Assembly: GCA_012520295.1 (NCBI GenBank) | Contig: JAAYOP010000058.1 | Coordinates: forward strand, 1-33,213 | Length of the DNA: 33,213 nt | DNA from: Clostridiales bacterium | GTDB lineage: Bacteria; Bacillota; Clostridia; Oscillospirales; Oscillospiraceae | Direction: 5' to 3' | In this document: positions 1-33,213 of the stretch, piece after piece | How positions within the stretch are numbered: the first letter of the stretch is position 1 | Layout of the letters: every line of letters begins with the position of its first letter | Translations under genes and position numbers: made by a program | Notes under the pieces: generated by a model | Told to the model about the DNA's origin: nothing | The model's database searches: none | Seen by the model: only the letters and a program-made list of their open reading frames with translations

Positions 1-755
1 AATACCATAAGCATTATTACGCCTCCGGGTATCAGTATTGTCCAGGGGGCAACCGTCATAAAATTTCTGCCTGCGCTAACCATAAATCCCAGGCTGGGCG
101 CCGGATCTTTTATACCAACCCCAAGAAAGCTGAGGGCGGCCTCACTTAAAACGGCGGAGGCAAAGCAAAAGGTTGCCTGGACTATTACGGATGATAAGCA
201 TCCGGGGAGAATGTATTTTGTAATCAGCCGAAGGGTACTTGCGCCGGCGGCTTTACCTGAAAGTATATACTCTTCGTTTTTAATAGATATTACACAGCTT
301 CTGACGACTCTGAACATTTTTGGGAAATAGGCAAAGCTGAGTGCGAAGATTATATTTCTGACACCTGAGCCCCATATGGCGGCAAGGGTTATGGCAAGAA
401 TTATCTCCGGAAATGCCATCAGACCGTCCATAATTCTGGATACCACCATATCAAGCCTATCAAAAAGACCGCAGAGTATTCCAGTTATTATCCCAATTGC
501 CGAAGTGACGACGACTACTACACTCCCGATAAAAAGAGAAATACGAATGCCGTAGCATACCCGGCTGAGAATATCTCTGCCATATTCATCAGTTCCGAAT
601 ATATGCTCCGCGGATGGAGGCTGCAGTCTGAGAGATGCACTGGTGGCCAGCGGCCCCTCCTTGCTGACAAAAGGCGCAATTATTGAGGCCGTTATAATGA
701 TTAAAAGGATAAGGCAGCAAATAAACAGACCGGGATATCTCTTGAGTGTATTCAT
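1..755 (-). CDS. dppC: Dipeptide/oligopeptide ABC transporter permease, DppC/OppC type (3' end beyond window)
   Basis: Inner-membrane permease of a peptide-type ABC importer; it pairs with the DppB-type protein encoded just upstream. The reading frame is open from ATG at 755 to the window edge (about 251 residues, C-terminus missing). Translation shows an N-terminal membrane segment after a basic MNTLKRYPG start, the family motif GTDEYGRDILSR, and a permease EAA loop reading EEYILSGKAAGASTLRLI followed by the usual ILPG. A GGAG ribosome site lies 6 bases before the ATG. It follows dppB after 31 bases on the same strand, so the two are probably co-transcribed; the ATPase and binding-protein genes would lie outside the window. 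The substrate (di/oligopeptide, nickel or other) cannot be read from the permease. Confidence 0.9.
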   Translation of the reverse strand, partial: MNTLKRYPGLFICCLILLIIITASIIAPFVSKEGPLATSASLRLQPPSAEHIFGTDEYGRDILSRVCYGIRISLFIGSVVVVVTSAIGIITGILCGLFDRLDMVVSRIMDGLMAFPEIILAITLAAIWGSGVRNIIFALSFAYFPKMFRVVRSCVISIKNEEYILSGKAAGASTLRLITKYILPGCLSSVIVQATFCFASAVLSEAALSFLGVGIKDPAPSLGFMVSAGRNFMTVAPWTILIPGGVIMLMV

Positions 756-786
756 ATATTTCTCCAATAATCTGGGTTGTGCAGTC

Positions 787-1734
787 TTAAGAATCGTATC
801 TTATGGCGGGATTAATCAAAGCGTATATAATATCCACAAGCAAGTTTACCAGTATATATACAACCACGGAAAAGAGCATGCAGCCCTGTATTACCGCGTA
901 GTCCCTTCGCAGTATTGAGTTAATTGCAAGGGCGCCCACACCGGGTATGTTAAAAACCGTCTCTATTATCCAGGTTCCGCCCATCAGGGCAGCCAATGAA
1001 AAGCCTATTACCGTTATCACCGGCGCCATGGCGTTTCTCAGAGCATGGATGAAGTTGATGCGCGGCCATCCAAGACCCTTGGCACGTGCCGTTCGTATGT
1101 AGTTCTGACTGAGTACGTCCAGCATGGCGCTTCTTGTCATACGAGCAATAAGTCCGCTTTGCATAAGACCCAGGGAAAAGCCGGGTAAAATCAAGTATTT
1201 TATCACACCGAAGCCGGATTGGCTTACAGGCACATAGCCTGAAACGGGTAACAAACGAAGATAAACACCAAAAAACAAGATAAGCACTATTGCTATAAAG
1301 AAACTGGGAATGGAGATCCCGATAAGTGAGATTCCGATACTGAGCTTGTCTAACAAGGAGCCCTTTTTTGTTGCCGAAACCATTCCCAGGGGGATGCCGA
1401 TTAGTAATCCGAAAAACAGGCCGGTAACCGCCAGCAGCATAGTGGGCTCAAGCCTTGAAAGAATAGCTTTTGTTACCGAAGTGTCAAGAAATATGGAACT
1501 GCCGAAGTCACCCTTGAGGACGTTTTTCACCCATATAAAAAAACGTATGTATAAAGGCTTGTCAAAGCCCAGCCTTGCCGTCATCTCGGCAACCTGTTGT
1601 TCCGTTGCATAATCACCCAGCATTAATCTGACCGGGTCTCCCGGCATAAGATTTGTGATAAAAAATGCAACTACTGCAGCAATTAACAGCACAGGTATCA
1701 GTATCATAAGCCTTTTTAGAATATATCTGCCCAT
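787..1734 (-). CDS. dppB: Dipeptide/oligopeptide ABC transporter permease, DppB/OppB type
   Basis: First permease of a peptide-type ABC importer, 315 residues, the normal family length. The N-terminus MGRYILKRLMILIPVLL with the following FFITNLMPGDPVRLMLG is the classical DppB signature. About six membrane segments follow. The EAA loop reads NYIRTARAKGLGWPRI and is followed by HALRNAMAPVITVIG. The ATG at 1734 is preceded by a weak GGATGG ribosome site. A sigma-A promoter is visible about 75 bases upstream, so this is the first gene of the visible operon, and dppC follows. Function as a transporter subunit is clear; the substrate is inferred only by family. Confidence 0.93.
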   Translation of the reverse strand: MGRYILKRLMILIPVLLIAAVVAFFITNLMPGDPVRLMLGDYATEQQVAEMTARLGFDKPLYIRFFIWVKNVLKGDFGSSIFLDTSVTKAILSRLEPTMLLAVTGLFFGLLIGIPLGMVSATKKGSLLDKLSIGISLIGISIPSFFIAIVLILFFGVYLRLLPVSGYVPVSQSGFGVIKYLILPGFSLGLMQSGLIARMTRSAMLDVLSQNYIRTARAKGLGWPRINFIHALRNAMAPVITVIGFSLAALMGGTWIIETVFNIPGVGALAINSILRRDYAVIQGCMLFSVVVYILVNLLVDIIYALINPAIRYDS

Positions 1735-2089
1735 TTAACCATCCATTCCGCTCTTTTACCGGCGGATACTATATACTTGTATTTTTTTACTGATTTCACA
1801 TTAAGCCTTATTATAATGTTTTCGGCTGAAATTGTAAAGCGGTTGCTTTTTGCGACAGACGGACATATATAAGTCAAAAGTCAAAGAACAATTGTTGTGC
1901 AGAGGTTTTCACAAATATATACAAAGTATAAAAAGTGCAATGAAAATGAGATGGAGCATTCTGAGATACGGCACAAACGCACATCAGACGCGCTGGTCCC
2001 TGCAGGAACACTATTGCATTTTTTTAGCGTTCATTATACTATTGTAATGAATTTACAATAGGGTATATCACCGTGTTGGAAGATTACCG
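1735..2089. other. Intergenic region without a recognisable gene
   Basis: Apart from the dpp promoter I see no gene here. An open frame of 65 codons at 1850-2047 has no ribosome site and no recognisable protein features. A 7-bp perfect inverted repeat, TATTGTA (2040-2046) and TACAATA (2054-2060), lies just before the response-regulator remnant and could be an old operator. The AT-rich, gene-poor character agrees with decay of the neighbouring regulator gene. Confidence 0.5.
1810..1838 (-). promoter_or_regulatory. Sigma-A promoter of the dpp operon
   Basis: Read on the minus strand there is TTTACA (1838-1833), a 17-base spacer and a perfect TATAAT (1815-1810), about 75 bases before the dppB start. 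The match and spacing are those of a strong vegetative promoter. No operator was recognised. Confidence 0.6.
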
Positions 2090-2333
2090 GTGAATGTGGA
2101 TGAAAAAAGGCTGCTGGCTGCGATTTCGAACTTTTTCCTGCAGACGCATATACAGGAGGAAAGGTGAGCTCGTAAAGCTAACCCCAAAGGAATACAACCA
2201 TCTGTTGTTCTTTTGCCGAAATCAAAACAGGGCCTTTTCCGGAAGCACGTTACTGGATCTGGTATGGTGTTACGGATACAAATACGAAGGGAGCTATACG
2301 GTAAACATAGAAAGGCGAAATGGATATATATGA
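2090..2333 (+). pseudogene. Remnant of an OmpR/PhoB-type response regulator (winged-helix part)
   Basis: The frame from 2094 to the stop at 2331-2333 contains ELVKLTPKEYNHLLFFCRN and later LLDLVWCYGYKYEGSYTVN, which match the winged-helix DNA-binding domain of OmpR-family regulators (typical LTPKEYELLxxL, LLxxVWGYdyeGdsRTV). The recognition helix and C-terminal hairpin are cut short: TVN is followed by IERRNGYI and a stop. In another frame just before it, DEKRLLAAISNFF resembles the end of a receiver domain, implying a frameshift between the two. No intact receiver is present. Its stop overlaps the ATG of the next gene as ATGA. The assignment rests on motif resemblance only. Confidence 0.55.
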
Positions 2334-2707
2334 CATATGATCAGATGAAAGATGCGCTGGGTGCTATAGCGGACGGAGTGCCCGAAGAAATATATCATAA
2401 GCTCAACGGGGGCATAATTCTGTCCCCGGAAACTAAAATACATCCCAAAAGTGTGGGAAAAGAACTTGTAATAAACGGGGAATATCACAACGAGCCGTAT
2501 GGGATGGGCAGATACATCATACTGTACTACGGCTCACTGATGCGCTCCTACGGCCATCTTTCCGATGAGAAGTTGATGAAAAAAGTAAAAGAGGTTCTGT
2601 ATCACGAGCTTATTCACCACCTGGAAAGCATGGCTGGAGACAGATCGCTGGAGAGAAGCGACGCGGAGTTTTTAGATAACTATCTTCGTAAACGAAAACA
2701 AAAATAG
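2330..2707 (+). CDS. Small zincin-like metallopeptidase (PF06262 type)
   Basis: Predicted cytoplasmic protein of 125 residues in the minimal zincin family formerly called DUF1025. The C-terminal half has the zinc motif HELIHHLE (HExxH) preceded by a helix, and GRYIILYYGSLMR resembles the family's central strand. The N-terminus MTYDQMKDALGAIADGVPEEI matches the usual family start (short helix, then LP/VPEE), so ATG 2330 is preferred over an in-frame start at 2213. The start overlaps the stop of the response-regulator remnant as ATGA, suggesting it was translationally coupled to the old regulator. A strong hairpin terminator follows. Proteolytic activity has not been clearly shown for the family. 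Confidence 0.75.
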   Translation: MTYDQMKDALGAIADGVPEEIYHKLNGGIILSPETKIHPKSVGKELVINGEYHNEPYGMGRYIILYYGSLMRSYGHLSDEKLMKKVKEVLYHELIHHLESMAGDRSLERSDAEFLDNYLRKRKQK

Positions 2708-2712
2708 CAGTT

Positions 2713-2746
2713 AAGGACTGGCCGCAGACGGCTGGTCCTTTTACAT
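2713..2746 (+). terminator. Rho-independent terminator after the zincin gene
   Basis: A 12-bp stem (2713-2724 with 2729-2740, two G-U pairs) with a 4-base CAGA loop, ending in CCTTTT and an AT-rich tail, begins six bases after the stop codon. Confidence 0.75.
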
Positions 2747-2843
2747 TAAATAAATAAGATACGCTGGAATGCGCCTATAATACATGTATAAAATATCCAA
2801 AAACACCAGTACAATTTTAGGAATTGTCACCTTGTGATATACC

Positions 2844-2872
2844 TTGACAGGCGAGGTATGTATAAGTATTAT
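2844..2872 (+). promoter_or_regulatory. Sigma-A promoter of the padR operon
   Basis: A perfect TTGACA (2844-2849), a 17-base spacer and TATTAT (2867-2872) lie 45 bases before the padR start. Confidence 0.7.
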
Positions 2873-2900
2873 ATATATTATCCATAGAGATATATAATAT
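2866..2900. promoter_or_regulatory. Inverted repeat over the -10 box, possible PadR operator
   Basis: TATTATATAT (2867-2876) and ATATATAATA (2890-2899) form a 10-bp inverted repeat separated by 13 bases; the left arm covers the -10 hexamer. PadR-family regulators usually repress their own operon from dyad sites near the promoter, so this is the natural operator candidate. AT-richness makes a chance palindrome possible. Confidence 0.45.
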
Positions 2901-2916
2901 TAAAAAGGAGATGGCT

Positions 2917-3261
2917 ATGTCGATTACATCAGACCTGCTCCGAGGACACACCGACGCGATAATATTGGCGCACTTAATGCAGGGAGACAGTTATGGCTAC
3001 AAGATAAACAAAGCCATACTTGAAAAAACAAATCATCAATATGAGCTCAAGGAAGCGACACTGTATACCGCTTTTAAAAGGCTTGAACAGGCCGGAGATA
3101 TCAGTTCTTATTGGGGGGATGAAACAAGCGGAGCCAGGAGGCGCTACTACACCATAACAAATGAGGGAAAAAGGACATATCGACGCATGAAGCATGATTG
3201 GCAGCAAGCGAAAAAGCTGATTGACATTCTTATTATGGGGGAGGATCAGGAAAATGGTTGA
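2917..3261 (+). CDS. PadR-family transcriptional regulator
   Basis: Short winged-helix repressor of the PadR type (114 residues from ATG 2917). Family features are LRGHTDAIILAHLMQGDSYGYKI at the N-terminus, the recognition-helix region KEATLYTAFKRLEQAGDI, and the wing SGARRRYYTITNEGKRTY. AAGGAG at 2905-2910 directly touches an ATG at 2911, so the second ATG at 2917, six bases further, is the likely start. It is the first gene of a three-gene operon with a HAAS-domain membrane protein and a DUF4097 protein, a very common Bacillota arrangement in which PadR senses or is modulated by the membrane partner. An inverted repeat on its promoter suggests autoregulation. Confidence 0.9.
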   Translation: MSITSDLLRGHTDAIILAHLMQGDSYGYKINKAILEKTNHQYELKEATLYTAFKRLEQAGDISSYWGDETSGARRRYYTITNEGKRTYRRMKHDWQQAKKLIDILIMGEDQENG

Positions 3262-3898
3262 AAGACTAAGAGAGTATATTGACAATCTTTTCATGGACGC
3301 GCCGCCTACGAAGAAGACCGTAGAGATGAAGGAAGAAATTTTACAAAATCTAAAAGAAAAATATCATGATTTGCTAAGCGATGGCAAAAGCGAAGAGGCG
3401 GCATTCAACATTGCGGTTGCCGGGATAGGAGATATCAGCGAGCTCATCGAGGAGCTTAAAAGAGAACACAGCGGCAGACATGACAATCGCAGTGACCAGG
3501 AGAAATACGAAGAGAAAAAACTAAGAGCTTTTCGTGTTTCCATTGCCGTTGCGCTTTATATATTGAGCATTATTCCGCTTTTGGCTTTTCAGAATGAAGT
3601 GGGGGTTGTTTTTCTGGCTGTATTGGTTGCCGCAGCGACAGGCATTCTTGTATACAACAGCATGACAAAGCCGGACTTCATAAAAAGTGAAGAGACAATT
3701 GCTGAAGAGTTCAGGCAGTGGAGGCAGAGCAATACCTCCCGCAATTCGGCATATAAATCGATATCAGCCGTACTCTGGTCAATAACCCTGGTCGTCTATT
3801 TCCTTATAAGCTTTACAACAAGAGACTGGCATATTACCTGGCTTATCTTCCCAATCGCATTTGCCGTTAATAACATTATCAGGGTAGTGATGAAATAG
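3254..3898 (+). CDS. HAAS-domain (DUF1700-like) membrane protein, PadR partner
   Basis: Protein of 214 residues from ATG 3254, overlapping padR by 8 bases and so probably translationally coupled. The first 80 residues are a cytoplasmic helical domain of the HAAS type (MVERLREYIDNLF, then MKEEILQNLKEKYHDLLSDG and a following AFNIAVAGIGDISELI), the part usually linked to PadR regulators. Four hydrophobic segments follow in two pairs: around residues 94-112 and 115-135, then 180-195 and 200-212. The likely role is membrane-linked signalling or control of the PadR repressor, inferred from family and gene order. The upstream in-frame start at 3221 lies inside padR and lacks a good ribosome site. 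Confidence 0.8.
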   Translation: MVERLREYIDNLFMDAPPTKKTVEMKEEILQNLKEKYHDLLSDGKSEEAAFNIAVAGIGDISELIEELKREHSGRHDNRSDQEKYEEKKLRAFRVSIAVALYILSIIPLLAFQNEVGVVFLAVLVAAATGILVYNSMTKPDFIKSEETIAEEFRQWRQSNTSRNSAYKSISAVLWSITLVVYFLISFTTRDWHITWLIFPIAFAVNNIIRVVMK

Positions 3899-3954
3899 AC
3901 AATATGGCACTTTTAACGGGAAGGGACTTTTTTATAGGAAAGGTATGATAGACT

Positions 3955-4854
3955 GTGAAAAAAGCAAGCTTGGTAATATGGAGCATTATCGCCATTGTTC
4001 TTATATTTGTGTTGGTTCTGGGCCTTACAAATCATCTTGATTTGTTCAAATTCATCGGAATATTTGGAGAATCAGTTTACTATCCTGATAGTAAACTGTA
4101 TACGGTGGGGGAAGGCAGTGCAAGCGTCCGGGAGGTGAGATCTCTTAAGCTTGACTGGATTGCAGGGAATGTTACAATTTCCACTTATGGGGGAAAGGAT
4201 ATAAAGTTCAGTGAGTCCGCTTCATATGATATGAAACCCAATGAAGAAATGCGGTATCTGATAAAAGACGGAAAGCTGATAATACGGTTCTGCGCCCCCG
4301 GCAGAGTTGCTAAGCGGGACAAATCACTTACAGTATACCTTCCGGAGGATTATGAGCCTGATAAAATAGTTGTTGATACTGCGTCTGCCTCTGTAAATGT
4401 ACAGGACCTGAAAGCTCTTGAAGCAAGGCTGGAGACGGTATCCGGATCTGTTAAAGCAGAAGGTATTGTGAGCGATACGCTGAGCATTGAAACAGTAAGT
4501 GGAAAAATCACCGTTGTAGGCTGCATGGCAGAAAGTCTTATAACCCAATCAGTCAGCGGCTCTGCGAATTGCGAAGGAAATTTTATCTGGATTGATTCTG
4601 AAAGCGTTTCCGGCGGCATAACACTGGCTCCCGGTGAGGATGTCTTGAAAATAGATGCGGAAGCCGTCAGAGGCGAAGTGAGAGTTGAGCTGTTGGAAAA
4701 TGTAAATTTTACCGCAAGGTATTATAGTGTCAGCGGTGATTTTATCTGCGACTTTCCGGTGATTACCGGCAAAAAAACCGTCACTCACGGCAGTGGGGGA
4801 ACGCAGTTGGAACTTGAAACAGTCAGCGGTAATATTAGTATTGTAAAAAAATAA
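3955..4854 (+). CDS. DUF4097-family membrane-anchored beta-repeat protein
   Basis: A 299-residue protein with one N-terminal membrane anchor (about residues 6-24, VIWSIIAIVLIFVLVLGL) and an outside part built from repeating beta strands; the turns recur as ETVSGSV, ETVSGKITV, QSVSGSAN, ESVSGGITL and ETVSGNISI. This is the DUF4097 right-handed beta-repeat pattern, also found in LiaG/LiaX-like envelope-stress proteins. The start is GTG (3955) behind AGGAAAGG. It closes the padR operon (56 bases after the HAAS gene). Role in sensing or protecting the envelope is inferred from family context only. Confidence 0.82.
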   Translation: MKKASLVIWSIIAIVLIFVLVLGLTNHLDLFKFIGIFGESVYYPDSKLYTVGEGSASVREVRSLKLDWIAGNVTISTYGGKDIKFSESASYDMKPNEEMRYLIKDGKLIIRFCAPGRVAKRDKSLTVYLPEDYEPDKIVVDTASASVNVQDLKALEARLETVSGSVKAEGIVSDTLSIETVSGKITVVGCMAESLITQSVSGSANCEGNFIWIDSESVSGGITLAPGEDVLKIDAEAVRGEVRVELLENVNFTARYYSVSGDFICDFPVITGKKTVTHGSGGTQLELETVSGNISIVKK

Positions 4855-4872
4855 TCCAATACAAAATAACAC

Positions 4873-4917
4873 GCCGCCATGCCGAATAACAAGATTGTTG
4901 TTATCGGGTATGGCGGC
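4873..4917. terminator. Bidirectional terminator hairpin between the DUF4097 gene and vanY
   Basis: GCCGCCAT (4873-4880) pairs with ATGGCGGC (4910-4917), and the stem continues through CC/GG and ATAACAA/TTGTTAT to a GATTG loop. The genes converge here. The T-rich tail (TTATTTTGTATT) is on the minus-strand side, so it suits the vanY transcript best. Confidence 0.65.
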
Positions 4918-4921
4918 AAAC

Positions 4922-5758
4922 TTACTGCCAGTCGTAATAGAGCTCCAGGTACTCTTCAAGGCAAAGGTTCTCGCTCATTATTGCTGTCGCAGCCTCCTGG
5001 CCCACATAGCGATAATGCCATGGCTCAAAGATGATACCTGTGATGTGAGTTTTATCCGGTGGGTATCTAAGTATGAAACCATATTTGTGGCAATTTTCCA
5101 TAAGCCATTTTGCCTCTTCGGTCTCTGCCTGACCATCGTCCAAAAGCTGATAGTCACTGGCGACAATGTCGACTGCCAGGCCAAGCTGGTGTTCGCTTGT
5201 ACCCGGATATGCCACAACCTTTTTTGCCTCCTCAAGGGCCTCCGTGTATGTCAGACCGGTTTCCATTTGGGCTTCCACCTGGCTGTTATACAGCTCCGTT
5301 TGAAACTCTGCATCTCTGTATGCGGAGCAAACCAGCGGGGATAATCCCTCGGCTTTTGCATCAGAAAGCATTTTTAAGAGGCTGTCAGCGGCCCTGGCGT
5401 CAAAATATTCACCGTTTCCTATATCCTGCAGCTCCGGTTTATAATTGTCCTGTAATGGATGGTCCTCATTTACCAGAACAAGCATCCAGGACCTGTCATG
5501 TATGGAGGGAGCGGTATGTTTGTTGTCGCTTAAGTGGCTTTCATGCTCGGAATTCGTATAGCTTTCTTTTTCTGGTATTTGTGTATCGGAACCCGGGCTG
5601 AAAAGGAATATTCCAGTACCAACCAGGAGGGCAAGGAAGATTATACAAAATACGGGCACCACAACATACTTCAGCTTATTTGTGCCTGCGGTTTTTTCAA
5701 AATCCGTTTGTATTATCTCTGTATTCTGAATATCGGTGGAGGGTTCCTGTGGTTCCAA
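4922..5758 (-). CDS. vanY: VanY-type D-alanyl-D-alanine carboxypeptidase (peptidase M15B)
   Basis: Membrane-anchored zinc carboxypeptidase predicted to trim the terminal D-Ala of peptidoglycan stem peptides. 278 residues: cytoplasmic tail, one membrane segment (about 30-53), a linker rich in Ser, Glu and His, then the M15B domain. Visible active-site motifs are SAYRDAEFQ (R148), SEHQLGLAVDI (H190 and D197 as zinc ligands) and EPWHYRYVG (E245 catalytic, H248 zinc). The start is TTG at 5758 with GGGAG six bases ahead. The gene stands alone, facing the padR operon; there is no VanR/VanS or vanA-type ligase nearby, so this is more likely a housekeeping wall enzyme than a glycopeptide-resistance gene. 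Confidence 0.9.
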   Translation of the reverse strand: MEPQEPSTDIQNTEIIQTDFEKTAGTNKLKYVVVPVFCIIFLALLVGTGIFLFSPGSDTQIPEKESYTNSEHESHLSDNKHTAPSIHDRSWMLVLVNEDHPLQDNYKPELQDIGNGEYFDARAADSLLKMLSDAKAEGLSPLVCSAYRDAEFQTELYNSQVEAQMETGLTYTEALEEAKKVVAYPGTSEHQLGLAVDIVASDYQLLDDGQAETEEAKWLMENCHKYGFILRYPPDKTHITGIIFEPWHYRYVGQEAATAIMSENLCLEEYLELYYDWQ

Positions 5759-5898
5759 TTATTTCTCCCACTTTCTTTAGTTAACTGAGTTTTTATATAC
5801 TATTTTGGTATTATACACAAAAATTTATCGTTTGCATATTATTTTAAACCGGGATTATGAATATTTAATATAAAATTTAAAAAGCACAGTGCAAATTT

Positions 5899-6828
5899 TC
5901 AAGAGGATGTCTGAGCGGATAAATCAACACTTATATTTTTGTTGTTCATATACTCACTTAAGCTGACAGGTCCAAAGAGTATATCCCTGCCCACATACAG
6001 GGTACCGTCGGATTTGGTTTTCAGACTCCATTTGACAAGTGAGATTTTCCCCTCGTGCAGCTCTATACAGGTTATATAGCTCCGGTAAACGCAGCACCCG
6101 TCGTTAAAATAGGGTGTTTGTCCCGGTGATGGAAACACATATCTGTGGGTGTGGCCGGCAATAAGCATAAGCCGGTTTCTTTCGGACCATTGCATAAGTT
6201 TTCTTTCAGTTTTCAGCTTTCTGAGATTATTTTTTGAAACGCTGGTGGGATCGTTCACTCCAATCAGTTCAAGGGGGCGCCATAAATACCGTACCAGGAA
6301 TCTGTTTAGCTTCCACAGCGGCCCGTTAAGAAGGTCCACCTGGTGGCCATGTATCAGAAAAATTTTATCCTGCGTTTTTCGGTGTTTTAGTATAAGTCCT
6401 TCGTGAAACCGGATATCTGACAGCAAAAAAGGTATGGAAATTCCGGATTCCGTTAAATTACGTCTGGATTTTTTCCCCGGAAACGCGCTCTTTTTTATTA
6501 TGTCGTGGTTTCCGTATAGCATATAAAGCCTGTTATCTGTGTGGAATTTATCCAAAAGCTCAAATATGCTTTTATATGCCGAGACGATATGAGAAATCTC
6601 CTTATTCTCCCAAAGCTCGTCTCCGTCGCCTATTTCGATGTATGTGAATTTTTCTTTGTTGTATTTTGAAAGGGCAGCATAGTACAGGTTGCTGTTGTCT
6701 GCAAAGGAATCGGCCCAGCTGCCCGTACCCCTATGGCAATCACTCATGAGGACTATTTTGGACGTATCGTCAAAACCTATTTCATGTGCAGACTGAAAAA
6801 CCTGTGTGATACGGTTATACCCGGTCAT
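5899..6828 (-). CDS. Calcineurin-like metallophosphoesterase, soluble
   Basis: 309-residue predicted cytoplasmic phosphoesterase. All metal-binding blocks are present: SDCHRGTG (D30, H32), GDGDELWE (D68-D70), GNHD (107-109), HGHQ and GHTHR. The arrangement recalls the LpxH/YfcE side of the superfamily, but an LpxH function is not expected in a Gram-positive cell, so the substrate is unknown. ATG overlaps the stop of the DUF4474 gene (ATGA at 6828-6825), and GGGAGGGAATAA inside that gene serves as ribosome site, so the pair is translationally coupled. 140 AT-rich bases separate its stop from the vanY start. Confidence 0.85.
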   Translation of the reverse strand: MTGYNRITQVFQSAHEIGFDDTSKIVLMSDCHRGTGSWADSFADNSNLYYAALSKYNKEKFTYIEIGDGDELWENKEISHIVSAYKSIFELLDKFHTDNRLYMLYGNHDIIKKSAFPGKKSRRNLTESGISIPFLLSDIRFHEGLILKHRKTQDKIFLIHGHQVDLLNGPLWKLNRFLVRYLWRPLELIGVNDPTSVSKNNLRKLKTERKLMQWSERNRLMLIAGHTHRYVFPSPGQTPYFNDGCCVYRSYITCIELHEGKISLVKWSLKTKSDGTLYVGRDILFGPVSLSEYMNNKNISVDLSAQTSS

Positions 6829-7727
6829 TTATTCCCTCCCATTATAGAAGGGAAATTGTGCTTCATATCATACATTCTTTTGATATCGGTAAACAGCTTG
6901 GATGGCTTGCCGATGTTGATAATCATACTGTATAAAAGGGGGGATTTGTGCCATATTATATTCAGGGCTTCATACATATCCTGGGCATCTTCCGTATAGT
7001 TCCGGTATATTCTGCACAGGGTTTTATTCGTTGTCTGGGACAGGCTCTCAAATATGCCCCGGGAAATTGACTGTACAGAATAAGGCTTGGAGAATGTAAA
7101 GTTAACCGTATTGCCTGAAACCTCTAATTCCTGATCTGAATATCCCGTTTTCATCATTCCGCCGACAAAGGCCTGACACATTTCCTGATTTTTCAGGGAT
7201 ATGGATACATCCATCTCCAATTCGGAAGGCTCTGAGAATTCGCCCAGAATGTGGCCTGTAAGCCACCAATGGGTATCTTTCCTTGTAAATAAAGGCTCTC
7301 CGTTCTTTTTCAATGTGGCGGTCATATAAAGGCAATCTTCATCAGGTACCGAATGATAGAAAAGATAGTTTATAATATTCGGCAAATCATAATCGGGGCC
7401 TTCGGCTGTGTAAATGCCGATCTCGCAGCCGGTTGTCATGCCGTATTGACCCTTCCATAGCTCTATGAGCCATCTTTTGTTATCGTATTCAAAATATATC
7501 GGCTCACAGTCATATATCAAATTTAAGATTGCGGCAAAATCATCATAGAGACGAAAGTAACCAAAATCTCTCTGCCAAGCATCTTTTACCGAGAAAAAAA
7601 TATCCTGCCGGTCATCATAAGCATATCCAGCCTTATATATGACCTTTTCCAAATCTTTGATGTCTTCCCGAATGCCGGAATATACACTGTTTTTCATTCT
7701 ATAGCCGGCAAAAATATCGCCGCTCAT
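6825..7727 (-). CDS. DUF4474-domain protein
   Basis: 300-residue protein without signal peptide or clear membrane segment. The first part (residues about 28-170) matches what I remember of DUF4474: GYAYDDRQDIFFSVKDAWQR, FGYFRLYDDFAA, CEPIYFEYDNKRWLIELWKG and QYGMTTGCEIGIYT. The C-terminal half is less typical and may be a separate region. No catalytic motif is recognised and the function is unknown. It is the first gene of a two-gene unit with the metallophosphoesterase (4-base overlap), and starts 280 bases after dinB, behind a GGAGGCTGG ribosome site. Confidence 0.75.
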   Translation of the reverse strand: MSGDIFAGYRMKNSVYSGIREDIKDLEKVIYKAGYAYDDRQDIFFSVKDAWQRDFGYFRLYDDFAAILNLIYDCEPIYFEYDNKRWLIELWKGQYGMTTGCEIGIYTAEGPDYDLPNIINYLFYHSVPDEDCLYMTATLKKNGEPLFTRKDTHWWLTGHILGEFSEPSELEMDVSISLKNQEMCQAFVGGMMKTGYSDQELEVSGNTVNFTFSKPYSVQSISRGIFESLSQTTNKTLCRIYRNYTEDAQDMYEALNIIWHKSPLLYSMIINIGKPSKLFTDIKRMYDMKHNFPSIMGGNK

Positions 7728-7919
7728 TTTATTTCCAGCCTCCCTGTATGTTTAATCTATTTCATAATATTCGACACATTCAAACCATGACACACATAAT
7801 TGCAAAGGGAGGCAGCCGGTGGGTCGTATTTCGATATTGAGTTCGCGGCATAATGTAAAAAGGCTGGTTATTACAGTGAAAAACAGTCATTTTCAAAGAA
7901 ATATCGGTTTGTCCGTTGT

Positions 7920-8009
7920 CAAACAGGGCTGAAAGCATAAATGACAGCTCACAGCCCTGGCAGTCAATCGAATGCATAATGCAAAAGCATTTGTTCATTG
8001 GACGTTATT
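7920..8009 (-). repeat. Structured intergenic repeat, copy A (3' end unresolved)
   Basis: Reading the minus strand from 8009, AATAACGTCC and then AATGAACAAATGC, the small hairpin AATGC-TTTT-GCATT and GATTGACTGCC follow, as in copies B, C and D. A copy-specific hairpin comes next: CAGGGCTG (minus strand 7959-7952) with CAGCCCTG (7931-7924). The shared ending ACAGGCATTAA is not visible, so this copy is diverged or truncated. The element begins inside the dinB stop codon and lies between dinB and the DUF4474 gene. Confidence 0.65.
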
Positions 8010-9270
8010 TGTTTTCTATTCTGAAGCCTCTGTTTTCCACAAGAAAACCCCCCTGTATATTGTCTGATTTGGCGTCCAGGCTGAGGGCGGGCTCCAGATA
8101 TGCAATGCCTCGCTTAATGGAGTGGTAGCCGAATCTGGAGCGGATTTTGTCAATAGCCATATCCAGATCCTGCCGCTTTATATTTTTTATCTCCTCGGGG
8201 AAAAGGGAAAGCTGAACCACTTCACCTCTGGGAGTCAATCCGCAGGCGCGGACAGAAAGGGAGCGTATAGGCTTCTCAGGTTTGTTTTTTATAACCAGAG
8301 AAAAAGCCAGATTAAAAATATCCTGTGTATTGCAGGAAGGTCTTTTGAGCTTTTCTTGACGCTCAAACCACTTGAGTTCCCTGTCCCTAATTCCGATCTG
8401 CACAGTTGAGCATAAGCTGTTTTGGTCTCTGAGACGCTCTGCGACACTCTCGGAAAGGGAATAGAGCGTTATTTTAATCTGGTCTTCGGTGATAAGATCG
8501 TAGGGAGTGGTAGTGCTGTTGCCGACGCTTTTTATTACCGGAGTGCTGTTATAATAGTCCGTTACCGCCGAATTATCCCTCCCGTTTGCAAAATGCCACA
8601 GCATAACTCCGTTTTTTCCCAAAATAAGGTATAAGAATTCCGGATCTGCCTGCGCCAAATCTCCGATGGTGCAAATCCAGTAGCGTTTAAGCTTCCTGTA
8701 TGTGGCGGGACCTACATACAGAAGCTTATTGACCGGAAGCTTCCATATTGTATCCTTGAAATTCTCTCTGGTTATTACCGTGGTGGCATCGGGCTTTTTT
8801 ATATCTGAGCCCAGTTTTGCAAACACTTTGTTAAAGGATACTCCTACGGATACCGTGAGCCCCATTTCATCTCTCATGGTTTTTCTGATTTTGTCGGCAA
8901 TCTCCCGGCCGTTTCCCAAAAGGCTCCCGGACACATCGAGCCAGCACTCATCCAGGCCAAAAGGCTCCACCTGAGAGGAAAAGGTGTTTAAATATATCTC
9001 GCGGGATTTTTTTGAAATCTCTGTATACAGACTGTGTCTTGCCGTTATAAAAACGATGTCCGGACATTTTTTTTTAGCTTGCCACAGAACCTCGCCTGTT
9101 TTTACCCCGCATTTTTTTGCCGGCTCATTTTTTGACAAAACTATTCCATGCCTCTTCTGGACGTTTCCGGTTACAGCCATGGGCCTGTTTCTGAGGGAAG
9201 GGTCGTAGAGGCATTCTATATTGGCATAAAAGCTGTTGAAATCGCTGTGAAGGATTACCCGCTCCTCCAT
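8005..9270 (-). CDS. dinB: DNA polymerase IV, Y-family translesion polymerase
   Basis: 421-residue error-prone polymerase. Catalytic carboxylates are visible as HSDFNSFYANIE (D10) and FGLDECWLDVSG (D107, E108), with the steric/finger region between them. Helix-hairpin-helix and little-finger parts follow, and QLSLFP near the C-terminus is a beta-clamp-binding motif. ATG 9270 follows AGGAGGACAGC. The promoter (9330-9358) carries a LexA box, so it is DNA-damage inducible. The last codons end in a TAA that is itself part of repeat copy A, so the repeat may have supplied the present C-terminus. A second repeat copy lies upstream of its promoter. Confidence 0.95.
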   Translation of the reverse strand: MEERVILHSDFNSFYANIECLYDPSLRNRPMAVTGNVQKRHGIVLSKNEPAKKCGVKTGEVLWQAKKKCPDIVFITARHSLYTEISKKSREIYLNTFSSQVEPFGLDECWLDVSGSLLGNGREIADKIRKTMRDEMGLTVSVGVSFNKVFAKLGSDIKKPDATTVITRENFKDTIWKLPVNKLLYVGPATYRKLKRYWICTIGDLAQADPEFLYLILGKNGVMLWHFANGRDNSAVTDYYNSTPVIKSVGNSTTTPYDLITEDQIKITLYSLSESVAERLRDQNSLCSTVQIGIRDRELKWFERQEKLKRPSCNTQDIFNLAFSLVIKNKPEKPIRSLSVRACGLTPRGEVVQLSLFPEEIKNIKRQDLDMAIDKIRSRFGYHSIKRGIAYLEPALSLDAKSDNIQGGFLVENRGFRIENK

Positions 9271-9310
9271 GCTGTCCTCCTGTTATTTGTTATGGCCGAC
9301 AGCGCAGGCC

Positions 9311-9324
9311 GGAACATATGTTCG
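9311..9324. promoter_or_regulatory. LexA (SOS) box of dinB
   Basis: On the minus strand the site reads CGAACATATGTTCC, an exact fit to the Gram-positive LexA consensus CGAACRNRYGTTYC. It lies a few bases after the -10 box of the dinB promoter, where bound LexA would block initiation. Confidence 0.88.
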
Positions 9325-9329
9325 ATAAT

Positions 9330-9358
9330 ATTATATACGACAGGAGGGGGCGTGGCAA
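9330..9358 (-). promoter_or_regulatory. Sigma-A promoter of dinB
   Basis: Minus strand: TTGCCA (9358-9353), 17-base spacer, TATAAT (9335-9330), about 60 bases before the ATG, with the LexA box immediately downstream. Confidence 0.72.
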
Positions 9359-9385
9359 GAGGGAAAAATAAAATCCCGTTATGTG

Positions 9386-9492
9386 ATTAATGCCTGTTTG
9401 CAGCGCTATTGATTTGCGGCATATGCCCGCAAATCAATTCAGGCAATCAATCATATGCATAATACTAAAGCATTTGTTTATTGGACATTAAT
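9386..9492 (-). repeat. Structured intergenic repeat, copy B (compact form, 107 bp)
   Basis: The ends are near-perfect inverted repeats, ATTAATGTCC on one side and ATTAATGCC on the other. Inside, reading the minus strand, are AATAAACAAATGC, GATTGATTGCC, a perfect 11-bp stem (TTGATTTGCGG with CCGCAAATCAA, 7-base loop) and GCGCTGCAAACAGGCATT. The last 55 bases (9440-9386) match copy C (18042-18096) at 49 positions. It sits between the dinB promoter and the cheA terminator, so it is outside the predicted dinB transcript. Confidence 0.8.
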
Positions 9493-9540
9493 TAGCCGTC
9501 ACCACCTGTAAATCTCTGATTTGTCAATGATAATAAGAGA

Positions 9541-9573
9541 ACGGAGCCGCTCATTTATTCTGAGCCGCTCCGT
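9541..9573. terminator. Terminator hairpin after cheA
   Basis: ACGGAGCCGCTCA (9541-9553) pairs with TGAGCCGCTCCGT (9561-9573) with a single C-C mismatch. Downstream on the minus strand is TCTCTTATTATC. It ends the cheC-cheD-cheY-cheA transcript. Confidence 0.7.
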
Positions 9574-9603
9574 TTTATAACATTTATCGGATACAGATTG
9601 TTT

Positions 9604-11637
9604 CTATGACGCAAGAGTGTTTATATCAAGTATCAGGCTGATCGAGCCGTCTCCAAGTATCGCACAGCCGCCAAGCCCACGCAGATTATTGTTATGCCTT
9701 TTTATATATGAGGGGAGCGGCTTTATTACAGCCTGCTGCTCACCTATCAGTTGATCGACGAAAAGGCAGTAGGGATGATCCTCCATAAGAAGCATTACGA
9801 GAATACCATCTGAGAGATTGGTATATTTAGGCTCTATATTAAACTGCTCGTAAAGCCGGACAATAGGATATACTCCGTTGCGTATTGTTATCATTTCCCG
9901 TCCGTCCGGGTCGAGAAATACATCCTTCATATTGGGCTTGAATGATTCCTGAATGGATAGCGTGGGAACGATATATATCAGGTCTCCGACCATGAGCTTC
10001 ATACCCTCTATAATGGCCAGTGTCAGTGGTATTCGTATAGTTATTTCCGTACCCTTACCATCTTCGCTCTCGACGGAGATTGATCCGCCGACTTTATCCA
10101 GATTGCGCTTTACCACGTCCATGCCCACGCCACGGCCCGAATACTCGGTTACCTGCTTGTTGGTGGAAAAACCGGGAAGAAATATAAATGAAAAGGCCTC
10201 TTTGTCGCTTATTTCAGCTTCGGATTTCGTTGTTAAGCCTTTTTCGATGGCTTTTTTAATTATCGCCTTACGGTCAAGACCCGCACCATCGTCTGATATT
10301 ACGATAACCACATCGCCACCGGCATTCCGGGCTTCCAATGTCAGTTTGCCGGTGGGAGATTTACCTTTCTTTTTGCGCTCCTCCGGAGCTTCTATACCGT
10401 GGTCTATCGCATTTCTGATCAGGTGCATAAGAGGATCGGATAGAGAATCGATGATATTTTTATCGATTTCCGTTTCCTCTCCGATTATAACCAGGTCCAC
10501 ATCCTTGTTGACCTTTTTGCTCATATCGCGGATTATCCGGCGCATTTTATGGAATGTGGAGGAGATTGGAACCATCCGGACCGACATTACGATATCCTGA
10601 AGCTCGTTGATCAGCTTTCTAAGCTGCTGGCTGTTTTTTTCAAAGCTTTCGAGCTTTAATTTTTCTATTTCAGGATTTTTTGTTACCATAGATTCAGTGG
10701 TAACAATTTCACCAACCAGGTCCATCAGCTTGTCCAGCTTATTTATGTTCACGCTGATAAAATTTTGCTTTGTCAGGGTTTCAGAAGCAGTTGGCCGATT
10801 TGTGGCGGTGCTTTTTTCAGAGCTTTGCTCTTTCCTCGGTGCTATTTCTTCTGGCAATTCATCGGCATCATCACCAAGGAGTATGATGCTGTAGTTATGC
10901 AGGAACATAACAGAGTTCAGAATATCCCTGATAACGTCCGGGTTTTCATTTGTTTTTATATAGAGAACAAATCCGTCATTAATTATTTTCTCTGCCGCGC
11001 TTTCGTCCATGAGGTTTTCGGGGAAATAAACAATTTTTATGCAGTAAGGTAGCAGTGTGTTTACTACACCGAAAGCGCGGACGTTTTCCATCTTGCAATC
11101 GGCTTCAAAGGTTATTTTAATCTTGTAATATGGAGCATCGAAGTCTTCATAGTCAACCTCATGGTCAACGGTGTTTTCCGCTGTTTCTGCTTTTGCGCTT
11201 TTATCTGACTTTTCCGCTTCTTTGGGACGGGTATGGCGGGATATAACGTCGATATACTTATGGATTCTTTTAATAAGTTCCGAGTTGTCAATATCCGGGC
11301 TGTTCCCCAAGGCTATCTTCTCGATATCCGTCTTGAGAATATCGGAAGCATTCAGAACCATATCGAAAATATCGTCCCAGTCATCTTTTCTGACCTTTTT
11401 TTCTCTGATATGAGAAAAAAGATCCTCAACGGCATGAGATAATTTCGCCAGACTTTCAAAAGACATCATAGATGCGGAGCCTTTTATAGTGTGCATAATT
11501 CGAAAGACTTCGTTTATCTGTTCGCTGTTTAGTGAACGCTGCTTCTCCCCCTGAAGAAGTATATCTTCAAGTTTTTCAAGCAATTGCTGGTTTTCGTATA
11601 TAAAGACTTCAATCATAGGGTCCTGTCCATGCACCAT
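9604..11637 (-). CDS. cheA: Chemotaxis histidine kinase CheA
   Basis: 677-residue sensor kinase passing phosphate to CheY. Domain order: P1 Hpt domain (about 5-105) with phospho-acceptor H49 in MHTIKGSASMM; an acidic linker; a P2-like domain (about 170-255); the P3 dimer helices around NKLDKLMDLVGEIVTTESM; a P4 kinase domain with the N box LIRNAIDHGIEAPEER, the G1 box SDDGAGLD and the G2 box SGRGVGMDVV; and a C-terminal CheW-like P5 domain. All key kinase motifs are intact. It is the last gene of a cheC-cheD-cheY-cheA operon; its partner cheW is encoded about 10 kb away in the opposite arm of the locus. AGGTGA precedes the ATG. Confidence 0.96.
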   Translation of the reverse strand: MVHGQDPMIEVFIYENQQLLEKLEDILLQGEKQRSLNSEQINEVFRIMHTIKGSASMMSFESLAKLSHAVEDLFSHIREKKVRKDDWDDIFDMVLNASDILKTDIEKIALGNSPDIDNSELIKRIHKYIDVISRHTRPKEAEKSDKSAKAETAENTVDHEVDYEDFDAPYYKIKITFEADCKMENVRAFGVVNTLLPYCIKIVYFPENLMDESAAEKIINDGFVLYIKTNENPDVIRDILNSVMFLHNYSIILLGDDADELPEEIAPRKEQSSEKSTATNRPTASETLTKQNFISVNINKLDKLMDLVGEIVTTESMVTKNPEIEKLKLESFEKNSQQLRKLINELQDIVMSVRMVPISSTFHKMRRIIRDMSKKVNKDVDLVIIGEETEIDKNIIDSLSDPLMHLIRNAIDHGIEAPEERKKKGKSPTGKLTLEARNAGGDVVIVISDDGAGLDRKAIIKKAIEKGLTTKSEAEISDKEAFSFIFLPGFSTNKQVTEYSGRGVGMDVVKRNLDKVGGSISVESEDGKGTEITIRIPLTLAIIEGMKLMVGDLIYIVPTLSIQESFKPNMKDVFLDPDGREMITIRNGVYPIVRLYEQFNIEPKYTNLSDGILVMLLMEDHPYCLFVDQLIGEQQAVIKPLPSYIKRHNNNLRGLGGCAILGDGSISLILDINTLAS

Positions 11638-11667
11638 ATTTCACCTGCCAGTTACTTATTTGTTTTC

Positions 11668-12024
11668 TTAACCCAGTTTCTTCAGAGCCGACACAATACC
11701 TTCTTCCTTGAAAGGCTTAACGATAAATCCTTTTGCCCCGGATATGATAGCATCTCTTACCATGGCTTCCTGACCCATGGCAGATACCATGATTACCTTC
11801 GCCGTGGGATCTATTTTCATTATCTCTCTCAGGGCATCAAGACCGTTCATCTCCGGCATTGTTATGTCCATTGTAACAATATCCGGCTTCAATTCCTTAA
11901 ATTTTTCAACCCCTACCAATCCATTTTCCGCTTCGCCAACAATCTCATATCCGTTTTTTGTCAACATGCTCTTGATTGATATGCGCATAAATGCTGCATC
12001 ATCCACAATCAGAACTCTTGCCAT
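11668..12024 (-). CDS. cheY: Chemotaxis response regulator CheY
   Basis: Single receiver domain of 118 residues that switches the flagellar motor when phosphorylated by CheA. The acidic pocket is VLIVDDAAFMR, the phospho-acceptor lies in IVTMDITMPEMNG, the switch Ser in VIMVSAMG, and the conserved Lys in FIVKPF. All are present, so it should be fully active. AGGAGGACATAGC precedes the ATG. It lies between cheD and cheA in the same operon. Confidence 0.95.
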   Translation of the reverse strand: MARVLIVDDAAFMRISIKSMLTKNGYEIVGEAENGLVGVEKFKELKPDIVTMDITMPEMNGLDALREIMKIDPTAKVIMVSAMGQEAMVRDAIISGAKGFIVKPFKEEGIVSALKKLG

Positions 12025-12062
12025 GCTATGTCCTCCTAAATTGTTTAAAAGTATTGCTTTGA

Positions 12063-12542
12063 CTAAATTATTTTTTCTCCATGACCGATGGTTTTGATTT
12101 TTAACTCTCCTGTCTGTGTATAAAACTCAATGGTACGGCCATAATTTCCCCCCGTATCATTTGCAATAATAGGTATTTTTAAAAAGTTGAGTATCTGGAT
12201 ACAGGCTGCAACATTTCTTTCCCCGACTCTTAAAACATTTTTAGCCGAGGTACCTGCGAACATATGCGCTCCTCCGGCCAGCTTGGAAATCAGCGCATTT
12301 CTTTTCGCACCAAGCTGCTCCATTTTTTTCATCAGATCTATAATAGCTGTGTCTGCGAATTTTGCCCGGTTTTGACCGCCATGTCCGTTTGAACTCGGCA
12401 ACATGATATGGGCCAGACCTCCGATCAATCGAAGTTTATCATATATTACCACACCAACGCAAGAACCAAGACCCAGCGTAGTCAGGATGTCGGGAGCAGA
12501 AGCAACATTCAAATCTGCCATACCAACTGTGATTAAAGCCAT
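12063..12542 (-). CDS. cheD: Chemoreceptor glutamine deamidase CheD
   Basis: 159-residue enzyme from ATG 12542. CheD deamidates glutamines of chemoreceptors and partners with CheC. LTTLGLGSCVGVVIYD holds the catalytic Cys, GGLAHIMLPSS the catalytic His, and KLAGGAHMF a further conserved block. The ATG shares one base with the cheC stop (TGATG), so translation is coupled to cheC, as fits their physical partnership. A TTG codon directly ahead of the ATG is a less likely start. Confidence 0.94.
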   Translation of the reverse strand: MALITVGMADLNVASAPDILTTLGLGSCVGVVIYDKLRLIGGLAHIMLPSSNGHGGQNRAKFADTAIIDLMKKMEQLGAKRNALISKLAGGAHMFAGTSAKNVLRVGERNVAACIQILNFLKIPIIANDTGGNYGRTIEFYTQTGELKIKTIGHGEKII

Positions 12543-13177
12543 CAAATACTCATTCCTAACGATTCTATCAGAATTTTATATGATTCAAAATCCGGAATTA
12601 AGAAGAAATGTCCTGTCATGTCCTTGTTTTCATCGGAAAAATTTGTTTTCAGGAAAAGGACTGAATCGCCAATCTTACCGTATTCTATGGCCACAATACT
12701 TATTATTGCACCTACCATGTCGATGGCAAGTTGCGGAACTGATGGCTTAACGGTGAGATTTGTCAAAGAACAAATTGCCGACAGATATGCGCCAACCAAT
12801 ATATTGGTCATTTCAGTCAGAGATGATTTTTCCAATTCATTAAGAGAATCCGCATTAAAGTTTTCCGGCGGCTTCTTTTCTTCGTTCATTGCTATTGAAA
12901 TCAACTCATAAGCGTCTTCAACTTCCAGAACCATCAGAATATATCCACTCAGCCCGCCGGACATGTCCACAAGAATACCCACAACAACATTTTCCGGGCC
13001 ATCAAGGATGTTTATTATATCGTTGAACGAAACAATATTAACCTCAGGCACACTCATCAAAACTTTCTTGTTGAGCATTCCTGCAAGTGCCGTTGCTGCG
13101 TTTCCAGCGCCAATATTTCCAATTTCCTTGAAAATATCAAGATTGTGGCTGTCCACACTGTTGAGAACATCGGACAT
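12542..13177 (-). CDS. cheC: CheY-P phosphatase CheC
   Basis: 211-residue CheC. Both pseudo-symmetrical active-site helices are intact: DIFKEIGNIGAGNAATAL followed by VPEV, and EKSSLTEMTNILVGAYLSA followed by PSVP, each with the E-x2-N pattern. It dephosphorylates CheY-P and, when bound to CheD, links CheY-P level to receptor adaptation. First gene of the chemotaxis operon, with a GGGGG-type ribosome site. The 110-bp gap to the oppositely transcribed FliK-like gene must carry both promoters; a TTGGAA-16-TAATAT match on the minus strand is only a weak candidate. Confidence 0.94.
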   Translation of the reverse strand: MSDVLNSVDSHNLDIFKEIGNIGAGNAATALAGMLNKKVLMSVPEVNIVSFNDIINILDGPENVVVGILVDMSGGLSGYILMVLEVEDAYELISIAMNEEKKPPENFNADSLNELEKSSLTEMTNILVGAYLSAICSLTNLTVKPSVPQLAIDMVGAIISIVAIEYGKIGDSVLFLKTNFSDENKDMTGHFFLIPDFESYKILIESLGMSI

Positions 13178-13287
13178 TACACATACCCCCTTATTAAAGT
13201 GGCGTTACGTTATTAAGTTCTCGCTGTTTTACTACGATATATTAATTAAGAATATCAGAATTCCAAACATAAAAAGGATGCGACATT

Positions 13288-15126
13288 TTGAAGATTGAAG
13301 GGTTTGTTTATCCGGAAAATATCGTCATGGTCAATGCCTCTAATGACTCCGATTCTGTTAGCTTCGAAGAAGGGCAGGTACTGAACGCCCGTGTTTTGTC
13401 CTGTGAAAAGTCAGTGGCGCTGCTTAAAACCGAAGCTGGGCACATTCTTCGTGCAAAGCTCGATGCAGGAGTCATTATGGAAAAGGGCTCTGTAGTAACG
13501 CTTGTGGCCACCGGGCACAGGGATGGTGTTACGCTTTTAAAGCTGGTCCCCGGGCTTTCGGACAGACCTATGACCGGGGAGGGGACCACCGTTAATACAG
13601 ATATGGACATACTTCCACAGGAAATTTCGGAGACTCTTGTCCGAATGCTGGATAAGCTTGAAATATCTATTACAAAAGATGTTATCGGACACATTTATAC
13701 TTTAGTTAAGCAAAATTCCGATTTATCCCCGGAAAAAATTATTTTTATGGTCGCAAACAATATGGAGCCCCATGAAGCCGATAGCCTCTTTCGCTCGGAT
13801 AACACAGCGGCAAAGCTGCTCGGAGAGCTGATACGACTGGTTAATTCCGAGGTGCCTGGCCGGGAGCAAGCCGGCAAATTCGTGGAATACGCTGATGCCC
13901 AGTCCAGGGCTTTAGATACTGCCGATACGAGGAGCACGCAACTGCCTGGGGAAAAGATAAACTCGGGCGCCTTGGATAATTTTATCGTTAGGCAGGATCA
14001 GACCGAACAAGGGCTGGAACCTGCCCTGGTGGCTGAAAGAGAAATCCCTGTATATATAAGGGCAAATGTTGCAGATTACGGGGGCGTAAGAGAATCCCCT
14101 TCCGGCACCTATGCCGATATGGCGGAAAATGAGCTTAAAATAATCGGATATGCAAACCAGAGAGAAAACATAGAGGCCAGCCCCGCCGGAGCTTCAACAG
14201 GCAAAGAAAATGTGGCAGGAGCCCCTGGGACACAAGCCTCCCGGTCAGTTGAGGAGGGGGCGTTGTCGGAGGCCGGCTCAAATCAACATGAAAGCAAGGT
14301 ACAGGAAAACATAGCTACTGGACAAACACAATATGCCGCTCAAGAGGATGATGAAGCTCAAAAGGTTTTAATACGGCTTATCTCGAGGATGCCAGCTTAT
14401 CGTGAAAACCCGGGTTATGCAAAAATATCGGAAAAAAATATCGAAGAGACGGCCAAAACCATCATTAATGTAATGGAAAAAGTACGGGAACTAAAGAGCT
14501 CGAAAACCGATGGACCTGAAAAGCTTATAAAGTATCTTAAGGATATTTTTGTAGAGCTTACAGGTGAAGAGGAGGATGGAAAAAAGCTTAAAAAGGCAAG
14601 AGACGAACTGTATGCCAGGCTTACTCTTTTAAAAGAAGAGCTGCCCGGAATGGAGCTGAGAGGAAAAACCGAGCTTATTGAACAGACACAAAAACTCCTT
14701 AATCATATAAAGGCTTTTAACGCGATTGATCAGTATATATATTCACAGATACCGATTTTACTGAACGGTGAATACAGGACAGCAGAGCTGTATTTCTTCA
14801 GGAAAAGAAAAGGCGGTAGGAAAATCGATCCTGAAAATGTGAAGATACTCCTGGCATTGGATCTCAAAAATCTTGGCCGCTTTGAAGGGCTTGTCAGCAT
14901 CAAGGGCAGGGAAGTATCACTGCGAATCGAGGTGTCGAAAGCTGCGGCAAAAACTGCTTTTTTACAGGATACCATAAAATTACATAAGATGCTAGCGGAA
15001 ATCGGATACAAATTGACAAATATTATTGTCGAGCCAATGGAAAAAGAGACCTCGGCAGAGAACGCAATGCTAAAACTTATCGAGTTTGAAGAGAGTATAA
15101 AGCCGGCTCTGGATCTGTCGATTTAA
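13288..15126 (+). CDS. FliK-like flagellar hook-length-control domain protein
   Basis: 612-residue protein. The N-terminal 90 residues form a small beta-rich domain (SFEEGQVLNARVLSCEKSVA). A long, poorly conserved, glutamate/serine-rich middle (about 200-370) looks disordered, as in FliK. The C-terminal part (about 484-585) resembles the FliK Flg_hook domain: IPILLNGEYRTAELYFFRKR, a strand pair around LGRFEGLVSIKGREVSLRIE, and the helix ending LAEIGYKLTNIIVEP. The start is TTG behind AAGGATG. The next gene encodes an FlhB-tail protein, as in the Bacillus ylqG-ylqH pair, so this may be the YlqG counterpart rather than the main hook-length ruler. Confidence 0.72.
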   Translation: MKIEGFVYPENIVMVNASNDSDSVSFEEGQVLNARVLSCEKSVALLKTEAGHILRAKLDAGVIMEKGSVVTLVATGHRDGVTLLKLVPGLSDRPMTGEGTTVNTDMDILPQEISETLVRMLDKLEISITKDVIGHIYTLVKQNSDLSPEKIIFMVANNMEPHEADSLFRSDNTAAKLLGELIRLVNSEVPGREQAGKFVEYADAQSRALDTADTRSTQLPGEKINSGALDNFIVRQDQTEQGLEPALVAEREIPVYIRANVADYGGVRESPSGTYADMAENELKIIGYANQRENIEASPAGASTGKENVAGAPGTQASRSVEEGALSEAGSNQHESKVQENIATGQTQYAAQEDDEAQKVLIRLISRMPAYRENPGYAKISEKNIEETAKTIINVMEKVRELKSSKTDGPEKLIKYLKDIFVELTGEEEDGKKLKKARDELYARLTLLKEELPGMELRGKTELIEQTQKLLNHIKAFNAIDQYIYSQIPILLNGEYRTAELYFFRKRKGGRKIDPENVKILLALDLKNLGRFEGLVSIKGREVSLRIEVSKAAAKTAFLQDTIKLHKMLAEIGYKLTNIIVEPMEKETSAENAMLKLIEFEESIKPALDLSI

Positions 15127-15145
15127 TTGGGGAGAAAACAATATT

Positions 15146-15457
15146 ATGGAAGCAAAACAGACTACGAAAAAACCAAAAAAAAGAGCGGCAGCGATAAAGT
15201 ATGACCCTGAGACCGACGCACTGCCGACAATGACCGCTTTTGGCGAAGGATATGTTGCAGAGAAAACAATTGAAAAAGGGAAGCAGTCGGGCTTACCCGT
15301 CATAACCGATGCGGAGCTGGTGTCTCTGCTTGCGGGAATGAACGTAGGGGATGAAATACCGCCTTCACTATATGAGGTGGTTGCGAAGATTCTTGTCTTT
15401 GTCGCTGAAATCGACAGCAGCTACGGCGAGAAGCTGAAAAAGGCGTCGGAAAACTGA
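15146..15457 (+). CDS. FlhB C-terminal-domain-like protein (YlqH/FlhX family)
   Basis: 103-residue soluble protein matching only the part of FlhB that follows its NPTH self-cleavage site: AAIKYDPETDALPTMTAFGEG, then SGLPVITDAELVSLL and VGDEIPPSLYEVVAKILVFV. There are no membrane segments and no NPTH motif. Such FlhB-tail proteins can replace the cleaved FlhB cytoplasmic piece that sets export specificity; here that is inferred. It starts 19 bases after the FliK-like gene behind GGGGAG, so the two are one operon, and the pairing supports a joint role in hook-to-filament export switching. Confidence 0.82.
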   Translation: MEAKQTTKKPKKRAAAIKYDPETDALPTMTAFGEGYVAEKTIEKGKQSGLPVITDAELVSLLAGMNVGDEIPPSLYEVVAKILVFVAEIDSSYGEKLKKASEN

Positions 15458-15486
15458 GAACAACTGACTAATTATAACGAAATCAA

Positions 15487-15515
15487 TTGAAATTGTAATA
15501 GAATTATGACATAAT
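15487..15515 (+). promoter_or_regulatory. Sigma-A promoter before the hydrolase-like gene
   Basis: TTGAAA (15487-15492), a 17-base spacer and CATAAT (15510-15515), about 58 bases before the next start. No sigma-D (TAAA-N15-GCCGATAA) match was seen in this gap. Confidence 0.5.
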
Positions 15516-15572
15516 GTCTAATGAGGAAGTATAATTTTTATAGGCGTATATTCCCATACTGGAGGTATACAT

Positions 15573-16625
15573 ATGACGGGCATTTCCAGGATTATTTCCG
15601 CTGCGAAATCCGCTGACACGGGCTCACACCGGAATGAGAGCGTAACAGAGCGGGACAGCTCATTCTCCCGGGTTCTTTCTGAAAAGCTAGAGCAGGATTT
15701 AAAGGAAAAGGCAATAACAATAACCTCGCCGTCATTGTCGGACAACGGAATATACGGCGGGCTCATAAATGGGACCGGTGCGGTGGAGATGCTTTTGGCG
15801 AATGCTGCCAGGAGCGGCAATATGGGTGACGCGGAAACAGCATTGTTTCTGGCATGCATAATGATGCAGTCCATGAACAGCAGCGAGGAAATGTCGGCCA
15901 TGCTGGGGGTGATATCACCTTTGATTTCAAATTTGAAAGGGGACATATCCGATCTGAAGGGCTCAATTATGCAATCGGACTTTTCACCGTATATTTTGAG
16001 CAGATTGGACATATCGGTATTCAAGTCTTCCATACCGCCCCAAATATCCCCCACGGGCCGGGCTATAGTACCTTCGGAGGCATGGAAGCCAACTTCACCA
16101 GCCATAGTCAGCACGCCGAACGACAGAAGTCCCCAAAAGCTCAGGCTGGTCATAGACCAGTTCAATGTAGAAACATCGGAAAGATACAGGCCATACAGGC
16201 GGGAAAGAGATACATACTGCAATATCTTCCTGTGGGACGTTACAAACGCCCTGAATTGTGAGATACCGCATTTCGTAGACCCGGTTACGGGAAATCCGCG
16301 AAAATATCCTGATATTGAGGGCGCCATAGAGCTTGGTGCAGTTCAAATTGAGGACTGGCTGGTCAAGTATGGAGGAGCCTACGGCTGGCGGGAGGTTGAC
16401 GCCGCTACCGCGCAGGAATATGCAAACAGAGGGAAGCCGGCGGTTACAACAGCCGGAAGTATAGGCCATGTGCAGGTTGTATGCCCTTCAAATGATGGTA
16501 AATTTGATCCGATACTCGGGGTGACCGTTGCCCAGGCAGGAAGCAGAAATACGGGATATACTCACATATCCAGGATATATGACAGCGTATCCTTGAGCAA
16601 AATACGTTATTTTGTTCACGAATAG
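15573..16625 (+). CDS. Flagellar-locus protein with cysteine-hydrolase-like C-terminal domain
   Basis: 350 residues, no signal peptide. The N-terminal 40-130 region is helical (GAVEMLLANAAR, TALFLACIMMQSM) and loosely recalls small helical flagellar domains. The C-terminal part (about 185-350) has a compact hydrolase look: DTYCNIFLWDVTNAL with C216 before a helix, EIPHFVD, a tryptophan/glycine-rich stretch GGAYGWREV, and SIGHVQVVCPSN with H299 at the start of a strand, followed by VAQAGSRN. Cys then His then a polar residue is the NlpC/P60 or CHAP order of cell-wall amidases and endopeptidases. In a flagellar operon this could clear peptidoglycan for the rod as FlgJ does elsewhere. Family membership is not certain. 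GGAGG precedes the ATG. Confidence 0.6.
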   Translation: MTGISRIISAAKSADTGSHRNESVTERDSSFSRVLSEKLEQDLKEKAITITSPSLSDNGIYGGLINGTGAVEMLLANAARSGNMGDAETALFLACIMMQSMNSSEEMSAMLGVISPLISNLKGDISDLKGSIMQSDFSPYILSRLDISVFKSSIPPQISPTGRAIVPSEAWKPTSPAIVSTPNDRSPQKLRLVIDQFNVETSERYRPYRRERDTYCNIFLWDVTNALNCEIPHFVDPVTGNPRKYPDIEGAIELGAVQIEDWLVKYGGAYGWREVDAATAQEYANRGKPAVTTAGSIGHVQVVCPSNDGKFDPILGVTVAQAGSRNTGYTHISRIYDSVSLSKIRYFVHE

Positions 16626-16669
16626 AAGCTGCGTAAGAAATATCGATAGGCTCACCCTTGGAGGCTTGG

Positions 16670-17890
16670 ATGACCAAACAGCTTGATTACTATAAAATAC
16701 TGAGGATTGAATACGGAGCCGATAAAGCCGACATAGTTGCCGCATACAGAAAGCTGTGCAAGATCTACCATCCGGATATAAGCCGAAATCCCGGCTCGGA
16801 AGAGATTATGAAGCAGATTAATAATGCGTATGCGGTATTGAGCAATGACGCAAAACGAGAGGCGTATAATCGCAGCTATGCCGCATCAAAACCACGGAAG
16901 CAAAATCAGTATGGAAATACTGCTGCCTCCCGGGAGACGCAGACTTGGAATTCCCGACGCGGCCGTACCTACGGTGAAACATATGGCCAAAGACGCGCAA
17001 AAGCGAAAAAAGCCGAAGAAAAAGCTTTTTTATCAGTGCAGGATTATTTATCATGCCTGCTCACACACAATTACCAAAGAGCATATGAGCTTCTCAGTGA
17101 CCGTGACAAGGACTATGTGACGCAGAAAGCCTTTACCGACTGGAGAGAAGCGGTGAACAGGCACTACATAATGCGTGAGTTTCAAATTAACGGATATGAA
17201 GCCGTGCTTGCAAACTCAATAAGAGCGGGAATGAGAGGACAGATATGGAAATATAACACCGACCTGGTTGAGCTGAACCTGAAAAATCAAGTTCTTGAAA
17301 GTCGCAATGGGGCGTGCTATTTAATACCTGAAAACGGGAAATGGAGAGTTTTGCTTGATGCCGGAGAGCTCACTGAGATCGCCAGGGTTATCCAGGAGCT
17401 TTCTCCATATCACCAAAAAAGCGAAATGGAGAAGTATTGGGAGCAGTATTGCGAAGATAATTGCAGACAGCTTGGTCTACTGAGCCTTTCAGGGTTTATA
17501 AAAAAAGCAGGGTCCGAGCTGTACGGATATTCCAGATATAAACAGTCGCTGATTCTTGTATCCTTTGCCGTAAAGCCCCTATCAAGCGGTTGGCCGGACA
17601 GGGTTAAGCTGGATATTTTAAAGACCCTATCGGAGACGCTGAAATCCTCTATACGCAGTTCTGATATTCCTGCGTATTTGGGAAACGGAGTGTTTATTGT
17701 CCTGTTTAGCCAGCTAAAAAAGCGCAGAGCAAGAAGCATAACAGATAGGTTGATTGAAAAGATGACAATAAAAGTTTATGAGGAGTTAAAGGTAAGAATT
17801 GATGTGCAGTCCACGAGTCTGGAGTATAAGGGCGGCTATTTGAGACAGTATATAGATTTTATTTTGGACAGTATTGAAAATAAAGCATAA
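16670..17890 (+). CDS. J-domain protein fused to an NTF2-like region and a degenerate GGDEF domain
   Basis: 406 residues from ATG 16670 (GGAGG five bases ahead; an upstream TTG is less likely). Residues 5-68 are a J domain with the HPD tripeptide (34-36) in KIYHPDISR, so it should stimulate an Hsp70. A basic linker (71-118) follows. Residues about 120-245 look like an NTF2-like domain (LLTHNYQRAYELLSDRDKDY, KWRVLLDAGEL). Residues about 265-400 follow the GGDEF pattern: RYKQSLILVSFA, LKTLSETLKSSIRSSDIPAY, then LGNGVFIVLF where active enzymes have LGGDEF. Metal and substrate residues are lost, so no cyclase activity is expected. It lies between the hydrolase-like gene and fliD. Confidence 0.78.
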   Translation: MTKQLDYYKILRIEYGADKADIVAAYRKLCKIYHPDISRNPGSEEIMKQINNAYAVLSNDAKREAYNRSYAASKPRKQNQYGNTAASRETQTWNSRRGRTYGETYGQRRAKAKKAEEKAFLSVQDYLSCLLTHNYQRAYELLSDRDKDYVTQKAFTDWREAVNRHYIMREFQINGYEAVLANSIRAGMRGQIWKYNTDLVELNLKNQVLESRNGACYLIPENGKWRVLLDAGELTEIARVIQELSPYHQKSEMEKYWEQYCEDNCRQLGLLSLSGFIKKAGSELYGYSRYKQSLILVSFAVKPLSSGWPDRVKLDILKTLSETLKSSIRSSDIPAYLGNGVFIVLFSQLKKRRARSITDRLIEKMTIKVYEELKVRIDVQSTSLEYKGGYLRQYIDFILDSIENKA

Positions 17891-17941
17891 AGGAATTCAA
17901 AAATAGTACGATGTTATTAGATGTAGAGAGGTCTTGACTTT

Positions 17942-18096
17942 TTATGTCCACTGAAAAAATGTTTTCGCATTTCTAAAAAGAGCATGTTTGCTCTTTTCAA
18001 CGGGCAAACATGCCCGTTTCAGATATACTGATTGACTGCATGAATCGATTTTCGGGCATATGCCTCAGATCCATTGCGCTGCAAACAGGCATTAAT
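17942..18096 (+). repeat. Structured intergenic repeat, copy C (155 bp, before fliD)
   Basis: Starts at ATGTCCACTGAAAAAATG with the small hairpin AAATG-CATTT, then two hairpins, AAAAGAGCA/TGCTCTTTT and AACGGGCA/TGCCCGTT, then CTGATTGACTGC, the GGGCATATGCC block shared with copy B, and ends GCAAACAGGCATTAAT. It has an extra middle hairpin module absent from copy B but present in copy D. It ends 21 bases before the fliD start codon and fills most of the 227-base gap, so it would lie in the fliD leader if the promoter is upstream. Confidence 0.8.
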
Positions 18097-18117
18097 TAAG
18101 AAAGGCAGGTTTTCGAA

Positions 18118-19647
18118 ATGGCAAGTTCTATAAAGATAACCGGCATGTACTCTGGGCTTGACACTGATACCATCGTTCAAAGACTGATGGAGATTGAAAA
18201 GTATAAAGTAGACCGGCAGTTTCGAGCAAAGGTAACTCTGGAATGGAAGCAGGAAGCTCTGAAAAAAGTCGAAGATGATATAAAAGAGTTTAAAAATACA
18301 TATTTAAGTGTTTTGGGCAAGTTCAATATGTATTCAAAAAACATCTATAATGTATATGATGTAATTATGACAGGCTCAAACACATCCGCGGTCACAATTA
18401 AAGCCGACTACAGCGCTACCGCAGGTTCCCATGTAATAAATCAGGTCAACAGACTTGCCCGGGCAAGTGCCGTCCAGAGCGCCGAGAGTGTATCCGTGGG
18501 CAGTCAATTGTCTTCTTCAAACTCAACAAAGCTCAAGGATCTGGATTTTAAAAACTCTATGAATTTTGAAGACGGTAAGATATCGTTTAAAATCAATGGG
18601 GAGACCTTTACCTTCAGTGAAGAGGACACGCTGCAGAAGGTTCTCAATACCGTGAATTCAAACGGCAATGCAGGTGTTATCCTTAATTACAGTCGTCTTA
18701 GCGACACCTTTAAAATCGAATCAAAGAAAAGCGGAGCCGACTCCGAGATAGTTATCGAAAATATTACAGGAACGGCTTTCGGAGAAAACGGAGCTTTTGG
18801 TATAGCGACCGGTACATTTAAAAACGGGGTGGATGCCGAGGTAGTGATTGACGGTATCACTGTTACCAGATCATCGAATACCTTTACTATTGACGGTATT
18901 ACATACACCCTGAACGAAACAACCAAACCGGAGGCCAATATCGGTTTCAGGCTTACGCAGAATGTGGACAAGGCTGTGGAGTCGATAAAGGGATTTGTGG
19001 ATGCGTACAATCTCCTGATAATCAAGTTGGATACCCTGCTTATAGAACGGAAAAACAGCAGTGAGAGGGGCTATACCCCCCTGACCGAGGACGAAAAGAA
19101 GGCCATGAGCGACGAGCAGATTGAAAAATGGGAGGCTATAGCAAAAAAAGGTCTGCTGTACAATGACCGTTCCATTAGAAGCATGCTTGACAGGCTCAGA
19201 AGGACTCTTTATGCCACTGTATCCGAAGCGGGGATTTCACCTGCGCAGATTGGAATAAAAACCGGACACTGGGCAAACAAGGGCCAGATAACACTGGATG
19301 AGGATGCGTTAAGAGCGGCTCTTGAAAACGATCCTCATCAGGTGATGAGTGTCTTCACAAGCATATCATCTTCCGATGATGCATCTGTTAAATACAGTGA
19401 AAATGGCATTCTGAAACGCATAAGTGACGTATTTGACAGTTATACAAAGAGCTCAGGCATGACCTTGGCATCCTTGGGAGAAAATATTGAGGACATGGTT
19501 GAAAAAATTGATATGATGGAAGAAAAGATGCTGGAGCTTGAAGAGAAGTATTATCAAAAATATGCGGTTATGGAAAGAGCTCTGGCAAAGCTGCAGTCCC
19601 AGAGTGATTGGCTCAATAGTATGTTGGGCTCCCTTACTTATAGGTAA
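18118..19647 (+). CDS. fliD: Flagellar filament cap protein FliD
   Basis: 509-residue hook-associated protein 2, exported to the filament tip where it folds incoming flagellin. The N-terminus SSIKITGMYSGLDTDTIVQRLM is diagnostic. The middle domain contains KADYSATAGSHVINQVNRLA and variable beta-rich parts. The C-terminal domain has LRRTLYATVSEAGISPAQIGI, ITLDEDALRAALENDP, and a final coiled coil (MMEEKMLELEEKYYQKYAVM) ending in LNSMLGSL. AAAGGCAGG lies 8 bases ahead of the ATG. It is followed by fliS and a FliT-like gene, the classical order. Confidence 0.96.
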   Translation: MASSIKITGMYSGLDTDTIVQRLMEIEKYKVDRQFRAKVTLEWKQEALKKVEDDIKEFKNTYLSVLGKFNMYSKNIYNVYDVIMTGSNTSAVTIKADYSATAGSHVINQVNRLARASAVQSAESVSVGSQLSSSNSTKLKDLDFKNSMNFEDGKISFKINGETFTFSEEDTLQKVLNTVNSNGNAGVILNYSRLSDTFKIESKKSGADSEIVIENITGTAFGENGAFGIATGTFKNGVDAEVVIDGITVTRSSNTFTIDGITYTLNETTKPEANIGFRLTQNVDKAVESIKGFVDAYNLLIIKLDTLLIERKNSSERGYTPLTEDEKKAMSDEQIEKWEAIAKKGLLYNDRSIRSMLDRLRRTLYATVSEAGISPAQIGIKTGHWANKGQITLDEDALRAALENDPHQVMSVFTSISSSDDASVKYSENGILKRISDVFDSYTKSSGMTLASLGENIEDMVEKIDMMEEKMLELEEKYYQKYAVMERALAKLQSQSDWLNSMLGSLTYR

Positions 19648-19715
19648 CCGCAGGCAAATGAACAACATAGCGTAAAAAACGGCTGCCGCTTGCCGAAAAA
19701 GCGGAAACCGTGGTA

Positions 19716-19770
19716 TCGCATACCTTGTATCGTTTTTAAATTGGTAGATGGAATCCATACCGGTATGCGA
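19716..19770. repeat. Inverted repeat between fliD and fliS
   Basis: TCGCATACC (19716-19724) and GGTATGCGA (19762-19770) are perfect 9-bp inverted arms 37 bases apart; a smaller hairpin CCGCTT/AAGCGG precedes them. The stem ends 33 bases before the chosen fliS start, so it may modulate fliS expression or mRNA stability. No T-tract follows, so it is not a standard terminator. Confidence 0.4.
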
Positions 19771-19803
19771 GGATGTGGTATTTCGCGGTACATGGAGCCA
19801 GAA

Positions 19804-20217
19804 ATGCAACAGCAAGTGATGCTCACAAACGCTCAGGAAGTATATCGCCAGCAGAAGATTCTGACGGCCAGTCCCATGGAGCTTATACTGATGCTCTATG
19901 ACGGGATCAGAAAGGACCTGCTCCAGGCTCAGATTGCAATTGAAAAAAAGAATATGCAGATGGCGCATGATAAGCTTATAAATGCCCAGGACATAGTTAT
20001 TGAGCTTATTAACTCATTGGATTTTAAATATTCCATATCCAATGAACTCCTCTCGATTTATGAATTTCTGCAGAAGCTGCTTCAGGATATAAATGTAAAA
20101 AAGGATGCATCTCTGATTCCGGAAGCAATGGAGCTTGTTGGAACCCTTAAAGAAGCATGGATTCAGGTTGATGAGGATCAAAAAAAGAAAAAAGCATCTT
20201 TACTGGAAGAGGAATAA
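19804..20217 (+). CDS. fliS: Flagellin export chaperone FliS
   Basis: About 137 residues. FliS binds the C-terminus of flagellin and keeps it unfolded for export. The family signature ILTASPMELILMLYDGIRKDL is clear, followed by four amphipathic helices (AHDKLINAQDIVIELINSL, ISNELLSIYEFLQKLLQDI). ATG 19804 has GGAG six bases ahead. In-frame ATGs at 19792 and further upstream lack a well-placed ribosome site, so the longer versions are less likely. It lies 156 bases after fliD and 3 bases before the FliT-like gene. Confidence 0.92.
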   Translation: MQQQVMLTNAQEVYRQQKILTASPMELILMLYDGIRKDLLQAQIAIEKKNMQMAHDKLINAQDIVIELINSLDFKYSISNELLSIYEFLQKLLQDINVKKDASLIPEAMELVGTLKEAWIQVDEDQKKKKASLLEEE

Positions 20218-20220
20218 ATC

Positions 20221-20688
20221 ATGATAAGATTTTCAGAGCAGGATTACAAAAAACTGGTGTCAATGCTTACCAATATAGAGGAGCTGACAAATAGTTTTTA
20301 TTCTTTAACCTGCAAGCAAACTGAAATTCTTGAATTCGGAAGTGTGGAGCAACTTGATAAAAACATATCGGAGCGGCAGAGCATAATTGATAGTATTGAT
20401 GCTATAAACAGGGAGGTTGGCAACCTTTTAAATACATACAAGCATATAGAGCTTGAAACTACGTCTGATGATCCTCAGATCAGGCAGTTGGCCCTGATAA
20501 GGGAGCGCATAAGAGAAAAGCTCAATCAGACTCGTGGGATAAATGAGAAAAATGAGAAAATGGCATATGAGAAAAGAGATGAACTGAGAGCGGAGGCCGC
20601 CCGGGTAAGCATGAGCCATAAAAGCATCCGGGCGTACAATCAGGATATGACGATTGCCGAACCTGTCTACTACGATAAAAAGGAATAG
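20221..20688 (+). CDS. FliT/FlgN-like flagellar export chaperone (putative)
   Basis: 155-residue, highly charged, all-helical protein with heptad-like spacing (ISERQSIIDSIDAINREVG, LIRERIREKLNQTRGINEKN). No catalytic motif or membrane segment. Size, helical build and position directly after fliD-fliS match FliT/FlgN-type chaperones, which hold FliD or hook-associated proteins before export. Sequence identity to known FliT is not obvious by eye, so the call rests mainly on context. It is three bases from fliS and nearly touches the next gene. Confidence 0.62.
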   Translation: MIRFSEQDYKKLVSMLTNIEELTNSFYSLTCKQTEILEFGSVEQLDKNISERQSIIDSIDAINREVGNLLNTYKHIELETTSDDPQIRQLALIRERIREKLNQTRGINEKNEKMAYEKRDELRAEAARVSMSHKSIRAYNQDMTIAEPVYYDKKE

Positions 20689-20692
20689 CAAA

Positions 20693-21145
20693 GTGAAGAT
20701 TCGTAATGTAAACAGAACTGAATCCGGCGCAAATACTGCTCATGGAACAGGAGCCCTTGAAGGTTCTGCCATAAAATCGATTATCTTTAAGAAAACCTTG
20801 AGTGATATGTCAAGCCGGCAGCGGCAATCTCATATAAACTCCCTGATTAAGAAAATCGATGAGCAGGGAGAAAAGCTGGGGAACAAAGCAGATATAAGAG
20901 AGTTTGAAATGTACAGAAAGCTGATACGCAGTTTTATTGAGGAAGTGCTCAGCTTCGGGTATGAATACTCAAAGGAAAGTGCCTATGGATATCGGGGAAG
21001 ACACCGCTTTTATGCTACCGTCAAAATAATTGACGAAAAGCTTGATGCTCTTGCCAAAGAGATTTTAAAAGAACAAAAGGATAATATAGCCATATTAAAC
21101 AATATCGGAGAAATAAAAGGACTATTGCTTGATTTGCTGGTTTAG
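20693..21145 (+). CDS. YaaR-family protein (DUF327)
   Basis: 150-residue, all-helical protein from GTG 20693 (AAAAGGA ahead). It shows the YaaR/DUF327 pattern: a disordered start, KIDEQGEKLGNKADIREFEMY, LIRSFIEEVLSFGYEYSKES, then HRFYATVKIIDEKLDALAKE and a C-terminal helix ending in GLLLDLLV. The family has no settled function; in clostridia it is often found in flagellar loci, as here, directly after the FliT-like gene and before cheW. An ATG at 20654 would make a longer form but lies inside the preceding gene. Confidence 0.78.
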   Translation: MKIRNVNRTESGANTAHGTGALEGSAIKSIIFKKTLSDMSSRQRQSHINSLIKKIDEQGEKLGNKADIREFEMYRKLIRSFIEEVLSFGYEYSKESAYGYRGRHRFYATVKIIDEKLDALAKEILKEQKDNIAILNNIGEIKGLLLDLLV

Positions 21146-21192
21146 CAGGAAACAGGTATATAAAAACATAATAAATAGAAAAGAGTGATAGA

Positions 21193-21666
21193 ATGCAGGA
21201 GCTTGTTTCTATGGATTTGACAAAAGAAGATGCAATGCGCGGGAAATATATGTGCTTCAAAATATGTGATAGTGACTTTGCCACTGAAATCAGCTTTGTA
21301 ACTGAGATTATCGAGGTTCAGGACATTACGCCTGTTCCCAATACCGAACCCTATTTAAAGGGAATAACAAACCTGCGTGGAACCATTGTTCCGGTTATTG
21401 ATATGCGTTTGCGCTTTGGATACGAGGAAATTGAATATACAAGCAGGACCTGTATCATAGTCCTCAATATGGATGGCAGCGACCATATAGGAATAATAGT
21501 TGACGAGGTACAGGAAGTTTTAGAGATTGAAGAGAAAAGTATTCAGCCTCCCCCGACCACCAAGGAGGATTCTGTAAAAGGCGGATTTGTAAAAGCCTTA
21601 GGATTAGCTAACGATGGGGTTAAGCAGATAATAGACATAAATAAAATTTTTGAGGTGGAAGAATAG
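21193..21666 (+). CDS. cheW: Chemotaxis coupling protein CheW
   Basis: 157-residue adaptor joining chemoreceptors to CheA. Features: MCFKICDSDFATEISFVTEI at the N-terminal sheet, then TPVPNTEPYLKGITNLRGTI with following VPVIDMRLRFG, and IGIIVDEVQEVLEI. This is the standard CheW fold at normal length. It follows the YaaR-like gene by 47 bases and is followed by cheR, forming the adaptation/signalling tail of the plus-strand flagellar operon. Confidence 0.95.
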   Translation: MQELVSMDLTKEDAMRGKYMCFKICDSDFATEISFVTEIIEVQDITPVPNTEPYLKGITNLRGTIVPVIDMRLRFGYEEIEYTSRTCIIVLNMDGSDHIGIIVDEVQEVLEIEEKSIQPPPTTKEDSVKGGFVKALGLANDGVKQIIDINKIFEVEE

Positions 21667-21712
21667 GTGGTTTATATCGAGATTTTGGTTATTCCCGTTG
21701 TGAGAGGGATGA

Positions 21713-22528
21713 ATGGCCATGAATATAGAAGATCGTGATTTTCATCGGCTCAGGGTATATGTTCAGGAGAATTATGGCATAAACCTTGAAAAAAAGCGGA
21801 TTTTAGTTGAAGGTCGCCTGAGTAACACTGTAATTCAGGCCGGCTTTGATAATTTTGGGGATTATCTCGATGATGTTTTCATGGATAAAAGCGGGGAGAA
21901 AATTGATACCCTGATTACGAAGCTGACAACAAATTACACCTATTTTATGAGAGAGGAGATCCACTACAACTTTTTGATGAAAAACGCCCTGGCGGAATGG
22001 TCAAAGAAGATAAGGGACTACGATCTGAGAATTTGGAGTGCAGGATGCTCCTCCGGAGAAGAAGCATATACTATTGCAATGGTTATAAACGAATTTTTTT
22101 GGTCATCCAAGATGGCCTGGGATACAACGGTACTGGCAACTGATATATCGCCAAAAGTACTGGCCGCCGCGAAGGAAGGCGTTTATACTCATGATCAGTT
22201 AAATCGTCTGCCGAAGGGCTGGAAAGAGAAGTACTTTGCAGATATCGGTTCGGGTTTATGGAAGGTTAAGCCCGCATTGGCAAGGGAGGTTATATTTACC
22301 CGCTTTAACCTGATGGACAGCTTTAAAAAGTTCAGGAGGAAATTTCATATAATATTCTGTAGAAATGTTATGATATACTTTAATGAAAAGACCAAAATAG
22401 AACTGGCTGGAAAATTTCATGATATTTTAGAGCAGGGCGGTTATTTGTTTGTCGGGCTAAGTGAGACATTGTCCGGTCTGAACAGTGATCTGGTGCAAAT
22501 ATCTCCCTCTATCTACAGGAAAGTTTAA
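21713..22528 (+). CDS. cheR: Chemoreceptor methyltransferase CheR
   Basis: 271 residues. S-adenosylmethionine-dependent methylation of receptor glutamates. The N-terminal helical domain (RDFHRLRVYVQENYGINLE) is followed by the catalytic domain with TTNYTYFMREEIHYNFL, the SAM loop RIWSAGCSSGEEAYTIAM, ATDISPKVLAAAKEG, IIFCRNVMIYFNE and LFVGLSETL. All expected motifs are intact. GAGAGGG precedes the ATG; a second in-frame ATG lies two codons later. It is followed by an apparent terminator and then cheB. Confidence 0.95.
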   Translation: MAMNIEDRDFHRLRVYVQENYGINLEKKRILVEGRLSNTVIQAGFDNFGDYLDDVFMDKSGEKIDTLITKLTTNYTYFMREEIHYNFLMKNALAEWSKKIRDYDLRIWSAGCSSGEEAYTIAMVINEFFWSSKMAWDTTVLATDISPKVLAAAKEGVYTHDQLNRLPKGWKEKYFADIGSGLWKVKPALAREVIFTRFNLMDSFKKFRRKFHIIFCRNVMIYFNEKTKIELAGKFHDILEQGGYLFVGLSETLSGLNSDLVQISPSIYRKV

Positions 22529-22555
22529 TTTGAAGCAGAGTTTTACCTTGTGAGG

Positions 22556-22564
22556 TGCTATAAT
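22556..22564 (+). promoter_or_regulatory. Extended -10 promoter candidate before cheB
   Basis: TGCTATAAT is a perfect extended -10 element 28 bases after the cheR stop. No good -35 box lies at 17 bases. A transcript from here would run directly into the hairpin at 22585. Confidence 0.35.
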
Positions 22565-22584
22565 GGATTATAGTGTTGTGCTCA

Positions 22585-22612
22585 AAAAGCCGCAAAGCGG
22601 CGGCTTTTGTTT
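22585..22612 (+). terminator. Rho-independent terminator between cheR and cheB
   Basis: AAAAGCCGC (22585-22593) and GCGGCTTTT (22600-22608) form a 9-bp stem with a 6-base loop, followed by GTTT. It lies between the cheR stop and the cheB start and could end the upstream operon or attenuate cheB. Confidence 0.72.
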
Positions 22613-22672
22613 ATCTGGCTCACTATGCCTATACTATTTGTATCGATTCGCACAGCGGAATGGATGGTCGTG

Positions 22673-23713
22673 ATGCCGTTAAAGCAAAAATCACTAAGAG
22701 TTGTAATGGCTCAGACAGAGAAATACACATATCCCGCTCTGGCTGAGGCAATTGCCGCTGAACCGGGAATAGAGCTTATTGAAATAAAGGACACACTGGA
22801 TAATATTTGGAGGAAGGTCATAACCCACTCGCCGGACATAACTATTTTTTATGCGCCGGTTTTTGAAAATGCGGAAAAACGCTGTGTAAATCATATTTTG
22901 CACGGCGTATATTCCAGTGTGCTGGTGCTGGCGGAGGACACTTATTTCTCCCATATACCCAGAGCTTCGAAGCTGGAAGTATTCGGACTTGTAAAGAACA
23001 AAACCGATAAGGCCTTTATAAAGAGGATAATAAACAGGGTTAAAGAAATAGGTCCCGTCGTGAAAGATAAAAACAGGCGGAACGCGCCCGGTGTGGAGGA
23101 AGCGGAAGGCCCGGATTTGGATGCCCGGCTTCAAAACCATATTATAGCTATTGGCGCGTCAACAGGCGGAACGGAAGCCATGGCAAAGCTGTTTAAAATG
23201 CTTCCTGAGGACATGCCCGGCATTGTGGTGGTCCAGCATATGCCTCCGGTATTCACCAGGATGTATGCCGAGCGGCTTGACAGGGAGCTCCCGTTTAGTG
23301 TGACGGAAGCTGCGGACAATATCCGGATAAAGCCTCGTACTATTCACATAGCGCCGGGGGACAGGCACCTGCTTGTCAAAAGGAACGGTCCGCATTATTA
23401 TACCCATCTGGGAGGAACAGAAAAAATTAATGGACACTGTCCTTCGGTAGATGTCCTTTTCGAATCTGTTGCAAAGGCAGCGGGAAAAAACAGCACAGGA
23501 ATTATTTTAACAGGTATGGGGGCGGACGGGGCCAGAGGCCTGCTGCGCATGAAAAAAAGCGGCGCGCACACCATTGGTCAGGATGAAGAGAGCAGCGTAG
23601 TATATGGAATGCCCAAGAAAGCATTCGACTATGGCGCAGTTATAAAACAGGTTTCTCTGGGTGAAATAGCCATGCATTTAATTGCGCACCTGAAGCAGAT
23701 AAATGTCCTGTAA
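22673..23713 (+). CDS. cheB: Chemoreceptor methylesterase CheB with degenerate receiver domain
   Basis: 346 residues from ATG 22673 (GGATGG five bases ahead; ATG 22664 is an alternative). The C-terminal methylesterase domain is intact: IAIGASTGGTEAM (S163), VVVQHMPPVFT (H189) and ILTGMGADGARG (D285). The N-terminal domain keeps the receiver length and strand pattern but has lost its active site: the acidic pair is Q14-T15 in RVVMAQTE, the phospho-acceptor Asp is Y60 in PDITIFYAPVF, and the switch residue region reads LAED. It should hydrolyse receptor methyl esters without control by CheA phosphorylation. A terminator hairpin separates it from cheR. Confidence 0.93.
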   Translation: MPLKQKSLRVVMAQTEKYTYPALAEAIAAEPGIELIEIKDTLDNIWRKVITHSPDITIFYAPVFENAEKRCVNHILHGVYSSVLVLAEDTYFSHIPRASKLEVFGLVKNKTDKAFIKRIINRVKEIGPVVKDKNRRNAPGVEEAEGPDLDARLQNHIIAIGASTGGTEAMAKLFKMLPEDMPGIVVVQHMPPVFTRMYAERLDRELPFSVTEAADNIRIKPRTIHIAPGDRHLLVKRNGPHYYTHLGGTEKINGHCPSVDVLFESVAKAAGKNSTGIILTGMGADGARGLLRMKKSGAHTIGQDEESSVVYGMPKKAFDYGAVIKQVSLGEIAMHLIAHLKQINVL

Positions 23714-23717
23714 ATTA

Positions 23718-23754
23718 GATTAAAAAACGGCCGTTTCATGGCTGTTTTTTAATC
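23718..23754. terminator. Bidirectional terminator between cheB and the vanZ-like gene
   Basis: A 15-bp stem (23718-23732 with 23740-23754, one G-U pair) with A6 on one side and T6 on the other. It starts 5 bases after the cheB stop and overlaps the last codons of the convergent vanZ-like gene. Confidence 0.85.
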
Positions 23755-24284
23755 TTAACAGCAGAGGCTGAGCTTCTGGCAGAAGGGTTTATTGGGTCGG
23801 AAGCTTTTTTATGTCTCTTTTTAACGATTGAACCCAGGCCGGATATGGCAAGGGAGCCCAATACCGAGCCCAGGAAGTCAAATCCTATATCGGAAATCTG
23901 GCAGCTCCTTCCGGGAACAAAAAGCTGATGGACTTCATCGGATACCGCGTATAAGAGGCATATGCACGCAGAAATAAAAAAACGCTTTTTAAATGAGAGC
24001 TCATATTGGAAAAGCGCCGCAGTGCACAGCATGCCCAGTATCATGTATTCAAGTATATGTCCGGCTATTCTCACTGAAAACTGGAAAGCTGATACTATGC
24101 TCTCCTGCTCAGCTTCGTGCATAGCGTGGAAGCCACGTATAAAAACCCCGGCGACATGTCTGATAAGGCCGCCGCTGGTTTGGTCTGACTGGTCGGCTGA
24201 CTGGGAGGAAAGGGCGAATATAACGGCCATCCAGACAACAACCATTGCCCATAGCACCAGCCTGATAATTTTCTTCTTATTCAT
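23736..24284 (-). CDS. VanZ-family membrane protein
   Basis: 182 residues from ATG 24284. The VanZ pattern is visible: an N-terminal membrane helix leading to WMAVIFALSSQSADQSDQTS, a central IAGHILEYMILGMLCTAALF, and LLYAVSDEVHQLFVPGRSCQ followed by DIGFDFLGSVLGS. Four membrane segments. VanZ proteins give low-level teicoplanin resistance or act on envelope lipids, but most chromosomal copies have no known role. The gene's start overlaps the end of the M24 peptidase gene; a TTG 18 bases upstream would be an alternative start. The last codons form half of the terminator hairpin. Confidence 0.88.
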   Translation of the reverse strand: MNKKKIIRLVLWAMVVVWMAVIFALSSQSADQSDQTSGGLIRHVAGVFIRGFHAMHEAEQESIVSAFQFSVRIAGHILEYMILGMLCTAALFQYELSFKKRFFISACICLLYAVSDEVHQLFVPGRSCQISDIGFDFLGSVLGSLAISGLGSIVKKRHKKASDPINPSARSSASAVKIKKQP

Positions 24285-24291
24285 AATATTC

Positions 24292-25476
24292 TTAGACCTC
24301 AATAATCTCGCGGCCGCCGCCGGTTATGCACAGTCCTCCCCGGTCGGTGACAATATAAGTGTCCTCAACTCCAACCATACCCACATTCTCAACCCCTGCC
24401 TTCGGTTCAAGAGCTATCACCATGTTTTCTTCCAAAGGGGTATTGAAGCCCCCTGCGATGACGGGAATTTCGTCTACATGCAGGCCTATCCCGTGCCCCA
24501 GGAATTTAGCCGTTCTGCCTTCGTATCCCATAAAAAAGGGCTTCATATCCTCGGGTATGGTTCTTACTATGCTTTCATATATATGAGCTGGCACTTCTCC
24601 CGGGCGCAGCAGCTCGGCAGCTCTTTTTTCCACGTCCAGGCAGAGTTGATGGGCTCTGACCGCCTCTGGGGACGGCTTTGCTCCAAACATATAGACCTGT
24701 GTTTTGTCGCTGTGATAGCCGTTTATACCAAAACCTATGTCCACGAAAACCAAATCTCCCACTCTCAGCAGCCTTTTCGGGTCCCCGCCCGCGGGCACCG
24801 CGGCGCTGTTCCCTCGGGCTCCGCCCGGCCCGTCAAAATTTGTTGGATATAATGAGTTTGTGCCAAAGGCGATCTGGCCTGTGCCAATCTCAGTTTGAAA
24901 CCGGGAAAAACGCGTCAGGCCATGATAGCCCAGCTCAAACATGCAGCAAGTTAGCGCGCCGGTAAAGTCAGCTTCGCTCATGCCTTCTTTTAAGATTTGA
25001 GGGACAATATTAGTCAGGAGTTCATCAAGCATTTTCCCGGAAATCTGCATATAGTGCAGCTCATAGGGGGATTTGACGGCTCTGACCTGCTTTATCACAT
25101 TGTCCAGAGCGCCAAGAGTACCAATCTCAAAAGCATTCCGAAGCCTTTCCACAATGGAATATGGAAGAAGCTCCGCCTCAATATATGTGTTTCCCAGAGA
25201 CCGCCCTTCCCTTTGAGCAACATCCCTGTAGCTTCTCATGGGGTATACACAGGAAAGAGGTGTCTCGTCAAGAGCTCTCTGGAGACTGCGCTTTATGTTG
25301 TATGAAAAGCTGCCGTCCTTTCTTATAATCAGCAGCGCGTCCTGCACTGTGCCCGTGAGATAATATTGATTGACCTTTCCAACAATAAGTGCGGTATCCC
25401 AATCCGGAAAGGTGTCGTTCATAGCTCGGATAAAATTTGTTCTTCTGCTGTTCAGCTCGGTTATTGTCAGCTTCAA
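24292..25476 (-). CDS. M24-family metallopeptidase (Xaa-Pro aminopeptidase-like)
   Basis: 394-residue cytoplasmic peptidase. The N-terminal creatinase-like domain (1-125) is followed by a pita-bread catalytic domain with all five metal ligands: D246 in VFVDIGFG, D257 in YHSDKTQVY, H328 in LGHGIGLHVDE, E357 in ALEPK and E371 in GVEDTY. A Gly/Pro/Ala-rich loop (about 216-232, DGPGGARGNSAAVPAGG) is unusual for generic Xaa-Pro peptidases but is seen in some clostridial M24 proteins. Substrate is inferred as X-Pro peptides. The gene lies 174 bases after htpG with its own ribosome site and just before vanZ. Confidence 0.9.
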   Translation of the reverse strand: MKLTITELNSRRTNFIRAMNDTFPDWDTALIVGKVNQYYLTGTVQDALLIIRKDGSFSYNIKRSLQRALDETPLSCVYPMRSYRDVAQREGRSLGNTYIEAELLPYSIVERLRNAFEIGTLGALDNVIKQVRAVKSPYELHYMQISGKMLDELLTNIVPQILKEGMSEADFTGALTCCMFELGYHGLTRFSRFQTEIGTGQIAFGTNSLYPTNFDGPGGARGNSAAVPAGGDPKRLLRVGDLVFVDIGFGINGYHSDKTQVYMFGAKPSPEAVRAHQLCLDVEKRAAELLRPGEVPAHIYESIVRTIPEDMKPFFMGYEGRTAKFLGHGIGLHVDEIPVIAGGFNTPLEENMVIALEPKAGVENVGMVGVEDTYIVTDRGGLCITGGGREIIEV

Positions 25477-25570
25477 GGGGTCACCTCAATATGTTTATTC
25501 GGCATTTGCCGGATACGAGAATTAAATCACACAGCAATGGGGGCTGTCAAGTTATGGGTAAAACACATAG

Positions 25571-25600
25571 GGGGAAGATACTCCTGTGCATATCTTCCCC
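25571..25600. terminator. Perfect stem-loop between htpG and the M24 gene
   Basis: GGGGAAGATA (25571-25580) and TATCTTCCCC (25591-25600) form a perfect 10-bp stem with a 10-base loop, 50 bases after the htpG stop. No long T-tract follows on either strand, so it may be a weak terminator or an mRNA-end stabiliser. Confidence 0.5.
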
Positions 25601-25650
25601 TTGGACTTAACTATTGCTGTCATTTTTGATTTACACGGCGCTTAAGAGCG

Positions 25651-27582
25651 CTAAACTATCAGGTCATTGACCAGCTTGGCGTATTCGGCGGGATCGGGGA
25701 TCTCCATTCCGGCAATCAGCAGTGACTGGAAGTATAAAAGCTTTGCATACTTGGAAGCCTTATCCTTATCGGTTTCCCAGGCGTTTTTCAGGGCATCAAA
25801 GGTTCTGTGGTCAGCATTGAGCTCAAGAACCCGCTCCGCCTTCAGCTTTTCATTTGCGTCACCGGGCAGGGAATTGAAATACTTCTCCATTTCAAGGGAG
25901 ATTGCGCCCTGTGTGGTCAGGCATACGGGATGGCTTTTGAGCTTATTTGACAACTTGACCGCGGCCACGCTTCCTCCAAGACTGTCTTTTACGAAGTCCA
26001 ACAGCTTTTTATGCTCCTTTTCCTGCTTTTTAAGCCCATCCCTGCTCTCCTGGTCCTCAATGCCAAGGTCATCCGCGTTAACGGATTTAAAGGGTTTCTC
26101 TTCAAAGGTGCCCAGCATATTCACAACAAATTCATCCGGCTCGTCGGTGAGATATAAAATACTGTAGCCCTTTTCCCTTACTGGCTCCGCCTGGGGGAGA
26201 TTGTCCAGACGGCTGATGCTGTCACCGCAGGCAAAATATATATACTTTTGGTCCTCGGGCATATTTGAGACGTATTCACTGAGGGGTATGGCTTTCTTAT
26301 CATTAGAGGAATAGAATATCAGCAGATCCTGCAGAAGCTCTCTTTTCATTCCATAATCGCCCAGAATACCGTATTTGAGCTGCAAACCGAAGTTTTTGAA
26401 AAACTCTCCGTAGAGCTCCGGATCTTCGGTCATGAGTTTCTTCAGCTCGCTCTTAACCCTCTTTTCCAGATTCCTGGCTATTACCTTGAGCTGCCTGTCA
26501 TGCTGAAGCATCTCTCTGGATATATTGAGTGACAGGTCCTGGGAATCCACTATCCCGCGGACAAACCGGAAGCACTCGGGAAGCAGGTCGGTGCATCTCT
26601 CCATAATCAGAACTCCGCTTGCATATAGCTGCAGACCTGCCTCATAATCCTTTGTATAGTAGTTATAAGGAGCTTTTTTGGGGATAAAAAGAATGGCCTT
26701 ATAGCTTACCAATCCCTCGGCGCTGATACGAATGATTCTCACCGGGTCCTCGGTGTCATAGTATGTGTCTTTATAAAACTTTGCACATTCCTCATCGCTG
26801 ACCTCGCTCTTGCTGCGCTGCCAGATGGGGATCATGCTGTTAATCGTCTCTTCTTCGGTGTATGTTTCATATTTTGTCTTTTTGTTTCCGTCTTTATCGG
26901 TTTCTTCTGTCTCCACAGCCCGGCTTTTTTCGATTTCCATCTTTATTGGATAGCGTATATAGTCCGAGTATTTTTTTATCAGCTGACGGAGCCTGTAGGT
27001 CTCCAGGAATTCACTGTAGTTTTCATCCTCGGTGTCGGGCTTTATATGCATAATAATATCGGTTCCGACAGTTTCCTTTTCGCAGGGAGTTACCGTATAT
27101 CCGTCTATGCCGGAGGAGCTCCATACGGCAGCCTGGTCATGACCGTAGGCCTTTGAAACCACCTCCACCTTATCGGAAACCATGAAGGCTGAGTAGAAAC
27201 CCACGCCGAACTGGCCGATAATGTTGATATCTTCCTCGGCTCTTTTTTCTTCATCGGTTTCGTTTTTAAATTTAAGTGAGCCGCTGTTGGCTATAACGCC
27301 CAGGTTTTTTTCCAACTCTTCCGGAGTCATTCCGATACCGTTATCCGAAACGGTGATTGTGCGGGCCTGCTTGTCCACTGTAATTTTAATTTCAAAATCA
27401 CTGCGGTTCATGCCAACCTTATCCTCCGTAAGGGCCAGATAGCATAGCTTATCGATAGCGTCGCTGGCATTTGATATTATTTCTCTGAGAAATATCTCCT
27501 TGTGAGTATAAATGGAGTTTATCATAAGCTCCAAAAGCCGTTTTGATTCAGTTTTAAACTGTTTCTTTCGTTTCGTTGCCAA
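25651..27582 (-). CDS. htpG: Chaperone HtpG (Hsp90)
   Basis: 643 residues from TTG 27582; GGAGG sits 8 bases ahead, whereas the further TTG at 27597 overlaps that ribosome site. ATP-dependent chaperone. Domains: N-terminal GHKL ATPase (about 1-230) with LREIISNASDAIDKL, VSDNGIGMTPEEL and GQFGVGFYSAFMV; a middle domain containing YLPKKAP-like FIPKKAPYNYY, FVRGIVDSQDLSLNISREML (catalytic Arg region); and a C-terminal dimer domain. Full family length. Transcribed from a sigma-A promoter at 27638-27665; no CIRCE or HrcA-type element was seen. Confidence 0.96.
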   Translation of the reverse strand: MATKRKKQFKTESKRLLELMINSIYTHKEIFLREIISNASDAIDKLCYLALTEDKVGMNRSDFEIKITVDKQARTITVSDNGIGMTPEELEKNLGVIANSGSLKFKNETDEEKRAEEDINIIGQFGVGFYSAFMVSDKVEVVSKAYGHDQAAVWSSSGIDGYTVTPCEKETVGTDIIMHIKPDTEDENYSEFLETYRLRQLIKKYSDYIRYPIKMEIEKSRAVETEETDKDGNKKTKYETYTEEETINSMIPIWQRSKSEVSDEECAKFYKDTYYDTEDPVRIIRISAEGLVSYKAILFIPKKAPYNYYTKDYEAGLQLYASGVLIMERCTDLLPECFRFVRGIVDSQDLSLNISREMLQHDRQLKVIARNLEKRVKSELKKLMTEDPELYGEFFKNFGLQLKYGILGDYGMKRELLQDLLIFYSSNDKKAIPLSEYVSNMPEDQKYIYFACGDSISRLDNLPQAEPVREKGYSILYLTDEPDEFVVNMLGTFEEKPFKSVNADDLGIEDQESRDGLKKQEKEHKKLLDFVKDSLGGSVAAVKLSNKLKSHPVCLTTQGAISLEMEKYFNSLPGDANEKLKAERVLELNADHRTFDALKNAWETDKDKASKYAKLLYFQSLLIAGMEIPDPAEYAKLVNDLIV

Positions 27583-27637
27583 GATATCGACCTCCAAAGA
27601 AATATATATTCTATCATATATTTTCAGCCGCAGAAAA

Positions 27638-27665
27638 ATTATAGCACAAAAGCTATGATTTTCAA
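27638..27665 (-). promoter_or_regulatory. Sigma-A promoter of htpG
   Basis: Minus strand: TTGAAA (27665-27660), 16-base spacer ending in TGC, TATAAT (27643-27638). The TGC makes it an extended -10 promoter. About 55 bases before the htpG start. Confidence 0.7.
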
Positions 27666-27737
27666 CGGCTCCGTTTCCCTTAAAAAACCGAAGAAAAGAG
27701 GAAATAGTATGATATCATAGTCTGGTGTTATGTCTAA

Positions 27738-27884
27738 ATAATGTCAATGAACAAATGCGTTTTGCAAAACTTTTTGACGGGCAAAACAAACCTGTTTTGC
27801 CCCGTTTCAAATACATTGATTGACTGTCTATGCGCAAGTTTTTGCCGATTACGGCAAAAAACCTTGCACACAGGCATCAAATAA
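27738..27884 (+). repeat. Structured intergenic repeat, copy D (147 bp, before ruvX)
   Basis: Starts ATAATGTCAATGAACAAATGC, then a TTTTGCAAAA palindrome, an ACGGGCAAAAC/GTTTTGCCCCGT hairpin, ACATTGATTGACTG, a hairpin TTTTTGCCG-ATTA-CGGCAAAAA, and ends ACAGGCATCAAATAA. Block order equals copy C. It lies between the divergent htpG promoter and ruvX and ends 22 bases before the ruvX ATG; with the htpG promoter it accounts for most of the 27598-27906 gap. Confidence 0.78.
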
Positions 27885-27906
27885 CGTTAAGTGGGGCTTG
27901 AAGAGT

Positions 27907-28341
27907 ATGCGTATTATGGCAGTGGATTACGGAGATGCCAGAACGGGAGTTGCCATTTCGGACCCTGACGGCATCTTAGCCGGAGAGGCTTTTGTAATCA
28001 AGGAATGGAACACCGGCAGGCTTGCGAAAAAGCTCAATGACATTGCAAAGCAGAGGTCTGTTGAGCTGGTTGTATTGGGGCTTCCCGTCAATATGGACGG
28101 CAGCCTGGGGCCGAGAGCGGAGAAAAGCGAGGAGCTGTCAAAAATCCTCAAGGAACGCTTTGGGCTGGACGTGGTATTTGTAGATGAGAGACGCACAACC
28201 TATGAATCACACAGGATATTGTCCGAGGCGGGGCGCCGTGGAAAAAAGAGAAAGGAGAGGGTAGACGCCGTTGCCGCCTCTCTAATTCTTGAAACGTATT
28301 TAAATGGCATCAGGAGAAATAAGAAACCGGGGGATGAATAG
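27907..28341 (+). CDS. ruvX: Putative pre-16S rRNA nuclease / Holliday-junction resolvase-like YqgF
   Basis: 144-residue RNase H-fold protein. Motifs: MAVDYGDARTGVAISDP (first catalytic Asp), LVVLGLPVNMDGS, VVFVDERRTTYES (second acidic centre) and RVDAVAASLILETYL (third Asp). This is the normal YqgF length; the family processes the 16S rRNA 5' end in E. coli. ATG 27907 is chosen by family alignment (MRIMAVDYG); a longer frame from 27820 would run through repeat copy D and is not credible. GTGGGG lies about 11 bases ahead. It is a single gene facing the M16 peptidase gene. Confidence 0.93.
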   Translation: MRIMAVDYGDARTGVAISDPDGILAGEAFVIKEWNTGRLAKKLNDIAKQRSVELVVLGLPVNMDGSLGPRAEKSEELSKILKERFGLDVVFVDERRTTYESHRILSEAGRRGKKRKERVDAVAASLILETYLNGIRRNKKPGDE

Positions 28342-28370
28342 CAAGTGGCGGATACTCCGATGGCTTTTTG

Positions 28371-29630
28371 TTATCTTGCCGTCATTTCACGGTATTTATC
28401 GGCATCTATAACATTGCCCACTGCCGATAAGGAAAGGTCTGAATTCTTAAAAACGGAGCGGGCAAGGCTTAGGATATCTTCGCGGGTTATCCGGTTATAG
28501 GAGTTAATTATATCCTCGGTAGAGGGCACCTTGCCAAGGCAAAGCTCGCTTTTACCCAGCCTGTGCATACGGGCGCTGGTTGATTCCAGGCCCATTATCA
28601 CATTTGCCTTTATCTGCTCCCTTGCCCGGTCAAGCTCCTCCTGGGTAACACCATGGTTGCATAATTTGTCTATTTCATTTAATATCGCTACAATCGATTT
28701 CTCCTCGGCTTCCTGGCTGTGGGCGGTGCTGATTCCGACAATGCCGGTATCATTATAAGCCGCCACGAAGGAAAATATAGAATAGCACAATCCGAGCCGC
28801 TCTCTCAGCGACTGGAAGAGCCGGGAGGACATGCCGCCTCCCAGTATGCTGCTCATAAGCTGGAAAGCGTAACGATTTTCATCCAGGAAGGAGCAGCCCG
28901 GGAAAGCAAGACAGAGATGGTTTTGCTCTATGGGTTTTTGCTTTACCGTGAAGGAAGGCTTGTATTTTGGTGCCCTGGGCTTCTTCCCTTTGCCCGGTCT
29001 TAAATCTGAGAAGCGCTCCTTTAAGTATTTAAGGCAATTGTCGGGAATGCTGCCGGTAAGGGCGATAACAACATCCCCTGCCAGATAATGCTCATGCATA
29101 TAGTTTTTCAGGAATTCCCCAGTCATACGTCTAAGGGTAGAGGGAGTGCCCAAAACGGGACGGCTTAAGGAATTGCCCTTATATATTGCCGCGAACAGCC
29201 GTTCCGATACCAGATCCTCGGGAGTGTCTTCATACATATCGATTTCCTCCAGTATGACACTCCGCTCTGAAACAACATCCTGTTCAGAAAACAGGGCATT
29301 GAAGAACATATCGCTCAGAACATCCAGAAGGAGCTCCAGATGAGTGTCCAGAACTCTCCCGTAAAAGCAGGTCTGCTCCTTGGAGGTGAAAGCATTGGTC
29401 TGGCCGCCAATGGCGTCCATAAGTTCGGCTATTTCGGCAGCGGTTCGCTTACCTGTGCCCTTGAAAACCATATGCTCAATAAAATGCGCGGCGCCGCATT
29501 CATGGGATTTTTCATTTCTGGAGCCGGTGCCGACCCATATGCCCGCGCACGCGGAGCGGACATATGGGATTCTTTCTATTAGTATTCGCACACCGTTATC
29601 AAGAGTTATTTTTTCATAACTTTCGGTCAT
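28371..29630 (-). CDS. M16-family zinc peptidase (insulinase/processing-peptidase type)
   Basis: 419-residue protease of the short bacterial M16B type. The inverted zinc motif HFIEH (H49, E52, H53) is followed by the third ligand about 75 residues later in VILEEIDMYEDTP (E129). The inactive-like second half contains HLCLAFPGC, LMSSILGGGMSSRLFQSLRE and RLGLCYSIFSF, as expected for the C-terminal clamshell half (YmxG/MlpA-like). Substrates are probably short unfolded peptides. It lies 41 bases upstream in reverse of the phosphoesterase gene; the ribosome site is weak. Confidence 0.92.
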   Translation of the reverse strand: MTESYEKITLDNGVRILIERIPYVRSACAGIWVGTGSRNEKSHECGAAHFIEHMVFKGTGKRTAAEIAELMDAIGGQTNAFTSKEQTCFYGRVLDTHLELLLDVLSDMFFNALFSEQDVVSERSVILEEIDMYEDTPEDLVSERLFAAIYKGNSLSRPVLGTPSTLRRMTGEFLKNYMHEHYLAGDVVIALTGSIPDNCLKYLKERFSDLRPGKGKKPRAPKYKPSFTVKQKPIEQNHLCLAFPGCSFLDENRYAFQLMSSILGGGMSSRLFQSLRERLGLCYSIFSFVAAYNDTGIVGISTAHSQEAEEKSIVAILNEIDKLCNHGVTQEELDRAREQIKANVIMGLESTSARMHRLGKSELCLGKVPSTEDIINSYNRITREDILSLARSVFKNSDLSLSAVGNVIDADKYREMTAR

Positions 29631-29671
29631 ATGCTAACTTGGGCCCTTACCGGGCCTTTATCCTTATCCTT

Positions 29672-30520
29672 TTATTTTTTTCTGAGAATTAAGACGGGAA
29701 TATGCAGCGGATTAAAAATCCTCGGAAAGCCGTTTACTCCTGAAAGGCCCCTGGATACTAACATATCCGAACCTCCTTCACTGTAGACGCCCTCGGTGTA
29801 TTCAGGGAAAAAGTCCCCGCCCGGGGAGAGCAGGCCTCCAATAAAGGGAAGGCGAATCAATCCGCCGTGGTGGTGGCCGCTGAGAACTGTGTTGAAACCC
29901 AGGTTGGCATATTGGGAAAACCGATACGGCCTGTGGGCAAGCAGCAGCATATAGGCATCTCCCTCGGAGGCTCTGATTTCCTCCATAAGCTCATGGGGCT
30001 TTTTCATGTCGGCAGGGCCGTTTTCATCGTCAACACCCGCCAGAATTATATACTCTGTGCCGACTGTGAGGCGTGTATATTGGTTCCTCAGAGCCGTAAC
30101 GCCAATATCGGACATCATATCAAAAAGGCGATAAACGTCCCTTGTAGCCCACTCATGATTTCCCGTAATGAAATATACAGGCGAGATTTCAAGCAACCTT
30201 TTCAGCTGCGGAACAACAATGTCCACATCCCCGTCGTGTCCGATTAAGTCCCCCGTAATGACTATTATGTGAGGCTTTGCTTTTTCTACGGCGGAATACA
30301 GGCGATCGGAATCCTTTCCGAATATATTCGCGTGCATATCAGAAAGATGGGCGATTCTAAACCCGTCGAAGGATACGGGGAGATTGTCATAATACAGCTC
30401 AAAATACTCTGTTTCTATTCTTGTATTACTGTCATATATGGAAACCAGCAGTACTGCCAAAAGCAGTATGGTCACGATGAACAGGCGAAGAATTCTATGT
30501 TTTTTTCGGGTTTTAGTCAT
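29672..30520 (-). CDS. Membrane-anchored metallophosphoesterase (YkuE/YaeI-like)
   Basis: 282 residues with a basic start and one membrane anchor (about 11-27, LFIVTILLLAVLLVSIY), then a calcineurin-like domain facing outside. Metal motifs: HLSDMHANIFG, ITGDLIGHDGD, ITGNHEWA, LLAHRP and LSGHHHGG. This is the pattern of YkuE/YaeI-type envelope phosphoesterases; the natural substrate is uncertain. It sits in a minus-strand run: 61 bases from the NYN gene and 41 from the M16 gene. Confidence 0.9.
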   Translation of the reverse strand: MTKTRKKHRILRLFIVTILLLAVLLVSIYDSNTRIETEYFELYYDNLPVSFDGFRIAHLSDMHANIFGKDSDRLYSAVEKAKPHIIVITGDLIGHDGDVDIVVPQLKRLLEISPVYFITGNHEWATRDVYRLFDMMSDIGVTALRNQYTRLTVGTEYIILAGVDDENGPADMKKPHELMEEIRASEGDAYMLLLAHRPYRFSQYANLGFNTVLSGHHHGGLIRLPFIGGLLSPGGDFFPEYTEGVYSEGGSDMLVSRGLSGVNGFPRIFNPLHIPVLILRKK

Positions 30521-30581
30521 TATAAAATACCTTGGTGATTTTTTGCACGCGGATTTGGCTTTTTTGGCAGCCTTGGTATCG

Positions 30582-31454
30582 TTATGCTTCCTTATCCCGC
30601 AGATATATGTGCTTTATGTTGACATCAGCCGTCTGGCGTACGTCAACCTCAAAGCGGTTGAGCGAGCGAATCATCGGAGTGAGCTTTGAAAAGCCAAAAT
30701 TTCGGGGGTCAAAATCAGGCTGTTTTTTTAAAAGCAGGTTTCCCAGCTCACCCATGAAAGCATAGCCATCCTCGTCTGCGATATCGGCCACGGAATCTGC
30801 AATCAGCTCAACGATACTATCCGGAACCCGGCAGGTGCCGTTTGACGGCGGGGAATCATTATGAGCAGTGGCGCCTGATTCGGTATGGGCAGTATCATGA
30901 GATTTCTTCGAGGCCGGCTTTTTGTGGCTGCTTTTGGAGGGATAAGACGGACCGGTCTTATCGTTTTTTGAAGCCGACTTCACGGCTGCCTTTTCCCTTG
31001 CAGCGGAGCGTATGACCTCGATATAGATAAACTTATCGCAGGCGACAATAAAAGGACTTGGAGTCTTTTTTTCGCCTATTCCAATGACCTTCATGCCCGC
31101 TTCCCTCAGCCTTATGGCAAGACGGGTAAAATCACTGTCACTGGAAACGATACAGAAGCCGTCTGTTTGGCCGGAATAAAGTATATCCATTGCATCGATA
31201 ATCATAGCCGAATCCGTGGAGTTTTTGCCGACAGTATAGCTGTATTGCTGTATTGGGGTTATAGCGTGTTCAAGGAGCAGGCTCTTCCAACCGCCGATAT
31301 TCGGGGACGTCCAGTCGCCGTATATGCGCTTGATTGTAGGCGTGCCGTAAACCGCTATTTCCGCCATTATGGCCTTTATACTGTCTTTAGGTACATTATC
31401 TGCATCAATGAGCACAGCCAACCGCAGGTCCTTTGTATCCTTTGTGTTAAGCAT
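30582..31454 (-). CDS. NYN-domain putative ribonuclease with LOTUS/OST-HTH domain
   Basis: 290 residues. The N-terminal NYN (PIN-like) nuclease domain (about 10-150) shows the acidic residues LAVLIDADNVPK (D17, D19), NSTDSAMIIDAMDIL and IVSSDSDFTRLAIRLRE. A Lys/Ser-rich linker (about 155-205) follows, then a C-terminal LOTUS/OST-HTH domain (about 210-275; IVELIADSVADIADEDGYAF, LLLKKQPDFDPRNFGFSKL). NYN-LOTUS proteins of this type are predicted RNA-binding nucleases, related to LabA and limkain-b1. AGGAGG precedes ATG by 7 bases. Confidence 0.9.
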   Translation of the reverse strand: MLNTKDTKDLRLAVLIDADNVPKDSIKAIMAEIAVYGTPTIKRIYGDWTSPNIGGWKSLLLEHAITPIQQYSYTVGKNSTDSAMIIDAMDILYSGQTDGFCIVSSDSDFTRLAIRLREAGMKVIGIGEKKTPSPFIVACDKFIYIEVIRSAAREKAAVKSASKNDKTGPSYPSKSSHKKPASKKSHDTAHTESGATAHNDSPPSNGTCRVPDSIVELIADSVADIADEDGYAFMGELGNLLLKKQPDFDPRNFGFSKLTPMIRSLNRFEVDVRQTADVNIKHIYLRDKEA

Positions 31455-31525
31455 TTATTCGCCTCCTTTCCTGCAACTTATTTCGTACCATATAAGGTAC
31501 TTTAAAAAATATCATAACATAATTT

Positions 31526-33097
31526 TCAGGGTAATGCTACGGCATAGTTTCCAAACCTGTGTATAATTCTCAATTTGTCCGGTCCCGCTTCCGTTGCGGG
31601 AATTATATAAGCGTAATTCCCTTCCGGAACATCTCCCCCAAAGCGATACTTGTCAAAAGAGGAGACAGGGCGGAAAGGGGCTTCGGGATCGGTGTACTCA
31701 ACGCTGTGGATAAATTCACCGGGCGGTATACGGTTGTAAAACAGCACATATATATAAGGCGAATTCACCTCTCCTGTTATCCATATGCCCTCAGTATCAA
31801 GACCCTCAGCATATTTGATTGCCTCGCCGAGACCTTCAAAGAAATGAGGGGAGAGAGTTTTCTGGTAGCCGGTAAAGTAATTATAGGCAAAAAGTGAGCA
31901 AAGTAAAGCAATCACACAAAGGAAAGCATATATGCCGTTTCGTCCCAGAGCGGCTGCAATAAGCCATATCCCCAGGGCCTGAAAATATATTATCGGCAAA
32001 AAGGCCATGTTGACCCGGTTTATATTTACGTCAATAAGGCCGGCGGCGATGAAGGCGGAGACAACGGCAAATAATATAAGGCTTTCGGATTTGTTGCCCT
32101 TTTTACGTGCCATGCTGTGAATACATGAGAAAAGACCAATGGCAGAGGGAATAAGCCCGGCTATGCCATAGAAAAGGCCGAAGCCGGGTACGGAGTTCCA
32201 TGGCAGACCGTCATCCTGAGTCCACAGCAGCTTTAAAAATCTACTCTGATTTTTTATAATTTGGCCAAATCCGTATTTGCCGAAAACCGTTGTAGAGGCC
32301 TGCCTTGTCTGGGTCAGCTCCGGAAGGGTCAGTCCTAAAAAGCTCCGCTCACCCAGTTCCAGGATGTTTATCAGGTTGCACAGGGTGATTGGCAGAGCGA
32401 CCACCAGAAACACAGCCAGGGAGCATAAAAAAGATTTGGTTCTTAATTCCCTGCAGATTATAAAATATACAAAGCTCAGGATAAAGAAAAAAGGCAGGAA
32501 TATAAAGGCGGTCCCGTAGGCATACAGGCTCAGGGCGAAAGCAAGGGCGGACAGCGGCATATATGCAGGCTTCTCCCTGGACATAATTAAAAAATATATG
32601 CCCAGTAAAAGAAAAAAGGGTAGAAGATTGCTCTCCAGCGCCCAGCGGCTGATCATAATATGCCATGGATTGAAAGCCAGAACGACCAGTGCCGTCAGGC
32701 CGAAGCCGGTACCGCGGATTTTTTTCGCCAGAAGGTAGAAAACCGGAAGGGTGGCACTGCCGGCTAGAGCGGAAAGGAGTCTAACGGAAAACTCACTCAA
32801 GCCGAACAGCACTATGAAGGGCATGGAGAGATAGGAATACAGCACATTCTGCCCGCTTCCCCAGGAGACAAACAGGACCGGCATACTGTTGCCGTTCCTG
32901 TCCATGCCGTAGTTAAGAAGCGCCCAGGCCTCATATCCGGCGGAAGCCTCGTCCTGATTGAAGCCAACGGGGCAGCTTCCGATATAAAGCAGCCGCAAAA
33001 GCGCCCCCATGAGAATAATCAACAGGGCGATAAGGGTCTCTTTGCTGCGTATTTTGCTGCCGATACCGGAAAACCGTTCGATACGGTCCACCTCCAA
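31526..33097 (-). CDS. GT39/PMT-like membrane glycosyltransferase
   Basis: 523-residue polytopic protein, about 11 membrane segments, with a final extracytoplasmic domain (about 430-523). The first outer loop carries GFNQDEASAGYEAWALL, where D49-E50 match the catalytic acidic pair of dolichyl/undecaprenyl-phosphate-sugar transferases (GT39, ArnT-like). FNPWHIMISRWALESNLLPF is another family hallmark. It likely uses a lipid-linked sugar to modify a wall polymer or protein; acceptor unknown. The start is uncertain: the TTG at 33097 overlaps the only GGAGG site and no ATG/GTG follows with good spacing. Confidence 0.85.
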   Translation of the reverse strand: MEVDRIERFSGIGSKIRSKETLIALLIILMGALLRLLYIGSCPVGFNQDEASAGYEAWALLNYGMDRNGNSMPVLFVSWGSGQNVLYSYLSMPFIVLFGLSEFSVRLLSALAGSATLPVFYLLAKKIRGTGFGLTALVVLAFNPWHIMISRWALESNLLPFFLLLGIYFLIMSREKPAYMPLSALAFALSLYAYGTAFIFLPFFFILSFVYFIICRELRTKSFLCSLAVFLVVALPITLCNLINILELGERSFLGLTLPELTQTRQASTTVFGKYGFGQIIKNQSRFLKLLWTQDDGLPWNSVPGFGLFYGIAGLIPSAIGLFSCIHSMARKKGNKSESLILFAVVSAFIAAGLIDVNINRVNMAFLPIIYFQALGIWLIAAALGRNGIYAFLCVIALLCSLFAYNYFTGYQKTLSPHFFEGLGEAIKYAEGLDTEGIWITGEVNSPYIYVLFYNRIPPGEFIHSVEYTDPEAPFRPVSSFDKYRFGGDVPEGNYAYIIPATEAGPDKLRIIHRFGNYAVALP

Positions 33098-33213
33098 TGA
33101 TATATAGTTGCTGGGGAAAGAAATCAGTAGTTGGCGATATGACAGTAGCTGAAAAGAGGGATTAGTTATCGGTAGACGGGGGCTTGTGATAGTTATCAGG
33201 GAATAGGAATTAG

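Follow-up and report, generated by a model that had tools for sequence, protein, structure and literature searches.

A flagellum-linked J-domain protein with a degenerate GGDEF domain as a possible c-di-GMP receptor

A Clostridiales bacterium (GCA_012520295.1, contig JAAYOP010000058.1, positions 1-33,213; this whole stretch of 33,213 nt is called the window) carries, within a flagellar and chemotaxis cluster, the gene of a J-domain protein that ends in a degenerate GGDEF domain. We tentatively regard this protein as an accessory flagellar J-domain co-chaperone whose former diguanylate cyclase domain is now a c-di-GMP receptor. The observations behind this reading are the domains themselves, the loss of the catalytic site, the I-site pattern, the co-occurrence with flagella and the absence from a flagellate sister genome. 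The J-GGDEF protein may let c-di-GMP steer chaperones while the flagellum is built. The features discussed are the following.

15573-16625, + strand: unannotated gene, CHAP-like by eye, directly 5' of the J gene
16670-17890, + strand: gene of the J domain-linker-NTF2-like-degenerate GGDEF protein, 406 aa
16685-16870, + strand: J domain, residues 6-67, HPD at 34-36 (Pfam PF00226)
16889-16978, + strand: low-confidence linker, residues 74-103 (pLDDT <50)
17003-17413, + strand: NTF2-like (MecA_N-type) domain, residues 112-248, modelled alone (model, fold match)
17438-17887, + strand: degenerate GGDEF fold, residues 257-406 (Z 19.2 to 4zmm over 147 residues)
17654-17665, + strand: I-site residues R329 and D332 (RxxD), unchanged in all 23 complete members
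17678-17695, + strand: LGNGVF (337-342) replacing LGG(D/E)EF, the lost catalytic motif
17747-17749, + strand: R360, spaced like PleD R390 (of 23 members, 20 have R here and the other 3 have K)
18118-19647, + strand: fliD (flagellar cap), directly 3' of the J gene (Pfam FliD_C, E 7.4e-50 at 18829-19599)

The open reading frame starts with the ATG at 16670 and its last stop base is 17890; an alternative in-frame TTG lies at 16658, 12 bases 5' of the ATG. The CHAP-like gene is separated from it by 44 bases and fliD by 227 bases, in agreement with an earlier reading of the sequence alone, which had placed the gene directly before fliD. Other neighbors in the window were assigned by Pfam (FliK-type, FlhB C-terminal type, FlgN, DUF327 and FliD), and further ones are, judged by their sequences, taken to be CheA, CheC, CheD, CheW, CheR, CheB and FliS.

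To collect homologs, the genome itself and its relatives (60 genomes) were searched and gave four more full-length members (G006, G008, G028, and G037), the remaining matches being to the J domain only. The window protein alone had given no match as query in the first contig scan. A profile of the five members found 18 members, including the one in the window, among 394 genomes of the order, where 12 of the 30 matching genomes matched through the J domain only. The same profile found three more (G479, G506, and G605) among 391 genomes of the class. In total, order and class yielded 24 members, of which 23 are complete, the one in G270 being cut at a contig end. They are spread over six host families (f1, 5; f2, 14; f7, 1; f17, 1; f49, 2; f64, 1), a single one (f2) thus supplying 14 of the 24. 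G270 was excluded from the 24-member alignment, and G506 also from the alignments A3 and A4. The named records of the f2 type (L100-L104) are Oscillospiraceae MAGs, which we read from their isolate names as coming from termite guts. A mobile or plasmid origin was rejected, as none of the 92 matching plasmid records covered over 80% of the query, and so was a phage origin, viral contigs having given only three loci with matches the size of a J domain.

Pfam DnaJ matched residues 6-67 with an E-value of 4.4e-19 (68.8 bits, cut-off 27.8), which bears out the J domain with HPD at 34-36 recognized earlier, and HPD is present in all 23 complete members. With a J domain that carries HPD, the protein belongs to the J-domain (Hsp40) proteins. 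It is not a canonical DnaJ: it scored 74.4 bits with the NCBIfam model TIGR02349 against a curated cut-off of 377.2, and Pfam gave no match to the DnaJ C-terminal domain. The middle domain, when modelled alone, reached a pLDDT of 90.2 and a pTM of 0.85, and the model matched the NTF2-like N-terminal domains of PBP5/PBP2a (Z 12.6, rmsd 2.8, 116 residues) and also ketosteroid-isomerase-like proteins and TraM. The NTF2-like assignment was taken from this fold comparison because a sequence search of the PDB with the NTF2 part gave no match (best E 0.87); weak Pfam matches to MecA_N in two homologs (E 0.068 and 0.026) agree with it. The fold places the domain in the NTF2-like superfamily, as had been proposed before any model was made. 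Within this part, residues 117-231 (17018-17362) are matched at E 1.2e-4 by the PHROG family phrog_20642, which comes from phages and has no assigned function.

The C-terminal part has a GGDEF fold by profile and by structure, Pfam alone staying below its cut-off in the window protein (residues 316-369, 20.7 bits, cut-off 23.8). When a profile of the GGDEF part from 22 members was compared with the PDB, 47 distinct sequences matched at E<=0.01, the best at 2e-24. Most are GGDEF or diguanylate cyclase proteins by name, or GGDEF regulators already known (PleD, WspR, and FimX); a few, labelled "uncharacterized" or "ammonium transporter", align to the profile over the same stretch. For the whole protein, the AF2 model made from six sequences has a mean pLDDT of 73.4 and a pTM of 0.40, so that it does not fix the arrangement of the domains. 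Its residues 257-406 superpose on GGDEF structures with a Z of 19.2 and an rmsd of 2.1 over 147 residues. The sequence-only reading had named the lack of a GGDEF fold in this region as what would speak against it, and the fold is there. It had also seen the two catalytic losses, and both hold across the family: LGNGVF stands at 337-342 with GG(D/E)EF found in none of the 23 complete members, and the metal-binding Asp of the first strand is A300 in the window protein, with Asp in that column in one of 23 members. The protein therefore lacks both marks of a diguanylate cyclase, GG(D/E)EF and the first-strand metal Asp. Among the positions conserved at 70% or more in a background set of GGDEF domains, the family lost most of the catalytic or substrate ones (metal Asp, Lys, Asn, Gly-Asp, and GGDEF). 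None of the aligned members keeps the Lys or the Asn that follow the first strand, and a minority has the next Gly-Asp, while several scaffold positions are retained among them (the Phe of GGDEF, a Gly and an Asp further on).

An active cyclase was rejected on account of the lost catalytic residues. A residual cyclase, or a sensor that binds GTP as the GGDEF domain of Caulobacter CC3396 does, would agree with the presence of the fold, and a degenerate GGDEF domain that binds GTP is already known (PMC7288161). These same losses, from the metal Asp and GG(D/E)EF to the Lys, Asn and Gly-Asp, tell against it. Since most positions of the catalytic site are gone, GTP binding by the degenerate domain is judged unlikely from its residues, and we give this explanation very little credence.

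The I-site residues were kept. All 23 complete members have RxxD, and the residue at +31 from its Arg is basic (R or K) in all 23, so that the sequence of an I-site, RxxD with a third basic residue, is present. In PleD the I-site consists of R359, D362 and R390, plus R313 from the partner (PMC7288161), and the spacings 329-332 and 329-360 equal those of PleD 359-362 and 359-390. The secondary-site arginine R313 of PleD is not homologous between DgcR and PleD, and the DgcR residue equivalent to R390 is too distant for ligand contact in the inhibited structure (PMC8041772). Of the 153 columns in the GGDEF part, no more than three are invariant, those of E283, R329 and D332; the chance that two named columns fall among three invariant ones of 153 is 2.6e-4 if columns are alike, which they are not.

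To see how common the motif is, RxxD was counted in 54 GGDEF domain matches from the genome of the window and ten related genomes, 53 of which were usable, one having no residues at the motif. The set combines 14 matches from the genome of the window with 40 of 109 non-family rows, and these 40 were chosen by hand, eight of the nine weak ones on purpose and the rest from the strong ones. RxxD was present in 23 of the 35 domains with GG(D/E)EF and in 5 of the 18 without it; five of these 18 are near-canonical (GGDEY, GGDDF, and GGDEI) and may be active, and leaving them out gives 3 of 13. The Arg and the Asp, fixed in the family, are thus found in about half of the background rows. Against these counts the 23/23 of the family gives a Fisher p of 4.9e-7 (degenerate set) and of 0.0018 (canonical set). 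Taking one member per host family, RxxD is found in 6/6 vs 5/18 (p 0.0034), and after a 40% identity filter it is kept in 10/10 family members. RxxD and the basic residue are stated to be conserved in GGDEF members (PMC7288161). As the two are common in GGDEF domains generally, their retention is not diagnostic alone, and the background counts led us to give up the view that RxxD by itself proves binding of c-di-GMP. The loss of catalysis together with a fixed RxxD gives a pattern that, at the level of residues, fits a c-di-GMP receptor without being proof of one.

Besides the J-GGDEF protein, the genome of the window has 14 further GGDEF matches and two PilZ matches, one of which lies on contig C63 some 2.4 kb away from the match to FlhA, and 22 other carriers tested have between 1 and 20 GGDEF matches each at E<=1e-20. 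G037 (99% complete; L038, L134) has FliD and FlhA and a J-GGDEF protein with R, D and R intact; besides this protein its search gave no clear GGDEF match, only a fragment at E 0.42, so that the I-site residues persist there without a known source of c-di-GMP. Either cyclases were lost recently or missed in this genome, or the RxxD residues serve structure. The latter leads to another explanation, in which the protein is a flagellar co-chaperone independent of c-di-GMP, its GGDEF fold being a protein-binding or dimerizing module where RxxD is kept for stability. G037 speaks for it, as do the frequency of RxxD in GGDEF domains generally (8 of 9 read by eye, besides the 23 of 35) and E283, which is equally invariant and, in our reading, stands where many GGDEF domains have Glu. 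However, the low count of RxxD in the degenerate domains means that the fold does not need it, and the basic residue at +31 was retained too. We consider this explanation unlikely, although it is the most serious of the rivals.

The family is flagellum-associated in that it both co-occurs with and adjoins flagellar genes. FliD_C was found in 23 of the 24 carrier genomes (17/18 carriers of the order sample and the 6/6 others), the single exception, G280, being 64% complete. A match to FlhA was present in 19 of the 24 genomes, that in G028 being a fragment. In the order sample, FliD was present in 17/18 carriers vs 53/376 non-carriers (Fisher p 4.7e-13, kinship ignored), or 50/376 when only matches over the FliD cut-off are counted (p 2.0e-13, kinship again ignored). 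The J-GGDEF gene adjoins flagellar genes in six of the 24 genomes: that of the window, G008, G028, G180, G092, and G605. The order CHAP-like gene, J gene, fliD is common to the window (f1), G180 (f7) and G092 (f17), and the CHAP-like gene adjoins the J gene in G028 as well as in these three. The result expected if the flagellar connection were wrong, homologs spread without any link to flagella, was thus not what we found. G006 had been taken as non-flagellate when it gave no FlhA match; this was dropped once FliD was found there.

G001 is of the same genus, flagellate and 97% complete, and its gene cluster agrees with that of the window from CheA through CheB. There, fliD comes directly after the CHAP-like gene with a gap of 139 bases and no J gene, and the best match in a search of the genome covers the J domain only. 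The J-GGDEF gene is therefore accessory, and the flagellum does not strictly need it.

A protein found with flagella could also be a co-chaperone of general use in motile gut bacteria, without any direct client in the flagellum, its co-occurrence reflecting lifestyle and its place before fliD local history. No flagellar gene was seen beside the J-GGDEF gene in 18 of the 24 genomes, where some contigs are short; at least six f2 loci have it next to a metallophosphatase-like gene and in G006 it comes after a uvrA-like gene (both named by eye). In the tree the flagellar loci fall in two positions, so that flagellar placement needs two changes, on branches that are long and uncertain. This explanation does not account well for FliD in nearly all carriers of the order sample against about one in seven of the others, or for the separate flagellar placement in G605, a genome of another order, where the gene follows fliD and fliS. 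We find it rather improbable.

The sequence-only reading had proposed a J protein that brings Hsp70 to flagellar export or assembly, with the non-catalytic GGDEF fold as a protein or nucleotide-binding adaptor. The link to the flagellum and the non-catalytic domain fit what we found, but the conservation of RxxD and R/K makes a c-di-GMP receptor likelier than an unspecified adaptor. It is possible, and we suggest it with reserve, that the protein is a dedicated flagellar Hsp70 co-chaperone in which delivery of clients is gated by c-di-GMP at the retained I-site, control of assembly being exerted through protein folding and export and not through transcription or motor braking. We infer here the binding of c-di-GMP, the contact with DnaK, the clients and the direction of the effect. 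The messenger would occupy the I-site (R329, D332, R360) and, once bound, would cross-link or reorient the C-terminal domains as in PleD-type enzymes. Dimers of c-di-GMP cross-link the GGDEF domains of DgcR and PleD via RxxD (PMC8041772), and it is from this that the effect on the C-terminal domains would follow. Their altered state would change the availability of the flexibly tethered J domain to DnaK, the NTF2-like domain catching clients that the J domain would present to DnaK. Our guess is that the clients would most likely be late flagellar proteins (FliD or flagellin, for example) or chaperones of these, and that, as the likelier direction, high c-di-GMP would withdraw Hsp70 support and limit filament assembly. 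An alternative is a target that acts on flagellar transcription instead.

Several bacteria, a member of the Clostridia among them, lose motility or flagella when DnaK is missing. In C. difficile, a dnaK mutant is neither motile nor flagellated, and the same paper refers to dnaK mutants of B. subtilis and E. coli that are non-motile; for C. difficile, the authors attribute the loss of flagella mainly to a lower fliC transcript, not to export (PMC5727486). In P. aeruginosa, repression of dnaK blocks the export of flagellin, which accumulates inside the cell, and in vitro DnaK worked as a holdase with or without DnaJ (PMC11816700). The fliC transcript as cause and the DnaJ-independent holdase were counted against the flagellar co-chaperone reading. 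Through a J protein tied to flagella and equipped with a c-di-GMP-receptor-like domain, the messenger of the motile-sessile switch would have a direct and testable path to the supply of chaperones.

No account of a J domain-GGDEF fusion was found in print in searches covering the open-licence literature. The nearest published idea, as far as the excerpted texts go, is that of the PilZ-DnaK proteins CsdK1 and CsdK2 of M. xanthus and of the PilZ proteins in that species that carry a domain of DnaK or DnaJ, where a domain of the c-di-GMP-receptor type is likewise fused to Hsp70 parts; unlike here, the domain is PilZ instead of a degenerate GGDEF, and the excerpts mention no flagellar link (PMC10313047, PMC8316039). 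If our favored reading is true, a second receptor fold, besides PilZ, would be joined to the Hsp70 system. The DnaJ/CbpA family shares the J domain with HPD (NCBIfam matches), whereas the present protein is without a DnaJ C-terminal match and has the NTF2-like and GGDEF domains. In the YcgR-type PilZ flagellar brakes c-di-GMP also acts on the flagellum, but they act on the motor and have no known link to chaperones. PelD is a membrane regulator of an exopolysaccharide and is not known to have a J domain. It is similar, with other degenerate GGDEF receptors, in that a diverged GGDEF domain serves as c-di-GMP receptor through RxxD (PMC7288161).

Several observations in and around the window may be added. 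The product of the CHAP-like gene (15573-16625) gave no match in Pfam or PHROG and has Cys/His in its C-terminal part; the gene is kept in the flagellar clusters of G001, G028, G180 and G092, and its product is possibly a flagellar peptidoglycan hydrolase. At 15146-15457 lies a stand-alone protein of the FlhB C-terminal type, which covers Pfam positions 258-335 of 335. Rfam gave no c-di-GMP riboswitch in the window at gathering score, and a sigma-28-like promoter pattern had no exact match within it. Two adjacent hairpins are predicted at 17976-18018, between the J gene and fliD. The 227-base gap as a whole folds better than most of its shuffled versions (z -2.13), 3 of 200 of which were equally good; the hairpins had no Rfam match and are absent from the terminator scan list, and on the folding prediction they may be a terminator or a leader. 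A gene on the - strand at 25651-27597 was recognized by eye as HtpG (Hsp90)-like. Elsewhere in the same genome, L138 (G000:C17:29772-30236) has a GGDEF domain with EGGQF and an intact RxxD, and is by its residues a second candidate c-di-GMP receptor.
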